Of a DNA stretch of 64,000 bases, positions 1-64,000 are shown piece by piece (positions within the stretch are counted from its first letter, which is position 1; each line of letters begins with the position of its first letter). The translations under genes were made by a program, and so were the position numbers. The notes below the pieces were generated by a model that did no database searches, was not told the DNA's origin, and saw nothing but the letters and a program-made list of their open reading frames with translations. Source of the stretch: Alphaproteobacteria bacterium (lineage in GTDB: Bacteria > Pseudomonadota > Alphaproteobacteria > Micavibrionales > Micavibrionaceae); contig JAEUKN010000001.1 of the NCBI GenBank assembly GCA_016794305.1, positions 1-64,000 on the forward strand, read 5' to 3'.

Positions 1-270
1 CGCACTTTGATAGACGGGGATTTGCAAATTGAAGTGAGCGATGACGGCATCGGCATTCCAAGGGATAAGATTTCCCACGCACTCGAACCGTTTGGCCAGA
101 TTCACGATGCCTCTGTCGTATCACGCGATAATGTGCCGGGAACGGGGCTGGGGTTGCCGTTGGCCAAAGCTATGGTGGAACTGCACGGCGGTACGCTGAT
201 GCTCAAATCCGATATCGGTAAGGGCACCACCGTCCTGATCACCTTTCCCCGCACGCGGGCGGTGAATTGA
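1..270 (+). CDS. Sensor histidine kinase, C-terminal ATPase part (5'-truncated by window edge)
   Basis: The frame is open to the first base, so only the last ~89 residues of a larger protein are present. They form the C-terminal half of a HATPase_c (GHKL) domain: a G1-box-like DDGIGIP, an F-box region (EPFGQ) and a G2 box GTGLGLPLAKAMVELHGG, then the usual closing segment GKGTTVLITFP. This ATP-binding fold phosphorylates a conserved histidine in two-component kinases. The H-box and any sensor domain lie outside the window. The C-terminus resembles that of the PAS kinase at 59731-62235, but they are separate genes. A response regulator is not visible. Confidence 0.88.
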   Translation, partial: RTLIDGDLQIEVSDDGIGIPRDKISHALEPFGQIHDASVVSRDNVPGTGLGLPLAKAMVELHGGTLMLKSDIGKGTTVLITFPRTRAVN

Positions 271-317
271 CCGTAACATCCCATGAACAGGCCCCCATGA
301 ATTTGGTAAAAAATCCT

Positions 318-332
318 TTAACGTGAGGGTAA
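318..332 (+). promoter_or_regulatory. Possible imperfect CtrA-type box upstream of ccrM
   Basis: The sequence reads TTAA, seven bases, then GTAA. The CtrA recognition motif in Caulobacter is TTAA-N7-TTAA, so one base differs. Known biology: ccrM is activated by CtrA in Caulobacter. A TTGACG at 363-368 could be a -35 element, with a poor -10 (CAAGAT, 386-391). Weak evidence only; such near-matches occur by chance. Confidence 0.25.
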
Positions 333-349
333 AAATCGTGCCGATATAA

Positions 350-1672
<1,323 letters not shown>

Positions 1673-1701
1673 CGAACGAATCACACCCGAACTCCCTCTC
1701 A

Positions 1702-1724
1702 GGCCTATTCGTGATCTCGCTGCG
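1702..1724. repeat. Degenerate end of repeat family A, downstream of ccrM
   Basis: GGCCTATTCGTGATCTCGCT resembles the family A terminus AACCTGTTCATGATCTCGCT with about four changes, and continues with TGCG as in the copy at 20924-21071. It lies 30 bases after the ccrM stop codon. The variant GGCCTATTC is also seen, inverted, at 36666-36687. Confidence 0.45.
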
Positions 1725-1835
1725 ATCCACGGTGGAGATGCAGCCCTCTCCTCTTTTTTCTCCCCCTTTGCAGCGATGGAAAAAAGCGATATAGTGGCAG
1801 CAAATTAATTCATATTTTTTGCCAAAGGTTTTCGC

Positions 1836-2579
1836 ATGACCGTACAAAACGCCGCTCCCGCCCTGCCATTATTTTATAAAAAGCCGGAGGCGCTGGAGTC
1901 TTCGCAACATCGCACGCTCTCGCTCAGGAAAAATTTCGGGCTGAATTTTGCCAGAGATGTGAACGCCGTTCCCATTACCATGATCGAAATGCCGCAAATC
2001 TGCCACTTCTATCCTATTGCCTTTAGCCCTGATGCCAGTGCGACACCGGTGGCGATCCTTGGGCTGCGCGATAATGAAAATCTTTTTATCAATGCTAAGG
2101 GTGAATGGCTGGAGCAAAGCTATATTCCCTCCTATATCCGCCGCTATCCGTTTATTTTTGCGGAAAATTCGCAAAATGACCAATTAACGCTATGCCTTGA
2201 TATGGTGAGCGAGGTGATGGAAGATCGCGGCGAACAACGTTTTTTTAACGATGATGGCACCCCGACCGCGCTGGCCAATAATGCCCTGGAATTTTGCAAA
2301 TCTTACCACGCCGCCGCCCAGCAAACCGCAGAGTTTGGCCGGGCGTTGGACGCTTCGGGCCTACTGGTTTTAAGGTCGGCGGAAATCATGGCCCCCAATG
2401 GTCGCAAAATTAATTTTTCGGGATTCCGAATTATTGATGAAGAAAAATTGGCCAATCTGGATGATGCAACCTTCCTCGAATTCCGCAAAAACGGCTGGTT
2501 GCCCTTTATTTATGCGCATTTATTTTCCGGCATGCAGTGGCAGAAATTGACCTATTTGCTGGAGAAAAAATTAAAGTAA
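1836..2579 (+). CDS. SapC family protein
   Basis: 247-residue protein recognised as SapC family (named after a gene linked to Campylobacter S-layer protein export; the role in alphaproteobacteria is not established). Family features include an early block on hydrophobic residues with FARDVNAVPI, a central YIPSYIRRYPFIF segment and a C-terminal LxxFxKNGWLPFIYAHLFS block. No signal peptide or membrane span is visible. It stands alone between ccrM and a repeat element. The start is the only suitable ATG; ribosome-binding context is weak (AAAGG about 10 bases upstream). Confidence 0.85.
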   Translation: MTVQNAAPALPLFYKKPEALESSQHRTLSLRKNFGLNFARDVNAVPITMIEMPQICHFYPIAFSPDASATPVAILGLRDNENLFINAKGEWLEQSYIPSYIRRYPFIFAENSQNDQLTLCLDMVSEVMEDRGEQRFFNDDGTPTALANNALEFCKSYHAAAQQTAEFGRALDASGLLVLRSAEIMAPNGRKINFSGFRIIDEEKLANLDDATFLEFRKNGWLPFIYAHLFSGMQWQKLTYLLEKKLK

Positions 2580-2604
2580 TTTTTGTCTTTCAAAATATTC
2601 GGCC

Positions 2605-2754
2605 TAAGAACCTGTTCATAATCTCGCTATGGCACAGGATTTTTGCGGTTTTTCGAGAACCGCATCGGATCGTACTTAAAGGTACGTGAGAAGCGGAAGC
2701 GCAGAAATACCGTGAAAAGCCAAAGCCAGAGGTGAGATTATGAACAGGTTCTAA
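2605..2754. repeat. Repeat family A, full copy 1 (~150 bp with terminal inverted repeats)
   Basis: Bounded by near-perfect inverted repeats: AGAACCTGTTCATAATCTC at the left, and its reverse complement at 2734-2752. The interior is shared almost base for base with the copies at 20924-21071 (inverted) and 63825-63974. It contains nested palindromes: GCGGTT/AACCGC around 2644-2663 and GTAC/GTAC around a variable 6-7 base loop near 2672-2690. No open reading frame fills it. It starts 26 bases after the sapC stop. This looks like a miniature inverted-repeat or REP-like element. Confidence 0.88.
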
Positions 2755-2780
2755 GACAAAGCATTTATAACGAAACGCCC

Positions 2781-3659
2781 ATGGCACTTGCGACTTCTGT
2801 GACTCCCGGCTCTGATTTTTCCGCGATTTCGCCCTATTTACAAGTGCGAGAGTCTGCGCGGGCCAAACGTTTGGCGTTGCGGGTGGAACCGCAGTCGCGG
2901 TGCGTGTATTTGGTGGTGCCTCAACGCACATCGCTGGCTACGGCTTATCAATTTGCGCTGTCCTATAAAGACTGGATTGCCGATAAAACCGGGAAATTTT
3001 TGCATTCTAAGCCGTTTGAGGATGGCACCGTTCTCCCCATTTTTGGCGAGGATTCCACATTGCGCCATATCCCCACATCATCCGCGCGCACCAAAATTTA
3101 TTTCGCAGCCGAGGGGCCATATAAGGGTGATTTATGCGTGGAGAGCTCGGAGTCAATCGTGCCGGCCCGCGTTGAAAAATTCCTGAAATCCCATGCTCAT
3201 AGGATTATGGAGCCATGGATGCGGGAAAAAGCAGCACTGATTCAAAATTTGCGCAAGCCCGCCCCCAATCACAGCCCCAGAAAAACAACTGCCGCAGCCA
3301 CCATCAGTAAAGCTGATCTGTTGCGGCTTATGGGCATTAAATCACCTGCTTTTAAGGCTCGCGCCACTTCCATTCCAAAACCCACTTCCACTCCCATTCT
3401 TAAAATCAAGGATATGAAGAGCCGATGGGGCAGCTGTGCAGTGAGCGGTGAAATCAGCCTCTCTTGGCGATTGATTTTCGCGCCAATCGTGGCGGCGGAT
3501 TACGTGATCGCGCACGAGGTCGCGCATCTCGTGCATCATAATCACAGCCCATCTTTCTGGACTCTGTGCCGTGAATTATCGCGTGATTTTGACGAAGGCA
3601 CACGCTGGATGAAGCGTCATGGCTCAGAGCTGATGGTGTATGGGTTAGAAGGATCATGA
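2781..3659 (+). CDS. YgjP-type metal-dependent hydrolase (DUF45)
   Basis: Putative zinc metallopeptidase of the YgjP/DUF45 family. The C-terminal domain carries KSRWGSC followed by HEVAH (H245, E246, H249), the HExxH zinc site, and then HNHSPSFW, all typical. At 292 residues it is longer than usual (about 230); the extra length is a linker near residues 150-200 rich in Pro, Ser and Lys. Substrate unknown. The final codons GGA-TCA-TGA fall inside a solo family A repeat end (3652-3669), so the last two residues and the stop appear to be repeat-derived. A Met start at 2781 is preferred; no strong ribosome binding site is visible. Confidence 0.85.
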   Translation: MALATSVTPGSDFSAISPYLQVRESARAKRLALRVEPQSRCVYLVVPQRTSLATAYQFALSYKDWIADKTGKFLHSKPFEDGTVLPIFGEDSTLRHIPTSSARTKIYFAAEGPYKGDLCVESSESIVPARVEKFLKSHAHRIMEPWMREKAALIQNLRKPAPNHSPRKTTAAATISKADLLRLMGIKSPAFKARATSIPKPTSTPILKIKDMKSRWGSCAVSGEISLSWRLIFAPIVAADYVIAHEVAHLVHHNHSPSFWTLCRELSRDFDEGTRWMKRHGSELMVYGLEGS

Positions 3660-3669
3660 ACAGGTTCTT
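3652..3669. repeat. Solo family A repeat end over the YgjP-like stop codon
   Basis: GATCATGAACAGGTTCTT matches the family A right terminus exactly. The TGA at 3657-3659 is the stop of the upstream gene. The piece fills the 17-base gap between two convergent genes. Confidence 0.75.
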
Positions 3670-3676
3670 GGGTGTC

Positions 3677-3964
3677 CTATTCGATCCCGAGCGCAGTCTT
3701 ATACAACTCCAACAACTCTTCTTCTTCGCGGCGTTTTTCGGTTTCCATTTTTTGCAATCGTAAAATTTTGCGCATGATTTTTGGGTCAAATCCTACGCCT
3801 TTGGCTTCGGCATAAATATCCTTAATATCGTCGGCAATGCCTTTTTTTTCTTCTTCCAATCGTTCAATACGGTCCAAAAAGCTTTTCAGACGTTTGCCGG
3901 CTACCCCGCCGATATCCTGGATTTCGCCCTCTTCTGGCTCTAATTTTTCTGCGGCAAAGGCCAT
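3677..3964 (-). CDS. gapR: GapR nucleoid-associated protein (DUF2312)
   Basis: 95-residue DUF2312 protein. In Caulobacter, GapR binds overtwisted AT-rich DNA, tracks ahead of replication and transcription and stimulates topoisomerases. The sequence shows the expected charged coiled-coil (RLKSFLDRIERLEEEKKGI) followed by the conserved DIKDIYAEAKGVGFD segment and KILRLQK. Length fits the family. The start is supported by AAGGAG seven bases upstream. Monocistronic; convergent with the YgjP-like gene and divergent from the sugar-phosphate transferase. Confidence 0.95.
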   Translation of the reverse strand: MAFAAEKLEPEEGEIQDIGGVAGKRLKSFLDRIERLEEEKKGIADDIKDIYAEAKGVGFDPKIMRKILRLQKMETEKRREEEELLELYKTALGIE

Positions 3965-4182
3965 TGTGTGCTCCTTAATGAAAATTTTTATGTGCTTGGT
4001 TTTGGGTCTGTTTTAATCGGCGTTTCTTATGCCCCGCATAGACCCTGAATGGGTTCTTAGCAAAGCGGGAATTATTTTTAACTGCTGTTTCCGTTCAAAA
4101 CAACAGAAAAATTGGGTGTAAAAATAAATTTCGCGGCTTCTGTTTGAAAAAATTATCTGTTAAAAATGGCGACACTCTACAT

Positions 4183-4202
4183 GACTCTATTACGGTAGAG
4201 TC
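4183..4202. promoter_or_regulatory. Inverted repeat built from two GANTC sites, upstream of the wecA-like gene
   Basis: GACTCTA, six bases, TAGAGTC: a perfect 7-base inverted repeat whose outer arms are both GANTC methylation sites. It ends 22 bases before the ATG at 4225, in the position of an operator or mRNA hairpin. Methylation-sensitive regulation is an inference. Confidence 0.4.
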
Positions 4203-4224
4203 TGGCAAATAATCGGATCAAAAG

Positions 4225-5361
4225 ATGATACCATTGGGGTTTTGGGGTGGATATGGCGTATTGGTGCTTGCGTCATTGGCCATGGGAATGATAATCACCG
4301 AAGGGCTGCGCCGCTTTGCGTTGCGGATCGGTTTTGTGGATCGGCCGGGCGGGCGCAAACACCATGCCGAACCTGTGCCTCCGATCGGCGGTGTGGCCAT
4401 ATTCCTCACGTTTTTTCTGATGCAACTGATCGGCCCGATCTGTGTTTCTATCATGGGAGCAGCTGCGCCTCTTAGCTCCTCATGGGCTTCTCATGAGGGG
4501 CTTCCCTGGAACGTAAATTTAGCGGTGGGCATGATCTTACTGCTTGGTATTCTCGATGATAAATGGGAGGTGGATGCCCGGCTTAAATTCCTGATTCACT
4601 TTATCGTTGCGGGCATTTTGGTGATGGGCGCGGGGGTGCGGATTGACACTTTGGGAAATTTATTCGGAACGGGTGATTTGAATTTGGGATGGTTTGCGGT
4701 GCCATTTTCCATCATGTGCATTGTTTATATCATCAATGCGGTGAATATGATGGATGGGCTCGATGGGTTGGCGGGGGGCAACAGCGTGATCATTTTGGGA
4801 TGGTTTACTTTGGCAACCGTGACCGGTGCGGACGGCGCACTCATCACCTCCATATTACCGCAGCTTTTACCATTATTGGGGGCATTGCTGGCCTTTTTGA
4901 TGTTTAACGCCCGCGCACCGTGGCGTAAACGTGCGAGCGTATTTCTGGGGGATGCCGGCACTATGGCTATTGGGGTGATGATTGCGTGGTTTGCAATCTC
5001 GCTCAGTCAGGGGGCGCACGCCGTGTTGCAGCCGATTTCGGTGGCATGGATTATTGCCCTGCCGATTATTGATGCGTTCGGGGTGTTTTTAACGCGATTG
5101 CTGCGCGGTAAAAAATTATTCACCCCGGACCATTCCCATTTTCATCATCATTTTATCAAAGCCAAATGGGGCGTGGGGGCCTGTGTGTGCGTGATATTAT
5201 CGTGGTCCTTACTATTGGGGGCCGTTGGGTTCTTGGGCACAAAATGGGGCTGGCCGACATCTCTACTGGGTTATGGATGGGTAGCGTTGTGGCTCTCCCA
5301 CGCGCTCTTAGCCTATAAAGGCGAAAAATTCAGCCGGATTTTGTCAATTCAAAGAAAATGA
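4225..5361 (+). CDS. WecA/MraY-family undecaprenyl-phosphate sugar-1-phosphate transferase
   Basis: Polytopic inner-membrane enzyme that transfers a sugar-1-phosphate (in WecA, GlcNAc-1-phosphate) from a UDP-sugar to undecaprenyl phosphate, starting O-antigen or other surface glycan synthesis. It has about ten hydrophobic segments and the family acid motifs GILDD (D111-D112), NMMDGLDG (from N174) and FLGDAGT (D243). The HSHFHHHF loop at residue 303 is the WecA-type HIHH motif, which argues against MraY of the peptidoglycan pathway. 378 residues is a normal length. No other glycan genes flank it. Ribosome-binding signal weak. Confidence 0.85.
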   Translation: MIPLGFWGGYGVLVLASLAMGMIITEGLRRFALRIGFVDRPGGRKHHAEPVPPIGGVAIFLTFFLMQLIGPICVSIMGAAAPLSSSWASHEGLPWNVNLAVGMILLLGILDDKWEVDARLKFLIHFIVAGILVMGAGVRIDTLGNLFGTGDLNLGWFAVPFSIMCIVYIINAVNMMDGLDGLAGGNSVIILGWFTLATVTGADGALITSILPQLLPLLGALLAFLMFNARAPWRKRASVFLGDAGTMAIGVMIAWFAISLSQGAHAVLQPISVAWIIALPIIDAFGVFLTRLLRGKKLFTPDHSHFHHHFIKAKWGVGACVCVILSWSLLLGAVGFLGTKWGWPTSLLGYGWVALWLSHALLAYKGEKFSRILSIQRK

Positions 5362-5413
5362 TTTTTATAATATATATTGAATTTGGCATATTTATTGTTT
5401 ATAACAACTGATC

Positions 5414-6571
5414 ATGTCTAGGGAAAAAGTATCACATTATGTCAATGGAGTGCGGAGAGCTTATGCGGAGGCCGTTGATCATATAAAAAAGTTGGGGCTG
5501 CAAGGAATTGAAGTTTCTGAGCAGGTGGTTACGGCCATAATTCCGCCGAACTTTCCCCATCAAGTAGCCGCCAATGATATTCCCCCAACATATATATGGA
5601 AGATTGGGTGCAAAAACCCTAAAAAAATCTGGTATATCGAATCCGGTATGCATGGGGTTGAGCTTGGGGCTGGTTGTATTGCTCAAGAGGAAATTCTCAG
5701 ACTCATCGCCCGCGACCCCTATTTTTTAGAACATAATCTCGTTGTCTTTGTCTGTAATGTTAATCCATTAGGGTCTTTCCTAGGTGACAGAAATGGGTTT
5801 ACTGCGGAAGGTCAAAGGGCCGATCCTGTTCGACCTAAACCTCCGAAATCTCTTATCTGGTCACGCTATTTAAGTAAAACCCTCACATTAGATGCGCCAG
5901 ATTTCTGGTCTGTGGCTAAGTCTGTTGCACGATTATGCCTTCGTGAAATTTGGAATCCGGGGAAAACGCATATAGATATACTAACGGGGCAGACTACGCA
6001 TTCTGGCCTGGATTTTTTTGCAGCGGCTAAGCCTCCATTACCGGCCAAGCTAACACATGAAATTCTCACTTCGCTTATAAACGATTATCCGAATACGGAT
6101 GTTATTCGTATTGAACTTCATTCCGGGGATGGAAAATACGGAAAGTCTCTGTGCTACATGGGTGAAGAGGATCAATTTCTTTATCAAGTCTTGCAGCAAG
6201 CAACCGGTGTGCCACCTACTGTTCTTATTCGGCTTCTGGGGGAGACATTTGCTGAGAATCACTTCCTTAAAAATATCTTTAACTCTTTAGCTGCGAAATA
6301 TACCGGCTTTGTATTAGAGTTCGGAACGTCTAGACTCACGGGACTTTTTAACAAATTAGACTTATTAATGCTTATTTTGCTGAGAACGTCTTTATATAAA
6401 GATCCAAATCACCCCAATGCCCCACGTGTTATTGACGGGATTTTGGAGGGATTTTCTCCTTCCGATCCGGTTTGGGTGCAATCGGTAAGAACTGAAGTTG
6501 AGAGAATATGGAAGATTCTTCTATGGCGCTCTGATGCGCGCGCCCCATCACCCGCCCCCGCTCCATCGTGA
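5414..6571 (+). CDS. DUF2817 (M14-like) putative zinc carboxypeptidase/deacylase
   Basis: 385-residue cytoplasmic protein of the DUF2817 family, related to M14 metallocarboxypeptidases and aspartoacylases. SGMHGVELGAG gives the HxxE zinc ligand pair (residues ~81-84), and IELHSGDGKYG gives the later His ligand region. EFGT near residue 305 could supply the catalytic Glu. Substrate unknown. The gene is visibly more AT-rich than its neighbours, which may point to acquisition. The C-terminal tail is Pro/Ala/Ser-rich. The ATG lies in TGATCATG without a clear ribosome binding site. Confidence 0.75.
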   Translation: MSREKVSHYVNGVRRAYAEAVDHIKKLGLQGIEVSEQVVTAIIPPNFPHQVAANDIPPTYIWKIGCKNPKKIWYIESGMHGVELGAGCIAQEEILRLIARDPYFLEHNLVVFVCNVNPLGSFLGDRNGFTAEGQRADPVRPKPPKSLIWSRYLSKTLTLDAPDFWSVAKSVARLCLREIWNPGKTHIDILTGQTTHSGLDFFAAAKPPLPAKLTHEILTSLINDYPNTDVIRIELHSGDGKYGKSLCYMGEEDQFLYQVLQQATGVPPTVLIRLLGETFAENHFLKNIFNSLAAKYTGFVLEFGTSRLTGLFNKLDLLMLILLRTSLYKDPNHPNAPRVIDGILEGFSPSDPVWVQSVRTEVERIWKILLWRSDARAPSPAPAPS

Positions 6572-6742
6572 GCTATGATCTCATTTGCCGAAAAGCGACA
6601 ATTTACCGGTGATTTCTTTCAATTCGCTTGTTTTACCAAACATACAAACACCGAGGTAGTTTATAGCCTCACCGCTCGTATTTTTTGTTGCGGTCATCTG
6701 TTCTGCGGAACTGCCCCCGTCATGGTTTCAAGAAAGTCGAAA

Positions 6743-8293
6743 TCACTCTGCGGACTTTTTATTCCCAAAATTAGGTTTCAAGGTTGGGAAGGCAATCACA
6801 TCACGAATGTTGGAACTGTCGGTAAGCAGCATCACCAGCCGATCAATCCCCACTCCCCAGCCTCCCGTCGGCGGTAATCCATATTCAAGGGCGGTGACGA
6901 AATCATCATCGAGCATCATGCTCTCTTCATTGCCGCCTTCGCGCTGCGCAACTTGTTCTTGGAACCGCGCCAACTGGTCGCGCGGATCGTTGAGCTCAGT
7001 AAACGCATTACAGATTTCCCACCCGTTGACATAGCTTTCAAATCGCTCCGTCAAACGTGGATTGTCGCGGTGAAGCTTCGAGAGAGGGGAAATATCATAA
7101 GGATGATCAATTACATGGGTGGGTTGAATCAATTTATGTTCGGCGGTTTCGGCGAAGATATATTCGACCACCTGGCCCCAGTTAAATTGCGGATCGACTT
7201 TGAACCCCAGCTCAGCCGCCTTGGCGCGCGCGGCTGCGGCAGTTTCAATCGTCATAAAATCAACGCCGGTTTCCTCCTGCACCAATCCCACCATGCTTTT
7301 GCGCGCCCAGGGCGGTCCAAAATCAATGACCTTATCGCCATATTGAATTTTGGTGGACCCGTGAACCGCCAGCACAATAAACCGCACCAGATCCTCGATC
7401 AAATTCATCAGATCATAATAATCCATATAGGAATGATAAGCCTCAATCGCCGTATATTCGGGATTATGTTTGATCGAAACCCCTTCGTTGCGGAAATTGC
7501 GCCCGATTTCATAAACCGCATCGGCAAAGCCGCCGACAATCAAGCGTTTGAGATAGAGTTCTGGCGCAACCCGCAGGAAAAAATCCGTATCAAAGGCATT
7601 ATGATGGGTGACAAAGGGCTTGGCCGCCGCGCCGCCCATAATGGGGTGCAGCATCGGCGTTTCCACCTCCATCGCGCCCATATTATTCATGAATTCGCGA
7701 ATGGCGCGCACGATCATGGTCCGCGTGCGCAGCACAGTACGGCTTTGTTCATTCATGATCAAATCGAGGTAACGCTGGCGATAGCGTTGCTCGATATTCG
7801 TCATGCCGTGATATTTTTCCGGCAAAGGTAACAAGGATTTCGTGAGCATGGTGATGGATTTTGTCCGCACCGAAAGCTCACCGCGCGGTGTGCGGCGAAT
7901 GGTTCCCTCCACGCCGATAATATCACCCAAATCAATATAATCGAGCTTTTGAAACTCGCTCGGTTCCATCGACTCTTTGTGACAAAACACCTGAATTTTG
8001 CCGCTGGGGTCGGTCAAATCAATAAACATGCCATTATTGCGCATGGCCATGACGCGCCCGGCGATATGGACGTGATCCTCAGTCTCCGCGCCGTTTTCAA
8101 GGCCCGCATATTTGTCCTGCAGCTCGCCCTGTTTATGCGTGCGCTCAAATTTATGCGGAAAGGCATTGGTGCCCGTTTCCTCTAACGCTTGAAGCTTTTT
8201 CAACTTTGCAGCCCGCAAAATATTATCATCCTGTTGAACGGATGAAGCAGGGGCAGATGGATCGGCTAAGGCTGCGGAAGTTTTTTGTGTCAT
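6743..8293 (-). CDS. lysS: Lysyl-tRNA synthetase, class II
   Basis: 516-residue class II enzyme that charges tRNA-Lys. Domains in order: N-terminal OB-fold anticodon domain (AGRVMAMRNNGMFIDLTD), then the class II core with motif 2 (FRNEGVSIKHNPEYT) and motif 3 (GGWGVGIDRLVMLLT). ATG at 8293 is chosen; a TTG at 8329 adds 12 residues (FLTYHINAI) not expected in the family. Many alphaproteobacteria use the unrelated class I LysRS, so the class II form is of note. It is divergent from the pilin-like gene, with 78 bases between. Confidence 0.96.
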   Translation of the reverse strand: MTQKTSAALADPSAPASSVQQDDNILRAAKLKKLQALEETGTNAFPHKFERTHKQGELQDKYAGLENGAETEDHVHIAGRVMAMRNNGMFIDLTDPSGKIQVFCHKESMEPSEFQKLDYIDLGDIIGVEGTIRRTPRGELSVRTKSITMLTKSLLPLPEKYHGMTNIEQRYRQRYLDLIMNEQSRTVLRTRTMIVRAIREFMNNMGAMEVETPMLHPIMGGAAAKPFVTHHNAFDTDFFLRVAPELYLKRLIVGGFADAVYEIGRNFRNEGVSIKHNPEYTAIEAYHSYMDYYDLMNLIEDLVRFIVLAVHGSTKIQYGDKVIDFGPPWARKSMVGLVQEETGVDFMTIETAAAARAKAAELGFKVDPQFNWGQVVEYIFAETAEHKLIQPTHVIDHPYDISPLSKLHRDNPRLTERFESYVNGWEICNAFTELNDPRDQLARFQEQVAQREGGNEESMMLDDDFVTALEYGLPPTGGWGVGIDRLVMLLTDSSNIRDVIAFPTLKPNFGNKKSAE

Positions 8294-8371
8294 GATCGCG
8301 TTTATGTGATAGGTTAAAAAGATTGTCAAAATTTGTTACGTTATTTATCGCGTTAGATTGCCCGATCGCCC

Positions 8372-9154
8372 ATGAAAAATCAAGCATTTCTGAAAAATAT
8401 ATTATTTCGCCGCGCACCCTGCCATGATCGAAACCCGGTTGCGGGCAATGCGCTGTTTATTATTCTGGTGGTGATTATTTTGCTTGCGGCCCTGACCTTC
8501 ACGCTTTCGCGCATGAATGCAAAATCATCGGGCAACATATCGGCGGAGCAGGCCCAGATGATGGCGGAGCATATCATGCGTGCGGCCTTTGTCTATGACA
8601 CTGCCATCGGAAATTTGATCAGTGGCCATCACTGCAGTGAAAATGAACTGAATTTCAAAAATAATTTCACCTCGCAAAGCTATGATAACACCAATGCCCC
8701 TGCGGACGGGCGATGTGATCTCTATAACCCCGCAGGCGCAGGATTGTTATATAAGGCCCCGGATGAAAATGATCTCGATAGCGATATGGCTGCCTCCGCC
8801 CATTACGGAGACTGGGTGTTTAACGCCAGTCAATGCGTGATCGGCATCGGCGATGAACAAGGCACATGCACGGATGACTCTGAGGCCGATTTACTGATCA
8901 TTCTCCCCTATCTGCGCCGCGATGTGTGCCTGGCGGTCAACAGGCTTCAACATATTGATTTATATTCGAACGATGCGCCCGAAGAAGACCTGACAGGATT
9001 GGGATTTGTCGGCAATTTTTCAAATACGGACGGCGCAGTGGGGGATGTGGCACCTGGTGAAAATTTGGTGAAAAAAACCACCGGATGCCTCAAAGACAGT
9101 GGCGGGGATTGGGGTGGAAGCTATGTGTTTTACCATGTTATTTTCCCGCGGTAA
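8372..9154 (+). CDS. Pilin-like / PilX-like membrane-anchored protein
   Basis: 260 residues with one N-terminal hydrophobic helix (residues ~26-46) introduced by VAGNALFIILVV, resembling the prepilin or PilX-type N-terminus (Gly followed by a hydrophobic alpha-helix and then a polar Arg-Met-Asn helix). The usual Glu at position +5 after the Gly is missing. The rest is a Cys-containing, Asp/Asn-rich extracytoplasmic domain (four or more Cys) with no family I recognise. No other pilus or secretion genes adjoin it. Role unproven; minor pilin or generic single-pass secreted protein are both possible. Confidence 0.5.
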   Translation: MKNQAFLKNILFRRAPCHDRNPVAGNALFIILVVIILLAALTFTLSRMNAKSSGNISAEQAQMMAEHIMRAAFVYDTAIGNLISGHHCSENELNFKNNFTSQSYDNTNAPADGRCDLYNPAGAGLLYKAPDENDLDSDMAASAHYGDWVFNASQCVIGIGDEQGTCTDDSEADLLIILPYLRRDVCLAVNRLQHIDLYSNDAPEEDLTGLGFVGNFSNTDGAVGDVAPGENLVKKTTGCLKDSGGDWGGSYVFYHVIFPR

Positions 9155-9178
9155 TATAGGAATATTTAGGAAATTAAA

Positions 9179-10609
9179 TTGAGGATGCGAAATTTGTTAA
9201 AGACATTGAAAATTGTTATTTTGCTGCAAGTTTTGCTGCAGCTTGTCTTAGTTATCGGTGCAGCAAATGCAGCAGAAGGTGCAGCAAAAAATGCGGCAAG
9301 CCTTAAGCCGATTTTGGATGTAAAAACTTTTGTCACCCCGGCTGGCATTAATGTATGGCTGGTTGAGGACACAACATCACCGGCCATTTATATGGATTTT
9401 GCCTTTCGCGGTGCGGGGGCTGTCAATGATCCGGACGGACGGCAGGGCGTGAGCCAGCTCCTCTCCAACACATTGGACGAGGGCGCGGGTCGCTATGATT
9501 CCAAGGCGTTTCAAGCCGCGCTCAATGATCATTCCATCGGGCTCAATTTTTCCTCAACACGCGATGATTTCGGCGGTCATTTGGATGTGTTGAAAAAATA
9601 TCAGGATACCGGATTTGAATTGCTGTATTTGGCCCTGAGCGACCCACATCTGGATGCGGCGGCGATTGAACGGATGAAGCAAGCAAATTTATCCCGCATC
9701 CGCAGCAATATGATCGACCCCGATTGGTTGTCGGCGCGGTTGACCAATGCCGTGTTATTCGCGGGTCATCCCTATGCCCGCAACAGCGGCGGGACACTCT
9801 CACAAATTCCAAAAATTACACGGGATGATTTGCTGCATAAATTTCGCACACAATTGGCCAAGGATAATTTGGTGGTCGCCGTGGCGGGTAATATTTCGGC
9901 GGCGGATTTGTCTGTCAAAATTGACCAAGTTTTCGGTGCATTGCCTGATCATGCGACGCTCGCGACTATGACAGAGGTTGGTTTTCCCACACAATCCCCT
10001 GTCGTTCATTTCAAAACCGATATCGAACAAAATATGGTGAATATATGTTATGCGGGAATGAAATTGGATGACCCGGATTATACAGCCGCGCAAATTTTCA
10101 ACTATGTGGCGGGAGGTGCCGGATTCGGATCGCGGTTGATGGATGAAATTCGTGAAAAACGCGGACTGACCTATGGCATTTATTCAGGCTTTCAGCACAT
10201 GAACCATGCGGAATTATGGTGTGTTTCGGGATCAACACGGGCCGAACAATTGGAGCAAATGCGCGATCTTGTGACCAAAACTTTAGCGGATTTTTCCCAA
10301 CAAAAAATCACAAGGGCCGAATTTTGCGCAGCTAGAGCACATTTCATCGGCTCAATCCCGCTGGGGCTCACCTCAAACCGCGATATTGCAGCGATGTTGA
10401 ATGCGTTCCAACTGGAACATCTCCCGCCCAATTATTTGGATCTTGAGCAACAAAAATTGGAAAGCCTAACCCTTGAAGACGTTGAAAAGGCATCGCGCCG
10501 TGTTCTGGCTTCCCCGCCGCTTGCCACATTGATCGTGGGCCCCAATATTGAGGACGCGAAAACAACGGAAGGAGTAATCTTTATGCTCAAACTCCCCGAT
10601 GTAGAGTAG
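9179..10609 (+). CDS. Secreted M16-family peptidase-like protein lacking the zinc motif
   Basis: Has a signal peptide (hydrophobic core LLQVLLQLVLVIG, cleavage near ANA-A, residue ~31) followed by two M16 half-domains. The place of the zinc motif HxxEH reads VSQLLSNTLDEG, with no His, so it should be catalytically silent. It keeps the RGLTYGIYSGF motif with the conserved Arg and Tyr of the partner subunit. In proteobacteria such proteins pair with an active M16 subunit encoded next door; none is present here. TTG at 9179 has AGGAAA six bases upstream; ATG at 9185 is the alternative start. Confidence 0.85.
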   Translation: MRMRNLLKTLKIVILLQVLLQLVLVIGAANAAEGAAKNAASLKPILDVKTFVTPAGINVWLVEDTTSPAIYMDFAFRGAGAVNDPDGRQGVSQLLSNTLDEGAGRYDSKAFQAALNDHSIGLNFSSTRDDFGGHLDVLKKYQDTGFELLYLALSDPHLDAAAIERMKQANLSRIRSNMIDPDWLSARLTNAVLFAGHPYARNSGGTLSQIPKITRDDLLHKFRTQLAKDNLVVAVAGNISAADLSVKIDQVFGALPDHATLATMTEVGFPTQSPVVHFKTDIEQNMVNICYAGMKLDDPDYTAAQIFNYVAGGAGFGSRLMDEIREKRGLTYGIYSGFQHMNHAELWCVSGSTRAEQLEQMRDLVTKTLADFSQQKITRAEFCAARAHFIGSIPLGLTSNRDIAAMLNAFQLEHLPPNYLDLEQQKLESLTLEDVEKASRRVLASPPLATLIVGPNIEDAKTTEGVIFMLKLPDVE

Positions 10610-10683
10610 GGGGCTTGAGCCTACATGGCTTTCAAACGCAGGAATAAAACGATCATTTTATGCCCTCCCGTTATTCCCCCCGT

Positions 10684-11814
10684 TTATTCCCCCTTGGCTA
10701 TAAAGGCAGATTTCAAAATATCCAAACGTGTGGCGGGCGGCGTGGAGGGGGCTGCACCTGCCGTAACGGATGGGCTGGCGGATTCATCATTGGGAGCGGA
10801 TAATTTTGGGGGCTGGGTCTGCGCCGCAATTTTTTCCGGGTCCCAGACCGGCGCACTACGCCATGAATGATAGGTCCAACTCCATCCATATTCTTCAAAT
10901 ATATCAATCAAATCCTGAACATAGCGATTACCATCTTCACCTGAATAGGCCGAGGCACTAAACTCGCCAATATAAATCACGGCATGTTGCGCCAACTGCC
11001 AATCTCGGATAGGTGCAAGAGCTTGGCGCAGGGCTGCCTTGTCCCAATATTGACCGTCAATCATCCCGGGATAATGGGCGCCGGTTTGAATATCCCTGAC
11101 CCCTTGATGGGTGAAATTATGGGGCTCATACACATGCGGGCTCACGATGATTTTACGCTCAGTGGGCAGCGAGAGCGCGCGTATGCCATCAATCCTGTTA
11201 ATCCACTTACCATTTGTATCCCGCCCCACAGCAGGTTCAATAATAATCGGCGTATCGGGATCATGGGCGCGGATGGTTGCGATTAACCTTGTGTATAATC
11301 GGTTGTAGTCGGCGGCCCCCTCAGCTTCAAACAATTTTTTTGCGGCCGGTTCATTAAGCAAATCATACCCCACAATCACATCATTGTTGCCTTTAAGCTC
11401 TGTGGCGATCCGCTCCCACAACCGATTCAAAAGATCGTGATAGCGAGCATCCTGCCACAGTAAATCATTGGGGAGTGTGGTCGTATCTCGCTTCGTTCCG
11501 GGGGTGGTGTGCGGATCAATGATAATTTTTATATGATAGGCACGGCACCATCCTATGATTTGGTTAAGCCGCGCAAAGGCATCCTCATTAAAATCATAGG
11601 GTGGTTGCTTATTCATAAGAGGTTGCTGGGAAAAACCAACCCGCAGTAAAGTACCCCCGGTTTTACTGAAATCCGCAATATCCTGTTCGGACATTTTGAC
11701 CGATGCGGTCATACCGCGATAAGGCCCCCAGTTAAAATCCGTCGCCGGAGCCGCGGCCGCCGCTGTAGACATTATAATCCCAAATACGCATAAAAAAAGG
11801 ATAAAAATTTTCAT
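10684..11814 (-). CDS. Secreted glycoside hydrolase family 5 (cellulase-like)
   Basis: 376 residues with a signal peptide (MKIFILFLCVFGIIMSTAAAAA). The TIM-barrel shows the GH5 acid/base in DLLNEP (E155), the HVYEPH strand around residue 227, and the nucleophile in YIGEFSA (E284). It would cleave beta-1,4 glucan or mannan-type chains outside the cytoplasm; substrate is not predictable. The last ~60 residues are Pro/Ala/Ser-rich. It stands alone and is convergent with the M16 gene. Use in cell-surface cellulose handling or in nutrition are both possible. Confidence 0.88.
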   Translation of the reverse strand: MKIFILFLCVFGIIMSTAAAAAPATDFNWGPYRGMTASVKMSEQDIADFSKTGGTLLRVGFSQQPLMNKQPPYDFNEDAFARLNQIIGWCRAYHIKIIIDPHTTPGTKRDTTTLPNDLLWQDARYHDLLNRLWERIATELKGNNDVIVGYDLLNEPAAKKLFEAEGAADYNRLYTRLIATIRAHDPDTPIIIEPAVGRDTNGKWINRIDGIRALSLPTERKIIVSPHVYEPHNFTHQGVRDIQTGAHYPGMIDGQYWDKAALRQALAPIRDWQLAQHAVIYIGEFSASAYSGEDGNRYVQDLIDIFEEYGWSWTYHSWRSAPVWDPEKIAAQTQPPKLSAPNDESASPSVTAGAAPSTPPATRLDILKSAFIAKGE

Positions 11815-12195
11815 TTTGCTGCCAATTATTCGTTTAAAATCCGCCAGAAAGCGAGCCTTGAGTTCTTACTCAGTTCCTTCCCAGATTCTTTGGACATTCA
11901 AAAGTACAAACTGAGTATCAACGCAGTTCGTTCCACAATTTTTTATGTTGGTCATTCTTGGGTTTTAACTCTTTTGGTCATCAGAGAATTAAAGATTGCG
12001 CCAAGACCCCGCATCACGTGCGGGGTTACGAAATTTGACGGGTGTTGAGGTGTATGGTGAGGTATTGAGTGTCAAGGTTGGTTTTTTATGAATGCTTAAA
12101 AAAGATCCCGAAAAGCTTCCCGTGGCTTACTATCTTTGTTAAGGAATTTGGGGTATAATCTGGTTTTAATGTTTACCGGTTGTGGTTGAAATTGC
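11815..12195. other. Intergenic region between GH5 and AMP nucleosidase genes
   Basis: Divergent promoter region of 381 bases. The only structure I see is a GC-rich hairpin at 12007-12025 (CCCCGCA, five-base loop, TGCGGGG; an A-T pair extends it), without a following T run. No small gene with a good ribosome binding site was found. Confidence 0.5.
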
Positions 12196-13704
12196 ATGTC
12201 TTTATTTGAAAAAAATTCATTTCGGAAAAATTTTACCGACCCGCGGGAGGCAGTGGATTATATTCGTGAACTGTATGATCAATCGCGCCGTTATTTATTG
12301 AAAAAATTTGATGAATTTTCTAAATCCGAAGATATCACCGGTCCCCGCGTGTCCGCTTATTATCCCTATATTCGCGTTAAGGTAGATAATACCAAACGTG
12401 TGGATAGCCGTTTATCCTATGGTTTTGTATCGCGCCCCGGAACCTATTCCACCACCCTCACGCGGCCGGACATATTTGATTATTATTATTATGATCAAAT
12501 TCGGCTGTTGATGAAAAACCACAATGTGCCGGTGGAAGTTGGGTTGAGTGAGACATTAATGCCCATCCATTTTGTACTGGGGGAGGAATATCACGTCGAG
12601 GGTGGACTGACCCCCGCGCATTTAGAGGCTCTGCCCAATTTGTTTGACCTGCCGGATTTATCTATCGTTGATGATGAAATCGCCAACGGCACGTTTTATC
12701 CGGATGAGGGCGAGGATTTTCCGCTCTCGCTTTTCACCGCACCGCGTATAGATATGTCGGTGCTGCGGTTGCGGCATTATACCGGCACCAATGCGGCGCA
12801 TTTTCAAAATTATGTTATTTTCACCAATTACCAATTTTATATTGATGAATTTATCAAAATCGCCCATGAAACGATGGAGCGCAGCGATCATGAGGCGGTA
12901 CGCGAGGCAAGATCCGAATATTGCGCGTTTGTGGAGCCGGGGAATGTCATTACCTATAATAAAAATATTGATGATAATACGCCCGATTTTGGCGGGGATG
13001 GCGCACGCAGACTGCCGCAAATGCCGGCCTTTCACCTCAAACGCCCTGACGGGTCGGGCATCACGATGGTTAATATCGGCGTGGGGCCGTCCAATGCCAA
13101 AACCATTACGGATCATATTGCCGTACTGCGGCCCCATGCGTGGATTATGCTGGGCCATTGTGCGGGGTTGCGCAATACTCAAAGCCTGGGCGATTATTGT
13201 CTGGCGCACGGATATTTGCGTGAGGATAATGTGCTCTATCGCGACCTTCACCCTTCAATCCCTATCCCTGCGCTTTCAGAAATTCAGCTGGCGTTAGAGC
13301 AAGCGGTGGGCGAGGTCACGGGCTTGAAAGGCTATGAGCTCAAGAAAATCATGCGCACCGGAACAGTGGCATCGGTCGATGATCGCAATTGGGAATTGCG
13401 GCCCAGTATTCGCAAAAATGCACGACTGAGCCAGAGCCGCGCCATCGCACTCGATATGGAATCGGGGACGATTGCGGCGAACGGATTCCGTTTCCGTGTG
13501 CCATATGGGACACTTTTATGCGTGTCGGATAAACCGCTCCATGGGATGCTCAAACTCCCCGGGATGGCTGATAATTTCTATCGCAACCGGGTGGAACAGC
13601 ATTTGCGCATCGGCCTTCTGACCATGGCTTTGCTGCGCAAAACCGGCAGCGAACGACTTCATAGCCGCAAGCTCCGCAGTTTTAACGAAGTGGCGTTTCA
13701 GTAG
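12196..13704 (+). CDS. amn: AMP nucleosidase
   Basis: 502-residue enzyme hydrolysing AMP to adenine and ribose 5-phosphate. The N-terminal ~200 residues match the Amn-specific domain (SRPGTYSTTLTRPD, HFVLGEEYHVEG). The C-terminal half is a nucleoside phosphorylase fold (NIGVGPSNAKTITDH, MLGHCAGLR, ALDMESGTIAANG, LCVSDKPLHGM). Length and order are as in Escherichia coli Amn. Purine genes purD and purH lie elsewhere in the window, not adjacent. Start ATG supported by alignment of MSLFEK with the family N-terminus. Confidence 0.95.
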   Translation: MSLFEKNSFRKNFTDPREAVDYIRELYDQSRRYLLKKFDEFSKSEDITGPRVSAYYPYIRVKVDNTKRVDSRLSYGFVSRPGTYSTTLTRPDIFDYYYYDQIRLLMKNHNVPVEVGLSETLMPIHFVLGEEYHVEGGLTPAHLEALPNLFDLPDLSIVDDEIANGTFYPDEGEDFPLSLFTAPRIDMSVLRLRHYTGTNAAHFQNYVIFTNYQFYIDEFIKIAHETMERSDHEAVREARSEYCAFVEPGNVITYNKNIDDNTPDFGGDGARRLPQMPAFHLKRPDGSGITMVNIGVGPSNAKTITDHIAVLRPHAWIMLGHCAGLRNTQSLGDYCLAHGYLREDNVLYRDLHPSIPIPALSEIQLALEQAVGEVTGLKGYELKKIMRTGTVASVDDRNWELRPSIRKNARLSQSRAIALDMESGTIAANGFRFRVPYGTLLCVSDKPLHGMLKLPGMADNFYRNRVEQHLRIGLLTMALLRKTGSERLHSRKLRSFNEVAFQ

Positions 13705-13736
13705 GGTTTTAGAGCGGAATCGGGTAAGTCTTGATC

Positions 13737-14573
13737 ATGTATTTTCACACGGCTTTGTTGAAATTCATTGCCTTTAAAATCATCCTTCCGTTTGTAGCTT
13801 TTTACCTGATCATTCTGGGGCTGGTGTTTTATTATCAACGCGCACTTCTTTATTTTCCTCAGCCTGCAGTTACACCGGAGCAAGCTGCGACCTTGGCCCC
13901 CGGTGCGGAATTGATTGAGGTGGAAACCAAAGATCAGATCAAACTCAAGGCCTATTTTATCCCGCCCAAAACCAAAGATGCCCCGATCATTTTGGTGTTC
14001 CATGGTAATGCCGCATTGGGGCTTTATTTGGGCGAAAATTTTCGCACGTTGGCCCAAAAAGGTTACGGCGTATTACTGGCCGAATATCGCGGCTACGGCG
14101 GCAATGGGGGTTCCCCTTCCGAAATTGGCCTCTCCCGCGATGCCGATGCGTATCTTGAATATCTTAAAAATCACTATCCCAACCATTCAATCATGGCTTA
14201 TGGCCAGTCATTGGGCGGCGGCGTGGCGGTCGATTTGCTCTCACGCCATCCCGATTCCTTTAAGGCATTGGTTTTAGAGGTCCCGTTCGATTCGGTTTTG
14301 AATGTTTCAAACCGCGTATATCCTTACATCTTGTTCAAAAAGATCATGCTGAAGGATCCATATCTTTCAATTGAAAAAATTGGTTCCATCACGGTTCCCA
14401 AACTGTTTTTATTGGCGGGGGAAGATGAGGTGGTGGGGCTTGAGTCCGGGCTTAATCTTTTTGCCGCCGCTCCGGAGCCAAAAGCGAAAATAGTTTTTGA
14501 TCACGCCCAACATGGAACGGTCTATCTTTTTGGCGCGGAGGCAGAAATGGTGAAGTTTTTAGAGTCATTATAA
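13737..14573 (+). CDS. Alpha/beta hydrolase (Bem46/YfhR-like)
   Basis: 278 residues: an N-terminal membrane anchor (residues ~8-32, IILPFVAFYLIILGLVFYY), then an alpha/beta-hydrolase fold. The oxyanion strand is LVFHGNA, the nucleophile elbow GQSLGGG, the acid probably in LAGEDEVVG and the base in FDHAQHG. This is the pattern of the Bem46/YfhR (ABHD13-type) group; substrates are unknown. ATG at 13737 is preferred to the in-frame TTG at 13731. The stop lies in a short tandem duplication (AGTCATTATAA twice, 14564-14585). Confidence 0.85.
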   Translation: MYFHTALLKFIAFKIILPFVAFYLIILGLVFYYQRALLYFPQPAVTPEQAATLAPGAELIEVETKDQIKLKAYFIPPKTKDAPIILVFHGNAALGLYLGENFRTLAQKGYGVLLAEYRGYGGNGGSPSEIGLSRDADAYLEYLKNHYPNHSIMAYGQSLGGGVAVDLLSRHPDSFKALVLEVPFDSVLNVSNRVYPYILFKKIMLKDPYLSIEKIGSITVPKLFLLAGEDEVVGLESGLNLFAAAPEPKAKIVFDHAQHGTVYLFGAEAEMVKFLESL

Positions 14574-14592
14574 AGTCATTATAAAGTCATCC
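14564..14592 (+). repeat. Short tandem repeat at the hydrolase stop codon
   Basis: AGTCATTATAA is repeated twice and followed by AGTCATCCATAA. The first unit contains the stop codon of the hydrolase. Probably a local slippage duplication. Confidence 0.6.
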
Positions 14593-14665
14593 ATAAAAGG
14601 CCATTTTCCCCTAACGGTTGAGTGTTTCTTATGTGATTTTTAACCAAATCACGCGAAAATGGGGC

Positions 14666-15892
14666 ATGACTCATAAACCACCCTCTCAAGAGCTTCAGAT
14701 TGTTTCACAAGAAGATTTGGACGAAATCATCAAGAAACATGCTCGTTTTGATAAATGTCTGGCGGGTGGGGCGCGGGCCAATGTGAAGTTCAAATCATTG
14801 GTGGGATTGAGATTTCACGGGGCCAATTTATCGGGTGCAGATTTTACCGGATCAGATTTGCGTAATTGTGATTTTTCCAACGGTATATTTTTGGGCAGCG
14901 TGTTTTACGGATGCAACCTGCAGCATAGTAATTTTGAACATGCCGATTTGCGTCGCGCGGATTTCCGCGGGGCCGATGTGACCTCCGCCAATATGAACGG
15001 CGCGAACTTAGAAGGTGCCGATTTGCGCCAAGGGTCCAAGGTCATCACCCAATCCGGGCGCGGTGCGGGAACGGTGTTGAGTGAGGGAAAAACCACCCTG
15101 GCCGGGGCTGATCTTGAAAATGCCAATTTGACTAAGGCCAGAGCCGCCGCGCTTGATCTCTCCCATGCTGATTTGTCCCATGCGCGCATGGTTCAGGCGG
15201 ATTTAAGCCATGCCAATTTAAGCAACGCCGATCTTCAAAATGCGAATTTAACCAAGGCCAATCTTGCGGGGGCGGAGTTGGAGGGGGCTGATTTCACCAA
15301 CGCCACCACCACCGATATGAAGATTAATGATGATACGCAAATCCCCGCGCCGCCGCCATTGATCATGAAATATGAAGACCCGATTGACCCGTTGGTTGAG
15401 ATATTAAAAGCCCACGCCCAATGGTTACAACACACGGGAACCAAAGGTCAGCAAGCCAAATTTGAGGGAGTCGATTTTCGCCATATTCATGATCTTGGTC
15501 GTTATAGTTTGACCATGTTGCGTGCGCAAAATTGTAATTTTGAATCGATGACCCTCTTAAATGCGCAAATGCAATCCAGTCATTTTGACGGGAGCAATTT
15601 TGGTCGAGTGGTATTGAAACAAACAGATGCGCGCGGATCAAGCTTTGTGGGGGCAAAATTTGTGCATGCGGATTTGCGCGAGGTGAATTTCTCACCGCTT
15701 TATTTCTCAACATCCAAACGAAAATGCGTGGATTTAAGCGGCGCGGATTTGAGTTATGCTGACCTTTCCAGAGCCAATCTCGATTCCGCGATTTTGGATG
15801 GCACAATTTTAATCGGTGCGAAATTGGATCATGTCAATTTGAAAAAACTAGACCTTTCCAAGGCGATATTGGGTGAACCACCATCGGAGTAA
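14666..15892 (+). CDS. Pentapeptide-repeat protein
   Basis: 408 residues with two blocks of A(D/N)LxX pentapeptides, about residues 45-215 and 300-400, each predicted to form a right-handed square beta-helix. Examples are GANLSGADFTGSDLRN and SHADLSHARMVQADL. Between them is a ~60-residue linker (PAPPPLIMKYEDPIDPLVEI). Residues 1-40 are non-repeat. Function is not predictable: relatives include DNA-gyrase-protecting MfpA/Qnr proteins and many of unknown role. ATG at 14666 is preferred; a TTG at 14618 is in frame. Convergent with purD, 14 bases apart. Confidence 0.9.
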   Translation: MTHKPPSQELQIVSQEDLDEIIKKHARFDKCLAGGARANVKFKSLVGLRFHGANLSGADFTGSDLRNCDFSNGIFLGSVFYGCNLQHSNFEHADLRRADFRGADVTSANMNGANLEGADLRQGSKVITQSGRGAGTVLSEGKTTLAGADLENANLTKARAAALDLSHADLSHARMVQADLSHANLSNADLQNANLTKANLAGAELEGADFTNATTTDMKINDDTQIPAPPPLIMKYEDPIDPLVEILKAHAQWLQHTGTKGQQAKFEGVDFRHIHDLGRYSLTMLRAQNCNFESMTLLNAQMQSSHFDGSNFGRVVLKQTDARGSSFVGAKFVHADLREVNFSPLYFSTSKRKCVDLSGADLSYADLSRANLDSAILDGTILIGAKLDHVNLKKLDLSKAILGEPPSE

Positions 15893-15906
15893 AGCTTTAT
15901 GGGGGC

Positions 15907-17199
15907 TTATTTTGATGATGATCCAGATACAGACTCAACCGCGCGCCAGGCAATGTCGCGGCGGCAAAACCCCTCCGGCCAGTCAATCAAATCAACGGCG
16001 CCATAGGCCGCGCTTCGGGCCTCAGTCACGTTAGTTCCGGTGGCGCAAACGCCCAAAACACGGCCGCCATGACTGATAATCTCATCCCCCGATTGGGCCG
16101 TTCCCGCGTGAAAAATCCGGACGTTTTCGCAGGCATCAGCCCGATCAAGCCCGCGAATGAAGGTACCCTTTTGGTAATCCCCCGGATAACCCTTTGCCGC
16201 CATCACCACGCACAGCGAGGGGTCGGGCGACCAGTCAACCTGCGCATCCTTTAAATTGCCCTGCGCACATTGATATAAAACATCCACCAGATCAGACCGC
16301 CAGCGCAGCATCAAACATTGGCATTCCGGATCCCCAAAACGGGCATTATATTCAATCAATTTCGGGGCGCCATCCTTGACCATCAAGCCGGCATAGAGGA
16401 CCCCCTGAAACGGTGTTCCTTCGGTGATCATGGCCGTCACGGTCGGTTCCAAGATTTCTTTTAAAATGCGCTGATTGAGTGCATCATCATTCAACCGTGC
16501 GGGGGAATAGGCCCCCATGCCGCCGGTGTTGGGGCCGGTATCGTTATCGCCCACACGTTTATGATCCTGCGCCGAGGTGAGGGGAAGTAAGTTTTTACCA
16601 TCGCACAGGGCGAAATAACTGACCTCTTCACCATCCAAAAATTCTTCAATCACCACGGAGGCACCGGAATTGCCGAAGAGATTGCCCGAGAGCATGTCAT
16701 GCACTGCCGCTTTGGCTTCATCCACCGTCATGGCGACCACCACGCCCTTACCCGCGGCCAAGCCATCGGCCTTGATCACAATCGGCGCCCCCATTTGGTC
16801 AATATATTTATGCGCCGCCGCAATGTCGGTAAAGCGTTCATAGGCAGCGGTGGGGATGTTATATTTACGGCATAAATCCTTGGTGAAACCCTTGGACCCC
16901 TCAAGCTGCGCAGCTTCTTTAGATGGGCCGAACGTCACAATCCCTAAGGCCCGTAACCGGTCGGCAAGCCCCAAAACCAAGGGGATTTCAGGACCCACAA
17001 TCACAAAATCAATTTTTTGGGTTTTGGCAAAATCGACCAGAGATTCGATTTGATCAACCGCGATATCCACGCACTCGGCAATTTGGGAAATGCCCGCATT
17101 ACCGGGGGCCACATATAATTGGTTGCATAAAGGGGATTGCAAAATTTTCCAAGCCAGCGCATGTTCACGCCCGCCCGAGCCCACCAGAAGTATATTCAT
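15907..17199 (-). CDS. purD: Phosphoribosylamine-glycine ligase (GARS)
   Basis: 430-residue ATP-grasp enzyme of step two of purine synthesis, joining phosphoribosylamine and glycine. N-terminus MNILLVGSGGREHALAWK is diagnostic. Also visible: VGPEIPLVLGLAD, the ATP-grasp core KADGLAAGKGV, VVIEEFLDGEEVSYFAL, and the metal-binding NARFGDPECQ. Full length and ungapped. Transcribed away from the Ala/Pro-rich envelope gene's end; purH is 11 kb distant. Confidence 0.97.
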   Translation of the reverse strand: MNILLVGSGGREHALAWKILQSPLCNQLYVAPGNAGISQIAECVDIAVDQIESLVDFAKTQKIDFVIVGPEIPLVLGLADRLRALGIVTFGPSKEAAQLEGSKGFTKDLCRKYNIPTAAYERFTDIAAAHKYIDQMGAPIVIKADGLAAGKGVVVAMTVDEAKAAVHDMLSGNLFGNSGASVVIEEFLDGEEVSYFALCDGKNLLPLTSAQDHKRVGDNDTGPNTGGMGAYSPARLNDDALNQRILKEILEPTVTAMITEGTPFQGVLYAGLMVKDGAPKLIEYNARFGDPECQCLMLRWRSDLVDVLYQCAQGNLKDAQVDWSPDPSLCVVMAAKGYPGDYQKGTFIRGLDRADACENVRIFHAGTAQSGDEIISHGGRVLGVCATGTNVTEARSAAYGAVDLIDWPEGFCRRDIAWRAVESVSGSSSK

Positions 17200-17229
17200 T
17201 TTGAATGCTCTTTATAAATTTAAGACACG

Positions 17230-17252
17230 AAAATCGGGGCTTTGCAGCCCCG
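17230..17252 (-). terminator. Intrinsic terminator after the Ala/Pro-rich protein gene
   Basis: CGGGGCT, four-base loop, AGCCCCG forms a 7-bp stem (17235-17252). Read on the minus strand it is followed by ATTTTCGTGT, a moderate T tract. It lies five bases after the stop of the gene at 17257-18870 and before the purD start. Confidence 0.7.
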
Positions 17253-17256
17253 AATA

Positions 17257-18870
17257 TTAACGAATAAAGATTTGCACCTGAGGGTTGGTGACATTGCCGC
17301 TCATGCTCGTGGGGGCAGAAAATTTTGCCTGCGGAATCCCGTTTTGAGTCATGGTGGCAATCACCTGTTGCGCGTTACGCAGGGATTTTGTGCTGTCGAT
17401 TGTGGCCTGAGCCGCATTGGTGGTGGCGGGGTAAACGCCGCGCACATCAAATTGGGCATTGGGGAATTTTTGCAGGGCTTTTTGTAACGCAGCCGTGACC
17501 GCATTCGCATAGTCCACCTTATCACCGGTGTAATGGATTTTTACCAAGGGTTGAACCGCGGGATTGATGGTGGCGGGTGCTGAGGTTGGTGCAGATGCCG
17601 GTGCTGTGGACGGTGCTGCGGTCGGTACAGTGGTTAAGGCCACAGGTTGCACGGACGTCTGGGCGGGGGGCAGTGGAGCCGCAGAGGCTTGAATCGCAGG
17701 AATTGGAGCCGCAGGTGCAGCTACGGCCGGTTGAATTGCAGCGGGTTGAATTGCAGCCGGTTGAATGGTTGCGGGACGCGGAGATGATGGCGCGGCCGCA
17801 ACAGGGGATGTTGCAACAGGGGCAGGCGCAATAGATGCGGCCGGGGCAACTACGGCAGGGGCAGATGTCACGGCGGCCACCGCAACGGGATTAGGGGATG
17901 GGGATTGCGCGCTCAACCGGGCAGGGGGTGCGGCCATGGGCTGTATTTGGCCCGCTGCGGGCGCGACAGCACCCATTTTATTCGATAAAGATGCCAAAAT
18001 TTGTTGTGAATCTTTATCCGTATTTTCCTGCAAAGTTTTGAGTTTGAGAGAGGAATCGTTCAACGCACCCAAAAGGCTGGAGAGTTGAGTCCGCTCCGCA
18101 TCATTGGTTTCAGGCGCCCCGGCTTTGGATTGAATTTTCGCCACCAGGTCAGAGGATTTTTCAGCCGCCGCCGCAATTTCCCCGGAGAGAGCTTTGAAAT
18201 TATTGGCATTATCCTGCAATTTTGCAATATTTTGCTGGGCCCGTTGATCCCGCGCAGCAGCCGAAGATTCGTTGTTTTTGAGTCGATTGGACCCAACGGG
18301 TAATGGAATAGTATTTTTATAGTAATTGGCCGATTCGATCTGGTTGATTTTTTGCAATTCACTCAAACGAATCGACAATTGCGCAATATTTTTTTGTAGG
18401 GCTGACACTTCATTTTGTGTGGCCATTAAATCCGGCGAGATTGTGGTGGGTGCCAGTGCAGGTTGCGCAGCCACAGGGGGCGTCACAGGCGCAGTTGCAG
18501 CCACAGGGGCCGTTGTCGCTACCACAGGTGAAGGGGCCGCGGCGGGTGCAATCATTGCCGCATCAATCGGCGGATTGATTGCTGTTGTGGGTGGGGCGAT
18601 CGCAGCCGGAGCGCTTGAGATCGCAGCAGCAGGAGTAACGGGGGGGGGCGCCATTTCAGAAGCGGTTATAACTTTTACACTCGGGTATTGTGCAGCCATT
18701 TGGGCCTGCAACGCCGGGGAAAACGGACGGTTGGAATAAATTACATCGGGGGTTGTTTCAACTTGGGACGCAGGGGCGGCATGCGCGCTATTGACCAGCA
18801 GGGCCGCACCGCTCACATTCATCAGGGTTAAAGCAGAAACCAAAACTTGCAAAGATAGGGATTTATTCAT
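17257..18870 (-). CDS. Ala/Pro-rich exported protein with C-terminal OmpA-like-type domain (putative)
   Basis: 537 residues with a signal peptide (cleavage near AHA-AP). The body alternates low-complexity Ala/Pro/Val segments (residues ~65-145 and ~310-430) with a Gln/Asn-rich helical stretch that looks like a coiled coil (~150-290). The last ~95 residues form a folded domain: KIHYTGDKVDYANAVTAAL, then FDVRGVYP, then VQIFIR at the very end. That spacing is reminiscent of periplasmic OmpA/MotB-type domains, but key peptidoglycan-binding residues are not clear. ATG at 18870 gives a clean signal peptide; an ATG 54 bases upstream would bury it. Function unknown. Confidence 0.65.
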   Translation of the reverse strand: MNKSLSLQVLVSALTLMNVSGAALLVNSAHAAPASQVETTPDVIYSNRPFSPALQAQMAAQYPSVKVITASEMAPPPVTPAAAISSAPAAIAPPTTAINPPIDAAMIAPAAAPSPVVATTAPVAATAPVTPPVAAQPALAPTTISPDLMATQNEVSALQKNIAQLSIRLSELQKINQIESANYYKNTIPLPVGSNRLKNNESSAAARDQRAQQNIAKLQDNANNFKALSGEIAAAAEKSSDLVAKIQSKAGAPETNDAERTQLSSLLGALNDSSLKLKTLQENTDKDSQQILASLSNKMGAVAPAAGQIQPMAAPPARLSAQSPSPNPVAVAAVTSAPAVVAPAASIAPAPVATSPVAAAPSSPRPATIQPAAIQPAAIQPAVAAPAAPIPAIQASAAPLPPAQTSVQPVALTTVPTAAPSTAPASAPTSAPATINPAVQPLVKIHYTGDKVDYANAVTAALQKALQKFPNAQFDVRGVYPATTNAAQATIDSTKSLRNAQQVIATMTQNGIPQAKFSAPTSMSGNVTNPQVQIFIR

Positions 18871-19139
18871 CGAACATCCGGCCCTTAAAATTAAAAATTG
18901 AAACATATCATCACGGTTCATCACAGTTTTTAGATCAGATGGATTGGGTGATTTTCACCCGCAAAAAAACTGTGATGCACAATGGATCATTTATTCCATA
19001 ATTTAAATGCACTCAAAAAGCAATGTTTTTCGACTCTTCCAGCTGATATTTTTGCCAAAACCATCGGAAATAAGTTTATGAGCCTTGATCGTCAAATTTT
19101 TCTTGTGTTTTGAGTCCACTCAGGTTAGAGATTAAGATA
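18871..19139. other. Intergenic region ahead of the leuA leader
   Basis: AT-rich divergent promoter region. It holds the start region of the envelope gene on the minus strand and presumably the leu promoter on the plus strand (TTGAGT at 19110-19115 and TAAGAT at 19133-19138 have 17-base spacing but are weak matches). No gene seen. Confidence 0.4.
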
Positions 19140-19205
19140 ATGGATTGTTTTATGATTATTCAAAGTCGTGCCGTATTGCTCCTTCTTCGACTTACCAACC
19201 CCTGA
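19140..19205 (+). CDS. Leucine-rich leader peptide of leuA (LeuL-like)
   Basis: A short frame reads MIIQSRAVLLLLRLTNP from the ATG at 19152, with four consecutive Leu codons (TTG CTC CTT CTT) and one more after an Arg. An in-frame ATG at 19140 would add MDCF. The stop TGA (19203-19205) lies inside the 5' arm of a terminator hairpin. It is 100 bases upstream of 2-isopropylmalate synthase, the first enzyme of leucine synthesis. This is the classic arrangement of a leucine attenuator, in which stalling at Leu codons controls transcription. Confidence 0.8.
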   Translation: MDCFMIIQSRAVLLLLRLTNP

Positions 19206-19252
19206 TCGGGCGGTTGGTTTCTTCGCACGTCCCATCAGGGGCCAAAATTTTT
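19194..19252 (+). promoter_or_regulatory. leuA transcription attenuator with alternative hairpins
   Basis: Terminator: CCCCTGAT plus GGG (19199-19210, one bulged C) pairs with CCCATCAGGGG (19231-19241), an 11-bp stem with a 20-base loop, followed by CCAAAATTTTT (T run 19248-19252). Alternative: ACCAACC (19194-19200), just after the last Leu codon, pairs with GGTTGGT (19212-19218). The two share bases 19199-19200 and cannot form together. This is consistent with leucine-dependent attenuation; whether the alternative acts as antiterminator is inferred. Confidence 0.75.
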
Positions 19253-19302
19253 CCCACTTAAATTATTTCGGTTAAAATTCGATATTTTGAAAGGTATTTT
19301 TT

Positions 19303-20925
19303 ATGTCTGCGCCCGACCACATTATTTCTGACCAGATTATTATTTTTGACACAACTTTGCGCGATGGCGAACAATCCCCCGGATGTTCGATGAATTTGGA
19401 AGAAAAATTGCGTATGGCCCATTTGCTCGATGATATGGGGGTGGATGTGATTGAAGCCGGATTCCCCATTGCATCCCGCGGGGATTTCGAAGCGGTGGAG
19501 GCAATCTCCAAGGCAGTCAAAAACGCCACCATTGCCGGGCTGTGCCGCGCCGTAAAACGCGATATTGAGGCCAGTTTTGAAGCGATTAAGTGCGCGCCCA
19601 AACGCCGTATTCACACCTTTATTTCCACCTCTCCGTTGCACATGAAATATAAATTGCAAATGTCGCCGGAGGCCGTGTTGGCGGCGATTGCCGACTCGGT
19701 GGAATTCGCCCGCCAATTCACCGATGATGTGGAATGGTCAGCCGAGGACGGCAGCCGGACCGAGGATGATTTCTTGGCCCGCGCCGTGGAAATCGCCATT
19801 AAATCAGGCGCCACAACGATTAATATTCCAGATACTGTGGGCTATGCCATGCCCGCCGACTATGCTGCGAAATTCACGATGCTGCGCAACCGTGTACCCA
19901 ATATTGATCGCGCGATTTTATCCGTCCATTGTCACAATGATTTGGGGTTGGCGGTTGCCAATTCTCTGGCCGGTGTGGCCGCCGGAGCGCGCCAGATTGA
20001 ATGCACCGTCAACGGCATTGGGGAACGCGCGGGTAATGCCGCGTTAGAAGAAGTGGTGATGGCCATGCGCACCCGCCCCGATGCGATGCCGTTTAAAAAT
20101 CATATTAAAACGGAGATGATCACCAAAATCTCGCGCACCTTATCCTCCATCACCGGTTTTGTGGTGCAACCGAATAAGGCTATTGTTGGGGCGAATGCCT
20201 TTGCGCATGAAAGCGGCATTCATCAAGACGGTATGCTCAAAAATGCGCAAACCTATGAAATTATGACCCCTGAGTCGGTGGGGCTCCATCGCTCATCCCT
20301 CGTGCTGGGCAAACATTCGGGGCGGCATGCGTTTAAAACGCGGTTGCAGGATTTGGGATATGGTTTGAGTGAAGAAGAAATCGAAGATGCGTTCCAGCGT
20401 TTCAAGGATTTGGCCGATAAGAAAAAAACAATTTATGATGAGGATATTATTGCATTGGTTGAGGATGAAACCGGGCGCGATAAGGACAATATTAAATTCC
20501 TTTCGCTTTTGGTTCAGGCCGGCACGCGGGGGCCGCAAATTGCCACGATTGAAATGGATGTCGATGGTACGCGCCAAACCGCCATGTGTGAAGGCAACGG
20601 TCCCGTTGATGCAATCTTTAAAGCCATCCGTATGATTATCCCGCATGAGGAAGCATGTCTGCAACTCTATCAGGTGCACGCCGTCACCGGTGGCACGGAC
20701 GCACAGGCGGAGGTGAGTGTAAAAATCGAAGAACATGAAAAACAAGTGGTGGGACAGGGCACAGACGCCGATACGCTCGTGGCCTCGGCTAAGGCCTATA
20801 TCCATGCGCTCAACAAACTCATGGATAAACGGCAACGCACCGCCCCCAATGCTACCGACAGCACCACCGAAAGCATGGCAAGTGTTGAGCCAAGTCTGAC
20901 CGCACAAGAGCGTGTAGGCCCCTAA
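19303..20925 (+). CDS. leuA: 2-isopropylmalate synthase
   Basis: 540-residue enzyme condensing acetyl-CoA with 2-oxoisovalerate, the committed step of leucine synthesis. Catalytic TIM barrel: [13 protein letters not shown] at residue ~15, the metal-binding [15 protein letters not shown] and [10 protein letters not shown] motifs. The C-terminal ~150 residues form the LeuA dimer/allosteric domain for leucine feedback. AAAGG lies eight bases before the ATG. An attenuator precedes the gene. The stop TAA overlaps the first bases of a family A repeat. leuB, leuC and leuD are not in the window. Confidence 0.97.
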
Positions 20926-21071
20926 GAACCTGTTCATGATCCCTACTCCGGCGTTGGCTTTTCACGGTATTTCTGCGCTTCCGCTTCTCACGTACATCTA
21001 TGTACGATCCGATGCGGTTCTCGAAAAACCGCAAAAATCCTTAGCCGCAGCGAGATCATGAACAGGTTCTA
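20924..21071. repeat. Repeat family A, full copy 2 (inverted orientation)
   Basis: Reverse-complement orientation relative to copies 1 and 3. Ends AGAACCTGTTCATGATCC and GATCATGAACAGGTTCT; the interior has CACGGTATTTCTGCGCTTCC and the GTAC-loop-GTAC palindrome. It begins within the leuA stop codon. The arm GCCGGAGTAGGGATC (as read on the minus strand) recurs at the 3' end of thrS, and the arm GCCGCAGCG..GATCATG (plus strand, from ~21044) recurs at the 3' end of murB. Confidence 0.88.
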
Positions 21072-21104
21072 AAATAGGGCCGTGAATCTTAAATTTTCGC
21101 AACT

Positions 21105-21134
21105 GAAAATAAAGCTTGCCAAAGCTTTATTTTC
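21105..21134. promoter_or_regulatory. Perfect 13-bp stem-loop between leuA and rplS
   Basis: GAAAATAAAGCTT, a four-base loop, then its exact complement. No long T run follows, though the 3' arm itself is T-rich. It could terminate leuA transcription or be a structured element in the rplS leader; L19 is not known to me as a classic autoregulator. Confidence 0.5.
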
Positions 21135-21262
21135 CAAGTATAAGTGCCGAAAATTTATTATATCTCAATATAAAAAGATAATAATGCCGCCGGATTTTAT
21201 GGTCCTCATTTTGTGGTCTGATAAAGTCTGATTACGGGCATTCATAGAAAAAGGAGCATAAA

Positions 21263-21640
21263 ATGAACACATTGCAAAAATTTGAAGCCATGCAAGTGGC
21301 TAAACTCACTGAAAATAAAACGATTCCCGACTTTGCACCCGGTGACACGGTTAAGGTCAACGTAAAAATTGTTGAGGGCAATCGTGAGCGGGTTCAGGCC
21401 TATGAAGGCGTTTGCATCGCCCGTGGCGGTCATGGAATTAATGCCAAATTCACCGTTCGCAAAATCAGCTATGGCGAAGGTGTGGAACGTGTATTTCCGC
21501 TCTTGTCCCCGCGTATTGAGAGCATTGAGGTCATCCGTAAAGGCTCCGTGCGCCGTGCGAAACTTTATTATCTTCGTAATTTGCGCGGTAAAAAAGCACG
21601 GATTGAAGAGAAAAAAGATTATAAATCCGCTGAAAAATAA
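21263..21640 (+). CDS. rplS: Ribosomal protein L19
   Basis: 125-residue large-subunit protein at the 30S-50S interface. Family signatures: [20 protein letters not shown] near residue 25, [14 protein letters not shown], and [21 protein letters not shown], ending with [22 protein letters not shown] lies six bases ahead of the ATG. In many bacteria rplS ends the rpsP-rimM-trmD operon; here it stands alone after a repeat element. An intrinsic terminator follows. Confidence 0.97.
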
Positions 21641-21669
21641 TCTCACAGCGATACTCCGATTTTCAGAAG

Positions 21670-21703
21670 AACCTTCCGCCGGTCATAATGTGGAGGGTTT
21701 TTT
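21670..21703 (+). terminator. Intrinsic terminator of rplS
   Basis: AACCTTCC (21670-21677) pairs with GGAGGGTT (21692-21699), an 8-bp stem with one G-U pair, followed by six T (21698-21703). It lies 30 bases after the rplS stop. Confidence 0.8.
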
Positions 21704-21720
21704 AATGCGATATCAAATCA

Positions 21721-22683
21721 TTAATTTGGCACTAATGAAATTATACTTGGTAATTTTCCAATCTTACCAAAAAGGGTACGCACTTCCGGAAGGACATAGC
21801 CGTCTACATAGAGCGTTAAATCAAAATTTCTTACTTCCGGATCGTTGTTATGGGCGCTAAAGAGATAGCATGAGTTACCAAATAACCTTTCAAGAAACAG
21901 TTCCATGCAGCCAGTGGGATTGGGAAATGGATAAAGGCCTTTAGTATGAAGCCATATGGGGTCTGGCCTGTCTGGATTTGAGTTTTCTGGTTTAAACTGC
22001 TCAAGCTGTTCTAATGTTAATTTAACAAAATCTATTAATGATAAAATCCCATTAATGGTTTGCAACAGCTTTATACGCATAAAGGCTTGAACTTTTGAGG
22101 TCTCAGGAGAATCCTCTATAACTAAGAAATGACGACCATCGTAATGGGCCTCTTTGATATTTACCTTAAGTTGCTCGGCACCCCTTTCTATTTGATCCGT
22201 CTCCCAAGATCCGGAGGCCCTCCAGCCAAAAGGTCCGCTCAGCTTACTCTTTGATGCAGTATCACCTATAAACATATTTTTAGCATCTAAAAGCTCAGCG
22301 TGAGCATCTGAAAACATGGATGGTAAAAATTTAGATAAATCGGTGGCACCCAAAATACACATGTTTGCATTATCATGTGATTTAAACGAAGCAGCCAAAC
22401 TAAATATATTTCTGAGCATATTAACACCTTCGCGTGAAAGTGCTAATTGAGAGGGGCTTCTATCATAAGGGTTGCTGCCTTGCTCTGGTCCACCATTAAC
22501 CATCCGGGCATTTATACCGCATCCCTCTAGAAATTCTATCAGGGGAGTTAACTCCTGTTGGTTAAATATATTTTTCGATAAAAAAAGGCCATCATCATCT
22601 GCGAGCTGGGCAAATTGCATATTCAGCAAAAGAAACGCCGCTGACAGAAAACTATAGTTTAATGCGCCATGTTCTGTATCCAT
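21721..22683 (-). CDS. Unrecognised 320-residue protein
   Basis: I do not recognise a family. The ATG has a good site (GAGGATCG upstream) and the frame is uninterrupted, so it is likely real. The protein looks cytoplasmic: no signal peptide, and the hydrophobic stretches (FLSAAFLLLNMQFAQL; NGILSLIDFV) are short. It contains a GPFGWRASGSWETDQ segment and a Cys-Met region (NPTGCMELFLERLFGNSCYLF). It is clearly more AT-rich than adjacent housekeeping genes and is flanked by a family B repeat, hinting at acquisition. Convergent with rplS. Confidence 0.6.
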   Translation of the reverse strand: MDTEHGALNYSFLSAAFLLLNMQFAQLADDDGLFLSKNIFNQQELTPLIEFLEGCGINARMVNGGPEQGSNPYDRSPSQLALSREGVNMLRNIFSLAASFKSHDNANMCILGATDLSKFLPSMFSDAHAELLDAKNMFIGDTASKSKLSGPFGWRASGSWETDQIERGAEQLKVNIKEAHYDGRHFLVIEDSPETSKVQAFMRIKLLQTINGILSLIDFVKLTLEQLEQFKPENSNPDRPDPIWLHTKGLYPFPNPTGCMELFLERLFGNSCYLFSAHNNDPEVRNFDLTLYVDGYVLPEVRTLFGKIGKLPSIISLVPN

Positions 22684-23080
22684 TCGATCCTCGTAAATTT
22701 TAGCTATACTCAGACTACTGAACTCCTGGACGGCGCCGCTCGGCCCGCACCAGCAATTCAGTATTCCAAGTATATTGAATTCTTATACCAACTACCTTAT
22801 GAAGCTTTTTCATCCGACCAGTCTAATCTCTTATCAGCGTTTGGCTAGGACATGGATTTAAATAAGTTCATTCATTAGGCTGTTGGTATTAGACCTGCTC
22901 ATGGTCGTTTATAACGCCAAATTTTAATTAACATATCAGCCGAGCGAGCATTTGTAAAGATAATAATTATTGAAAAATTAAACAGACCAACCGCTATAAA
23001 TAATTAAAATTGAGATTAAAATCTGGCCCCTAAACTATAAAAACCCATACCCAAAAAAATAAAAACTGTTATAGTGCAGC
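22684..23080. other. Non-coding stretch with repeat B and a possible further inverted repeat
   Basis: About 400 bases, AT-rich. Besides repeat B, ATACCAAC (22785-22792) and GTTGGTAT (22882-22889) are inverted copies about 105 bases apart, which may bound a third small palindromic element. No gene seen. Confidence 0.4.
22704..22774. repeat. Repeat family B, short copy (71 bp)
   Basis: Ends TATACTCAGACTACTGAAC and CAGCAATTCAGTATTCCAAG are imperfect inverted repeats matching those of the copy at 49446-49550. The centre (GGACGGCGCCGCTCGGCCCG) is shorter and differs, so this is a deleted or diverged copy. It lies upstream of the unknown gene at 21721-22683. Confidence 0.7.
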
Positions 23081-23662
23081 ATGAATTGGAATCGGCTTGA
23101 TCGTGAACAGACTATCCGCATGATTGCGCGTGTGAAATCCACCGCGGAATCGCTGTTGTTTTCCCCGGCTACGAGTGAGGCAAAGTTTTTACCCCTGCCG
23201 TTTTATGAGCGATTCGCGATTTATCGGCTGACCAATTTTTCCTCGCTCCCCACATTTTCGATGGATTTTTTAAGCGATGGGGAGATTTTTCATTATATGG
23301 ACGGCTCAGACGCGCATATTATGCAGGTGAATACGCAATTTGGGCTCAACCTCACCCGTCAAACCGTGTTGCCCTATATCCATTTTTACTATGCTTTTGT
23401 GCGCATGGCCGAAGGCGAAATGATCATCCTGAAAAGTGCCGAAGAAGCCGCGATTATTGATTTATATGACGAAGAACGGCGGGAGGAATTTGACGTGATT
23501 CCCAACCCGTGCGACATTCAGGAAACGCGCGAAAGCGGCCAATTTAACGTGACGGCCCCGGTTTTATATGACGGCAGCCCCGTAGAGGCACTCATCACCG
23601 TGACTCAGCATGGACATGTAACCACCCAACCGCGCCGCATGTTGACGATGGGACGGTACTAG
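23081..23662 (+). CDS. Unrecognised 193-residue protein
   Basis: I cannot name a family. Soluble, acidic, no signal peptide or membrane span. It contains an aromatic-rich centre (LPYIHFYYAFVRMAEGEMIIL) and ends in a basic QPRRMLTMGRY. First of three closely spaced genes (next gene 16 bases on, then a 36-codon ORF 16 bases after that), so an operon is likely. Codon use resembles the neighbouring housekeeping genes. Confidence 0.65.
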   Translation: MNWNRLDREQTIRMIARVKSTAESLLFSPATSEAKFLPLPFYERFAIYRLTNFSSLPTFSMDFLSDGEIFHYMDGSDAHIMQVNTQFGLNLTRQTVLPYIHFYYAFVRMAEGEMIILKSAEEAAIIDLYDEERREEFDVIPNPCDIQETRESGQFNVTAPVLYDGSPVEALITVTQHGHVTTQPRRMLTMGRY

Positions 23663-23678
23663 GGGAAAGGATTCGATC

Positions 23679-24257
23679 ATGAACGACATGAACAAACAAT
23701 TTGAAACCATGGGGGCGCAGCTCGCCGCCGGCGCGCCGACAAGCTATAGCCACGCGCAATCGGATGTGATTCGCGATGAATGCCAATCATTGTTGCGGCA
23801 AATTCCCGAAGGCCAAAGATTGTTGGAATTTTTAAAGACCGACTCATGTGACATTAAAATCCTCAACGGCAAAAAAGTTGATTGGAAAAGCGCGCCCGAT
23901 GCCAAAATCGCCTATCTTTTCTGCCCCGTCCCCACTAAGGCAATTGGGTTGGAGGAAATTACGCTGGGCTATGCCATTGCCGCGAGGGAATTGGAGCAAC
24001 CCAAGCATGGCATTTATCAACCCAACCCCAACCACCCGCCCGAAATGGCGTTTCAAACCATGGTTGAATATTTTTTAGATATTAATATTGAGATGAGTAA
24101 AATTGTCGCGGAATTCGCCGCCCGTGACCCCAATACGAAATTTCTTGACCTGATCACAAAATTAGGGCAGAATGAATTCTATAGCGAATATATTTCCGGT
24201 AAAAATAAAGAAGAGTTGAGGGAAATATTAAAGCGGACTTTAATCAACAATGATTAA
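23679..24257 (+). CDS. Unrecognised 192-residue protein
   Basis: Family not recognised. Soluble with two long helices near the C-terminus (FLDINIEMSKIVAEFAARD and KNKEELREILKRTL) and a PNPNHPPEMAF loop. GGAAAGGATTC precedes the ATG. It follows the 193-residue gene by 16 bases and is probably co-expressed with it. The LGYAIAARELEQ segment recalls the helix of some putative peptidases, but no HExxH is present. Confidence 0.65.
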   Translation: MNDMNKQFETMGAQLAAGAPTSYSHAQSDVIRDECQSLLRQIPEGQRLLEFLKTDSCDIKILNGKKVDWKSAPDAKIAYLFCPVPTKAIGLEEITLGYAIAARELEQPKHGIYQPNPNHPPEMAFQTMVEYFLDINIEMSKIVAEFAARDPNTKFLDLITKLGQNEFYSEYISGKNKEELREILKRTLINND

Positions 24258-24273
24258 CGAAGGAGTGTGTGAA

Positions 24274-24384
24274 ATGGTATTATCAAGTCATCAGCAACGA
24301 GGTATAGCGCGCTCTCTTGCACCTCTTGCACCTAGTATAGGGAAGGGCGTATCTCCCGTGGTTAGTTTGCACCCTGCTGGTTAG
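24274..24384 (+). CDS. Possible 36-residue small protein
   Basis: ATG preceded by a strong ribosome binding site (AAGGAG, nine bases away), 36 codons, then TAG and an intrinsic terminator 16 bases later. The peptide begins MVLSSHQQRGIARSLAPLAP. It would be the third gene of the operon starting at 23081. A leader for rlmN is unlikely because the terminator separates them and no amino acid dominates. Confidence 0.45.
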   Translation: MVLSSHQQRGIARSLAPLAPSIGKGVSPVVSLHPAG

Positions 24385-24399
24385 ATTCTGAATTTTCTG

Positions 24400-24430
24400 A
24401 GGCCGCCTTGTGCGGCCTTTTGTATTTTTA
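24400..24430 (+). terminator. Intrinsic terminator before rlmN
   Basis: AGGCCGC, five-base loop, GCGGCCT (7-bp stem, 24400-24418) followed by TTTGTATTTTTA. It closes the three-gene run 23081-24384. Confidence 0.85.
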
Positions 24431-24567
24431 CCCCCAAATTCTTAAAAAATCCTTACCGATTTTAAAAAATATCATCTTGCCCACAAAAATTTCATTCAAT
24501 TTTTATTCCCAATCGCCCGCAATCCCTGTATAGTGGCCGCACAGCCACCATAGTAGCAGGTTTTACA

Positions 24568-25689
24568 ATGAGTCTTTCCACCCATGCCGAAAAATTTGCC
24601 GCGCCGCGTTTGGATGCACAAGGGCGCAGGCAGCTGATCGGTTTGCCGCGCGCGGAATTGGAAAAAATTATGATCGCGGAAGGCCAGCCGGCCTTCCGCG
24701 CCAAGCAATTATGGAACTGGATTTATCAGCGCGGGGTCAAGGATTTTGACTCAATGGGCAATTTGCCCAAGGATTTCCGCCGTCAATTGGGTGAAAAATA
24801 CGTGATTGATCGGGCGCGCATCGTGACCGAACAAAAATCCGATGACGGGACAATCAAATGGCTTCTGGGGCTTTCTGACGGGCAAGAGGTGGAAATGGTG
24901 TTCATTCCCACCCCCACACGCGGCACCTTATGTGTGTCATCACAGGTTGGTTGCACACTCACCTGTCGGTTTTGTCATACGGGGACTCAGCCCCTTGTGC
25001 GCAATTTGGGCCCCCATGAGATGTTACAGCAGATTTTGTTGGCCAAGGATTTCCTGAATGAATGGCCATCAGAAGACGAAAAACAGGGACGTGACCTGAC
25101 CAATATCGTGATGATGGGCATGGGGGAGCCGCTTTATAACTATGACAATGTCGCCTCTGCCCTCAAAATTTGCATGGACCCCGACGGGTTGGGCATATCC
25201 AAACGCCATATCACCCTTTCGACCTCCGGTGTTGTGCCGCAAATCATCCAATGCGGCGAAGAATTGGGGGTCAATCTCGCCATTTCGCTCCATGCGCCCA
25301 ACAATCAATTGCGCAGCGAAATCATGCCGATTAACCAAAAATATCCGTTGGAAGATTTATTGGATGCCTGTCGAAATTATCCCGGGCTCTCACCCATGCG
25401 GCGCATTACGTTTGAATATGTCATGCTCGATGGGGTGAATGATGCGGCCGAACATGCGCATGAACTTACGCGGCTGCTGATTAATATTCCGTGTAAAATT
25501 AACCTCATTCCGTTTAATGCGTGGGAGGGGAGTGGGTTCAGCTGCTCCCAAGAGGAAAAAATTAATCAATTCGCGAAAATTTTGGAAAATGCAGGCTATG
25601 ATGCCCCGATCCGCCGCCCCCGTGGACGCGATATTCTCGCGGCGTGCGGACAGTTGAAATCCTTAAGCGAGAGATTAAAGAAAAAATAG
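24568..25689 (+). CDS. rlmN: 23S rRNA (A2503-C2)/tRNA (A37-C2) methyltransferase
   Basis: 373-residue radical SAM enzyme that methylates C2 of A2503 in 23S rRNA and A37 of some tRNAs. The CxxxCxxC cluster appears as [11 protein letters not shown] (residue ~133). [14 protein letters not shown] and SLHAPNN are family motifs. A conserved C-terminal Cys lies near [14 protein letters not shown] (the methyl-carrying Cys region), and [16 protein letters not shown] closes the protein. Full length. Monocistronic after a terminator. Confidence 0.96.
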
Positions 25690-25807
25690 ACGGCAAAGTC
25701 AGAATCTCTATATTTTTTCATAATGTTAATAATTCGTTATTTTCTTGCATAATTTTATAAAAAGATGTATAAATTAACTGTAGGTTAATATTTTGGTTTT
25801 TTAAAAT

Positions 25808-26434
25808 ATGGCAAATCCAGCAGGCAAAGTGGGTATAATAAATGGGTTCCGTCCCTGGGATGCGGCCAATGGTGCTGTGTTTTGGAATAGTTGGTGTACT
25901 ATCCAAAATTATTCTGGGTTCCCATACACAGACTTGGCGCAATCTTATGAAGCATTGCAACAGAGGCATGACGATCCCTGTGCTGATGAGGTGGACGGTT
26001 CTACTACCTATGATCGAAGTGTTTGGAATAATTTATGCACTTGGTCATTTTTGGAAGCTATGAGGGAAATAACCCTCAACTATACACACTCTGAAATTTC
26101 GGCATATAATCGCGATGCTTATGCGTTTGGCGGTAATTTGCAGGCAGGGGCATATCACCTCAAAGATCCGAACGAATTGCCGAAAGTTAATTTCGCCGCG
26201 GCCGCAAAAGATGTAACATCAGGACAAAATAACTTCCATATTAAAAATAAACTTATTCCTCAAGAGCCGGCCGCGCAGCCTCTTACCCTTACAGCTGTAC
26301 AAGTTGGGCAATTTAATTTTGGTCAGGCGGCCAATGAGATGACTACCGGCAATTCGGCAGTTTCGCCTAATGTGGTGACATTGTATCCTAACGGCCCTCA
26401 GTCACAAAAGCCCGGGCTCGTCGCAGGTTTTTAA
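25808..26434 (+). CDS. Unrecognised 208-residue protein
   Basis: Family unknown. The sequence is Asn/Ala/Gly/Tyr-rich with many aromatic residues (RPWDAANGAVFWNSWCTIQNY), and the C-terminal third is low-complexity. Three Cys, no signal peptide, no membrane span. AT-rich promoter region upstream; no clear ribosome binding site. Composition resembles secreted structural or effector-like proteins, but nothing firm supports this. Confidence 0.5.
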   Translation: MANPAGKVGIINGFRPWDAANGAVFWNSWCTIQNYSGFPYTDLAQSYEALQQRHDDPCADEVDGSTTYDRSVWNNLCTWSFLEAMREITLNYTHSEISAYNRDAYAFGGNLQAGAYHLKDPNELPKVNFAAAAKDVTSGQNNFHIKNKLIPQEPAAQPLTLTAVQVGQFNFGQAANEMTTGNSAVSPNVVTLYPNGPQSQKPGLVAGF

Positions 26435-26529
26435 TCCCCGCCAAACAAATTTCCTGAAAAAGAAATCTATTTCTCGGCTTGAGCTTTGCGGAAAACTCCT
26501 TTAGAACAAGGAGATCATATCCCAAACCG

Positions 26530-26547
26530 ATGAGTGACGTACCGTGA
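26530..26547 (+). CDS. Five-codon upstream ORF overlapping the mgtE start (possible)
   Basis: ATG AGT GAC GTA CCG TGA. Its stop overlaps the GTG start of mgtE (GTGA). AAGGAG lies 16 bases upstream, rather far. It may translationally couple mgtE, act as a mini-leader, or be the relic of a frameshifted longer start. Confidence 0.3.
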   Translation: MSDVP

Positions 26548-28097
26548 GCCAGTCCCCTTCCCATCCTGAGCCGTCCGACGAGCTCTCCGCCGCCCCATCC
26601 GCGCCTCCTGTATCCGCACCCGCCCTATCCCCACCTGAGCTTTCAACAGGGAAAGTGCCGCGCGGATCAACTGAACTTCCTTCTGATTTGCTGGAAACAA
26701 AAAAATCCCTCCTCAATGCAGAAGACGAGGAAGAAGATGGGGACGCCAGCGATTTTCTGGGTCTGTCTGACGCCGCCATCCGCGATATTTGCGATGGGTT
26801 GATGGGCGAAGATAACGCGCGCGTGGATCGCGATTTGGAGGATTTGAGCAGTTCCGATAAGGCCGAATTGCTGGAGAAAGTGGCCCAGGATGACCGAAAA
26901 TCCTTGATCTACGGTTTTGCCCGTCATTTTGATGCCGAGGTTTTTTCCCTGATTAACTCTGACCTGCGCACCGAAGCGTTGGAAAACATGCCCGCCGATC
27001 AGGTGGCGCGGATTTTGACTGATTTGGATAGTGATGATGCGTTGGATTTAATCGCGCCGCTTGATCCTGATTTTCAACAGGATGTGATGCGCAAACTCTC
27101 GGCCAAAATCCGTATGGTGTTGGAGGAAGGCTTGAGCTTTCCCGAGGACTCAGCCGGACGATTGATGCAACGCGAATTCGTGGCGGTGCCGCAATTCTGG
27201 ACGGTGGGCAAAACCCTTGATTATCTGCGGGCCGCGCGTGATACGTTGCCCGATGATTTTTATGATTTGATCGTGATTGACCCGGCGCATCATGTGGTGG
27301 GGGAAATTCCGCTGGATAAATTGGTGCGTGCGCCGCGCTCCGTCAAAATTGACGGCCTAACGCTGGAAGAAGTTCACCCTATCCCCGCGACGATGGACCA
27401 GGAGGAAGTGGCGACAATCTTTCGTAATGAAGGCTTGGCCTCGGCGCCCGTGGTGGATGAAAACGGGCGGTTGATCGGGACCATCACCTATGATGACGTG
27501 ATTTATGTGATTGATGAGGAAGCCGAGGAAGATCTCCTCAAACTCGGCGGGGTGAAGGAAGACGACCTTTACCGCAATATTTTGGGCACGACCAAATCGC
27601 GCAGTTGGTGGCTGTTTATAAATTTGCTCACCGCTCTCCTCGCGTCCTTTGTCATTTCGATGTTTGAAGCCACGATTGAACAGATTGTGGCGTTGGCGAC
27701 CCTCATGCCGATTGTGGCGTCAATGGGCGGGAATGCGGGGACACAATCCATGACCGTGGCGGTGCGCGCCATTGCCACCAACGAATTATCGGGGGCCAAT
27801 GCCTGGCGCGTGATTGGGAAGGAAACAACGGTGGGGTTGCTCAACGGGATTTTATTTTCGATCATGATCGGCTTTATCGCCGGGGCGTGGTTTCACAGCA
27901 TGGGGTTGGGGACGGTGATTGCCTGCGCCATGATTGCCAATTTGATTGTGGCGGGATTCTTTGGGGCCTCAATCCCCGTGGTGTTGAATAAATTCGGCAT
28001 TGACCCGGCTGTGGCTTCGGCGGTTTTCCTGACCACCGTGACTGATGTGGTGGGATTTTTCGCGTTTTTGGGCTTGGCGACCTTATTCTTGCTGTAA
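26544..28097 (+). CDS. mgtE: Magnesium transporter MgtE
   Basis: 517-residue Mg2+ channel. Order: a Pro/Ser-rich disordered N-terminus (~1-50), the MgtE N domain with repeated LD helices (residues ~75-205, e.g. PADQVARILTDLDSDDALDLI), a CBS pair (~205-330, ending TITYDDVIYVIDEEAEED), and five transmembrane helices (~350-517) with the pore signature MPIVASMGGNAGTQS. The CBS domains gate the pore by sensing cytosolic Mg2+. Start GTG at 26544 is the first possible; an in-frame stop lies just upstream. No M-box riboswitch seen. Confidence 0.95.
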   Translation: MSQSPSHPEPSDELSAAPSAPPVSAPALSPPELSTGKVPRGSTELPSDLLETKKSLLNAEDEEEDGDASDFLGLSDAAIRDICDGLMGEDNARVDRDLEDLSSSDKAELLEKVAQDDRKSLIYGFARHFDAEVFSLINSDLRTEALENMPADQVARILTDLDSDDALDLIAPLDPDFQQDVMRKLSAKIRMVLEEGLSFPEDSAGRLMQREFVAVPQFWTVGKTLDYLRAARDTLPDDFYDLIVIDPAHHVVGEIPLDKLVRAPRSVKIDGLTLEEVHPIPATMDQEEVATIFRNEGLASAPVVDENGRLIGTITYDDVIYVIDEEAEEDLLKLGGVKEDDLYRNILGTTKSRSWWLFINLLTALLASFVISMFEATIEQIVALATLMPIVASMGGNAGTQSMTVAVRAIATNELSGANAWRVIGKETTVGLLNGILFSIMIGFIAGAWFHSMGLGTVIACAMIANLIVAGFFGASIPVVLNKFGIDPAVASAVFLTTVTDVVGFFAFLGLATLFLL

Positions 28098-28099
28098 TC

Positions 28100-28113
28100 G
28101 TCAACAGGTTCTA
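28100..28113. repeat. Short family A repeat end between mgtE and purH
   Basis: GTCAACAGGTTCTA matches the outer 11 bases of the family A terminus. It fills the 13-base gap between two convergent genes. On the minus strand its outer TAG is the purH stop codon. Confidence 0.55.
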
Positions 28114-29760
28114 ATGCCGGAAATGGCGAATATCGGTCATGACCATGGCGATACCGGCGTCATCTGCGGCCTTGATAACCTCTTCATCACGCATGGATCC
28201 GCCCGGTTGAATGACCGCTGTGGCGCCCGCGTCAATGGCTGCCAAAAGCCCGTCGGCAAAGGGGAAGAAAGCGTCTGACGCTACGACCATAGAAGAATGA
28301 CGGGGAGCCGCCCCGTTCGACCCATTCCCGCTCAACTGAGCGCCGATTTCCTTCATTTTCCAGGCCGCGATGCGGCACGAATCAACCCGCGACATTTGTC
28401 CCGCGCCGATGCCGAGTGTGCGCCCGCCTTCGGCATAAATAATCGCATTGGATTTAACATGTTTGCAAACTTTGAAGGCAAAGAGCAAATCATTGAGTTC
28501 CGTATCGCTTGGTGCGCGTTTGGTGACGACGCGCAATTGTTCGCGGGTAATGTGGCCGCAATCTGCGTCCTGAACCAACACTCCGCCCGCAATGCTCTTG
28601 ATCATTTTGCGCGCCGCACGCGGATCCGCAAGGCCGTGAGTTTCCAGCACGCGGAGGTTTTTCTTGTTTGAGAGTATTTCCCGCGCGCCCGGGGAGATAC
28701 GGGGGGCGATGATAACTTCGGAAAAAATTTTGATGATCTCGGCGGCCGTGTCGGCATCCAATTCACGGTTGAGCGCGATAATACCGCCAAACGCGCTGAC
28801 AGGGTCGCAAGCAAGAGCCGCAAGATAGGTCGCGCGCATGTCGGCTTCACGGCTTGTTGGGTTGCAAGTCGGATCAATCGCAACGCCGCACGGATTGGCA
28901 TGTTTGATAATGGCAACCGCCGGTTCATCAAATTCACACACCAATTCAAACGCCGCATCCGTATCATTGAGGTTGTTATAGGAAAGTTCCTTGCCCTGTA
29001 ATTGCTGCGCCGTCACTACCCCCGGACGGCCGGTGGAATCACTATAAACGGCGGCCGATTGATGCGGGTTTTCGCCGTAACGCAGCGTGTCAATTTTTTG
29101 CGCCGAAAAGTTTAAGGTCGCGGGGAATTCATCATGATTTTGCTGCGCAAACCAATTCGCAATCATGGAATCATAGGCCGCCGTCATCGCATAGGTTTTA
29201 CCCGCCAATTTTTGCCGTGTCGCCAGCGTGGTGCCGCCCTCAGCGATTTCTGCCAGAACAGAATCATAATCGGACGGGTCGGTGACAACCGCCACAAAAT
29301 CATGATTTTTAGCAGCGGCGCGCAGCATGGCCGGCCCGCCAATATCAATATTTTCCACGCATGAATCATAATTGCCGCCGCGTGAGACCACATCGCGAAA
29401 CGGGTAGAGATTGACCAACAAAAGATCAATCGACTCAATCGATTGATCATCCATAGCCCTGAGGTGATCGGCATCATCACGCCGCGCCAATAAGCCGCCG
29501 TGAATTTTGGGGTGAAGGGTCTTGACCCGCCCATCCATAATTTCGGGGAATCCGGTATGGTCGGACACTTCCGTCACGGCAATTCCCGCATCCTGAAGCG
29601 CGCGCGCCGTGCCGCCGGTGGAAAGGATTTTAACGCCTTGCTGCGCCAAAGCACGGGCAAAGTCAACTAATCCGGTTTTATCAAAGACGGATAAAAGGGC
29701 GGTTTTAACCGCAACACGGTCAGGACGCGGCGCGGTGCGCGGTTTGGCGGCAACAGACAT
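28111..29760 (-). CDS. purH: Bifunctional AICAR transformylase / IMP cyclohydrolase
   Basis: 549-residue enzyme of the last two steps of IMP synthesis. N-terminal IMP cyclohydrolase (residues ~15-145: [48 protein letters not shown]). C-terminal transformylase with [23 protein letters not shown], a GQMSRVDS block and [13 protein letters not shown] at 29760 has GGAGTT six bases upstream; the TTG 18 bases earlier is less likely. Convergent with mgtE; its stop codon falls in a repeat terminus. Confidence 0.97.
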
Positions 29761-30103
29761 CAGGGCAACTCCGTTCAAAATAATGTGATTTTCATTAACC
29801 AGATTTAACGCGAATCGTCAAGATTTTTGCAGGCGGAATTACACAGGATGTTATAATTTAGGGCGGAATATTTATGGGCATGGCTATAAAATAATCGGTT
29901 ATGATTTTATTTTTTGATCCGCGCTATATCTTGATTTCCTCATCATTTGCCGTTTTATTTTAATAATTTATTCAATCCGATCCGATAAGATGATTCGGTC
30001 TTGAAATTTTGTGTGCAATTTCCTAACTTATTGCGCTGGAAATATATCATGATATGATTAAAGTATAATTGTTTTAATAAGCTGCAGAGAATAGGGTATT
30101 GCC
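29761..30103. other. Divergent promoter region between purH and dksA
   Basis: AT-rich, 343 bases. I see no gene, strong hairpin or repeat. A TATAAT occurs at 30064-30069 but without a good -35 at the right distance. Confidence 0.4.
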
Positions 30104-30535
30104 ATGTCAACAGCAGGTAGCGTTATCGTCCCCCCCAATTATAAACCCACCGATAAAGAAAAATTTATGAATCCGGTGATGACGGAGTATTTTCGGCTTA
30201 AGCTGATTGCATGGCGCGAGGAATTGTTGCATGAATCAGAGGCCACGATTCACAATACCTTGCAGGGGACTGAGCTTCAGAAACCTGATTTGGCTGACCG
30301 CGCATCGGCTGAGACCGATCATGCGTTGGAACTGCGCACCCGCGACCGTGAACGCAAACTCATCACCAAGATTAATGAGGCCTTGCTGCGCATTGACGAA
30401 GAAACCTATGGCTATTGCGAGGAAACGGGGGAGCCGATTTCGGTGGGGCGCCTTGATGCGCGGCCGATTGCCACGCTCTCGCTCGAGGCACAGGAACGGC
30501 ATGAGCGTTTGGAACGTACCCACCGCGATGAATAA
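30104..30535 (+). CDS. dksA: DksA-family RNA polymerase-binding transcription factor
   Basis: 143 residues. DksA enters the secondary channel of RNA polymerase and works with ppGpp in the stringent response. Coiled-coil arms (residues ~25-95: KLIAWREELLHESEATI ... DRASAETDHALELRTRD) carry the DRAS-x-E tip. The zinc finger is degenerate: YGYCEETGEPI keeps one Cys and the other three are absent, the usual state in alphaproteobacterial DksA. The start region before NPVMTEYF is slightly variable. The next gene starts inside its stop. Confidence 0.93.
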   Translation: MSTAGSVIVPPNYKPTDKEKFMNPVMTEYFRLKLIAWREELLHESEATIHNTLQGTELQKPDLADRASAETDHALELRTRDRERKLITKINEALLRIDEETYGYCEETGEPISVGRLDARPIATLSLEAQERHERLERTHRDE

Positions 30536-31142
30536 CTGCCTTTATCACTGCCCCTATAACCGGCGATATTGCGCGGTTGTTGCGCCTTTGGGCTTGGCGG
30601 TGTTTATGCTCATATTGTTTTTGACCGCCCTGTGTGTCGTGCCATATGCCCACGCGGCAGAGCGGGAGCAAGTCCCCGCAACCGAGCAGATTGAGCGGCC
30701 AAGCGCGGAGCTCGGCATCGGAAGCGAAACCAAATTGCCCATTCCGCGCTTTGCCTCACTCAAATCTGAAAACGTATATGTGCGCACCGGGCCGTCGATG
30801 GATTATCCCATCAAATGGATTTACAAACGGGCGGGATTACCGGTTGAAATTATCCAGGAATTTGATGCCTGGCGGCGAATCAGGGACCCCGCGGGGGACA
30901 CGGGGTGGGTGCATAAAATCCTCCTCAGCGGTCATCGATCGGCGATGATTCGGGGGCATGAAGCCGTGCCGGCCTTTGAAGATCACGATTTGGTGAGCGA
31001 GGTTGCTAAATTAGAGCCGAAATTCATCGTCACCATTCATGAATGTAATGCGCGCGCGTGCCTTGCGCAATTTGCCCCCTATGAAGGATGGATTGAGAAA
31101 AAATATCTTTGGGGTGTTTACGGATCTGAAATTTTTCAGTAA
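30528..31142 (+). CDS. Exported SH3-domain protein
   Basis: 204 residues. It has a signal peptide (hydrophobic core VVAPLGLAVFMLILFLTALCVV, cleavage near AHA-AE) and two bacterial SH3-like repeats. The first holds LKSENVYVRTGPSMDYPIKW and DTGWVHKILLSG; the second FIVTIHECNARACLAQFAPYEGWI and LWGVYG. This family (SH3_4-type) is presumed to bind cell-wall peptides in the periplasm. The ATG overlaps the dksA stop by eight bases (ATGAATAA), indicating translational coupling. Longer in-frame starts upstream lie inside dksA and are unlikely. Confidence 0.85.
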   Translation: MNNCLYHCPYNRRYCAVVAPLGLAVFMLILFLTALCVVPYAHAAEREQVPATEQIERPSAELGIGSETKLPIPRFASLKSENVYVRTGPSMDYPIKWIYKRAGLPVEIIQEFDAWRRIRDPAGDTGWVHKILLSGHRSAMIRGHEAVPAFEDHDLVSEVAKLEPKFIVTIHECNARACLAQFAPYEGWIEKKYLWGVYGSEIFQ

Positions 31143-31311
31143 ACTTGAGGAGAATCGAATCGCTCGAAATTAATCAGTGGCTTGGTTATAAGTTCAAAAT
31201 TTTCTTACGCTAAATTATATTTTTCTATATTTCTTACTTTCTCTCGTTTTTACCCACAATCATTGTTCCCTTGGGCGTTTCGCCCGATTTACCGCGAATC
31301 ACACGAATAAA

Positions 31312-32280
31312 ATGCATGATCATGCCGAAAAATCGGAGGTGACGCACCTCCTGCATATGAGTCTGTTTAAAATGGCTGAAGTCCCGGGGCGTGGAAGTGA
31401 TCTGCGCCTCGTGCTTCAGGTTTTGGGCGGCGTGATGATTGAATGTGCGATGATGTTTGAAGACCCGAGTGAGACGCTCACCACAATTTTGTTGAAAATC
31501 AGTGCGGCCTTGGGGTGCGATGCCTATGACGGGCCGTTGCCGGATTGGATCACACTCGATGGGGTCGAGGTCGATCATTATACCGAACGCGGGCGCGAAT
31601 TGTGCCGTATGGCGCTTCATGATTGGCATGACGGGGAATTTGATTTTGCGGATATGATCACGCTAACGGCCCATCACGTGATTGCAGCCTGGGAGGAAGA
31701 TCATGTCCCCCGCGCGGAAACGCTGCGTTTGCTGCGCGAATACGCTATGATGGGGCTATGTTTTGAAATCGCGGCCCAGGAATTATGCGATGTGTTGATT
31801 GAAAAGAAAATGGGGCGCGACGGGTGGAGTTTGGGCGATTGCCTGGGCGGCCTATCGGGGGCAGCGGGGTGGCGACTGGCCAAGCTTGGGTTACTGCGCA
31901 ACAAGCTTGATAAGCACACCATGCCCGCAACGCCGCAGGACAAAGACCTGGATGATCTGGTGCATGTGATGACTGCCGAAGCGGTGCGCATGGGTGTGCC
32001 CGCGGGGAGCGATTGGCGATTTGGCCTGGCCGCGAACGACGCGCCCGTGGACCCGCCGGTGGAGTTGTTAGAGGGGGTGGAACCCTATGCCCAACTTTTT
32101 TTCTCCGCCACGCCCTTGCGTCATGAACGGGACCAGGCAGTGGCGTGTGCCAAGGCCGCAGGTCGTATGCTCGCGGTGGTCGCAACGGGCGAAGAACCCG
32201 AAATCGCGCATGTCATCGCCAAACCGTTGGCCATGATGGCCATCACCGAAACTTACCATGCCTTTTGGATGGGGTTTTAA
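31312..32280 (+). CDS. Unrecognised 322-residue protein
   Basis: Family unknown. Helical, Cys- and His-containing cytoplasmic protein with acidic N-terminal half (EVDHYTERGRELCRM; TLTAHHVIAAWEEDH). No membrane span. Start uncertain: the ATG at 31312 has no ribosome binding site, while the ATG at 31357 (residue 16) follows GGAGGTG at 31335-31341, which lies in a perfect 7-bp hairpin with CACCTCC. It follows the SH3 gene by 170 bases on the same strand. Confidence 0.6.
   Translation: MHDHAEKSEVTHLLHMSLFKMAEVPGRGSDLRLVLQVLGGVMIECAMMFEDPSETLTTILLKISAALGCDAYDGPLPDWITLDGVEVDHYTERGRELCRMALHDWHDGEFDFADMITLTAHHVIAAWEEDHVPRAETLRLLREYAMMGLCFEIAAQELCDVLIEKKMGRDGWSLGDCLGGLSGAAGWRLAKLGLLRNKLDKHTMPATPQDKDLDDLVHVMTAEAVRMGVPAGSDWRFGLAANDAPVDPPVELLEGVEPYAQLFFSATPLRHERDQAVACAKAAGRMLAVVATGEEPEIAHVIAKPLAMMAITETYHAFWMGF
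31335..31351 (+). promoter_or_regulatory. Ribosome-binding-site-like hairpin (possible)
   Basis: GGAGGTG, three-base loop, CACCTCC: a perfect inverted repeat that would hide a full Shine-Dalgarno sequence, followed by ATG at 31357. If translation starts at 31312 it is merely coding sequence. Confidence 0.3.
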
Positions 32281-32298
32281 CAGAAATGGCTCAAACAA

Positions 32299-33717
32299 TT
32301 ATTTTATTCCGTCTTGTGTATAAAATCTTCTGAACCATTCATCTGTAACTCTGATCAAATCGCTGATGGTATCATTCTCATCAAATACATGGCCTGCACC
32401 TTCAATGATCATTCGTTCATTGTTAGGGTTACCGGCCGAGTGCCATGAAACAGTATCATTGATATATAATCCATTGCGTGGATGAATGACCTGAATGGGA
32501 GTATCTGCAAGGCTTTGTGAAAGGGCCAAGCATGATTGAGTATCGTATTTTTGCGCTTCTTCGACCATTCGACGACTAATTAAAAATTGGATATTCCAAT
32601 TGACCATGTACATATCTTCACTGATACGCTCCAGAGCTTGGTTTTCCATGAAATTGATCAGATTAAAACTGGGGTCCCATAAGGATATAGCTCTTATATT
32701 TTCCGGTTGAGCCGTCATGGTGCTTGGCCCGCCGTAACTATGGCCGACAATATAAACATTTTTGTAAGCCGATGCATAATGATCCAACACGGTTCGTACA
32801 TCCATGGCATGAAGCTCTAAAGTGCAATCTCTCAACCGTCTGGCATCATCTTCATGGGAGTACAGATCAAAACGATAAACATCATATCCGAGCGCGCAAA
32901 AGCGTTTGGCCGCAACCTTATGAAGGAACTCATTTTTGTGACTGGTGAGCCCATGAACAAAGAAAATGGCTTTGTTGCTCAACCCTGCCGCCCCACGGGC
33001 ATAATTGGCAATTCCGTATATGGTATGAAGCCCATCTTGAGTTTTTAAAGACCATATGATATCCGATTGCGTATCATAAGCGGTTTTTTCAATGCTTGTT
33101 TTGGTTTGATCGTAAACGAAATCGGCTATAATTTCATGACCCTTGGTGAGCGGGTGGACCCCATCAAGCAGGACTTCCTCAAGATTTTCTTGCATAAACA
33201 AAGAATGCGTATCCAAGAAAACGACGTCAAAATCGGCGCACCAACGCTTAATTTCCTCATTATAAGCTATAATATCTTCGTTTTTGATATAAAGCGGTTC
33301 ATCATATTCGCCGGGTTGTGGGAAGACCTTTTCATCAACGGGAAGAATACTTAAAACATAGACTTGCTTGATATTGTCTGTGGCAGTTTTTAGCAAGTTC
33401 ATCCACATTTCTTTGCGGAGTGTACGGCTGAAATCCATCGGTGCTGATGGGCTTTGCCAACGGGTAAGGTCGTTCACCCCACAGGCAATAAAAAGGATAT
33501 CAGGTTTCCGGGTGAGGGCTTCGGCACATAGGCGATGATAAACATCTATGGTGCGGTCACCATCCATAGCAAGGTTGTTAAATCCCACTCTCGTGGGGTA
33601 ATGTTTGACCAACTTTTCACTTAATCGGCCAAACCAACCAATGGCGCGGTCATCAAAGCACCCATTGGTGATAGAGTCGCCCAGTGCAATGATTTTTCGA
33701 TATTTGATGTTTTGCAT
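32299..33717 (-). CDS. Fusion of SGNH/GDSL esterase and alpha/beta hydrolase
   Basis: 472 residues with two complete hydrolase domains. N-terminal SGNH/GDSL lipase-esterase (residues ~5-210): GDSITNG with Ser15, the Gly block NNLAMDG, GVND with Asn82, and DGVHP with Asp185/His188. C-terminal alpha/beta hydrolase (~235-470): FFVHGLTSHK, nucleophile GHSYGG (Ser327), and GAGHVFDEND for the His. Both catalytic sets look intact. No signal peptide, so it may act in the cytoplasm, perhaps as a deacylase of two bonds in one substrate. AGGA six bases before the ATG at 33717 supports this start. Confidence 0.8.
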   Translation of the reverse strand: MQNIKYRKIIALGDSITNGCFDDRAIGWFGRLSEKLVKHYPTRVGFNNLAMDGDRTIDVYHRLCAEALTRKPDILFIACGVNDLTRWQSPSAPMDFSRTLRKEMWMNLLKTATDNIKQVYVLSILPVDEKVFPQPGEYDEPLYIKNEDIIAYNEEIKRWCADFDVVFLDTHSLFMQENLEEVLLDGVHPLTKGHEIIADFVYDQTKTSIEKTAYDTQSDIIWSLKTQDGLHTIYGIANYARGAAGLSNKAIFFVHGLTSHKNEFLHKVAAKRFCALGYDVYRFDLYSHEDDARRLRDCTLELHAMDVRTVLDHYASAYKNVYIVGHSYGGPSTMTAQPENIRAISLWDPSFNLINFMENQALERISEDMYMVNWNIQFLISRRMVEEAQKYDTQSCLALSQSLADTPIQVIHPRNGLYINDTVSWHSAGNPNNERMIIEGAGHVFDENDTISDLIRVTDEWFRRFYTQDGIK

Positions 33718-33778
33718 CTGCAATCCTGTTGAAACTTAGGACATATTTAATATCAAATCATTTGGTTTTTGCTATGTT

Positions 33779-35233
33779 TTATTTCCGCAAAAACGCCGGG
33801 ACGGTGTCATCGGTGAAATAATTATCGGTGTTTTCATCAAACACATCATCGGTATAATGCCGCGCCGGTTTTTTATTATTATTGATGGGGGAGGTTGTGT
33901 TGCTGCTGCGCCGGGCGTGGCTAGCGGCATCGGGCTGCGCTGCCCCTTGGGTGATAGCCTGTGCAGTTGCACGGGCAGAGGAAGCTGCGGCTTTCCCATG
34001 TGCGCCAGATGAGGAAGATGATTTGGATGGGGCGCGTGCGCGTTGTTTGACCGGTACATCCGCCTCATTGCTTTCACCTGCCGGGTTCCTTGCGCGCGTA
34101 CGGCCTGATGCTTCAGCCGCCATGGCGCTCTCCACCACGATATCCTTGCCCGTAACCTTACGAATGGCCGCGACCAATTTATCGTCATCTTCGGTAACTA
34201 GGGTCCAGGCTTTGCCGCTCTGGCCCGCGCGGCCCGTCCGTCCGATACGATGCACATAATCATCGGCATTGAGCGGCACATCAAAATTAAACACATGGGA
34301 CACGCCCGACACATCAAGCCCGCGCGCCGCAATATCCGAACAAACCAGCAAAATGACGCCGCCATCCTTAAAGGCCTGTAGAGTTTCCGTCCGTCTGGCC
34401 TGGGGCATATCGCCATGCATGGCGGCGGCGCGGTATCCGTGATCACAGAGCCACTTGCTCAAACTATCCACATCGCGTTTGCGGTTACAAAACACAAAGG
34501 CGTTTTTAATGTCTTCGGATTCGATAAGCTTTTTCAACTGGGTTTTTTTCGTGCGCGGGGCTGCGCTCACCATTCTGTGATCCACCGTTTGTGCGGGGGA
34601 TGCCGGCGGAGCCACCGATACGGTTTTCGGATTGGAGAGGAATTTTTCCGATAGGGATTTAATTTCATCGGGCATCGTGGCCGAAAACAACAAGGTTTGC
34701 CGTGTGGCGGGAATTTTGGAAACAATGGTTTCAATGTCGGGAATAAACCCCATATCGAGCATCCGGTCGGCTTCGTCAATCACCAAAATGCGAATATCCG
34801 TCAACAGAATTTGTCCGCGATCAAATAAATCCAACAAACGGCCGGGGGTTGCGATTAACACATCCACACCTTTTTCAAGGATTTTAATTTGGTCGCCCAT
34901 GGATTCGCCGCCGACCAGTAAAGCCTTAGACAGCGGATGATATTTCCCGTATTTGTCAAAATTTTCGGCCACCTGAGCCGCAAGTTCCCGCGTGGGGGCG
35001 AGCACCAGAGAGCGCGGCATGCGCGACCGCGCGCGACCACTGGCCAACATTTCAATCATGGGGAGCGTAAAACTCGCGGTTTTGCCGGTGCCGGTCTGGG
35101 CCAACCCGATCATGTCGCGCGCCATTAAAATAATCGGAATGGCCTTTTCCTGAATGGGCGTGGGGCTAGTATAGCCGATATCCTCTATCGCCTTTAACAG
35201 TTCTGGTCCTAATCCTAAATCGGTAAAATCCAT
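33779..35233 (-). CDS. DEAD-box RNA helicase (RhlE-like)
   Basis: 484 residues. Motifs in order: Q-motif GYTSPTPIQEKAI, Walker A AQTGTGKT, PTRELAAQV, TPGRLLD, DEAD (VIDEADRMLDMGF), SAT, ARGLDV and HRIGRTGR. The tail (~375-484) is basic and low-complexity, rich in Ala/Ser/Arg, as in RhlE proteins acting in rRNA maturation and cold adaptation. It starts 12 bases after the upstream membrane-protein gene, so the two are probably co-transcribed. Confidence 0.93.
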   Translation of the reverse strand: MDFTDLGLGPELLKAIEDIGYTSPTPIQEKAIPIILMARDMIGLAQTGTGKTASFTLPMIEMLASGRARSRMPRSLVLAPTRELAAQVAENFDKYGKYHPLSKALLVGGESMGDQIKILEKGVDVLIATPGRLLDLFDRGQILLTDIRILVIDEADRMLDMGFIPDIETIVSKIPATRQTLLFSATMPDEIKSLSEKFLSNPKTVSVAPPASPAQTVDHRMVSAAPRTKKTQLKKLIESEDIKNAFVFCNRKRDVDSLSKWLCDHGYRAAAMHGDMPQARRTETLQAFKDGGVILLVCSDIAARGLDVSGVSHVFNFDVPLNADDYVHRIGRTGRAGQSGKAWTLVTEDDDKLVAAIRKVTGKDIVVESAMAAEASGRTRARNPAGESNEADVPVKQRARAPSKSSSSSGAHGKAAASSARATAQAITQGAAQPDAASHARRSSNTTSPINNNKKPARHYTDDVFDENTDNYFTDDTVPAFLRK

Positions 35234-35245
35234 ATAATTTATTTT

Positions 35246-35716
35246 CTATTCTTCAGAATGATTATGGGCGTCATGATCATCATGGTCGTGATGCTCTAGT
35301 GCCAGATTACTTTTTTCAAAAACTTCAAGCCCAAAAATATTGCGGTGAATGCCAAAATAAATCACCAAATTCAACGCAAACAGGCATGTTGCAATGATCA
35401 GGATTTTTGAATTGTTGGTTTTTTTACCATCACAAGGCGGGTGCGTGCATCCTGTATCGTGGCAATCGACATCCCGTGTTGCGCAATGAACAATCCATCC
35501 CGTCGCCACCATCAATCCGGAAAACACAATAATCGGAATTTCGTAATGGTGGAGTGCCTCATGCAATTCCATGATAAAGGCCGGCGCGGCACTGATCAAG
35601 CCAATATTCGCCAAAATCCCACAGGCCGTAACAAAAGTCGGCAAAACACAGCAAAAAACATGGCTGGCTTCGGAGAGTAAAACCGCCCACCCGAAATGTT
35701 TTCTTAAATCCGCCAT
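35246..35716 (-). CDS. Cys/His-rich four-helix membrane protein (MerC-like?)
   Basis: 156 residues with about four transmembrane helices. The first holds a Cys pair in a hydrophobic setting (SHVFCCVLPTF), which recalls MerC-type metal carriers. A loop has CHDTGCTHPPCDGKK and the C-terminus is HHDHDDHDAHNHSEE, both plausible metal-binding sites. Transport or buffering of a divalent metal is a reasonable guess, not established. GGGGAG eight bases before the ATG at 35716 decides the start. No mer operon genes nearby; followed by an RNA helicase gene. Confidence 0.6.
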   Translation of the reverse strand: MADLRKHFGWAVLLSEASHVFCCVLPTFVTACGILANIGLISAAPAFIMELHEALHHYEIPIIVFSGLMVATGWIVHCATRDVDCHDTGCTHPPCDGKKTNNSKILIIATCLFALNLVIYFGIHRNIFGLEVFEKSNLALEHHDHDDHDAHNHSEE

Positions 35717-35778
35717 GATATATGCTCCCCTGAACAAAAAAACCTGAATAAAAAAATTTTATTTTCAGAAATATTTTT

Positions 35779-35814
35779 TAAAAACTGAAACCGCCTTAAG
35801 CGAAGAAAAGGCGG
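35779..35814 (-). terminator. Intrinsic terminator of rpsD
   Basis: CCGCCTT (35791-35797) and AAGGCGG (35808-35814) form a 7-bp stem. On the minus strand it is followed by TTTCAGTTTTTAA. It lies 35 bases beyond the rpsD stop. Confidence 0.78.
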
Positions 35815-35848
35815 CTTCGAAAATTTTATATGATCGCGATGCTCATCA

Positions 35849-36466
35849 TTAACGGCTATAAAACTCGATCACAAGGTTGGGTTCCATTTGAACCGGATAA
35901 GGCACATCCTCTAATTTCGGACGACGCACAAAGGTGATTTTATATCCTTCACCGTCTTCGGAAAGATATTCGGGCACATCGCGTTCGGCCAAATCGCGGG
36001 CGGCAATCACAAAGGCGATTTGACGGGATTTTTCACGTACCTCGACAATGTCGCCTTCTTGAACTTGGAAGGATGGAATATTCACACGTTTTCCGTTGAC
36101 CTTAATGTGGCCGTGGCTCACCAATTGGCGGGATGCAAACACGGTGGGCGCAAATTTGGCGCGGTAACATACGGCATCCAAACGGCTTTCCAACAATCCG
36201 ATCAAATTTTGTGACGCGTCACCGCGCAGGCGGATGGCTTCGAAGTAATAGGCACGGAATTTTTTCTCTCCGATGCTGCCGTAATATCCTTTTAATTTTT
36301 GTTTTGCGCGTAACTGAAGCCCGTAATCCGTAGGTTTTCCACGGTTTGCGCCATGTTGTCCGGGGCCGGTTTGGCGAATATTATAAGGGGATTTGCTGCG
36401 CCCCCACAGGTTACAACCCAAACGACGATCAATTTTGTGTTTTGCATTTAAACGCTTGCCAGCCAT
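35849..36466 (-). CDS. rpsD: Ribosomal protein S4
   Basis: 205-residue primary 16S-binding protein. The N-terminal S4 domain has [32 protein letters not shown]. The S4 RNA-binding motif follows ([32 protein letters not shown] in part), and the protein ends [19 protein letters not shown] precedes the ATG. In many bacteria rpsD is in the alpha operon; here it is monocistronic, as is common in alphaproteobacteria. Confidence 0.97.
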
Positions 36467-36665
36467 GGTTTTGCTCCTTTTTTAAAATTATTGTCCCGCG
36501 TCCCCGAAGGATTGATAGGGGCACATCGCCCCATCAACGCTTTTGAAAAAGCTTTGCGAGAATAGGCGCACTATAGCGATTTTCCCAAGCATGTCAAATA
36601 AAATCAAATATAAATGTAACAACTGATTTTACCGGCATATTGCACCATTGTTTTTTGCTTAGTCG

Positions 36666-36687
36666 TGAGATCATGAATAGGGCCTGA
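36666..36687. repeat. Degenerate family A repeat end upstream of ftsZ
   Basis: GAGATCATGAATAGGGCCTGAG resembles the family terminus GAGATCATGAACAGGTTCT with several changes in the last part. It shares the AGGCC/GGCCT variant with 1702-1724. Confidence 0.4.
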
Positions 36688-36794
36688 GAAAAATGATTTT
36701 GAGAAAAAAACTCAGGAGAGAAGCAAAAAAAATTGTGTGGAATGCTTTTTCTTCATTTGCAAAAAAGATCAAAGTCGGTTTAAACTGATCAAGT

Positions 36795-36831
36795 GATTCG
36801 TTTTGCCAAAAGACCAAAAGAAAAATGAATC
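36795..36831 (+). promoter_or_regulatory. Two GANTC sites in the ftsZ upstream region
   Basis: GATTC (36795-36799) and GAATC (36827-36831). In Caulobacter, CcrM methylation of a GANTC in the ftsZ promoter is needed for full ftsZ expression. Two sites within 37 bases can also occur by chance. Confidence 0.35.
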
Positions 36832-36951
36832 GGTGCGCGATGTACATTTTTTCCCCACACTATAAATCTTTGATTTTGATAATGACGATCCGGTCTGCCG
36901 CGGCAAACTAGGATTTAACGATATTTTTTTACCTCGGAAGGAGCCCCTTTC

Positions 36952-39084
36952 ATGATCAATGTTCGTATGAATGCGCCGACAGAGCCATCATCCAAAAACA
37001 AACTCTCACCCAAAATTATCGTGGTGGGGGTTGGCGGTGCTGGGTGCAATGCCGTCAATAACATGATCACCACCAATGTGAAGGGCGTGAATTTCTTGGT
37101 CTGTAACACGGATGCGCAGGCACTTAACGGCAATCTGGCCGAACATAAGGTGCAATTGGGCGCGATTTTGACCGAAGGGTTGGGCGCAGGGGCTAAACCT
37201 GAAATTGGGCGCGCCGCCGCTGAGGAAAGCCTCGAAGATGTCATGCAGTATCTTGAGGATGCCAATATGGCCTTTATCACCGCCGGTATGGGCGGCGGTA
37301 CGGGGACGGGGGCGGCTTCGGTGATTGCCAAGGCATGCCGTGAACGCGGAATTTTAACAGTGGGTGTGGTCACCAAGCCATTCCATTTCGAGGGATCGCG
37401 CCGTATGAAGATGGCCGAAGAAGGCCTGTCCGAACTCCAAAATTATGTCGATACGCTGATCATCATCCCGAACCAAAATCTTTTCCGTGTGGTGAATGAT
37501 AAAACCACATTTTCCGAAGGGTTCAAAATGGCCGATAGCGTTCTGCAATCTGCGGTGCGCGGGGTGACGGATTTGATCGTCATGCCGGGACTGATTAACC
37601 TTGATTTTGCCGATATACGATCAGTGATGCAGGAAATGGGCAAAGCCGTAATGGGCGCGGGTGAGGCCACGGGCGATAATCGCGCCCAGGAAGCGGCGGA
37701 AAAAGCCATTAGCAACCCGTTGCTCGATGATGTGTCGATGAAGGGCGCCAAGGGTGTGATCGTCAACATCACGGGCGGTTATGATATGACATTGTTTGAG
37801 GTGGATGAGGCTTGTAACCGCATTCGCGATGAAGTGGACCCTGATGCCAATATTATCTTTGGATCCACCTTTGACGAAACTATGGAGGGCACAATCCGCG
37901 TGTCGGTTGTGGCCACGGGCATTGAATCGGCAGAGGATGCACAAAAACGTACCAATCATCGTCAATCAGGCGGCGGGTTTCAGGTGGATCGCACCAAACC
38001 GGCCGCGGGTTCCGCCAGTCGCAATAGTTTAAGGCAGTCAGATGCCGCAACCATGAACGCAGCTCAGGGGAGGGCAGCTTCTTCCATGTCCGAACCAACA
38101 CACGCGCCCAGAATGAGCGCGGGGAATGCGCCAAAGGCGGCAGTACCCAACTATCCGGCCGCTGCGCCACAAACCGTTCCGATGAATGCTTACTCCCAAG
38201 ATCGTCAAATGGCGATGGAGGAGCAAACCCAAAGACAGGCAGTGGGGGCCGAGTTTGCTCCCGCTATGAATGGTGCTATAAAAGGGGCGATGAAGGGGAT
38301 GCGCGTGGGCGATTCTTATATTCCGCCGCAACCTGCTGATCCACATATGATTGCAAATGGTGCCGTAAATGGTGCCACTATCGGGGCTGCGCAGGTCGGT
38401 GCTCAACCGATGGGCCAACCGATGGGCCAAGCAATGAGCCAGCCAATGAGCCAAGCTGCGCCGATCAATCAACCCTCAACGCAATTAAACCCACAGGCGC
38501 ATCAAGCCTCCCTCTATGATCATGCTGCAAACCCTTATGCTCAGGTTCAGGTACCTGCGCAAACTGCGGTGCCCCAAACAATGCCTGGATCGGCCCATGG
38601 TGCAAACTATGGGTATGACACGGGATATAATGGCGCACCCCCATCGGAACCCGGAATTGTCGGATCATTATTTCATCGCATCACCAATGGTTTCCGCCGC
38701 AATGACTCTCCTGCACGTGCCGCCCGTCAGGTGCCGCAGCCAATGTCATTTGGCGATGCTTCCGCGCCTATACATTCTACCGCGGCTCAATCAGCAGCCG
38801 GGGCATCAGGCTTGCAGGTTCCTGCCGGGTCCGAACGCGCCTCACGCACGGCGGTAACATCTCAAGGAGTAACGGGCCAGGGAGTAACGGGTCAAACCAT
38901 GACGGGATTGCGAGTTCCTCCCAGAGGACAAAACCCTGAGACATCGGCATCCATGCCCAATGGCGCAATCGCCGGCTCTGCTGCTCTGCCTGCTCAAGGA
39001 CGGCTCAATATTGATGCGCCTACGGGGGCAACGCAAGATGATGAGCTGGAAATTCCAGCCTTCCTGCGGCGCCAGACCAGCTGA
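36952..39084 (+). CDS. ftsZ: Cell division protein FtsZ with very long C-terminal linker
   Basis: 710 residues; the tubulin-like GTPase that forms the Z-ring. Core residues ~15-325: [22 protein letters not shown], the GTP signature [11 protein letters not shown], and T7-loop [11 protein letters not shown]. Beyond it a ~370-residue Ala/Gln/Pro/Met-rich linker includes local repeats ([18 protein letters not shown]). The protein ends with the conserved [13 protein letters not shown] tail that binds FtsA. Caulobacter FtsZ is about 508 residues, so the linker is exceptional. GAAGGAG eight bases ahead of the ATG. It is not adjacent to ftsA, which lies 12 kb away on the other strand. Confidence 0.97.
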
Positions 39085-39131
39085 CCCTCCCCGACGCACT
39101 CTCAATTGCAACATTGTGTGAAGTGCTCTCG

Positions 39132-39150
39132 CGCTTACAGCAAGCGTTTT
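39132..39150 (+). terminator. Weak hairpin with T run after ftsZ
   Basis: CGCTT, five-base loop, AAGCG followed by TTTT. A short stem, 48 bases after the ftsZ stop; a possible terminator separating ftsZ from thrS. Confidence 0.4.
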
Positions 39151-39270
39151 GCAGTGTCGCTCTTGACGCGCATTGAGAACATATGATAAATTTTTTAAGC
39201 CTTCCAGCCCTTATGATGTTTGCTGGCTTTGAAAAAAGGTAATAGTTGTAAAAACGGTGTATCTATAAAA

Positions 39271-41268
39271 ATGCTTCAATGTGAACAAAAATCCCCCGAT
39301 CAAATCTCAGGCGAGATTATAATCTCCTTCCCCGATGGTGCGCAGCGTCAATTTAATCGCGGGGTCACCGGGTTTGATATTGCGCAAACGATTTCCCCTT
39401 CATTGGCCAAACGTGCGATTGCGGTGAAATTAAACGGCCATTTATGCGATGTCATGGCTCCGATTTGGTGTGATGGTACAATTGAAATTGTGGACCGTGA
39501 CCATCAGGATGCATTGGGCATTATCCGTCACGATACGGCGCATATTATGGCCGAAGCGGTGCAGATGCTCTATCCTCAGACACAGGTGACAATCGGCCCC
39601 GCGATTGAAAACGGATTTTATTATGATTTTTATCGTGAAACGCCGTTTTCCACAGATGATTTAAAGCAAATCGAAGATAAAATGCGTGAAATTATGGCGC
39701 GCGATGAGAAATTTGTGCGTGAGGAATGGGAACGCGCGGACGCCGTCCAATTCTTTCGCGATAAAGGTGAATTATTTAAGGTCGAGTTGATTGAATCCAT
39801 TCCCGGCGATGAAAAAATTTCGATTTATCGTCAGGGAAATTGGCTTGATCTGTGCCGCGGCCCGCATGTGCCGAGCACGGGCAAAGTCGGTACGGCCTTT
39901 AAACTCATGAACGTGGCCGGGGCCTATTGGCGCGGGGACAGCAATCGCCCTATGTTACAACGTATTTACGGCACGGCCTGGCGCACGCAAAAGGACCTCG
40001 ACTCTTACCTTCATATGTTGGAGGAAGCCGAGCGGCGCGACCACCGCAAATTGGGCAAGGAAATGGGGTTGTTTCATCTTCAGGATGAGGCGCAGGGCTC
40101 AGTTTTCTGGCACCCAAAAGGCTGGGCGATTTGGATTGCGCTTGAAACCTATCTGCGCAAGCGTTTGCGGGATGCGGGATATCAAGAGGTGAAAACGCCG
40201 CAATTGATGGATTCCAGATTTTGGGAGGCATCCGGCCACTGGGGCAAATACCGCGAAAACATGTTTGTGGTGCCTGATGTCGTGCCCAATACCGATGAGG
40301 TCGGAAAAATTTTTAAGGAAGACCCGAAGAAATTTTTGGCACTCAAGCCCATGAACTGCCCGGCGCATGTGCAAATTTTTAAACAGGGCATTAAATCCTA
40401 TCGCGATTTGCCGCTGCGTTTGGCGGAATTCGGATGTTGCCACCGTAACGAAGCCCATGGCGCGCTGCATGGATTATTGCGCGTGCGGCAATTTACGCAA
40501 GATGATGCGCATATTTTTTGCCGCGAAGATCAGATTATGGACGAATGCGTCAAATTCTGTGAATTGACCAAATCGATTTACAGCGATCTGGGATTTGAAA
40601 ATTATGTGATTAAATTGGAAACCCGCCCCGAAAAACGCATTGGGTCCGATGAATTATGGGACAAGGCCGAAGCGGGGTTAGAGCAAGCCCTACAAAAACT
40701 CGGGATGAACTATACGATTTCACCGGGTGACGGGGCGTTCTACGGGCCTAAGCTTGCCTTTATCATTCGCGATGCGATTGGTCGTGAATGGGGATGCGGT
40801 ACGATTCAGCTTGATTTCAATTTGCCCGAACGGCTCGATGCGCTTTATACGGCCGAAGACGGATCACGCCAGCGTCCTGTGATGCTGCACCGTGCGGTGC
40901 TCGGGTCCATCGAACGCTGGATTGGCATTATGATCGAACATTATGCCGGGAAATTGCCGCTCTGGCTCGCGCCGGTGCAGGTGGTGGTGGCAACCATTAC
41001 CGATGCGGCCAATGAGTATGCGCAGAGCATTGTGCAGGATTTAAAATCGCGCGGCATTCGGGCGGAATTGGATTTGAGGAATGAAAAAATCGGCTATAAA
41101 ATCCGTGAGCATTCCGTGGCCAAAACCCCGATTTTGGCCATTATCGGCCAAAAAGAAGCGGAGAATGATCAGATTGTCTTGCGCTATCTCTCACAGGAAG
41201 ATCAACTGACACTCTCGCGGGCGGACGCTCTGGCGCGGATCAGTGCGGATACCAAAATGCCGGAGTAG
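39271..41268 (+). CDS. thrS: Threonyl-tRNA synthetase
   Basis: 665 residues in full domain order: TGS (~8-75), editing SAD domain with HDTAHIMAEA, class II core with the zinc ligand in PMNCPAH, motif 2 around RLAEFGCCHRNEAHGALHGL, and motif 3 region PVMLHRAVLGSIERWIG; then an anticodon-binding domain. ATG at 39271 is preferred; the TTG at 39220 adds residues not seen in the family. The last codons CCG-GAG-TAG lie inside a 28-base exact match to the arm of repeat A copy 2, so the C-terminal Pro-Glu and stop appear repeat-derived. Confidence 0.97.
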   Translation: MLQCEQKSPDQISGEIIISFPDGAQRQFNRGVTGFDIAQTISPSLAKRAIAVKLNGHLCDVMAPIWCDGTIEIVDRDHQDALGIIRHDTAHIMAEAVQMLYPQTQVTIGPAIENGFYYDFYRETPFSTDDLKQIEDKMREIMARDEKFVREEWERADAVQFFRDKGELFKVELIESIPGDEKISIYRQGNWLDLCRGPHVPSTGKVGTAFKLMNVAGAYWRGDSNRPMLQRIYGTAWRTQKDLDSYLHMLEEAERRDHRKLGKEMGLFHLQDEAQGSVFWHPKGWAIWIALETYLRKRLRDAGYQEVKTPQLMDSRFWEASGHWGKYRENMFVVPDVVPNTDEVGKIFKEDPKKFLALKPMNCPAHVQIFKQGIKSYRDLPLRLAEFGCCHRNEAHGALHGLLRVRQFTQDDAHIFCREDQIMDECVKFCELTKSIYSDLGFENYVIKLETRPEKRIGSDELWDKAEAGLEQALQKLGMNYTISPGDGAFYGPKLAFIIRDAIGREWGCGTIQLDFNLPERLDALYTAEDGSRQRPVMLHRAVLGSIERWIGIMIEHYAGKLPLWLAPVQVVVATITDAANEYAQSIVQDLKSRGIRAELDLRNEKIGYKIREHSVAKTPILAIIGQKEAENDQIVLRYLSQEDQLTLSRADALARISADTKMPE

Positions 41269-41287
41269 GGATCATGAACAGGTTCTA
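41259..41287. repeat. Solo family A repeat end over the thrS stop codon
   Basis: Bases 41259-41286 match exactly the right arm of family A copy 2 (reverse complement of about 20926-20953), ending GATCATGAACAGGTTCT. The thrS stop TAG (41266-41268) and the two preceding codons are within the match. Confidence 0.8.
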
Positions 41288-41482
41288 TAGAAGATCCCTC
41301 CCGCATCCTCCCATATCCCTCTTTTATCCCTAAATTATCCACCGACCTATCCCCAGTTTTTATGATTTTGGCGCGGTTATTTTACTGCGCGGGATCAGTT
41401 ATTTTTGCTAATATAAGGCAGAATAAAAAGTCAACCTAAACCCCAAAAAAAGCCTTATCATTTTTTTCTGAAACGATGTGCA

Positions 41483-43114
41483 ATGTCCAATATTTCTGAA
41501 CTCAAAAAATCCGGTTATGATGATGAATCCTCGCTGATGGCCCTGATGCAGATGAACGATGCGCAAGACGGTGTTGAGCCGTTTGCGCCGCATCCCAGTG
41601 AGGGGTTTGATAGCGGGGTTCTTGCTTCCCAAGCCTCCCAAATCTCCCAGTCCCCCCTATCCTCTCAGGCCCCTCATATGCGCGAATTACCGCATAATTT
41701 GGAAGCCGAGCAAGGGATTCTCGGTTGTCTTATGGTTGATAATCGCCATTTTGAACGGATCGGCGATTTTCTGAAGCCTGAGCATTTTTTTGCTCCCCAA
41801 CATCAACGAATTTATAAGGCCATTCAAACTTTGGTGGATCGCGGCCAAACGGCTTCGCCCGTTACGCTCAAAAATTATTTTGAACAGGATTCTGAGTTGG
41901 ATCAGGTGGGCGGAGTGGCTTATTTGGCCAATCTCGCGGCCAATACGCTCGCGATTATCAATGTGGTGGATTATGCGCGCGCCCTTCAGGATTTATATTT
42001 GCGGCGTGAATTGATTGCGTTTGGCGAAGATGTGGTCAATGAGTCTTATGATCATGATCTCCAGTCCACGGCCCAAGATAAACTCGAAGCAGCCGAAGCA
42101 CAGTTATTTAAGCTGGCCGAAACCGGTGACGGACAAAACGAATTTGTTACGCTTCGTGACTCGATTAAGGTTGCCATTGAACTCGCTGAAACCGCGTATA
42201 ATAACAAAGGCGGGGTTACAGGTGTCACAACGGGATTGCGTGATGTGGATGAAAAACTGGGCGGGCTGCATAATTCCGACCTGTTGATTTTGGCGGGGCG
42301 GCCGTCAATGGGGAAAACGGCTTTGGCCACCAATATGGCGTTTAATGCGGCCAAGGCCTATGCCGCTTCGGGCGGAAGCGAGGGAGCCGTTGTCGCGTTT
42401 TTCTCGCTTGAGATGTCGCATGACCAGCTCACCACCCGGATTTTGGCCGAACAATCAGGAATTTCGGGAGACTCACTGCGGAAAGGCAATATGACCGAAG
42501 GCCAATTTCGTGATTTTGCCATGGCCGCGCATCGCTTGACCCAAATTCCGCTTTATATTGATGACACGCCGGCACTGAGCATCAGCGCGGTGCGTACGCG
42601 GGCCCGCAGGCTCAAACGCAAGCATGGCCTGGGGTTGATCGTGATTGATTACCTGCAATTGCTGCGCGGGGTGGCGGGTTCAAAACAATCGGAATCCAAT
42701 CGCGTGTTGGAGATTTCAGAGATTACGCGCGGGCTCAAAGCCCTTGCGAAAGAGCTCAGCGTGCCGGTTCTCGCACTCTCACAGCTTTCAAGGGCGGTGG
42801 AACAACGTGAGGATAAACGCCCGATGCTCTCTGACTTACGCGAATCCGGGTCGATTGAACAAGACGCCGATGTGGTGATGTTTGTGTATCGTGAGGAATA
42901 TTATCTTTCCCGCGAAGTCCCGTCCCAGCGTGATTCGGAAACATCCGAAAAATTCAATGAACGTTATGCGTCGTGGGCGCAGCGTTTGCAGGACAGCGCG
43001 AATATCGCCGAAAATATCATCGCCAAGCAACGCCATGGTCCGATCGGTATTGTGAAATTATTTTTTGATCCGAATTTAACGCGCTTTGCGGACCTTGATA
43101 TGCGCCACCAGTAA
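41483..43114 (+). CDS. dnaB: Replicative DNA helicase DnaB
   Basis: 543-residue hexameric helicase. It has an N-terminal domain (MRELPHNLEAEQGILGCLM from ~65), a linker, then the RecA-like core with Walker A AGRPSMGKTALA, Walker B region LIVIDYLQLL, and DLRESGSIEQDADVVMFVYR. No intein or insertion interrupts the core. Residues 1-60 form a Ser/Gln-rich extension longer than usual. alr follows after 18 bases, an arrangement common in alphaproteobacteria. Confidence 0.97.
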   Translation: MSNISELKKSGYDDESSLMALMQMNDAQDGVEPFAPHPSEGFDSGVLASQASQISQSPLSSQAPHMRELPHNLEAEQGILGCLMVDNRHFERIGDFLKPEHFFAPQHQRIYKAIQTLVDRGQTASPVTLKNYFEQDSELDQVGGVAYLANLAANTLAIINVVDYARALQDLYLRRELIAFGEDVVNESYDHDLQSTAQDKLEAAEAQLFKLAETGDGQNEFVTLRDSIKVAIELAETAYNNKGGVTGVTTGLRDVDEKLGGLHNSDLLILAGRPSMGKTALATNMAFNAAKAYAASGGSEGAVVAFFSLEMSHDQLTTRILAEQSGISGDSLRKGNMTEGQFRDFAMAAHRLTQIPLYIDDTPALSISAVRTRARRLKRKHGLGLIVIDYLQLLRGVAGSKQSESNRVLEISEITRGLKALAKELSVPVLALSQLSRAVEQREDKRPMLSDLRESGSIEQDADVVMFVYREEYYLSREVPSQRDSETSEKFNERYASWAQRLQDSANIAENIIAKQRHGPIGIVKLFFDPNLTRFADLDMRHQ

Positions 43115-43132
43115 TTTTGAATTTATGTGATC

Positions 43133-44302
43133 ATGACTCGCTCTAATGCATTTGCTGTGACTCCTAAAAATTTATCCGCAGTGGGGCATACCTGTGCGCT
43201 CGAAATTAACGCCTCCGCCCTCATTGATAACTACCAATTGCTGCGCAGCAAAGTGGGAAAGAATTGCGAGGTCGCGGCAGTGGTAAAGGCCAACGCCTAT
43301 GGCTTGGGGCTTGAGTTCGTGGCACCGATTTTGGAATCGGCAGGGTGCGAATTTTTCTATGTTGCCAATTTGAATGAGGGCATCAAACTGCGCAGCATCA
43401 GTGATAAAAAAATTGCGGTGATGGCCGGATGTTGGCGCGGCGAGGAAGATGAATTTATCCGCCATCACCTCATCCCCGTTTTGATTTCAGTGGAGCAAGT
43501 GGAGAATTGGCCAACCCAACACCCTTGCATATGGCATATTGATACGGGCATGAATAGGTTAGGGATTGAAACGGATCAAATTGCCAAACTCATTCATTTG
43601 CCGCATTTCTGTGCGGGTAAGGCTGCGAATCTCCCGCTCTATATGATGACTCATTTCACCTCATCGGAAGTGTTGGATGAGAGTAGTGCGGCGCAGGTCG
43701 CGAAGTTCGACCAATCGTTGAAAAATGCCGGAATTGGACGCGATCGCGGGGTGACCATTCCCCAAAGCCTATGCAATTCCTCTGCGATTTTTAGGGATGA
43801 GGAATGGCATCGGCAACAGGTCCGCGCAGGAATGGCGCTTTACGGCCTCAATCCCACGCCTTATTTGCCGCAAAACCCGATGCGGGATGTTGTGCGGTTA
43901 AGCGCGCGAATTTTGCAAGTGAGGCATGCAAAAAAGGGGGAAACAGTGGGGTATAATCAGACCTACACAATTCCTCAGGATACGATTTTGGCGGTGATCG
44001 GCTATGGTTATGCCGATGGGTTTCACCGCGCAGGCAGTAATAAATCGAATGTCTATTGGCATGGTGTGCCTTGCCCCGTGCGGGGCTTGGTGTCTATGGA
44101 CCTCAGCATCGTGGATATTGGACATTTGCATGCGCAACATTCCTCAATACATTCCTTAATCCCCCTACCCAAGGCGGGGGATGAGATGGATATACTTCCC
44201 GATTCGGCAGCGATTGAGCAGCTGGCCAGAGACTGGAACACAAATGTCTATGAAATTCTGACATCCATCTCTCCCCGCGCACGGCGAGCGGTGATGGAAT
44301 AA
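43133..44302 (+). CDS. alr: Alanine racemase
   Basis: 389-residue PLP enzyme making D-alanine for peptidoglycan. The PLP lysine lies in AVVKANAYGLG (residue ~52). HIDTGMNRLGI, the Met-Thr-His strand MMTHF and the second catalytic Tyr region VGYNQTYT with GYGYADGFHR are present. Probably co-transcribed with dnaB. Start taken at the ATG in GTGATCATG (GTG at 43127 is also possible). No signal peptide, so cytoplasmic. Confidence 0.94.
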   Translation: MTRSNAFAVTPKNLSAVGHTCALEINASALIDNYQLLRSKVGKNCEVAAVVKANAYGLGLEFVAPILESAGCEFFYVANLNEGIKLRSISDKKIAVMAGCWRGEEDEFIRHHLIPVLISVEQVENWPTQHPCIWHIDTGMNRLGIETDQIAKLIHLPHFCAGKAANLPLYMMTHFTSSEVLDESSAAQVAKFDQSLKNAGIGRDRGVTIPQSLCNSSAIFRDEEWHRQQVRAGMALYGLNPTPYLPQNPMRDVVRLSARILQVRHAKKGETVGYNQTYTIPQDTILAVIGYGYADGFHRAGSNKSNVYWHGVPCPVRGLVSMDLSIVDIGHLHAQHSSIHSLIPLPKAGDEMDILPDSAAIEQLARDWNTNVYEILTSISPRARRAVME

Positions 44303-44365
44303 TTCATCCGATTGCGGCGCGTGGTCGGAGCATCATAAAAACGTCGGTTATTGAGGTGATAAAAG

Positions 44366-44878
44366 TTAAACTTTAATCTCAAAAATCGCATCAATTTCCA
44401 CGGCGACGCCGAAGGGGAGGTTAGAGGCCCCGACCGCGAATCGCGCATGTTTGCCCAAATCCCCCAGCACCGCCACTAGGAGGTCAGACGCGCCGTTGAT
44501 CACCGCCGGGTGTTGGTCAAAGGACGGTGTGGCATTGACAAATCCGCCGAGTTTCACGCATTTGACCAATCGCGCCCAATCGCCGCCCAGCGCATGATGA
44601 AGTTGCGCCAATATGTTGAGCGCGCAGGCTTCCGCGGCCTTTTTTCCTTGCTCAATATCCAAATTTTCGCCCAAACGGCCCATATGCATTTTCTCCCCGT
44701 TCAGAAACGGGATTTGCCCGGCAATAAAGACTTGGGAGCCGCTGAGAACATAGGGGACATAATTCGCCGCGGCGGGGGCTACCTTGGGCAGGGCCAAACC
44801 TAATTTTGCCAGATTTTCTTCGATAAAATTGGCGGGGGAAGGGGAGGGGGCGGAAGTGGAGGCGGGTGCATGTGACAT
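44366..44878 (-). CDS. RidA/YjgF-family protein
   Basis: 170 residues, the longer RidA-like subgroup seen in many proteobacteria. The trimer-forming fold is recognisable from LSGSQVFIAGQIPF, NILAQLHHALGGDW, CVKLGGFVNATPSF, HPAVINGASDLL and PFGVAVEIDAIFEI. RidA itself deaminates reactive enamines; the Arg typical of active RidA (as in ARFAVG here) is present in a modified context, so activity is uncertain. AGGAATAATAAT before the ATG at 44878 decides the start. Convergent with alr. Confidence 0.85.
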   Translation of the reverse strand: MSHAPASTSAPSPSPANFIEENLAKLGLALPKVAPAAANYVPYVLSGSQVFIAGQIPFLNGEKMHMGRLGENLDIEQGKKAAEACALNILAQLHHALGGDWARLVKCVKLGGFVNATPSFDQHPAVINGASDLLVAVLGDLGKHARFAVGASNLPFGVAVEIDAIFEIKV

Positions 44879-45019
44879 ATTATTATTCCTGAACAAAAGA
44901 TGGCAAAGTTTTTATGGGCAAGCAGTTCATAGTGATTGATGATGACTAGAAATGATGATTAAGGCTTGATTATTTGTAGAATTTAGGCCATCACTAAAGC
45001 AATCACAAGTCTTAAAATC

Positions 45020-45042
45020 ATGGACTCAAAATTATGGACTCA
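45020..45042 (+). repeat. Direct repeat ATGGACTCA with two GANTC sites
   Basis: ATGGACTCA at 45020-45028 and 45034-45042, each containing GACTC. It lies 50-70 bases before the NDUFA12 gene, followed by another short direct repeat (TTAGGGACT, at about 45066 and 45077). Possible regulatory site; chance duplication is not excluded. Confidence 0.3.
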
Positions 45043-45092
45043 TGAAATTAGGGGCGCAAGTAAAATTAGGGACTTATTAGGGACTGAAGCGT

Positions 45093-45521
45093 ATGAAAAA
45101 ATCCGGATTTAAGTTTTTCGATAGTGTTTTTAAAATTTTGGGGGCGATTTCCCCGATTCATATCTGGTTTGTAACGATGGTCACCGGCGCGCGTAAGGTC
45201 GGGTGCGATTCGATCGGCAATTGTTATTACGAAGCCAAGGCAAGAGCAGGATATTTCCATCCGCGCAGATGGGTGATTTATGCGGGCGAAGCTGAGCCAA
45301 GTTCGGTCCCGCCCGAATGGCACGGTTGGTTGCATTACCAAAGCGATTATGTGCCCGATGGGGGGGCGCCGTCCTATCGCCGCAGCTGGCAAAAGCCGCC
45401 GATTGCCAATATGACGGGGACTGAGGCAGCCTATCACCCCCCCGGGCATTTATTGGCCAAGGGGGTGCGTGATGCCGCCACGGGGGATTATGAGGCGTGG
45501 GTTCCGAGCAAAAAATCGTAA
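45093..45521 (+). CDS. NADH:ubiquinone oxidoreductase subunit NDUFA12 family
   Basis: 142 residues homologous to the mitochondrial complex I accessory subunit NDUFA12 (B17.2), one of few supernumerary subunits also found in alphaproteobacteria. Signature WVIYAGEAEPSSVPPEWHGWLHY and YRRSWQKPPIANMTGTEAAYHPPGHLL. Peripheral protein on the cytoplasmic arm. First gene of a run NDUFA12-mlaD-DUF2155, a synteny widespread in alphaproteobacteria; other complex I genes are not in the window. Confidence 0.93.
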   Translation: MKKSGFKFFDSVFKILGAISPIHIWFVTMVTGARKVGCDSIGNCYYEAKARAGYFHPRRWVIYAGEAEPSSVPPEWHGWLHYQSDYVPDGGAPSYRRSWQKPPIANMTGTEAAYHPPGHLLAKGVRDAATGDYEAWVPSKKS

Positions 45522-45554
45522 TCTTTTGATTGAAAGAGTTTGAAAGAGGGTGGC

Positions 45555-46076
45555 ATGTCGCGCAGCGTAGTGGAAACGGTTTTGGGGGCCTTGGTTTTAA
45601 TCGGGGCTTTTGTATTTTTGATTTTCAGCTATACCACGGCTGATCAAGGCAATGTATCGGGATACAGGGTATCGGCCGATTTTTCCAATATTGGCGGATT
45701 AAAAGTGGGCGATGATGTGGAGGTCAGCGGCGTAAAGGTCGGTCAGGTTGCGGACATTCAACTTGATCCCAAAACCTATTTGGCCAGCGTCACTATGGAG
45801 GTCAGGGATAATGTGGCTCTTCCGGATGATACAACGGCACTGATCAGCAGCCAAAGCCTTCTGGGCGGCAAATATCTCTCGCTTGAGCCGGGCGGGTCGG
45901 CAGATATCCTCAAGGATGGTGGAAAAATTTCCTATACTCAGGCACCGCAAAATCTGGAAGAATTATTGGGAAAATTTATTTTCTCAGTTCAACAGGATAA
46001 GGGCAAAGCGGCGGGTTCCGGCGGTGATGGGGCCGTTCAATCCCCAAACCCGGTGGGCGCGGCGGCCTCACCATAA
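45555..46076 (+). CDS. mlaD: MCE-family lipid transport protein MlaD
   Basis: 173 residues: an N-terminal membrane anchor (~5-28, VVETVLGALVLIGAFVFLIF) then one MCE domain (~38-117: VSADFSNIGGLKVGDDVEVSGVKVG ... ALISSQSLLGGKYLSLEPG, quoted in part). MlaD forms a periplasmic hexamer of the Mla phospholipid transporter. The tail is Gly/Ala/Pro-rich. GAGGGTGGC adjacent to the ATG decides the start over a TTG at 45540. MlaE and MlaF are not nearby. Confidence 0.92.
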   Translation: MSRSVVETVLGALVLIGAFVFLIFSYTTADQGNVSGYRVSADFSNIGGLKVGDDVEVSGVKVGQVADIQLDPKTYLASVTMEVRDNVALPDDTTALISSQSLLGGKYLSLEPGGSADILKDGGKISYTQAPQNLEELLGKFIFSVQQDKGKAAGSGGDGAVQSPNPVGAAASP

Positions 46077-46090
46077 CAGGCAAAGGGGCA

Positions 46091-47137
46091 ATGGAAAATA
46101 TGAAGGGTAATATGTCCATCATCGTCCCCTTGATGCACTTCATATTGGCAATTATGCTGTTGGTGGGCGGGATAGGCGCAGCCGGCGCAAACGCGCTGGA
46201 ATCACGCACGCAGCAGAACATGCAGCCGAATGCACACTCCGGCACAGAGTCAAGCGTGACTGTAGGCTCAAATATTCCTGTGCTCTCTCCCGATGATGAA
46301 AAATTGCATTACGGTGAATATCCGTCGATCAGGCTGCGCGCGCTTGATAAAATCACCGCGCGGACCGTGACGTTCGATGCCGAGGTCGGCAGCATCATTA
46401 AATTCGCCGATATCTATATTAAAATTCTTTCATGCCGCAAACCGCCGGCGATTGAAAAAACCGAAAGTGCGGCATTTATGCAGATTTGGCAGGTGGATAA
46501 GGCTGCATCGCAGTCATCCGCTCCGCAATCGCACTGGGTGTTTTCGGGGTGGATGTTTGCGTCATCGCCTGCGCTTTCGGCGATGGATCATCCCGTATAT
46601 GATGTATGGGTGATGGATTGTTTGGGGAAAGACCCTGAAGAGGAGGTGGCCGCGCCGATAGAAGATAACCCGAATCATACGGCGCTCCCCGATGAGGGGG
46701 AAGTCAAGGCCGATGAAGCGAATGAGCCGAGCATGGCCCCGCAAGATGCGCCCCAAGATGCCCCACAAGACACGTCCCAAGATGCCCTGATTGAATCTCC
46801 GCAGGATGAGATGCCGCAAAATGACTCGCAAAACCCGGATATACCAAATCGGTATAATGAGGATACGATCCCCCAGGAAAATATACCAAATACGCATATG
46901 GATGATCAGGCCGTTCCGCAAAATATACCAAATGCGCATAATGGTGCAGAACCGGCCTTTGAAGTGGACCCCACCCCCTACCAGCCGGCTCAAGGGGCCG
47001 CACCGGAAAATGAGCCGTTGATCAATGATCTTCCGCAAGATGATTCGAGCCCGCCGCCGGAAAACGCACCAACCCCGCAAGAACCAAACGAAAAGCCAAC
47101 CGAAAAACCAGCCGATAATTTTAATGGAATTTATTAA
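46091..47137 (+). CDS. DUF2155 exported protein with repetitive acidic tail
   Basis: 348 residues. Signal peptide (core IIVPLMHFILAIMLLVGGIG, cleavage near ANA-LE), then the DUF2155 domain (~75-180: LRALDKITARTVTFDAEVG, KILSCRKPP, WVFSGWMFASSPALSAMDHPVYDVWV in part). The remaining ~160 residues are a low-complexity Asp/Gln/Pro/Asn tail with PQDAPQDAPQD and four copies around IPN. Most family members end soon after the domain, so the tail is unusual. Function unknown; gene follows mlaD by 14 bases. AAAGGGG precedes the ATG. Confidence 0.88.
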   Translation: MENMKGNMSIIVPLMHFILAIMLLVGGIGAAGANALESRTQQNMQPNAHSGTESSVTVGSNIPVLSPDDEKLHYGEYPSIRLRALDKITARTVTFDAEVGSIIKFADIYIKILSCRKPPAIEKTESAAFMQIWQVDKAASQSSAPQSHWVFSGWMFASSPALSAMDHPVYDVWVMDCLGKDPEEEVAAPIEDNPNHTALPDEGEVKADEANEPSMAPQDAPQDAPQDTSQDALIESPQDEMPQNDSQNPDIPNRYNEDTIPQENIPNTHMDDQAVPQNIPNAHNGAEPAFEVDPTPYQPAQGAAPENEPLINDLPQDDSSPPPENAPTPQEPNEKPTEKPADNFNGIY

Positions 47138-47146
47138 CCCGAGTAT

Positions 47147-48700
47147 ATGGCAGTAAGTGAGGAAAAAATGGCCCACCCCAAACCAACTGAAATTGACCCG
47201 CGAGCCCCCAAACCCAACAGCGAATCCTTTGAGCGCGACATATGGGTGAAAGAGGCCGGTTTTCGTGAATATGACGCACGCTGGCTTTACCCCGAACAAA
47301 TTAATTTGCGCGGCATTCAATCACTCGGCATGGCGTTGGGGAGCATGGTCAAAAGCCGCTATTCCGACAAACCGTCCATCGTCGTTGGGCATGATTATCG
47401 TGCCTATAGTGCGCATATCAAAATGGCCCTGATCACCGGATTAATGGCCGCCGGGTGCGATGTGAAGGATATCGGCTTGGCACTCTCGCCCGTGGCTTAT
47501 TTCGCGCAATTCGCGCTCGATTGCCTTTCCGTTGCGATGGTCACGGCCAGCCATAACGAAAACGGCTGGACGGGGGTTAAAATGGGGATGGAACGGCCAT
47601 TGACTTTTGGGCCCGAGTTGATGAGCGAATTAAAAGAGCGCACGATCAATCAAAACTGGACGCTGTGCGGCGGCGGTTCGTATGAGGTGATTGAGGGGAT
47701 GAAGGATCGCTATTTAGACGACCTGACCCGAAATGTGAAACTGGCACATCGCCTCAAGGTTGTTGCGGCGTGCGGCAACGGCACTGCGGGGGCCTATGCG
47801 CCCGAGGCCTTGCGCCGTATCGGGTGTGAGGTGATTGAGCTTGATTGCGACCTCGACCATAGTTTTCCGCATTATAACCCCAACCCTGAGGATATGGAGA
47901 TGCTTCATGTGTTGAGCCGTAAAGTCAAGGAAACCGGGGCGGATGTCGGGTTGGCGTTTGATGGCGATGGCGATCGTTGCGGCGTTGTGGATAATACGGG
48001 CGAAGAGATTTTTGCCGATAAAATGGGCGTGATTTTGGCGCGGGATTTGGCGGCGCAATATCCCGGGGCGGATTTTCCGCATGCGCAATTTGTGGCCGAT
48101 GTGAAATCAACGGGTTTGTTTGCCTCTGACCCCGTTTTAAAATCCTTTGGCGCGAAAACCGATTACTGGAAGACCGGCCATTCCTATCTCAAACGCCGCG
48201 TGAATGAATTGGGTGCGTTGGCGGGATTTGAAAAAAGCGGCCATTATTTTTTCAATGCGCCGATTGGAAAAGGATATGATGACGGCGTGCTTTCCGCCAT
48301 CACCGTGTGCCGATTGCTCGACCGCCATCCGGGCCAAAGTCTGGCAGATCTGAAAAATGCGTTGCCCAAGACCTGGGGGTCACCGACTATGGCGCCATTC
48401 TGCCCCGATGATAAAAAATATCGGGTGGTGGAGCGCGTCACGGCGCATTATCAATCGCTCTATGATCGCGGGGAAAAAATTCTGGGGCAATCTATTGAAA
48501 ATGTAGTGACAGTGAATGGCGTGCGGGTGACCTTGGCGGATGGTACATGGGGCCTTATCCGCGCGTCATCGAATGTGCCATCGCTCGTGGTGGTGGTGGA
48601 AAGCCCGGTGTCAGAGGCGCAGACGCGCGCCATGTTTGCCGAACTTGACGCTACCCTCTCTCAATTTCCCGAAGTCGGCGAGTATAATCAGAAATTCTAA
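47147..48700 (+). CDS. Phosphomannomutase/phosphoglucomutase
   Basis: 517-residue alpha-D-phosphohexomutase interconverting hexose 1- and 6-phosphates for surface sugars. Four family sites: the phosphoserine loop VTASHNENGWTG, metal loop FDGDGDRCGV, sugar-binding EKSGHYFF (GFEKSGH), and phosphate-binding RASSNVPS. Resembles AlgC/ManB-type enzymes. ATG at 47147 or ATG at 47168, which has the better GAGGAAAAA site. Nine bases after DUF2155 and overlapping the ATP12 start, so part of one operon. Confidence 0.92.
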   Translation: MAVSEEKMAHPKPTEIDPRAPKPNSESFERDIWVKEAGFREYDARWLYPEQINLRGIQSLGMALGSMVKSRYSDKPSIVVGHDYRAYSAHIKMALITGLMAAGCDVKDIGLALSPVAYFAQFALDCLSVAMVTASHNENGWTGVKMGMERPLTFGPELMSELKERTINQNWTLCGGGSYEVIEGMKDRYLDDLTRNVKLAHRLKVVAACGNGTAGAYAPEALRRIGCEVIELDCDLDHSFPHYNPNPEDMEMLHVLSRKVKETGADVGLAFDGDGDRCGVVDNTGEEIFADKMGVILARDLAAQYPGADFPHAQFVADVKSTGLFASDPVLKSFGAKTDYWKTGHSYLKRRVNELGALAGFEKSGHYFFNAPIGKGYDDGVLSAITVCRLLDRHPGQSLADLKNALPKTWGSPTMAPFCPDDKKYRVVERVTAHYQSLYDRGEKILGQSIENVVTVNGVRVTLADGTWGLIRASSNVPSLVVVVESPVSEAQTRAMFAELDATLSQFPEVGEYNQKF

Positions 48701-49419
48701 TGAAACGTTTTTATAAAAAAGTCTCCATTATACCGAGCGCGGAGCCGTTATTCGCGGTGGCCGAGCCGGTCCAGACTTGGCAAATTTTATTGGATGGGCG
48801 GGAAATCAAAACCCCTTCGCATTACCCGCTCATTGCCCCCAATAAGGCGTTGGCGGAATTGATCCGCGATGAATGGATGGCGCAGGGCAATAAAATAATC
48901 CCCGCCGACATGCCGATCACGCAAACACTGACCACGATCATTGATTATTTGGTCACGGATTATGCCACGCACCGCGCGGATATTTTATCCTACTTGGATA
49001 CTGATTTATTGTGTTATTACGATAGCCGGCAGGAATCGGCGCATGCGAAGCTGCGCGCACCGATCCTGACTCAATTATCCCGATCTTTGGGGTGCGAATT
49101 CCTCACCACCGATCAATTGCAGCCGATAATCCAGTCCCCGGACACGGCGGATAAGGTCACGCAGGCGGTGCCGTTGGACCCAACGGCGCAGGGGGTGGCA
49201 CTGGTGTTGTTGACTAAGGAAAGCGGCTCACTCCTGCTCGCCCTAGCCTTTGTGAAGGGTTTGATTGATAAAGATATTTTTATGCGCGCGGTGTTTGTAG
49301 AGGAAGATTTGAAGGATGAAATCTATAACGCGCCGTTCTATGGCCGCGCCCCCGACCATGACCGCGCGCGAGAGAGCCTGACCCATTCATTACGGTTTTT
49401 TGAGTTACTGCGGGATTAG
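48700..49419 (+). CDS. ATP12-family F1-ATPase assembly chaperone
   Basis: 239 residues. In mitochondria Atp12 chaperones the F1 alpha subunit; alphaproteobacteria carry homologues. Conserved blocks: LLDGREIKTPSHYPL, LIRDEWMAQGNKI, DMPITQTLTTIIDY, DILSYLDTDLLCYYD and the C-terminal DHDRARESL. The ATG overlaps the previous stop (TAATG), pointing to translational coupling with the mutase gene. Convergent with ftsA across a family B repeat. Confidence 0.93.
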   Translation: MKRFYKKVSIIPSAEPLFAVAEPVQTWQILLDGREIKTPSHYPLIAPNKALAELIRDEWMAQGNKIIPADMPITQTLTTIIDYLVTDYATHRADILSYLDTDLLCYYDSRQESAHAKLRAPILTQLSRSLGCEFLTTDQLQPIIQSPDTADKVTQAVPLDPTAQGVALVLLTKESGSLLLALAFVKGLIDKDIFMRAVFVEEDLKDEIYNAPFYGRAPDHDRARESLTHSLRFFELLRD

Positions 49420-49445
49420 TGATTTGAGATAAGAATTGTGTGATA

Positions 49446-49550
49446 TATACTTGAAATACTGAACTCCTAGACGTTGTCACTTCGAGCCTAGCGTAGTCTC
49501 CCTACGCTGCGTTGCTTGTTCCTAGCCAGCAATTCAGTATTCCAAGTATA
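49446..49550. repeat. Repeat family B, full copy (105 bp)
   Basis: TATACTTGAAATACTGAAC at the left, and at the right TTCAGTATTCCAAGTATA, its near-complement. The interior holds a GCGTAG-TCTCC-CTACGC hairpin. The right 62 bases recur at 58689-58750, and shorter ends at 22704-22774. It sits between the convergent ATP12 and ftsA genes, 26 bases after the former's stop. Confidence 0.82.
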
Positions 49551-49567
49551 GCCTAGGACAAAGACCG

Positions 49568-50833
49568 TTACCAATTCTCACGAAGCCAGAGTTTGACACG
49601 CTCCCATAGGGTGGCATCCTCCACACTCGCCATAATTTCGGCGGGCATTTCATCGGCCCGTTCAGTGACATAGTGCAGCAATCCGGCAGTTGTGGAAAAG
49701 GCCGGGCCGGAAACCGAATCGGCCAGTCCCGGCAAACGCAGCGGACGACCCAAGCGCACCTGTTTTTCCAGATATTTTTGCGCAAGTTCCCGCAGGCCCG
49801 GAATCTGGCTCGCGCCGCCGGTGAGCACCACGCGCCGCCCCGCCACGTGCGAGAGGCCCGAATCGGCAATTTTGGCACGGACCAGTTCCAATGTTTCCTC
49901 TAACCGCGGGGCGATAATGCTCACGAGGTAAGAACGCGGAATATGGTTGGGCTGGATCGGGTCTTCCTCCCCCAACGGATGCACGTCAATGAGATCCTTA
50001 TCATCGGTTGAAGTGGCAATGGCACTGCCGTACAGGGCCTTCATCCGCTCCGCCGCCTGAATGGAGGTGGTGAGGCCCTTGGCAATATCATTGGTGACAT
50101 GCTGGCCGCCCACGGGAACCGAATCGGTGAAAATCATTTCCTTGCCATAGAAAATCGCAATACCGGTGGTGCCGCCGCCCATATCGACCACAACGCATCC
50201 CATATCCATTTCATCATCCACCAAACAGGCCAGACCCGAAGCATAGGGCGCGGCGCACAGGGCGGTGATATCAAGGTGCGAAGCCTGAATACAGCCGGCA
50301 ATATTGCGCAGCGGTGCGCTCGCCCCCGTTACAATATGAATGTCAACATCCAGATTTTGCCCGTAAAGCCCGCGCGGTTCCTGAATTCCGTCATGACCGT
50401 CAATGCGGTATGAGGTGGGAATGGTGTGGATTAACTCACTCTCCGGTGCCATGATTTGTGACTGAGCCTTGGCCATCGCGCGGCGAATATCATTATCGGT
50501 GATGGCCTGGCCCATAATCTGGACATTCATATTCATGAGGTGGGAACGTGTATGAATCGCCGGCACATTGACGATGACTTCGCGCAACGGATACCCCTTA
50601 GTGACATCCGCCGCCATTTTTTCCGCCGTATGGACCGATTGGCGAATGGCCGATTCGGCCAAATCAAGATCCACCACCGTTCCGGCCTTAATGCCTTGCG
50701 ATGCCTGATGCCCCACGCCGATCACGTCAATATTGCCGTTTTCATCACGAATGCGCCCGATAAAACAGGCAATCTTGCTGGATCCGACATCCAACGCCGC
50801 GATAACCGATCCTTTGGGATGAAAACTGGGCAT
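49568..50833 (-). CDS. ftsA: Cell division protein FtsA
   Basis: 421-residue actin-like protein that tethers FtsZ to the membrane. ATPase motifs: VIAALDVGSSKIACFIG (phosphate 1), VVDMGGGTTGIAIF (phosphate 2) and VVLTGGASQIPGL (adenosine). The C-terminus WERVKLWLRENW is the amphipathic membrane-targeting helix. ATG at 50833 is chosen; longer in-frame starts run into ftsQ. Seven bases after ftsQ. ftsZ does not follow as it does in most alphaproteobacteria. Confidence 0.97.
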   Translation of the reverse strand: MPSFHPKGSVIAALDVGSSKIACFIGRIRDENGNIDVIGVGHQASQGIKAGTVVDLDLAESAIRQSVHTAEKMAADVTKGYPLREVIVNVPAIHTRSHLMNMNVQIMGQAITDNDIRRAMAKAQSQIMAPESELIHTIPTSYRIDGHDGIQEPRGLYGQNLDVDIHIVTGASAPLRNIAGCIQASHLDITALCAAPYASGLACLVDDEMDMGCVVVDMGGGTTGIAIFYGKEMIFTDSVPVGGQHVTNDIAKGLTTSIQAAERMKALYGSAIATSTDDKDLIDVHPLGEEDPIQPNHIPRSYLVSIIAPRLEETLELVRAKIADSGLSHVAGRRVVLTGGASQIPGLRELAQKYLEKQVRLGRPLRLPGLADSVSGPAFSTTAGLLHYVTERADEMPAEIMASVEDATLWERVKLWLRENW

Positions 50834-50840
50834 GACGGGA

Positions 50841-51695
50841 TTAAATTCCTTTTTGTGATTTGAACGACGCCTGATAATCCTCCGCCCCACCGGGGGGAGT
50901 TTCCACCACAATACGGATTGGATCACGTAAATCAAGTGCGGTAATGTCACGATCAATCAAATGATCATTTTTTTGGGCGTTTTCCAATCTTTCTAACGCA
51001 CTCATCACATCGTCTTCGGGTAATTTTATGCTCACACCGTTTGAAAGATAGAGATCCCATCGCCGGTTCCCCACCCATTTGGCCGAGTCAACGCGCGATT
51101 TGATCAACGGATAGGTCGCAAGGTTGGATTGCAATTCCGCCACATGCAGCGGCGCCCGGTCCCCCACAATCAATAATAAATTGCGATAGGGAGCGATGGT
51201 GCGTGATTCGAGGATCTTCCCGCTCTCATCCACCACCGCCAATTGGTTGTGACGTTGCCACAGGGCAATGGGCGTGCGTTCGGTTAAGCCGATATACACC
51301 GTATCGGGATAATGCCGCACGATTTTTGCGCTTTTGACCCATGATAATTGCTCAAGCCGTTCCTGCATCGCCTTCAGATCAAGCGATAAAATAGAGTCCC
51401 CGCGCGTGATGTGCACAGCGTCTTTCACTTCCCCGCGCGGGCAATGGACCCGCCCCTCAATCAACAGGTTTTCAACGCGGAACCCGTGATTTTGAAACGT
51501 AGTTTCGATTTTTTGCGCCATATCATGCGACACTCCCGCCCACCAAGAGGTGCGCAGCGTATAAAAAATCACCGCCATTAGGGTGAGAATGGCGAAGAGA
51601 GAGAGCCCAACCCGCCGCAGCCAAAAGCTTATCCGCGCTTTTTGCCCGGCGCGACGATTTAAAATACTGGTACGGGTGGTCCCATAATTGGCCAT
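50841..51695 (-). CDS. ftsQ: Cell division protein FtsQ
   Basis: 284 residues: cytoplasmic tail, one transmembrane helix (~27-49), POTRA domain (~72-140: FRVENLLIEGRVHCPRGEV ... LEQLSWVKSAKIVRHYPDT in part), and the FtsQ beta domain. It scaffolds the divisome with FtsB and FtsL. Followed by ftsA. Upstream, where ddl is common, there are 181 non-coding bases and a DotI-like gene. Confidence 0.93.
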   Translation of the reverse strand: MANYGTTRTSILNRRAGQKARISFWLRRVGLSLFAILTLMAVIFYTLRTSWWAGVSHDMAQKIETTFQNHGFRVENLLIEGRVHCPRGEVKDAVHITRGDSILSLDLKAMQERLEQLSWVKSAKIVRHYPDTVYIGLTERTPIALWQRHNQLAVVDESGKILESRTIAPYRNLLLIVGDRAPLHVAELQSNLATYPLIKSRVDSAKWVGNRRWDLYLSNGVSIKLPEDDVMSALERLENAQKNDHLIDRDITALDLRDPIRIVVETPPGGAEDYQASFKSQKGI

Positions 51696-51876
51696 AATAA
51701 TGTCAAAGAATCCGGAAAAATCAGTTTGAACAATCTGCGATTATCCGAATCTTTGCGGGAAATTACAAGGGCTTTTTGATGTGAAATTTTACTGCCCGGA
51801 TGAGAGGCAGATCGAGGCAAGGTAAGGTAAGGCCAAGATAAAGCCGGGACAAAACCAAGACCGGGGGGTAACCGGG

Positions 51877-52779
51877 TTACTTATCTGTCGGAGTCGCCAA
51901 CCATTGATTAATCGCGACCCCGTTTGAGCTCTCTAACTTCGGCACCCGCACAATCACCAGCTTGACCAACAGATTATCACCGCGGACGGAGGATCCGGAC
52001 TGATATTTTATGGTTAGAGGAACGTCCACAATCCATTGATAAACGCCACGATCCACCCCTTCGGAAATGAGAATCGGCGCGCTGGACGGTGTAGCGGAGA
52101 CAACCTGCTGGCTGGCCTCCACCATTTCAATAATCCGTGAACGGTCGAGCGCATTGGTAAAAGTCGCCCATCCGGTGCGGGTAAAGTTACGCGAGGATTC
52201 CTGTAACCGTCGTTTATAGTCATTAAAACCGAATGTCATCACTTCGGTTGCGGCTTGCGCACTCCATGACATCAGGGCGGGGTTACTGAGGTTAGGGTCA
52301 CTCAAGGGAACGGTGGGGATTAAGCGGCCATCTTCGGTGGTTGCGAAATAGCGATTTTCCGGCTGGTGGACTTCAATAATCATATACATGGCCACGATCA
52401 GACCGAGGATGATCACAGCCTCAATAATCGCGATGCGCAATAAACTGCGATAACCATCGCGGTAAAACTCATTCCGGACGATGACCGATCCAACGCTTTT
52501 GAGCATCTCCAACTCAGCTTCATCCGCTTCGGGGGGAAGGTTTGGTGGGAGTATGGGGGGAGTTTTGCTCTTAGAGGTAACCTTGGCAGCAGCTTTAGGT
52601 GGTGTGGCGGCGACCTTGTTTTCCGGGGGTGATGCCGGTGCCGCTATGGTTGACGGGGGCTTTTGCGCGGGGCGAATATTGCGCGGATTTGGGCGTTGTG
52701 CTGCGCCACCCACCCCATCCCCGGCGGGAGGGACTGTGGAACCTGAGCGAGGCGGATTTGAAGGGGGTTGATCATTCAT
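51877..52779 (-). CDS. DotI/IcmL-like type IVB secretion protein
   Basis: 300 residues: a Pro/Ala-rich cytoplasmic tail (~1-85), one transmembrane helix (~114-136) and a VirB8-like periplasmic domain. Signatures of DotI/IcmL (TraM of IncI plasmids) are strong: RNEFYRDGYRSLLRIAI before the helix, RYFATTEDGRLIPTVPLSDPN after it, and VRVPKLESSNGVAINQWLA at the end. In Legionella, DotI is an inner-membrane part of the Dot/Icm machine. No other Dot/Icm gene is in the window. It lies between gmk and ftsQ on the same strand. Function here is unknown. Confidence 0.85.
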   Translation of the reverse strand: MNDQPPSNPPRSGSTVPPAGDGVGGAAQRPNPRNIRPAQKPPSTIAAPASPPENKVAATPPKAAAKVTSKSKTPPILPPNLPPEADEAELEMLKSVGSVIVRNEFYRDGYRSLLRIAIIEAVIILGLIVAMYMIIEVHQPENRYFATTEDGRLIPTVPLSDPNLSNPALMSWSAQAATEVMTFGFNDYKRRLQESSRNFTRTGWATFTNALDRSRIIEMVEASQQVVSATPSSAPILISEGVDRGVYQWIVDVPLTIKYQSGSSVRGDNLLVKLVIVRVPKLESSNGVAINQWLATPTDK

Positions 52780-52860
52780 AGTGGCGTATCATATCAGAAA
52801 TAAATTTATATTTTCAACTTTGGTCCAATAGAGGGGCAGGGGTACAGAAAAAGGAGGTGA

Positions 52861-53493
52861 TTATTCTTCCATCAAAGCCCTTACGAAATCAGGCAGTTCA
52901 GTCAAGCGCCGACGTTTGCAGCGTTCGGCTTCTAGAATTGAGGCAGCCTGAGCAATTGATTTTTCCAGATCACGGTTAATAATAATATAATCATATTCAG
53001 AATAATGTGATATTTCATCGGAAGCTTTTTTCATGCGCTCCTTGATCACATCTTCGTGATCTTGTTGACGCGCACGCAGCCGCCGCTCCAACTCTTCCTT
53101 ACCGGGGGGGAGAATGAACACCGTTACCAAATCATTCACTAATTTTTGTTTGAGTTGCTGCGTACCCTGCCAGTCAATATCGAAAATAATATCTTGGCTA
53201 TTGGCGAGGGCCTCTTCAACCGGGGCCAGCGGCGTGCCGTAATAATGCCCAAATACTTTGGCATATTCCAACAACATATGGGATTCAACCATATGATCAA
53301 ATTCAGCCTTGGTAATAAAAATATAATCCTTACCGTGAACCTCACCGGGGCGCGGCGGGCGCGTGGTGACGGAGACGGAGATTTTAAGTTGGGGGTCACG
53401 TTCCAATAGTGATCGCGTAATAGTGGTTTTCCCCGCACCTGAAGGCGAAGATAAAATAAACAATAATCCACGGCGAACAATTGGCATCAACAT
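52861..53493 (-). CDS. gmk: Guanylate kinase
   Basis: 210-residue P-loop kinase converting GMP to GDP. P-loop SSPSGAGKTTI (~16), GMP-binding SVTTRPPRPGEVHGKDYIF, EYAKVFGHYYGTP, IDWQGTQQLK and RLRARQQDHEDVI. Slightly different starts (M1 or M3) are possible. Placed between murB and a DotI-like gene; gmk is not a usual member of the division cluster in alphaproteobacteria. Confidence 0.96.
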   Translation of the reverse strand: MLMPIVRRGLLFILSSPSGAGKTTITRSLLERDPQLKISVSVTTRPPRPGEVHGKDYIFITKAEFDHMVESHMLLEYAKVFGHYYGTPLAPVEEALANSQDIIFDIDWQGTQQLKQKLVNDLVTVFILPPGKEELERRLRARQQDHEDVIKERMKKASDEISHYSEYDYIIINRDLEKSIAQAASILEAERCKRRRLTELPDFVRALMEE

Positions 53494-53592
53494 GGGGTTA
53501 TTCTACATATTTGAAGATTTCTCGCAATGGTCGAAATGAGATTTTTTGTAAGATTGATCAGAATGATTGGGCTTTTCAAAAAATCGAATTTT

Positions 53593-53618
53593 CAGAACCT
53601 GTACATGATCACGCTGCG
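53593..53618. repeat. Solo family A repeat end over the murB stop codon
   Basis: AGAACCTGTACATGATCACG continuing to CTGCGGC matches the end of family A copy 2 (GCCGCAGCGAGATCATGAAC..., read on the other strand) with two changes. On the murB strand it encodes the final Ala codons and the TGA stop (53609-53611). Confidence 0.7.
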
Positions 53619-54565
53619 GCAGATTTCCCAATACGGGCGATTTCCCAATGAAGATCATAGGAAAAACGGTCCCGCACGCGGCGGCGGATTTCTTCGCCCA
53701 AGGCCTCCAGATCGGCTGCTGTGGCAGTGCCGGTATTGATCATAAAATTGGCGTGTTGTTCAGACATTTGTGCCCCACCCATGGTGAGACCGCGCCCACC
53801 CACGGCGTCAATCAATTGCCAGGCCTTGGTGGCGGGATCGAGCCCGACTTCTTCCAACGCCTGCGCATCTGGGTTTTTAAAGGTAGAGCCGCCGGTTTGC
53901 GCCCTGATTGGCTGGCTTGCGGAGCGTTTGGTGCGAATTTCATTCATGCGGGCGATGATATCTTCCCTCTTGCCCGGTCTGGCCTGAAGTGCCGCGCCGA
54001 CTGCGATCCAACCAGAGGGAATTTCGGAGTGGCGATAGGCCATTTTAAGCCCGTCCGCGGTCAGGGAATGAAGGTTTCCCGCGCGGTCCACAAAATCTGC
54101 GCGCACAAGACAATCTTTCAATTCACCGCCATAGGCCCCGGCGTTAAGCGCCAAAGCCCCGCCGATGGATCCGGGAATGCCGCATAAAAACTCTAACCCT
54201 GCGAGGTTATAGGCGGCGGCGGCCTCTGCCACATTTACATCCAACGCGGCGGCCCCCACATAAAGCACATGATCATCAATCGGGGCGATCCCCGCAAACT
54301 CACGGCCTAGGCGAATCACCACCCCGTCCACCCCGCCATCGCGAATGATGGAATTGGACAATACGCCCAAAATTGATAAGGGTTTGTGCGCGGAATATTG
54401 CGCCAGAAAGGATTGCAAATCCTTTAAATGTAATGGTTTGAACAAAATTTCAGCATGACCGCCGGTGCGAAACCACCCGACCTGCCCCAATGGTGCGTGA
54501 ACCGTGTAACGTCCCTCAACAACTGGCAGATCATCGGGCGGTGCAATCGTGTGAGTCATGAACAT
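53609..54565 (-). CDS. murB: UDP-N-acetylenolpyruvoylglucosamine reductase
   Basis: 318-residue FAD enzyme reducing enolpyruvyl-UDP-GlcNAc to UDP-MurNAc. FAD domain: WFRTGGHAEILFKP, VLSNSIIRDGGVDGVVI, GIPGSIGGALALNAGAYGGE. Substrate domain: RHSEIPSGWI, GGSTFKNPDAQ, and SEQHANFMINTGTATA with catalytic residues. AAAGG precedes the ATG. Follows murC by 60 bases. The last residues (AAA-stop) fall in a solo repeat end. Confidence 0.97.
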   Translation of the reverse strand: MFMTHTIAPPDDLPVVEGRYTVHAPLGQVGWFRTGGHAEILFKPLHLKDLQSFLAQYSAHKPLSILGVLSNSIIRDGGVDGVVIRLGREFAGIAPIDDHVLYVGAAALDVNVAEAAAAYNLAGLEFLCGIPGSIGGALALNAGAYGGELKDCLVRADFVDRAGNLHSLTADGLKMAYRHSEIPSGWIAVGAALQARPGKREDIIARMNEIRTKRSASQPIRAQTGGSTFKNPDAQALEEVGLDPATKAWQLIDAVGGRGLTMGGAQMSEQHANFMINTGTATAADLEALGEEIRRRVRDRFSYDLHWEIARIGKSAAA

Positions 54566-54609
54566 GAAAGGCCTTTTATATGGTTTTTAAAAATTTATGC
54601 CGCGGTAGA

Positions 54610-54628
54610 AATCATGAGCAGATTTTTA
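54610..54628. repeat. Degenerate family A repeat end at the murC stop codon
   Basis: ATCATGAGCAGATTTTTA compares with ATCATGAACAGGTTCTTA of the family, four changes in 18 bases. On the murC strand the outer TAA is the stop codon (54626-54628). Confidence 0.45.
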
Positions 54629-56188
54629 AGCAGAAAGTTTCTGCTCTCCCATGTCCTCCAATTGCTGCGGCAAGGCTTGAGCCCAATAGGTGATATTTCC
54701 GGCCCCCAAGCATATCACAATATCCCCGGCTTGCGCCAGTTTTGAAATCATATCCGCGAGATGATCGGGGTGATCCAGCATTTCCACATGTTTGTGGCCG
54801 TGGGATTTAATGCCCGCGACCAGGCTTTGTTGATCAATGCCGGCAATGGCTTCCTCTCCTGCAGCATACACATCCGCCACAATCACGCAATCGGCATCAT
54901 CAAAACAGGTGCAGAATTCTTCGAACAAATCGCGCAGCCGCGTATAACGGTGCGGTTGAACCACGGCAATGATTTTGCCGCCGTTAGAGGCACCAGCCAG
55001 TGGGATATTGCTCAAAACTGGGGGGGGGAATGGGGAAGCAAAAGGGGAGGCAAATGGGGAGCTAGTTGCACTCTCATCAGGGCCGCCTAGATTAGGGCCG
55101 CTTAGGGCTTGTCGCCCGGCCTTGAGCACAGCGGCAATTTCCACCGGGTGATGGCCGTAATCATCCACCACCAAAATGCCATTGGTCATGCCCGTACGGG
55201 TAAAGCGGCGCTTAACCCCGCTAAAATTGCCTAAGGCCGTGCGAATACAGGATTCATCAATATTTAACCGCACCGCGACCGCAATGGCGGCACAGGCATT
55301 TTGGATATTATGCGCACCCATCATCGGCAGGAAGAGATTGCGGATAATCTGCGGGTCCTGCTCATCATTTTGTCGTGCAATCACCACATCGAAATGCGAG
55401 CCAAGAGAAGAGGCGCGGATATTTTCCGCCCGCACATCGGATTGTTTGTTAAAACCATAGGTGATGAGGGTGCGGTTTTGAATCTCGGGGATCAGGCTCT
55501 GAACAACGGGATGATCGAGGCACAGCACCCCGCACCCGTAAAACGGAATCTGTTCAACATAACGCAAATACGCCGCGCGAACCTCTTGAAATGATCCGTA
55601 ATGGTCCATATGTTCGGGATCAATATTGGTCACAATGGCGATGGTTGCGGGCAGTCGGGTAAAGGATCCGTCACTCTCATCCGCTTCAACCACCATCCAT
55701 TCGCCCTTGCCCAAGCGCGTATTGGTGCCATAGGAATTGACAATGCCGCCGTTAATCACTGTGGGATCAAGCTTTGCCGCCTCTAACACCGCACCCACCA
55801 ACGATGTGGTGGTGGTTTTGCCATGCGTCCCCGCAATCGCCACCGCCCATTTTAAACGCATGAGTTCGGCCAGCATTTCGGCCCGGCTGACGATGGGGAT
55901 ACGTTGGGCGCGCGCCGCGATGAGTTCGGGATTACCGGCAGGAATGGCCGAAGACACCACAACGGCGCCGGGATATTTGCCATCAAGGGTGAATAAATTT
56001 TGCGCGTCATGACCGTGAAACACGCGCACACCGTGAGATTTCAAACGCACCGTGTTATAATTTTCCGCTGCGTCGCTCCCTTGCACTTTATATCCCAAAA
56101 CGGCGAGGGCTTCGGCGATACCGCTCATACCAATGCCGCCAATGCCAATAAAATGAATCGGACCAATTTCTGGGGGAATATGGTGCAT
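54626..56188 (-). CDS. murC: UDP-N-acetylmuramate-L-alanine ligase
   Basis: 520-residue Mur ligase adding L-Ala to UDP-MurNAc. Rossmann start [16 protein letters not shown]-loop [43 protein letters not shown] and [10 protein letters not shown]. An insertion of about 40 residues rich in Ser/Pro/Gly (containing [11 protein letters not shown]) separates the last two motifs, at the start of the C-terminal domain. That is unusual, though probably a surface loop. First gene of the minus-strand run murC-murB-gmk-dotI-ftsQ-ftsA. Divergent from the glycosyltransferase. Confidence 0.96.
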
Positions 56189-56374
56189 ATGAAAATCTTT
56201 CTTGTCCTAGTTTTGGTGACTTATTCTTAATTTTGGTGATGAGTCCGGTTATAAACTATTTTGCTTCCCTCTAGCAATTTATAATTTTTTGTGATTCACT
56301 TGTGCGTGCCGAATCATCCGGCAACAAAGGGTCGTGAAGACGATTCGGGCAAAAAGGGGAAAAGGGAGGAAATC

Positions 56375-57145
56375 ATGGCGAGTCCGCTTTTTTCGGTTAT
56401 CACCATCACCTATAATAACCGCGCGGGGCTATTTAAAACCGCGAAAACCGTGCATGCGCAAACCATTGATCACGCTTCGTTTGAATGGATCATTGTCGAT
56501 GGCGGATCCAATGACGGCACGCAGGATGATTTCCCAAATTATGCGGCAACCCGTATCATTTCTGAATCCGATGACGGACTTTATGATGCGATGAATAAGG
56601 GGATAGCAGCCGCAAACGGCCAATTTATCATTTTCATGAATGCGGGGGATCAATTTGCGAATCGCAATAGTTTGCAAATGATTGCGGACCAGGTGCGTGA
56701 CATACCGCATGATGTCGATTTTATTTACGGCGATTCGTTTGAATCTGATGGCGCAGGGCATTATCATTACAAAAAGGCACGATCACATCGCACCATCCTC
56801 TCCGGACTTTTTACGCATCATCAGGCGATGTTGTATAACCGCGGCTCACTCGGTGATTTGCGCTATGATTTAAACTATAAAATCGCAGCGGATTATGATT
56901 TGACCTTGCGATTTTTTTGTCGAAAACCGCGCAGATGCGAGTATATTGATCAGGCAATCTGCATTTTTGAAGGCGGCGGAATTTCGCAAATCAACGTGGC
57001 ACAGGCCCGCGCCGAGCAATTCCAATCGCGCCGTGCCAATCACATCCCGTTATTAATCAATATGTGCGTACGCGCCAGACAAAGTCTCACATCTCTGCTA
57101 CGCAAACTGGCCCCCGCTCTTTATTGGCAACTGCGCGGGGTGTAA
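56375..57145 (+). CDS. Family 2 glycosyltransferase
   Basis: 256 residues, GT-A fold: FSVITITYNNRAGLFKTAK at the start, VDGGSNDGT for nucleotide binding, ESDDGLYDAMNKGIAAANG with the first metal-binding acids, and NAGDQF as the DxD-like element. The acceptor is not predictable; this subgroup (colanic-acid WcaE-like) builds surface polysaccharides. GGAGGA six bases before the ATG at 56375 decides the start against a longer frame from 56291. Convergent with lipA, four bases apart. Confidence 0.88.
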   Translation: MASPLFSVITITYNNRAGLFKTAKTVHAQTIDHASFEWIIVDGGSNDGTQDDFPNYAATRIISESDDGLYDAMNKGIAAANGQFIIFMNAGDQFANRNSLQMIADQVRDIPHDVDFIYGDSFESDGAGHYHYKKARSHRTILSGLFTHHQAMLYNRGSLGDLRYDLNYKIAADYDLTLRFFCRKPRRCEYIDQAICIFEGGGISQINVAQARAEQFQSRRANHIPLLINMCVRARQSLTSLLRKLAPALYWQLRGV

Positions 57146-57149
57146 AGAT

Positions 57150-58118
57150 TTAGCAGTTTTGTACGGCAGGGACTGACAATGCCGCCCGCGCCGCGCGGAG
57201 TTTTTCGAAATCTTCGCCCGCATGGTGGCTGGAGCGTGTCAGGGGGGACGCAGACACCATTAGAAATCCTTTGGCTTTGGCGAGTGTTTCCAGCTCTTTA
57301 AACTCATCAGGGGTCCAGAATTTGACCACCGGCGCATGTTTTGGCGTGGGCTGAAGATATTGGCCAATCGTTATAAAATCAATATTGGCGGCGCGCATAT
57401 CATCCATCACCTGGGCGATTTCTTCCAAAGTTTCGCCCAAACCGACCATTAACCCGGATTTGGTATAGATATCGGCGTCCACTTCCTTCACGCGCTCCAA
57501 AAGCCGCAAAGACGTGTAATAACGCGCTCCCGGGCGGATCGCGGGGTATAAACGCGGCACCGTTTCCAAATTATGGTTGAACACATCGGGCTTCGCGCGC
57601 GCCACAATATCCACCGCCCCCTCTTTCTTTTTAAAATCGGGGGTGAGGATTTCAATTGTCGTGCGCGGAGTTTTAAAGCGAATAGCGGCAATGGTTTTCA
57701 CAAAATGATCCGCCCCGCCATCCGCCAGATCATCGCGATCAACCGAGGTAATCACAACATGATGAAGCCCCATTTTTTCAACAGCCACACCGATCCTGAG
57801 CGGTTCCATGCGGTCAAGTTCATCGGGCCGTCCGGTTGCCACATTGCAAAACGCACAGGCGCGGGTGCAAACTTCGCCCATAATCATAAAGGTCGCATGT
57901 TTTTTATTCCAACATTCACCAATATTGGGGCATCCGGCTTCCTCACACACGGTTGTGAGTTTTAAATTTTTGACAATGGCATGGGTTTCGCCATAGGTCG
58001 GCCCCTGCGGCGCGCGCACCCGTAACCAATCCGGCTTTTTCCCCATCGGTTGTTCGGGGTTTTTGCGCTTTTCCGGGTGGCGTTTATCGCGATTGAGCAA
58101 GTCTGGATTATAAGTCAT
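57150..58118 (-). CDS. lipA: Lipoyl synthase
   Basis: 322-residue radical SAM enzyme inserting two sulfurs into octanoyl groups of lipoyl proteins. Auxiliary cluster [12 protein letters not shown] (~75), radical SAM cluster [49 protein letters not shown] and a C-terminal [10 protein letters not shown] with the conserved RSS. ATG at 58118 preferred; a 12-residue upstream extension is possible. lipB not nearby. Confidence 0.96.
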
Positions 58119-58295
58119 AGTCAAAGATTTATCGCGATTACGCCAAAATTGCAAAGAAAATCATGATGGTTTCAAATCGGTGCAAACAGCGCAAGAATGG
58201 TAATTGATAGTAATTTTAGGAAAGTATAAATTTTGCTCTTGCAAAACCGATCTTGCTTTAGTATGGTCCACCCACTAAAAATCACACGATGCTGT

Positions 58296-58372
58296 GCGCC
58301 CGTAGCTCAATTGGATAGAGCACCTGACTACGGATCAGGAGGTTTGGGGTTCGAATCCCTACGGGCGCGCCA
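58296..58372 (+). tRNA. tRNA-Arg (anticodon ACG)
   Basis: A 77-base cloverleaf with encoded CCA. Acceptor GCGCCCG pairs with CGGGCGC (58362-58368); D stem GCTC/GAGC; anticodon stem CCTGA/TCAGG with loop CTACGGA giving anticodon ACG; variable loop AGGTT; T stem TGGGG/CCCTA with loop TTCGAAT. ACG is read as ICG after A34 deamination, decoding CGU/CGC/CGA. Confidence 0.97.
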
Positions 58373-58470
58373 GTTTTCAAGGGTTTCAAGAAATATTCAA
58401 AACTGATCTGCGCTACGCTTGCCGCCCCTCATAATTCAAATCAGCCTGTAACCCCGGAGAAGAAAAAGTC

Positions 58471-58491
58471 GAGATCATGAACAGGTTCTTA
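58471..58491. repeat. Solo family A repeat end downstream of tRNA-Arg
   Basis: GAGATCATGAACAGGTTCTT then A, an exact match to the family A right terminus. No gene stop lies here. Confidence 0.75.
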
Positions 58492-58535
58492 GACCATCCG
58501 GGTTCTGGCAATTACGGCCAAGCCCATAAACATTT

Positions 58536-58679
58536 CGTCATCCCCGACAAGGGAGGCAAAGCCGACTGCGGTTCGGGGATCCGGATAATGATTGCAGCTT
58601 CGCTGCACAAGATAGCGGGTCCCCGCTGTACAAACAAGCCTGCGGCTTGTCGCGGGGATGACGTTCGGGGATGACGTTC
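58536..58679. repeat. Repeat family C: multi-hairpin element
   Basis: Starts CGTCATCCCCGACAAG and ends CTTGTCGCGGGGATGACG (58646-58663), inverted repeats with a 2-base difference. Between them are small hairpins (GCAGC-TTC-GCTGC, AGCGG-GTC-CCCGCT, CAAGCC-TGC-GGCTTG). GGGGATGACGTTC is duplicated in tandem (58654-58666, 58667-58679). CGTCATCCCCG-type palindromic repeats occur in many proteobacterial genomes. Confidence 0.7.
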
Positions 58680-58688
58680 GTCTAACCT

Positions 58689-58750
58689 AACGTAGTCTCC
58701 CTACGCGGCGTCGCTTGGGCCGTCACCAGCAATTCAGTCTTCCAAGTATA
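58689..58750. repeat. Repeat family B, right half
   Basis: The 62 bases match 49489-49550 with a handful of changes, including CGTAGTCTCCCTACGC and the terminus CAGCAATTCAGTCTTCCAAG. The left half is missing. Confidence 0.75.
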
Positions 58751-58779
58751 TTGGCTTATCTTTCATCAATCTGACCATT

Positions 58780-59724
58780 TCATTGTATCAGCATCAGTGA
58801 GCAACTCGCCAATAGCAGCCAGCCAAACCAGACATTAGAGCGGAAAATTTTAAGGCATGAGGCCGGGTCATGGAGCGTCCAGCCAAGCACTTGCCATGCC
58901 AAATGCGCGGCGCACATCGCAAGCGGCGCAATGAATAGTGGGATAGATGCGGAATGTGGTGCGGCCATACATAGGGCCAAAGCAAAAAAGACATAGGCCG
59001 CGGTATAAAACCCGCCGACCCAAGATTTTAGATGTTTTGATAGTTTAAGGGCGGTCGATTTAACGCCAATAACGGCATCATCATCAATATCCTGTTGCGC
59101 ATAAATCGTATCATATCCCAATGTCCAGAATATGCCCCCGATATAAAGAAACAGCGCATATAACGGGATAGTTCCGGTGATCGCCGATGCCCCCATGAAT
59201 GCCCCGATATTAAAAGTTAAGCCCAGTATAAATTGCGGATACCATGTCACCCGCTTGGCCAGCGGATATAGGATAACCGGAATTAGAGAGAGCACGCCCA
59301 AGGTGATGGTGAGCAGATTAAATTGCAGTAAAATCCCCAAACTCACAAACAATAATCCGCACAAAAATATCATGGCGTGAAGCGGGGAAATTGTGCCGCG
59401 GGCAAGCGGGCGCAGCTTGGTGCGCTCAACCATCCTGTCAAAATCACGGTCCCACAGATCATTAATCACACACCCTGCGCCCCGCATGATGACGGCCCCT
59501 AGGGCGAATAGGATCATGGTTTTTAATGTCGTCTCAATTGATAAAGCTTGAGAGGATAGGAGAATAGACCACCAGGCGGGAAAAAGTAGCAACCACGTGC
59601 CAATCGGACGATCAAGCCGCATGAGGAGCGCATAGGGTTGCCACGATTGCGGGAGCCGGGCAATCCACCCTTTGGCTTTGATATCAGTATGGGGGGTGGG
59701 ATTGGACATGAGTTGAAGGCTCAT
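58780..59724 (-). CDS. ubiA: 4-hydroxybenzoate polyprenyltransferase
   Basis: 314-residue membrane prenyltransferase of ubiquinone synthesis, attaching a polyprenyl chain to 4-hydroxybenzoate. About eight transmembrane helices. The first Asp-rich motif is NDLWDRDFDRMVERTKLRPL and the second YDTIYAQQDIDDD. The N-terminal RLDRPIGTWLLLFPAWWS is typical of UbiA. A second in-frame Met (MSNPTP) five residues on is possible. Follows the PAS kinase gene by seven bases on the same strand. Confidence 0.95.
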   Translation of the reverse strand: MSLQLMSNPTPHTDIKAKGWIARLPQSWQPYALLMRLDRPIGTWLLLFPAWWSILLSSQALSIETTLKTMILFALGAVIMRGAGCVINDLWDRDFDRMVERTKLRPLARGTISPLHAMIFLCGLLFVSLGILLQFNLLTITLGVLSLIPVILYPLAKRVTWYPQFILGLTFNIGAFMGASAITGTIPLYALFLYIGGIFWTLGYDTIYAQQDIDDDAVIGVKSTALKLSKHLKSWVGGFYTAAYVFFALALCMAAPHSASIPLFIAPLAMCAAHLAWQVLGWTLHDPASCLKIFRSNVWFGWLLLASCSLMLIQ

Positions 59725-59730
59725 TACAAT

Positions 59731-62235
59731 CTATTGCCGCGGTGGGGCGCAATAGCGGGGCAAGCACATTGTTACACATGTTCCTACGCCGATTTTCGAG
59801 GTAATCGTTAAATGGCCGCCGTGAAGCTCAACCAATTCCTTTGTAATCGCCAACCCCAATCCTGACCCTTCATGATTGCGGGTGAAATGGTTGGCGGCTT
59901 GTTCAAACGGCTTGGTCACATAGGGGAGTTTGCTCGCCGGGATGCCGATTCCTGTATCTTCGATGCAGATTTCAATGATCTCATCCGCTTGGTCACAATC
60001 TATTATGCCGCTTTGTTTAATATTGCAATAAAGTCGGACTTCACCGCCATCATCGGTAAATTTAACAGCATTGGAGAGCACATTTAACACCATTTGCATG
60101 ATCGCACGACGATCCCCGCGCATCGGTAAGTCTTCATATTCAGGAAGCGAGGAAAAGACCTTGACTCCGGCCTCCAGCGCGCGCCCTTCAATCATATGAA
60201 CCGCCAGACGCAAAACCTTTAAAAGATTAAAGTCTTCCAGATCAAGCGTATATTTTCCGGCCTCAATTTTTGACATGTCAAGAATATCGCTGATAAGGTC
60301 AAGCAGATGCTCGCCACTCTCCCGAATTCCTGAAATATAATCAATATATTTTGGCGTGCCGATGGGGCCCAATATTTGTTTTTCCATCATTTCTGAAAAG
60401 CCGATAATCGCATTGAGCGGCGTACGAAGCTCGTGACTCATATTGGCCAAAAATTGTGATTTGGCGGCATAGGCGCGTTCGGCGGATTCTTTGGCGTCAC
60501 ATAATTCACGCTCATATTCCGTGCGCTGCGTAATATCTTGCATGATTCCAAACAACGACCGCACATCGCCGCTTTCATCCATTTCGCATCGTCCCTGCAG
60601 CAAGATAAACCGAACTTCGCCGCTGGGGCGAATGATACGAAATTCCATCTCGTAATTTTTGCGCTCAATTAAAGCGCGTTGAAAGGCCTGGGCCATGCGG
60701 CCGCGATCACGGCGATGCAGCAAATTGTTGATATTATCAATGGTGGGGATGAAATCTTCGCGCGCTTGGCCGAAAATGCGGAAAATTTCCTCTGAAAATT
60801 CCAAACGGTCATCGCCCACGCACCATACCCAATGCCCCATATGACCGATGGATTGTGCTTCGGAGAGTTGTAATTCCCGTCGCAGCAATTCCTGCTCATG
60901 CGCTTTGAATTGGGTTAAATCACGCGCAACCAGATAGAGCTGTTCACCAATTAAACGCAACCGACAATCAAGCCATCGCACATCCCCGCGGCTTGAAACA
61001 ATGCGGCATTCATAATTAACGAATCCACCCGAGGGCAGCGAGTCGCCCGACAATAGCGAGTCACCCGACAATGAAGAATCGCGCGTGATATCATCGCGAT
61101 CACTGGCCATCAAAGTTTTAAAAATAGGTTGGATCGAAGATTTATCATCATCAAATACTAAATCAAGAAAGTTGCGACCGCTTAGTTCATCCATCGTATA
61201 ACCAACAGATTGCGCAAACATATGATTGCATTCGCTGATATACCCGCGGGAGGTCATCAACACCAAAAAATCATGTCCCATCGTGGCAAAAATCGCCATA
61301 TGGCGGTCAAGATCGGCGTTGAAAATTTGTGCAGAATTCTTATCACGATTATTGTTTGAAACACGCCGTTGCTTAGCGGTTTTTAAAGGTTTTTTGGGTA
61401 CGGGGATCAGCGCGGATAGATGATTAAAGGAGTCATGAAAACTCAAAATTTTCGAAGCAGCCTTCGCATCTTTTTTCCCCCTGCGGGACGCATTCGCGGC
61501 TTTCAGGGATTGAGCCGATTTGGACTTTTTCGGATTCATGAGCCCAAAAATCTCTTCACTCGAAATCGGTTCGTCCAAACTATATTCAGGCATATTTTCA
61601 GGATAGAGCGATATAATCAAACATGATTTTTGATCGCGAACATCCATGCGGTCAAATCGCGCTCGCACTTCATATGTTTGCTGATGAGTATGAAGGATGA
61701 CATCATGTTCACCATCTGTAATTGACTGGCACCATTCATCCGTTACGGAATCATCTCTGCTGTCGCCTGAAAAATGGGGGGAGTTGTCGAAGATACCGAA
61801 ACGCGGGCGATCTCTTAACGCATCTTCGGGGTGCACAAATTCCAAAATATCGCGCAATATGACGCCGTGAGAGGGAATAGCAGGCATATCACCCTGTTTC
61901 ACGCCCCCATCAAGCGGGGAGGCAGAATGAGAGAGCTCAATGGCTGCGGTAAAAAAATCGGGATGAAAGAAAATAATTTTTCCTTCATTGTTGACCACCA
62001 TGCGTACGGGTTGGGAAGCAGAGGTGGGGAGTGATGCTTTGCTGGCTTTTCCGCTTCCTTTCGCCGCAGGTTTTTTGGATGTGGGCGAGGGGGCATCAAC
62101 CTTGGCCCCTGCCGCTTTGGCTGTTGCGCCGCGTGTTGTCCGTGCAGATGAAGATGCGCTGGCTGTTGAGCTTTGGACTTCAACACGCACGCCGCCGATC
62201 AAGCGTTGTTTTTTTAATCGTGGAGATAAGGACAT
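59731..62235 (-). CDS. PAS-domain sensor histidine kinase
   Basis: 834 residues, soluble. Disordered Ala/Ser/Lys N-terminus (~1-70), a first PAS-like region (~75-210), a basic linker, a PAS (~315-430: FLVLMTSRGYISECNHMFAQ), a PAS_3 type with PAC (~455-575: RLEFSEEIFRIFGQARED), then HisKA with H601 in FLANMSHELRTPLNAIIGF, and HATPase (~700-830: EICIEDTGIGIPAS, EGSGLGLAITKELVELHGG). No receiver domain. Ligand unknown; resembles alphaproteobacterial PleC/DivJ-like kinases only in the HisKA/HATPase core. A repeat of SGDS motifs lies near residue 390. No response regulator is adjacent. Confidence 0.93.
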   Translation of the reverse strand: MSLSPRLKKQRLIGGVRVEVQSSTASASSSARTTRGATAKAAGAKVDAPSPTSKKPAAKGSGKASKASLPTSASQPVRMVVNNEGKIIFFHPDFFTAAIELSHSASPLDGGVKQGDMPAIPSHGVILRDILEFVHPEDALRDRPRFGIFDNSPHFSGDSRDDSVTDEWCQSITDGEHDVILHTHQQTYEVRARFDRMDVRDQKSCLIISLYPENMPEYSLDEPISSEEIFGLMNPKKSKSAQSLKAANASRRGKKDAKAASKILSFHDSFNHLSALIPVPKKPLKTAKQRRVSNNNRDKNSAQIFNADLDRHMAIFATMGHDFLVLMTSRGYISECNHMFAQSVGYTMDELSGRNFLDLVFDDDKSSIQPIFKTLMASDRDDITRDSSLSGDSLLSGDSLPSGGFVNYECRIVSSRGDVRWLDCRLRLIGEQLYLVARDLTQFKAHEQELLRRELQLSEAQSIGHMGHWVWCVGDDRLEFSEEIFRIFGQAREDFIPTIDNINNLLHRRDRGRMAQAFQRALIERKNYEMEFRIIRPSGEVRFILLQGRCEMDESGDVRSLFGIMQDITQRTEYERELCDAKESAERAYAAKSQFLANMSHELRTPLNAIIGFSEMMEKQILGPIGTPKYIDYISGIRESGEHLLDLISDILDMSKIEAGKYTLDLEDFNLLKVLRLAVHMIEGRALEAGVKVFSSLPEYEDLPMRGDRRAIMQMVLNVLSNAVKFTDDGGEVRLYCNIKQSGIIDCDQADEIIEICIEDTGIGIPASKLPYVTKPFEQAANHFTRNHEGSGLGLAITKELVELHGGHLTITSKIGVGTCVTMCLPRYCAPPRQ

Positions 62236-62406
62236 TGAGAAATTATCCGAGAGAGATTATCCGAAAACGAATCAAGATTTCTCGATTATCGCATAAAATT
62301 GCAAAATTCGCTTAGATATTTTGTCGCGTGATGAACAATTCAAAAAGTGTGAGATTATAACAAATTAAAGACATCAAAAAATCAAGCGATTTCATGCCTC
62401 ATCCAT

Positions 62407-63678
62407 TCAATCATTCAGCCACTCAAGGGTGGGATGCCAAACATTTTGGCGCGATTCCCCGTTGACCATCATCGCAATATGGCCGTGATTGGTTTTGAGG
62501 ATGGAGGGAGCCCTTAAATGCTGAGCCATCGCGAGCGCAGAATGCGGCGGGACAATCCTGTCCTTATGCGGCACAATTAAAAATGCGGGCGCGATAATGC
62601 GCGATAAATCAACGCTTTTTCCATGGATCGTCCATTGACGATGCAGGGGAGCGTTGTTGATATACCAACACTCCATCACATCGCGAATAAGGGGAGTGGG
62701 CAGGTCCCCGCCGCTGCCGATCCAATCCTCCACCGCCACAAATAATTTCGCACTCAAACTATTTTGCTGCGCTGACGATCCGTTTGCAGGGTGAAATTTT
62801 TTTCCGAATTGCGAGAATTTTTTTACAATCGCCGCCGGGTCCAACTGGGCGAAAATCATATGAAGCCATTCATGCGGCATGGCTGAAACTTCGTTTAATT
62901 TGCTCCACCCGCCCGACCTCATCCATTGATTTAACGCATCAGGAAGATTCATAGACTGATTATTTTGTCGATTTTTTGTGCGCGAAGCGGGGGATGAAAA
63001 ATCCCACGGGGCCGCAACAAAAATCAAGCGATCAAAAAGATCGGGATGGAAACTCGCCGCCGCCGCAAGCATCGTGCCACCCATGCAATACCCCAAACCG
63101 TAAAGCGGCAGCGCGGAATCGCAGTAGGTTTTATCCGCTTTGCCACTTTGAAATTGCTGCAACCAAATCATCAGGCGATGCAATTTTGCTGCGATGATTG
63201 CGCTAAGGGTCCCCAGATCAGGATCGCGCGATGTTTCACCCCATTGCAGCAAAAGCACTTCAAATCCTTGCTCGTTAAACCATTCAATCAGTGAATAATC
63301 GCCCCCCAAACCGGGCAAAAGATCCAAAATCTCGCTACTATTGATCAGGGACGGCACCATCACAATCCGACCCCGTGGAGCGGAGGAATAGCTATGATGA
63401 ACGCCGTACCAAACGATGCGCGCCTCCCCATCGCGCCACAAAACAGAATGATTTTGCGGCATTCTGGAATAGGGATGGGTTTGATAAAATTGTAACCCCC
63501 TCAAAAAATCCTCGGCCTCCGGCGGGATAGACTTTTGTCCTCCGCGTGGTTGTTTCTGCGCCCAATAGGACATGGCGATATTGAGATTGAGCAGACACGC
63601 GCGCGCGCGGGTAGAGTCCGCAAACTCCATCCCTGCAGCAAAATAATTTTTGTGCGCTTGGTTATCGTCATCCATCAT
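62407..63678 (-). CDS. PHA synthase-like alpha/beta hydrolase
   Basis: 423 residues resembling the catalytic part of class I polyhydroxyalkanoate synthase. VPSLINSSEILDL parallels the synthase strand before the active site. The lipase-like box is GYCMGG, with Cys as nucleophile as in PhaC. Further matches are the Asp region DRIVPPHSA and the His in NHGHIAMM. It lacks the long N-terminal domain of true PhaC (usually ~560-600 residues), so polymerase activity is doubtful; a thioesterase or depolymerase role is possible. No phaA, phaB or phasin gene nearby. Confidence 0.75.
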   Translation of the reverse strand: MMDDDNQAHKNYFAAGMEFADSTRARACLLNLNIAMSYWAQKQPRGGQKSIPPEAEDFLRGLQFYQTHPYSRMPQNHSVLWRDGEARIVWYGVHHSYSSAPRGRIVMVPSLINSSEILDLLPGLGGDYSLIEWFNEQGFEVLLLQWGETSRDPDLGTLSAIIAAKLHRLMIWLQQFQSGKADKTYCDSALPLYGLGYCMGGTMLAAAASFHPDLFDRLIFVAAPWDFSSPASRTKNRQNNQSMNLPDALNQWMRSGGWSKLNEVSAMPHEWLHMIFAQLDPAAIVKKFSQFGKKFHPANGSSAQQNSLSAKLFVAVEDWIGSGGDLPTPLIRDVMECWYINNAPLHRQWTIHGKSVDLSRIIAPAFLIVPHKDRIVPPHSALAMAQHLRAPSILKTNHGHIAMMVNGESRQNVWHPTLEWLND

Positions 63679-64000
63679 GTGTTTGCTACCAGTCTCATTG
63701 TTGCCATTCTTAATCTATGCGCATGCTTTTCAATTCAATAAAAAATCATTAAAAATGATAAAATTTGTGCAGGTTTCTTGCGCAGCAAAAATCCTTTGCA
63801 CTTGCAACATTTGTGCGGTATAATTTAGAACCTGTTCAGAATCTCGCTATGGCACAGGATTTTCGCTGTTTTTCGAGAACCGCATCGGATCGTACACAGA
63901 TGTACGTGAGAAGCGGAAGCGCAGAAATACCGTGAAAAGCCAACGCCAGAGTAGAGATTATGAACAGGTTCTTAGATTGAGAGATATTATAGTATGATAA
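63679..64000. other. Window end: intergenic sequence with repeat A copy 3
   Basis: No gene seen. AT-rich leader of the PHA-synthase-like gene, then repeat A (63825-63974), then 26 bases to the edge. Confidence 0.6.
63825..63974. repeat. Repeat family A, full copy 3
   Basis: Same orientation as copy 1. Ends TTAGAACCTGTTCAGAATCT and GATTATGAACAGGTTCTTAG. The interior CGAGAACCGCATCGGATCGT is identical to copy 1; the loop between the GTAC palindromes differs (ACAGAT here). Confidence 0.88.

What the first reader, a model, noticed from the sequence alone, without database searches (positions are those of the whole stretch)
19140..19252. Leucine attenuator with leader peptide upstream of leuA
Seen: a leader frame with four consecutive Leu codons plus one, whose stop lies in the 5' arm of an 11-bp terminator stem with T run (19199-19252), and a competing hairpin 19194-19200/19212-19218. 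Known: Leu-rich leader peptides and attenuators control leu genes in many proteobacteria. Such short leaders are normally left unannotated.
Basis: partly seen in the sequence, partly recalled or inferred. Interest (0 to 1): 0.62.

Follow-up and report, generated by a model that had tools for sequence, protein, structure and literature searches.

The report
Leucine-sensing leader switch before leuA
A short leucine-rich leader reading frame in front of the leucine-synthesis gene leuA, ending inside a conserved RNA hairpin, recurs across Alphaproteobacteria and probably lets a ribosome starved of leucine uncover the leuA ribosome-binding site, rather than work through a transcription terminator as first thought.

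Summary
In detail: an in-frame Leu run (TTG CTC CTT CTT CGA CTT, 19176-19193) whose stop codon lies in the 5' arm of a strong hairpin, about 100 nt before leuA. It is not local chance. The same arrangement precedes leuA in 23 of 30 fetched leuA loci of relatives, and a covariance model finds it in 58 of 142 genomes of the order and 111 of 385 sampled genomes of the class. The stop-codon stem is conserved with compensatory changes. Rfam has no match.

The transcription-attenuation reading is not supported by relatives. The hairpin lacks a U-tract (9 of 100 copies; background 5%), and the competing hairpin is not above chance across genera. Instead the Leu-codon run is complementary to the leuA Shine-Dalgarno region, lineage by lineage (25 genera, z about -4.5; swapped-leader decoys null). 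I favour translational attenuation: the Leu run sequesters the leuA ribosome-binding site unless a ribosome stalls on it. The closest described system is the actinobacterial LEU element.

Caveats: there are no expression data, and the window's own copy pairs weakly with its SD (-6.6 kcal/mol, p 0.27), an exception. The likelier leader start is ATG 19152 (17 aa), not 19140.

The parts
19110..19138 (+). Promoter-like pair TTGAGT (19110-19115), 17-nt spacer, TAAGAT (19133-19138)
   Evidence: Best-scoring pair in my scan; in the order set the -10 end lies 2-14 nt before the leader ATG in 66% of 56 loci against 24% of shuffles. A consensus match only.
19152..19205 (+).
   Evidence: Sequence; leader length in 7 congeners; Leu enrichment in this frame only.
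19176..19193 (+). Leu-codon run TTG CTC CTT CTT CGA CTT: sensing codons and, in most relatives, the strand complementary to the leuA Shine-Dalgarno
   Evidence: Leu at codon -4 in 57 of 57 order loci and 55 of 57 class loci; SD complementarity in relatives. In this copy the SD pairing is weak.
19199..19212 (+). 5' arm of the stop-codon stem, containing the last codon CCC and the stop TGA 19203-19205
   Evidence: Fold and pair probabilities about 0.9; covariation in 100 copies.
19228..19241 (+). 3' arm of the stop-codon stem (..AUCAGGGG)
19194..19218 (+). Competing hairpin (19194-19203 with 19208-19218)
   Evidence: -13.6 kcal/mol alone; shared in the genus, not above chance across genera.
19248..19252 (+). 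T run, 6 nt after the stem; not conserved as a U-tract
19289..19294 (+). leuA Shine-Dalgarno GAAAGG
   Evidence: Sequence; start chosen by SD match and ATG.
19303..20925 (+). leuA, 2-isopropylmalate synthase, 540 aa
Evidence: ORF; homologues in 50 of 58 relatives.

Best explanation
A leucine-responsive leader of leuA that most probably acts on translation. A nearly leaderless transcript encodes a 17-aa Leu-rich peptide. With enough charged tRNA-Leu, ribosomes pass through and finish at the stop codon inside the CCCCUGA..UCAGGGG stem; the Leu-codon run is then free to pair with the leuA Shine-Dalgarno, the stop-codon stem folding between them, and leuA is poorly translated. When leucine is short, a ribosome stalls on the Leu codons and covers that strand, and the leuA ribosome-binding site opens. 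Shown here by comparison of sequences: the leader frame, the stem, and Leu-run/SD complementarity above chance in the family. Inferred: stalling, direction of regulation, and the role of the stem. In the window's own copy the Leu-run/SD pairing is weak, so this copy may be relaxed or altered.
For: Own leader/SD pairs beat permuted ones: 23 loci, -13.1 against -10.2 kcal/mol, 0 of 10000; 57 loci, 25 genera, one per genus: z -4.5, range -6.0 to -3.1, largest p 0.004. With the SD core fixed and flanks shuffled: p 2e-10 (57 loci) and 2e-6 (55 class loci); leaders swapped from other species give 0.49 and 0.88. Whole-leader folding pairs the SD core with the Leu run at P > 0.5 in 40 of 57 and 31 of 55 loci, and masking the run raises mean SD access from 0.19 to 0.52 and from 0.24 to 0.41. 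No U-tract after the stem. Stem covariation. Leu frame conservation.
Against: The window's own copy: -6.6 kcal/mol, p 0.27, P 0.23, no gain on masking. CUCCUU is anti-Shine-Dalgarno by itself, so much pairing is generic: swapped runs still pair at 0.57 and 0.31. Per locus the extra complementarity is modest (11 of 57 and 12 of 55 at p < 0.05), and two decoys show weak signals: reversed leader in the class set p 0.02, upstream stretch in the order set p 0.008. A control window in the class set also deviated (z -3.1). Stalling at the first Leu codons would not cover the last ones. No expression data.
Confidence: 0.6

Rival explanations
1. Classical ribosome-mediated transcription attenuation: the stop-codon hairpin is a terminator and the 19194-19218 hairpin an antiterminator favoured when a ribosome stalls at the Leu codons.
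For: Both hairpins are strong in the window; the T run 19248-19252; the competing hairpin is shared in the genus with one compensatory double change; the order-wide permutation gives p 0.03.
Against: No U-tract in 91 of 100 copies, A follows the stem in 71 of 100; in the window the T run is 6 nt away; competing helix not above chance across genera or class; a ribosome resting at the stop codon would itself cover the 5' arm (inference).
Confidence: 0.2
2. Rho-dependent or RNA-decay control: ribosome release at the stem exposes the following untranslated stretch to Rho or RNase, and the leader senses leucine through stalling, while the SD pairing is incidental.
For: A stop codon fixed in a stem with no U-tract, then about 40-160 nt of untranslated RNA.
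Against: Does not explain the lineage-specific Leu-run/SD complementarity. No Rho site was sought.
Confidence: 0.12
3. Ribosome hand-over: the Leu-run/SD helix and the stem bring a ribosome that finishes at the leader stop close to the leuA start, so the leader raises leuA translation.
For: The stop codon lies in the stem in 55 of 57 order loci, between the two strands of the Leu-run/SD helix.
Against: The helix would hide the very SD it should serve; Leu enrichment would be unexplained.
Confidence: 0.05

Closest known systems
LEU element upstream of leuA in Actinobacteria (Seliverstov et al. 2005, PMC1262725; passages and the leucine section read)
   Same: Upstream of leuA; leader ORF with a run of Leu codons; the Leu run is described as pairing with the leuA Shine-Dalgarno as the base stem around further structure; no terminator in the LEU element description.
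   Different: Different phylum; the LEU element is described as a conserved pseudoknot, whereas here the inner element is a simple stem holding the leader stop codon, and I found no supported pseudoknot. The authors doubted leader translation as the signal and proposed a protein. R1 was not run on Actinobacteria.
leu operon attenuator of E. coli and relatives (leuL; Rfam leucine leader) (recalled)
   Same: Leu-rich leader peptide upstream of leuA; alternative hairpins.
   Different: The enterobacterial one has an intrinsic terminator with a U-tract (recalled); here there is none in relatives, and Rfam searches did not match.
ilvB leaders of Actinobacteria with Ile/Val/Leu runs overlapping the terminator hairpin (PMC1262725, section read)
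   Same: Short leader ORF that overlaps the hairpin.
   Different: Those hairpins are described as followed by poly-U runs; these are not.
Other alphaproteobacterial leaders: trpL of Sinorhizobium meliloti (PMC10117765, passages) and the ilv leader of Caulobacter (PMC4117421, passages)
   Same: Leader peptides in the same class; trpL is leaderless, as seems likely here.
   Different: The Caulobacter ilv leader is described with a rho-independent terminator. 'leuA' occurs 0 times in either main text.

Membership tests
Classical amino-acid transcription attenuator | Leader ORF rich in codons of the regulated amino acid | tested here: met
   Leu 5.9 of the last 13 codons in frame, 57 loci.
Classical amino-acid transcription attenuator | Intrinsic terminator (stem plus U-tract) before the structural gene | tested here: not met
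   9 of 100 copies have at least 5 T in 8 after the stem, background 5.3%; in the window the T run is 6 nt away.
Classical amino-acid transcription attenuator | Conserved antiterminator exclusive with the terminator | tested here: inconclusive
   Present in the window and genus; not above chance across genera or class.
Classical amino-acid transcription attenuator | Leucine-dependent premature transcript end | not testable with these tools
   Needs 3'-end mapping.
Translational attenuator by Shine-Dalgarno sequestration | SD of the regulated gene pairs with a leader segment, conserved by co-variation | tested here: met
   Family level.
Translational attenuator by Shine-Dalgarno sequestration | The same in the window's own copy | tested here: not met
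   -6.6 kcal/mol, p 0.27, P 0.23.
Translational attenuator by Shine-Dalgarno sequestration | Ribosome stalling on the leader opens the SD | not testable with these tools
   Only modelled by masking the run.
Actinobacterial LEU element | Leu run paired with the leuA SD as base stem | tested here: met
   Family level; compared with the description.
Actinobacterial LEU element | Conserved inner pseudoknot and common descent with actinobacterial copies | not tested
   No actinobacterial sequence was fetched or searched. A leader/stem-interior helix of pseudoknot type had no support.
Any Rfam 15 family | Score at Rfam threshold | tested here: not met
   No match on the element in the window or in 16 carrier loci.

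The most novel reading that the evidence does not exclude
A class-wide, undescribed regulatory RNA of Alphaproteobacteria in which sensing codons and anti-Shine-Dalgarno are the same nucleotides: Leu codons both read the leucine supply and lock the leuA ribosome-binding site, with the leader stop codon built into the stem between them. It would be an independent counterpart of the actinobacterial LEU element, arising readily because CUC-CUU is anti-Shine-Dalgarno by nature.
Probability: 0.5. Interest if true: 0.72.

Novelty: new variant of a known kind. Interest (0 to 1): 0.58.

Why it matters
If right, leucine synthesis in many Alphaproteobacteria is controlled by an RNA switch absent from Rfam, and annotating it as an attenuator with terminator would mislead. 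It also gives a simple general idea: leucine codons are complementary to ribosome-binding sites, so a Leu-rich leader can be its own lock, without terminator, antiterminator or ligand pocket. The idea can be tested in cultured carriers.

Tried and rejected
Rfam on the window stretch and on 16 carrier loci: nothing on the element. Pfam and NCBIfam with leader peptides: nothing, as expected for such short peptides. The terminator reading was tested by counting T after the stem and set aside. The competing-helix or pseudoknot reading was tested by permutation and is weak. A conserved role of C-terminal proline was considered: the last residue is Pro in 50 and Leu in 7 of 57 order loci, and in several of the Leu-ending copies the stem change is matched on the other arm (read by eye), so pairing seems to be what is kept. 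In the window copy one fold pairs leader 19165-19175 with leuA 19308-19317; I did not test whether it is conserved.

Search for a published alphaproteobacterial leuA leader: searches listed none that I could see, in an open-access library only. The 2004 survey of proteobacterial attenuators (Vitreschak et al.) appears in the reference list of PMC10117765 but is not held, so an earlier description cannot be excluded.

Rows dropped: from 59 order loci, L064 (contig ends before leuA) and L100 (no leuA, weak hit), leaving 57. From 61 class hits, L113 (minus strand, weak), then L121, L153, L107 (leuA start misassigned) and L103, L101 (same family as the order set), leaving 55; the frame count dropped only L121, L103 and L101, leaving 57. 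One search was given 100 loci that I chose from those with a hit. In one search, 56 of 57 loci could be scanned.

Full report
What is in the window. The T run begins 6 nt after the stem, too far for a normal intrinsic terminator, and the scan finds only a small nested hairpin with that tail. A promoter-like pair ends at 19138 and the seven congeners with the element have 17-aa leaders, so translation more likely starts at ATG 19152. leuA starts at 19303. One leuA and one copy of the element were found in the genome.

Relatives. leuA was found in 50 of 58 relatives. Of the 30 loci fetched, 23 have a Leu-rich leader running into this stem upstream of leuA; one of them, L024, reads past the usual stop site. 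Seven do not (L011, L013, L019, L020, L023, L025, L030). Of 20 further stretches taken around weaker leuA matches or wider flanks, the pattern found none and the model one, L040.

Model and spread. A covariance model R1 from 21 sequences matches 58 of 142 genomes of the order at E <= 0.01, 111 of 385 genomes drawn from the class at E <= 0.01, and 31 of 299 drawn from the phylum at E <= 0.001, of which 30 are in the class and one, at E 7.6e-4, is outside it. Many class hits are weak and the model was built from the order, so the class numbers are rough. All 16 class loci picked by the model alone (L181, L184-L198) have leuA downstream. Of 80 named genomes picked by leuA, 44 have a plus-strand model hit and one a weak minus-strand hit. 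Carriers include Rhodoblastus acidophilus, Bradyrhizobium sp. STM 3809, Microvirga massiliensis, Thalassospira sp., Rhodovibrio sodomensis and Methylosinus sp. (names). None of the Pelagibacteraceae loci appears among the hits.

The stem is real. In 100 aligned copies 90.5% of 1283 cells pair, 12 of 15 pairs change on both sides, and 120 cells carry double changes against 34 (sd 4.5) in shuffles; sliding the partners destroys this. The alignment was fitted to the model, which favours it. Variants such as CCTCTAAGTG with CACTTAGAGG show matched changes by eye. A stop codon sits in the arm in 55 of 57 order loci (TGA 42, TAA 9, TAG 4).

The reading frame is real. Leu makes up 5.9 of the last 13 codons in the leader frame against 0.4 and 1.6 in the other frames (57 order loci), and 4.9 against 0.4 and 1.6 (57 class loci); the leader frame is highest in 54 of 57 in both sets, and several different Leu codons are used at most positions. 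The class loci were parsed by taking the frame with most Leu, which biases the class figure upward.

It is not a usual terminator. At least 5 T in 8 after the stem occurs in 9 of 100 copies, against 5.3% of 3085 control windows in the same leaders; the first base after the stem is A in 71 of 100.

The Leu run matches the leuA Shine-Dalgarno. Own pairs beat permuted pairs in 23 loci (0 of 10000) and in 57 loci from 25 genera taken one per genus (z -4.5, largest p 0.004). In 55 class loci z is -4.7, although a control window next to the hairpin also deviates (z -3.1), which may be because it overlaps the SD window in short leaders (overlap inferred). With the SD core fixed and flanks shuffled the signal stays (p 2e-10 and 2e-6) and leaders from other species show none (0.49 and 0.88); reversed and upstream decoys give 0.11, 0.02, 0.008 and 0.92. 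In whole-leader folds the SD core pairs with the Leu run at P > 0.5 in 40 of 57 and 31 of 55 loci; masking the run opens the SD. Swapped runs also pair but less well (0.57 against 0.69; 0.31 against 0.51), as expected since CUCCUU is anti-Shine-Dalgarno by itself.

The window's own copy. Its SD GAAAGG pairs poorly with its Leu run: -6.6 kcal/mol, with 96% of other-genus SDs doing better, p 0.27, P 0.23, and masking hardly helps. Six of its seven congeners with the element have P of 0.6 or more. So the family mechanism may be weakened here. The competing hairpin is intact here and shows one compensatory double change in the genus (L005), so a different balance in this species is possible.

Mechanism and standing. 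The best-supported account is translational attenuation: a stalled ribosome hides the Leu run and frees the leuA ribosome-binding site. Conservation and complementarity are shown; stalling, direction and strength of control are inferred. The nearest description I read is the actinobacterial LEU element (PMC1262725). I saw no report of an alphaproteobacterial leuA leader in eight searches of the open library, but the most relevant survey is not held.

Noticed in passing
L013, L019, L023, L025, upstream of leuA: In these relatives the element is missing and leuA follows closely an ORF with the start ..LLEILVCPLTKGPL.. (looks like a small Trm112/UPF0434-type protein, recalled), as if the leader was lost when leuA joined another transcript.
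   Followed up: partly
Leaders of the order set, for example L012, L021, L084, L092: The promoter-like -10 ends most often 6-7 nt before the leader ATG, suggesting leaderless leader transcripts across the order.
   Followed up: partly
First base after the stem in 100 copies (A4): A follows the stem in 71 of 100 copies, unexplained.
   Followed up: no
window 19165-19175 and 19308-19317: In the fold of the window's own leader this stretch pairs with the first leuA codons (pair probabilities up to 0.84); it could replace the missing SD pairing, or be chance.
   Followed up: no
window 14618-15892 +, 15907-17199 -, 21263-21640 +: Neighbouring ORFs look like a pentapeptide-repeat protein, purD and ribosomal protein L19 (by eye, recalled names).
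   Followed up: no

What the first reader, a model, noticed from the sequence alone, without database searches (positions are those of the whole stretch)
51877..52779. DotI/IcmL homologue embedded in the cell-wall/division cluster
Seen: an ORF with the full DotI/IcmL layout (cytoplasmic tail, single helix, VirB8-like domain, the VRVPKLES..NGVAI ending) lies between gmk and ftsQ, same strand. Known: DotI is an inner-membrane component of Dot/Icm type IVB secretion and of IncI conjugation. Inference: either Dot/Icm genes are scattered in this genome, as in some intracellular or host-associated lineages, or a DotI-like protein has been adopted for envelope or division work.
Basis: partly seen in the sequence, partly recalled or inferred. 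Interest (0 to 1): 0.72.

Follow-up and report, generated by a model that had tools for sequence, protein, structure and literature searches.

The report
Scattered DotI gene of Dot/Icm machine
The gene is a genuine DotI, an inner-membrane part of a Legionella-type protein-injection machine whose genes are spread over this genome but sit together in its relatives, the Micavibrio group that includes predators of other bacteria; its place among cell-division genes is peculiar to this one genome, while the machine itself is an untested candidate tool for attacking prey.

Summary
Window 51877-52779, minus strand, encodes a 300-residue DotI/IcmL (Pfam E 2e-59; NCBIfam equivalog above cut-off; predicted model on crystal DotI, Z 22). 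The genome belongs to the Micavibrio group (Micavibrionales). DotA (3 copies), B, C, D, F, G, H, I (2 copies plus a secreted IcmL-like protein), L, N, O, a TraQ/DotE-like protein and four IcmX-like proteins lie on eight contigs. In 50 of 53 relatives' genomes with both genes, DotI lies beside DotH, typically in Legionella's icmL-K-E-G-C-D-J-B order, so the scattering is derived. The second alternative (division or envelope work) is not supported: gmk-dotI is shared by the genus, but murB and ftsQ/ftsA neighbours are not. No PF03432 relaxase was found, which favours protein delivery over conjugation. Such systems were mentioned for seven marine Micavibrionales (PMC9418006), whereas the genome paper of the predator M. 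aeruginosavorus found no type IV system (PMC3189940). DotI itself is a new member of a known kind. Whether the near-universal machine injects effectors into bacterial prey is open; no experiment bears on it yet.

The parts
51877..52779 (-). dotI/icmL: 300 aa, cytoplasmic Pro-rich tail 1-86, long helix 88-137 containing the single membrane span, VirB8-like periplasmic domain about 161-300
52861..53493 (-). gmk, guanylate kinase, directly upstream of dotI; the pair gmk-dotI is shared by same-genus genomes
50841..51695 (-). ftsQ, downstream neighbour of dotI only in this genome
49568..50956 (-). ftsA, downstream of ftsQ; on other contigs than dotI in same-genus genomes
53609..54565 (-). murB, upstream of gmk only in this genome; on other contigs than dotI in same-genus genomes
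54626..56188 (-). murC, upstream of murB

Best explanation
The gene encodes DotI, the VirB8-type inner-membrane subunit of a chromosomal type IVB (Dot/Icm-like) secretion system that is ancestral to Micavibrionales. In this genome the ancestral gene run (gmk-dotI-dotI2-dotH-dotG-dotF-dotE/P-dotN-dotO) has been broken up, and its gmk-dotI piece now lies between murB and ftsQ without functional meaning for division. Working model: DotI, probably with its duplicate, forms an inner-membrane assembly under the DotC/D/F/G/H core; DotB and DotO supply energy; DotL and DotN recruit protein substrates; DotA and IcmX-like proteins form the central channel. Shown here: the identities of the genes, their conservation and their ancestral linkage. 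Inferred from Legionella: how the parts work together. Inferred only from lineage and from the P. putida precedent: that proteins are delivered into bacterial prey.
For: Family membership and fold of DotI. Other components in the same genome: DotH, G, F on C77, DotD, C, B on C62, DotE/TraQ-like, DotN, DotO on C79, three DotA on C22, DotL/TrbC-type coupling ATPase on C58, second DotI on C50, IcmX-like proteins on C78. A DotI-type match in 56 and any IcmL-type match in 57 of 58 genomes; DotH in 53 of 58; the two within 3 kb in 50 of 53. The ancestral run and the closed-up place it has left in this genome. No PF03432 relaxase; DotN present.
Against: No expression, localisation or phenotype data. 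DotF and DotE assignments rest on weak profile matches in relatives plus position; DotO by homology to the gene in DotO position, not by a profile over cut-off. DotM, IcmS/W/Q/T and DotU/IcmF were not searched for. About 0.23 Mb of the genome was not held locally. Other relaxase families were not searched.
Confidence: 0.87

Rival explanations
1. DotI has been recruited to cell-division or envelope work and is kept beside ftsQ for that reason.
For: Same strand and contiguous with murC, murB, ftsQ, ftsA in this genome.
Against: The neighbourhood is private to this genome: ftsA and murB are on other contigs than dotI in every same-genus genome where found and absent from the fetched flanks of all 69 related loci. 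DotI lies beside DotH in 50 of 53 genomes and the conserved periplasmic surface is that of DotI.
Confidence: 0.03
2. The system is a conjugation apparatus of IncI type (or a remnant of one), and DotI is TraM.
For: IncI-type components are homologous: TraQ-like and TrbC-like matches, TraM structure; plasmid DotI relatives exist in Alphaproteobacteria.
Against: No PF03432 relaxase in this genome and none over cut-off in 25 of 29 genomes searched; DotN present over its equivalog cut-off; plasmid DotI proteins reach only 37% identity; conserved over the whole order.
Confidence: 0.07
3. The machine delivers effectors into eukaryotic hosts (for example protists) rather than into bacteria.
For: This is what Dot/Icm systems of Legionella and Coxiella do, and a survey read T4SS of this type as a sign of host association (PMC9418006).
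Against: The cultured species is an obligate predator of bacteria (PMC3189940), and a T4BSS that kills bacteria is known (PMC9519443). Nothing in this genome was found that decides the target.
Confidence: 0.3
4. The murB-gmk-dotI-ftsQ order is an assembly error of a fragmented metagenome genome.
For: 143 contigs; the order is not seen in any relative.
Against: The gmk-dotI join itself is shared by the genus; the place where the cluster sits in a relative is closed up here; two other genomes also have dotI away from dotH; two separate false joins about 1.8 kb apart would be needed.
Confidence: 0.1

Closest known systems
Legionella pneumophila DotI/IcmL in the Dot/Icm T4BSS (PDB 3WZ4, 3WZ5; PMC4454188)
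   Same: Sequence family, single-span layout, periplasmic fold (Z 22.3, 38% identity); same partner genes and, in relatives, the same gene order
   Different: Longer Pro-rich tail; no DotJ found beside it but a full second DotI; genes dispersed in this genome; DotA and IcmX-like genes multiplied
Coxiella burnetii Dot/Icm
   Same: Duplicated DotI in place of DotJ (PMC4454188)
   Different: Intracellular pathogen; not compared by sequence here
IncI R64 TraM and Alphaproteobacterial plasmid T4BSS
   Same: Homologous DotI protein
   Different: Plasmid-borne; at most 37% identity; no PF03432 relaxase in this genome; DotN present
Pseudomonas putida IsoF kib T4BSS (PMC9519443)
   Same: T4BSS in a free-living bacterium; killing of Gram-negative bacteria is the function proposed here
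   Different: Recently acquired genomic island with an effector-immunity pair; here an order-wide chromosomal system with no effector identified
T4SS of this type counted in seven marine Micavibrionales (PMC9418006)
   Same: Same kind of system in the same order
   Different: A count in a survey there; inventory, ancestral linkage, near-universality and dispersal are added here

Membership tests
DotI/IcmL | Profile match over the curated cut-off | tested here: met
   PF11393 200 bits against 27.7; NF038072 196 against 175
DotI/IcmL | Cytoplasmic tail, single membrane span, periplasmic domain with the DotI (VirB8-like) fold | tested here: met
   One hydrophobic stretch; Z 22.3, rmsd 1.1 over 136 residues to 3wz5_C
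DotI/IcmL | Position beside dotH/icmK in the ancestral gene run | tested here: met
   Not in this genome, but in 50 of 53 genomes with both genes
Type IVB (Dot/Icm) secretion system | Outer-membrane and core subunits DotC, DotD, DotH, DotG, DotF in the same genome | tested here: met
   DotH PF12293; DotC PF16932 267 bits; DotD NF033882 116 bits, below its cut-off of 140, with the DotD of G031 over the Pfam cut-off; DotG TrbI domain; DotF only by position and weak similarity
Type IVB (Dot/Icm) secretion system | ATPases DotB and DotO | tested here: met
   DotB best family TIGR02524, 405 bits, below the equivalog cut-off of 463; DotO by 69% identity to the gene in DotO position of G033, no profile over cut-off
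Type IVB (Dot/Icm) secretion system | DotA | tested here: met
   TIGR04346 over cut-off, three tandem genes on C22
Type IVB (Dot/Icm) secretion system | Coupling complex: DotL and DotN | tested here: met
   TrbC-type T4CP 376 bits (below its equivalog cut-off of 800) and PF12696 over cut-off; DotN NF038221 101.7 against 100
Type IVB (Dot/Icm) secretion system | DotM, IcmS, IcmW, IcmQ, IcmT, DotU/IcmF | not tested
   No searches made
Type IVB (Dot/Icm) secretion system | IcmX, partner of DotA | tested here: inconclusive
   Family model matches 9ngy_AP1 (DotA-IcmX protochannel) with Z 10.8, next 5.9; no sequence match
Type IVB (Dot/Icm) secretion system | Contact-dependent translocation of substrates | not testable with these tools
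   Needs experiments
IncI-type conjugation system | Relaxase of the MOBP type (PF03432) | tested here: not met
   No match in this genome; other relaxase families not searched
Division/envelope protein by gene neighbourhood | Conserved linkage of dotI with murB and ftsQ/ftsA | tested here: not met
   Other contigs in all same-genus genomes where found; absent from the flanks of 69 loci

The most novel reading that the evidence does not exclude
Micavibrionales, a lineage that includes epibiotic predators of bacteria, carry an ancestral, near-universal Dot/Icm-type system, with multiplied DotA and IcmX-like channel genes in one family, that delivers effectors into bacterial prey and is part of how they feed; the published genome analysis of the cultured predator had concluded that no type IV system was present.
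Probability: 0.45. Interest if true: 0.8.

Novelty: new member of a known kind. Interest (0 to 1): 0.5.

Why it matters
How epibiotic predators such as Micavibrio draw nutrients out of attached prey is not settled. A largely complete T4BSS shared by nearly the whole order, and not recognised in the published genome analysis of the cultured predator (PMC3189940), is a concrete and testable candidate. It would add a predator lineage to the few cases in which a T4BSS acts on bacteria (PMC9519443). For genome reading in general, it shows that a secretion gene next to ftsQ need not have a division role, and that a dispersed system is easily missed by finders that look for gene clusters.

Tried and rejected
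Division or envelope role: rejected on synteny. Recent plasmid origin: plasmid relatives reach only 37% identity, against 39-75% among aligned relatives inside the order. PF10412 in six-frame search gave no match over cut-off, yet the 775-residue protein at its best place is over cut-off when scored whole; the six-frame result alone would wrongly have suggested that there is no coupling protein. The 475-residue protein at G031 2419069-2420496, first guessed to be DotC, is a TcpQ-domain protein; DotC is at C62. The protein at C55:141500-142879 is not detectably related to the 404-residue protein beside DotO in G033, although its 131-residue neighbour is related to the one there. Joint multiplication of DotA and IcmX as one event is not upheld: some genomes with one DotA have 4-5 IcmX-like matches. 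A sequence search of the IcmX-like family against solved structures found nothing. The promoter and terminator scan did not help: terminators at shuffle level, promoters 14 against 7.4 expected. Papers on Micavibrio and Dot/Icm beyond the two cited were not found in the open library.

Full report
Observation. The ORF at 51877-52779 is on the minus strand (300 codons, ATG) between gmk and ftsQ, with murC and murB upstream and ftsA downstream, all minus. Pfam gives one family, T4BSS_DotI_IcmL, E 2.2e-59 over 179 of 180 positions. NCBIfam gives the DotI equivalog above its cut-off and a weak match to DotJ in the N-terminal part. In an alignment with 43 relatives 30 columns are invariant. A profile from it finds crystal DotI at 1.5e-38 and R64 TraM at 2e-13 among solved structures. 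The AlphaFold2 model (mean pLDDT 78, periplasmic domain mostly above 90) lies on DotI 3wz5_C with Z 22.3, rmsd 1.1 over 136 residues, then TraM (20.3), an IcmL-like Legionella protein (20.0), then VirB8 proteins at about 15.

Organism. Loci that encode close relatives of this protein carry record titles of Micavibrio or unclassified Alphaproteobacteria; those sharing gmk-dotI include Micavibrio sp. UBA5572 and UBA6212. The assembly has 1.94 Mb in 143 contigs and is 96% complete. The order name Micavibrionales is my reading of these titles. G033 agrees in position and nearly in size with CP066681, a metagenome chromosome titled M. aeruginosavorus. G031, a single contig of 2,458,610 bases, is by its length probably the cultured strain EPB; this is from memory and not verified.

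The rest of the machine. In this genome I found DotH (C77:83157-84413), DotG (81548-83170) and a DotF-like protein (80115-81530) in a row; DotD, DotC and DotB in a row on C62:2871-5495; a TraQ/DotE-like protein, a second small membrane protein, DotN and DotO on C79:57-4945; three tandem DotA on C22; a TrbC/DotL-type coupling ATPase at C58:17530-19857; a second DotI at C50:25163-25840; an IcmL-like protein that begins like a signal peptide and lacks the membrane-span part of the profile at C55:105475-106233; and four IcmX-like proteins on C78. The IcmX assignment rests on fold: the best PDB match of the family model is the DotA-IcmX protochannel entry 9ngy, chain AP1, Z 10.8 over 231 residues, next row 5.9. 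As the family is helical this is suggestive, not proof, and that chain AP1 is IcmX was inferred from its length (417 residues).

Ancestral order. Over 69 fetched loci the neighbours of DotI fall into the same few families: DotI-DotH-DotG-DotF-DotE onwards, with the IcmX-like genes divergent upstream in most of the family and gmk upstream in the genus. G033 has DotI, H, G, F, E-like, N, O in a row, which follows Legionella's icmL-K-E-G-C-D-J-B order (Legionella order from memory). An IcmL-type match occurs in 57 of 58 genomes; in one of these (G024) it is only the weak secreted type. DotH occurs in 53 of 58. Where both were found they lie within 3 kb in 50 of 53; the exceptions are this genome, G009 and G036. 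Among 142 genomes drawn from the class only 8 have DotH, two of them in this family, so the system is characteristic of this order rather than of the class.

How the window arrangement arose. In G003, same genus, the run gmk-dotI-dotH-dotG-dotF-dotE/P-dotN-dotO lies between genes whose counterparts in this genome, C77:108533-109279 and C77:109475-110314, are next to each other; its members are found here at C55, C77:80-84 kb and C79. murB and ftsA lie on contigs other than dotI's in every same-genus genome where they were found. The second DotI copy groups with the tandem second copies of relatives, support 99/98, so it too once stood beside dotI. Dispersal is therefore derived, gmk and dotI stayed together as a pair, and the ftsQ neighbourhood carries no functional message. 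Without reads an assembly error at the two outer joins cannot be excluded.

Function. DotI is the T4BSS counterpart of VirB8; in Legionella it forms an inner-membrane complex with DotJ, and Coxiella has duplicated DotI instead of DotJ (PMC4454188). Two DotI copies here fit the Coxiella pattern. DotA and IcmX form the central pentameric protochannel in Legionella (PMC12857230). Lack of PF03432 relaxase and presence of DotN, part of the Legionella coupling complex, favour protein delivery over conjugation. The target is not shown. M. [quoted passage not shown] A survey counts seven marine Micavibrionales among genomes with this T4SS type (PMC9418006). A P. putida T4BSS kills Gram-negative bacteria on contact (PMC9519443). 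Delivery into prey is therefore a reasonable but untested proposal.

Novelty. The DotI gene is a new member of a known kind, and T4BSS in Micavibrionales has been mentioned before. Added here are a largely complete inventory, near-universal presence in the order, the contrast with the published genome analysis of the cultured predator, and the dispersal of the genes in this genome.

Noticed in passing
G000:C78:9768-15687; in relatives upstream of dotI, for example L118:114-5622: A family of secreted, helical, Cys-containing proteins in 3-5 tandem copies, without Pfam family, whose predicted fold best matches the Legionella DotA-IcmX protochannel entry: probably multiplied IcmX.
   Followed up: partly
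G000:C22:28527-37982: Three tandem DotA/TraY genes; the family sampled has about three, other families of the order one. Why a channel protein should be multiplied is unexplained.
   Followed up: partly
G000:C55:105475-106233 (L008:1475-2233): An IcmL-like protein that starts like a signal peptide instead of the DotI membrane span; distant relatives at separate places in most genomes of the order. Possibly a soluble periplasmic DotI relative.
   Followed up: partly
G000:C50:25163-25840: Second DotI, orthologous to tandem second copies in the genus, as in Coxiella, which has two DotI and no DotJ.
   Followed up: yes
G000:C62:5492-7255: Cys-rich zinc-finger-like protein with C-terminal membrane spans directly after dotB; function and conservation unknown.
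   Followed up: no
G000:C72:8271-10443: A thioredoxin-fold-like secreted protein and its neighbour, whose homologues lie close to dotD in G031; possibly accessory to the system.
   Followed up: no
G000:C55:141069-141464: 131-residue protein related (38% over 84) to one beside the DotO gene in G033: another possible dispersed piece on the window's contig.
   Followed up: partly
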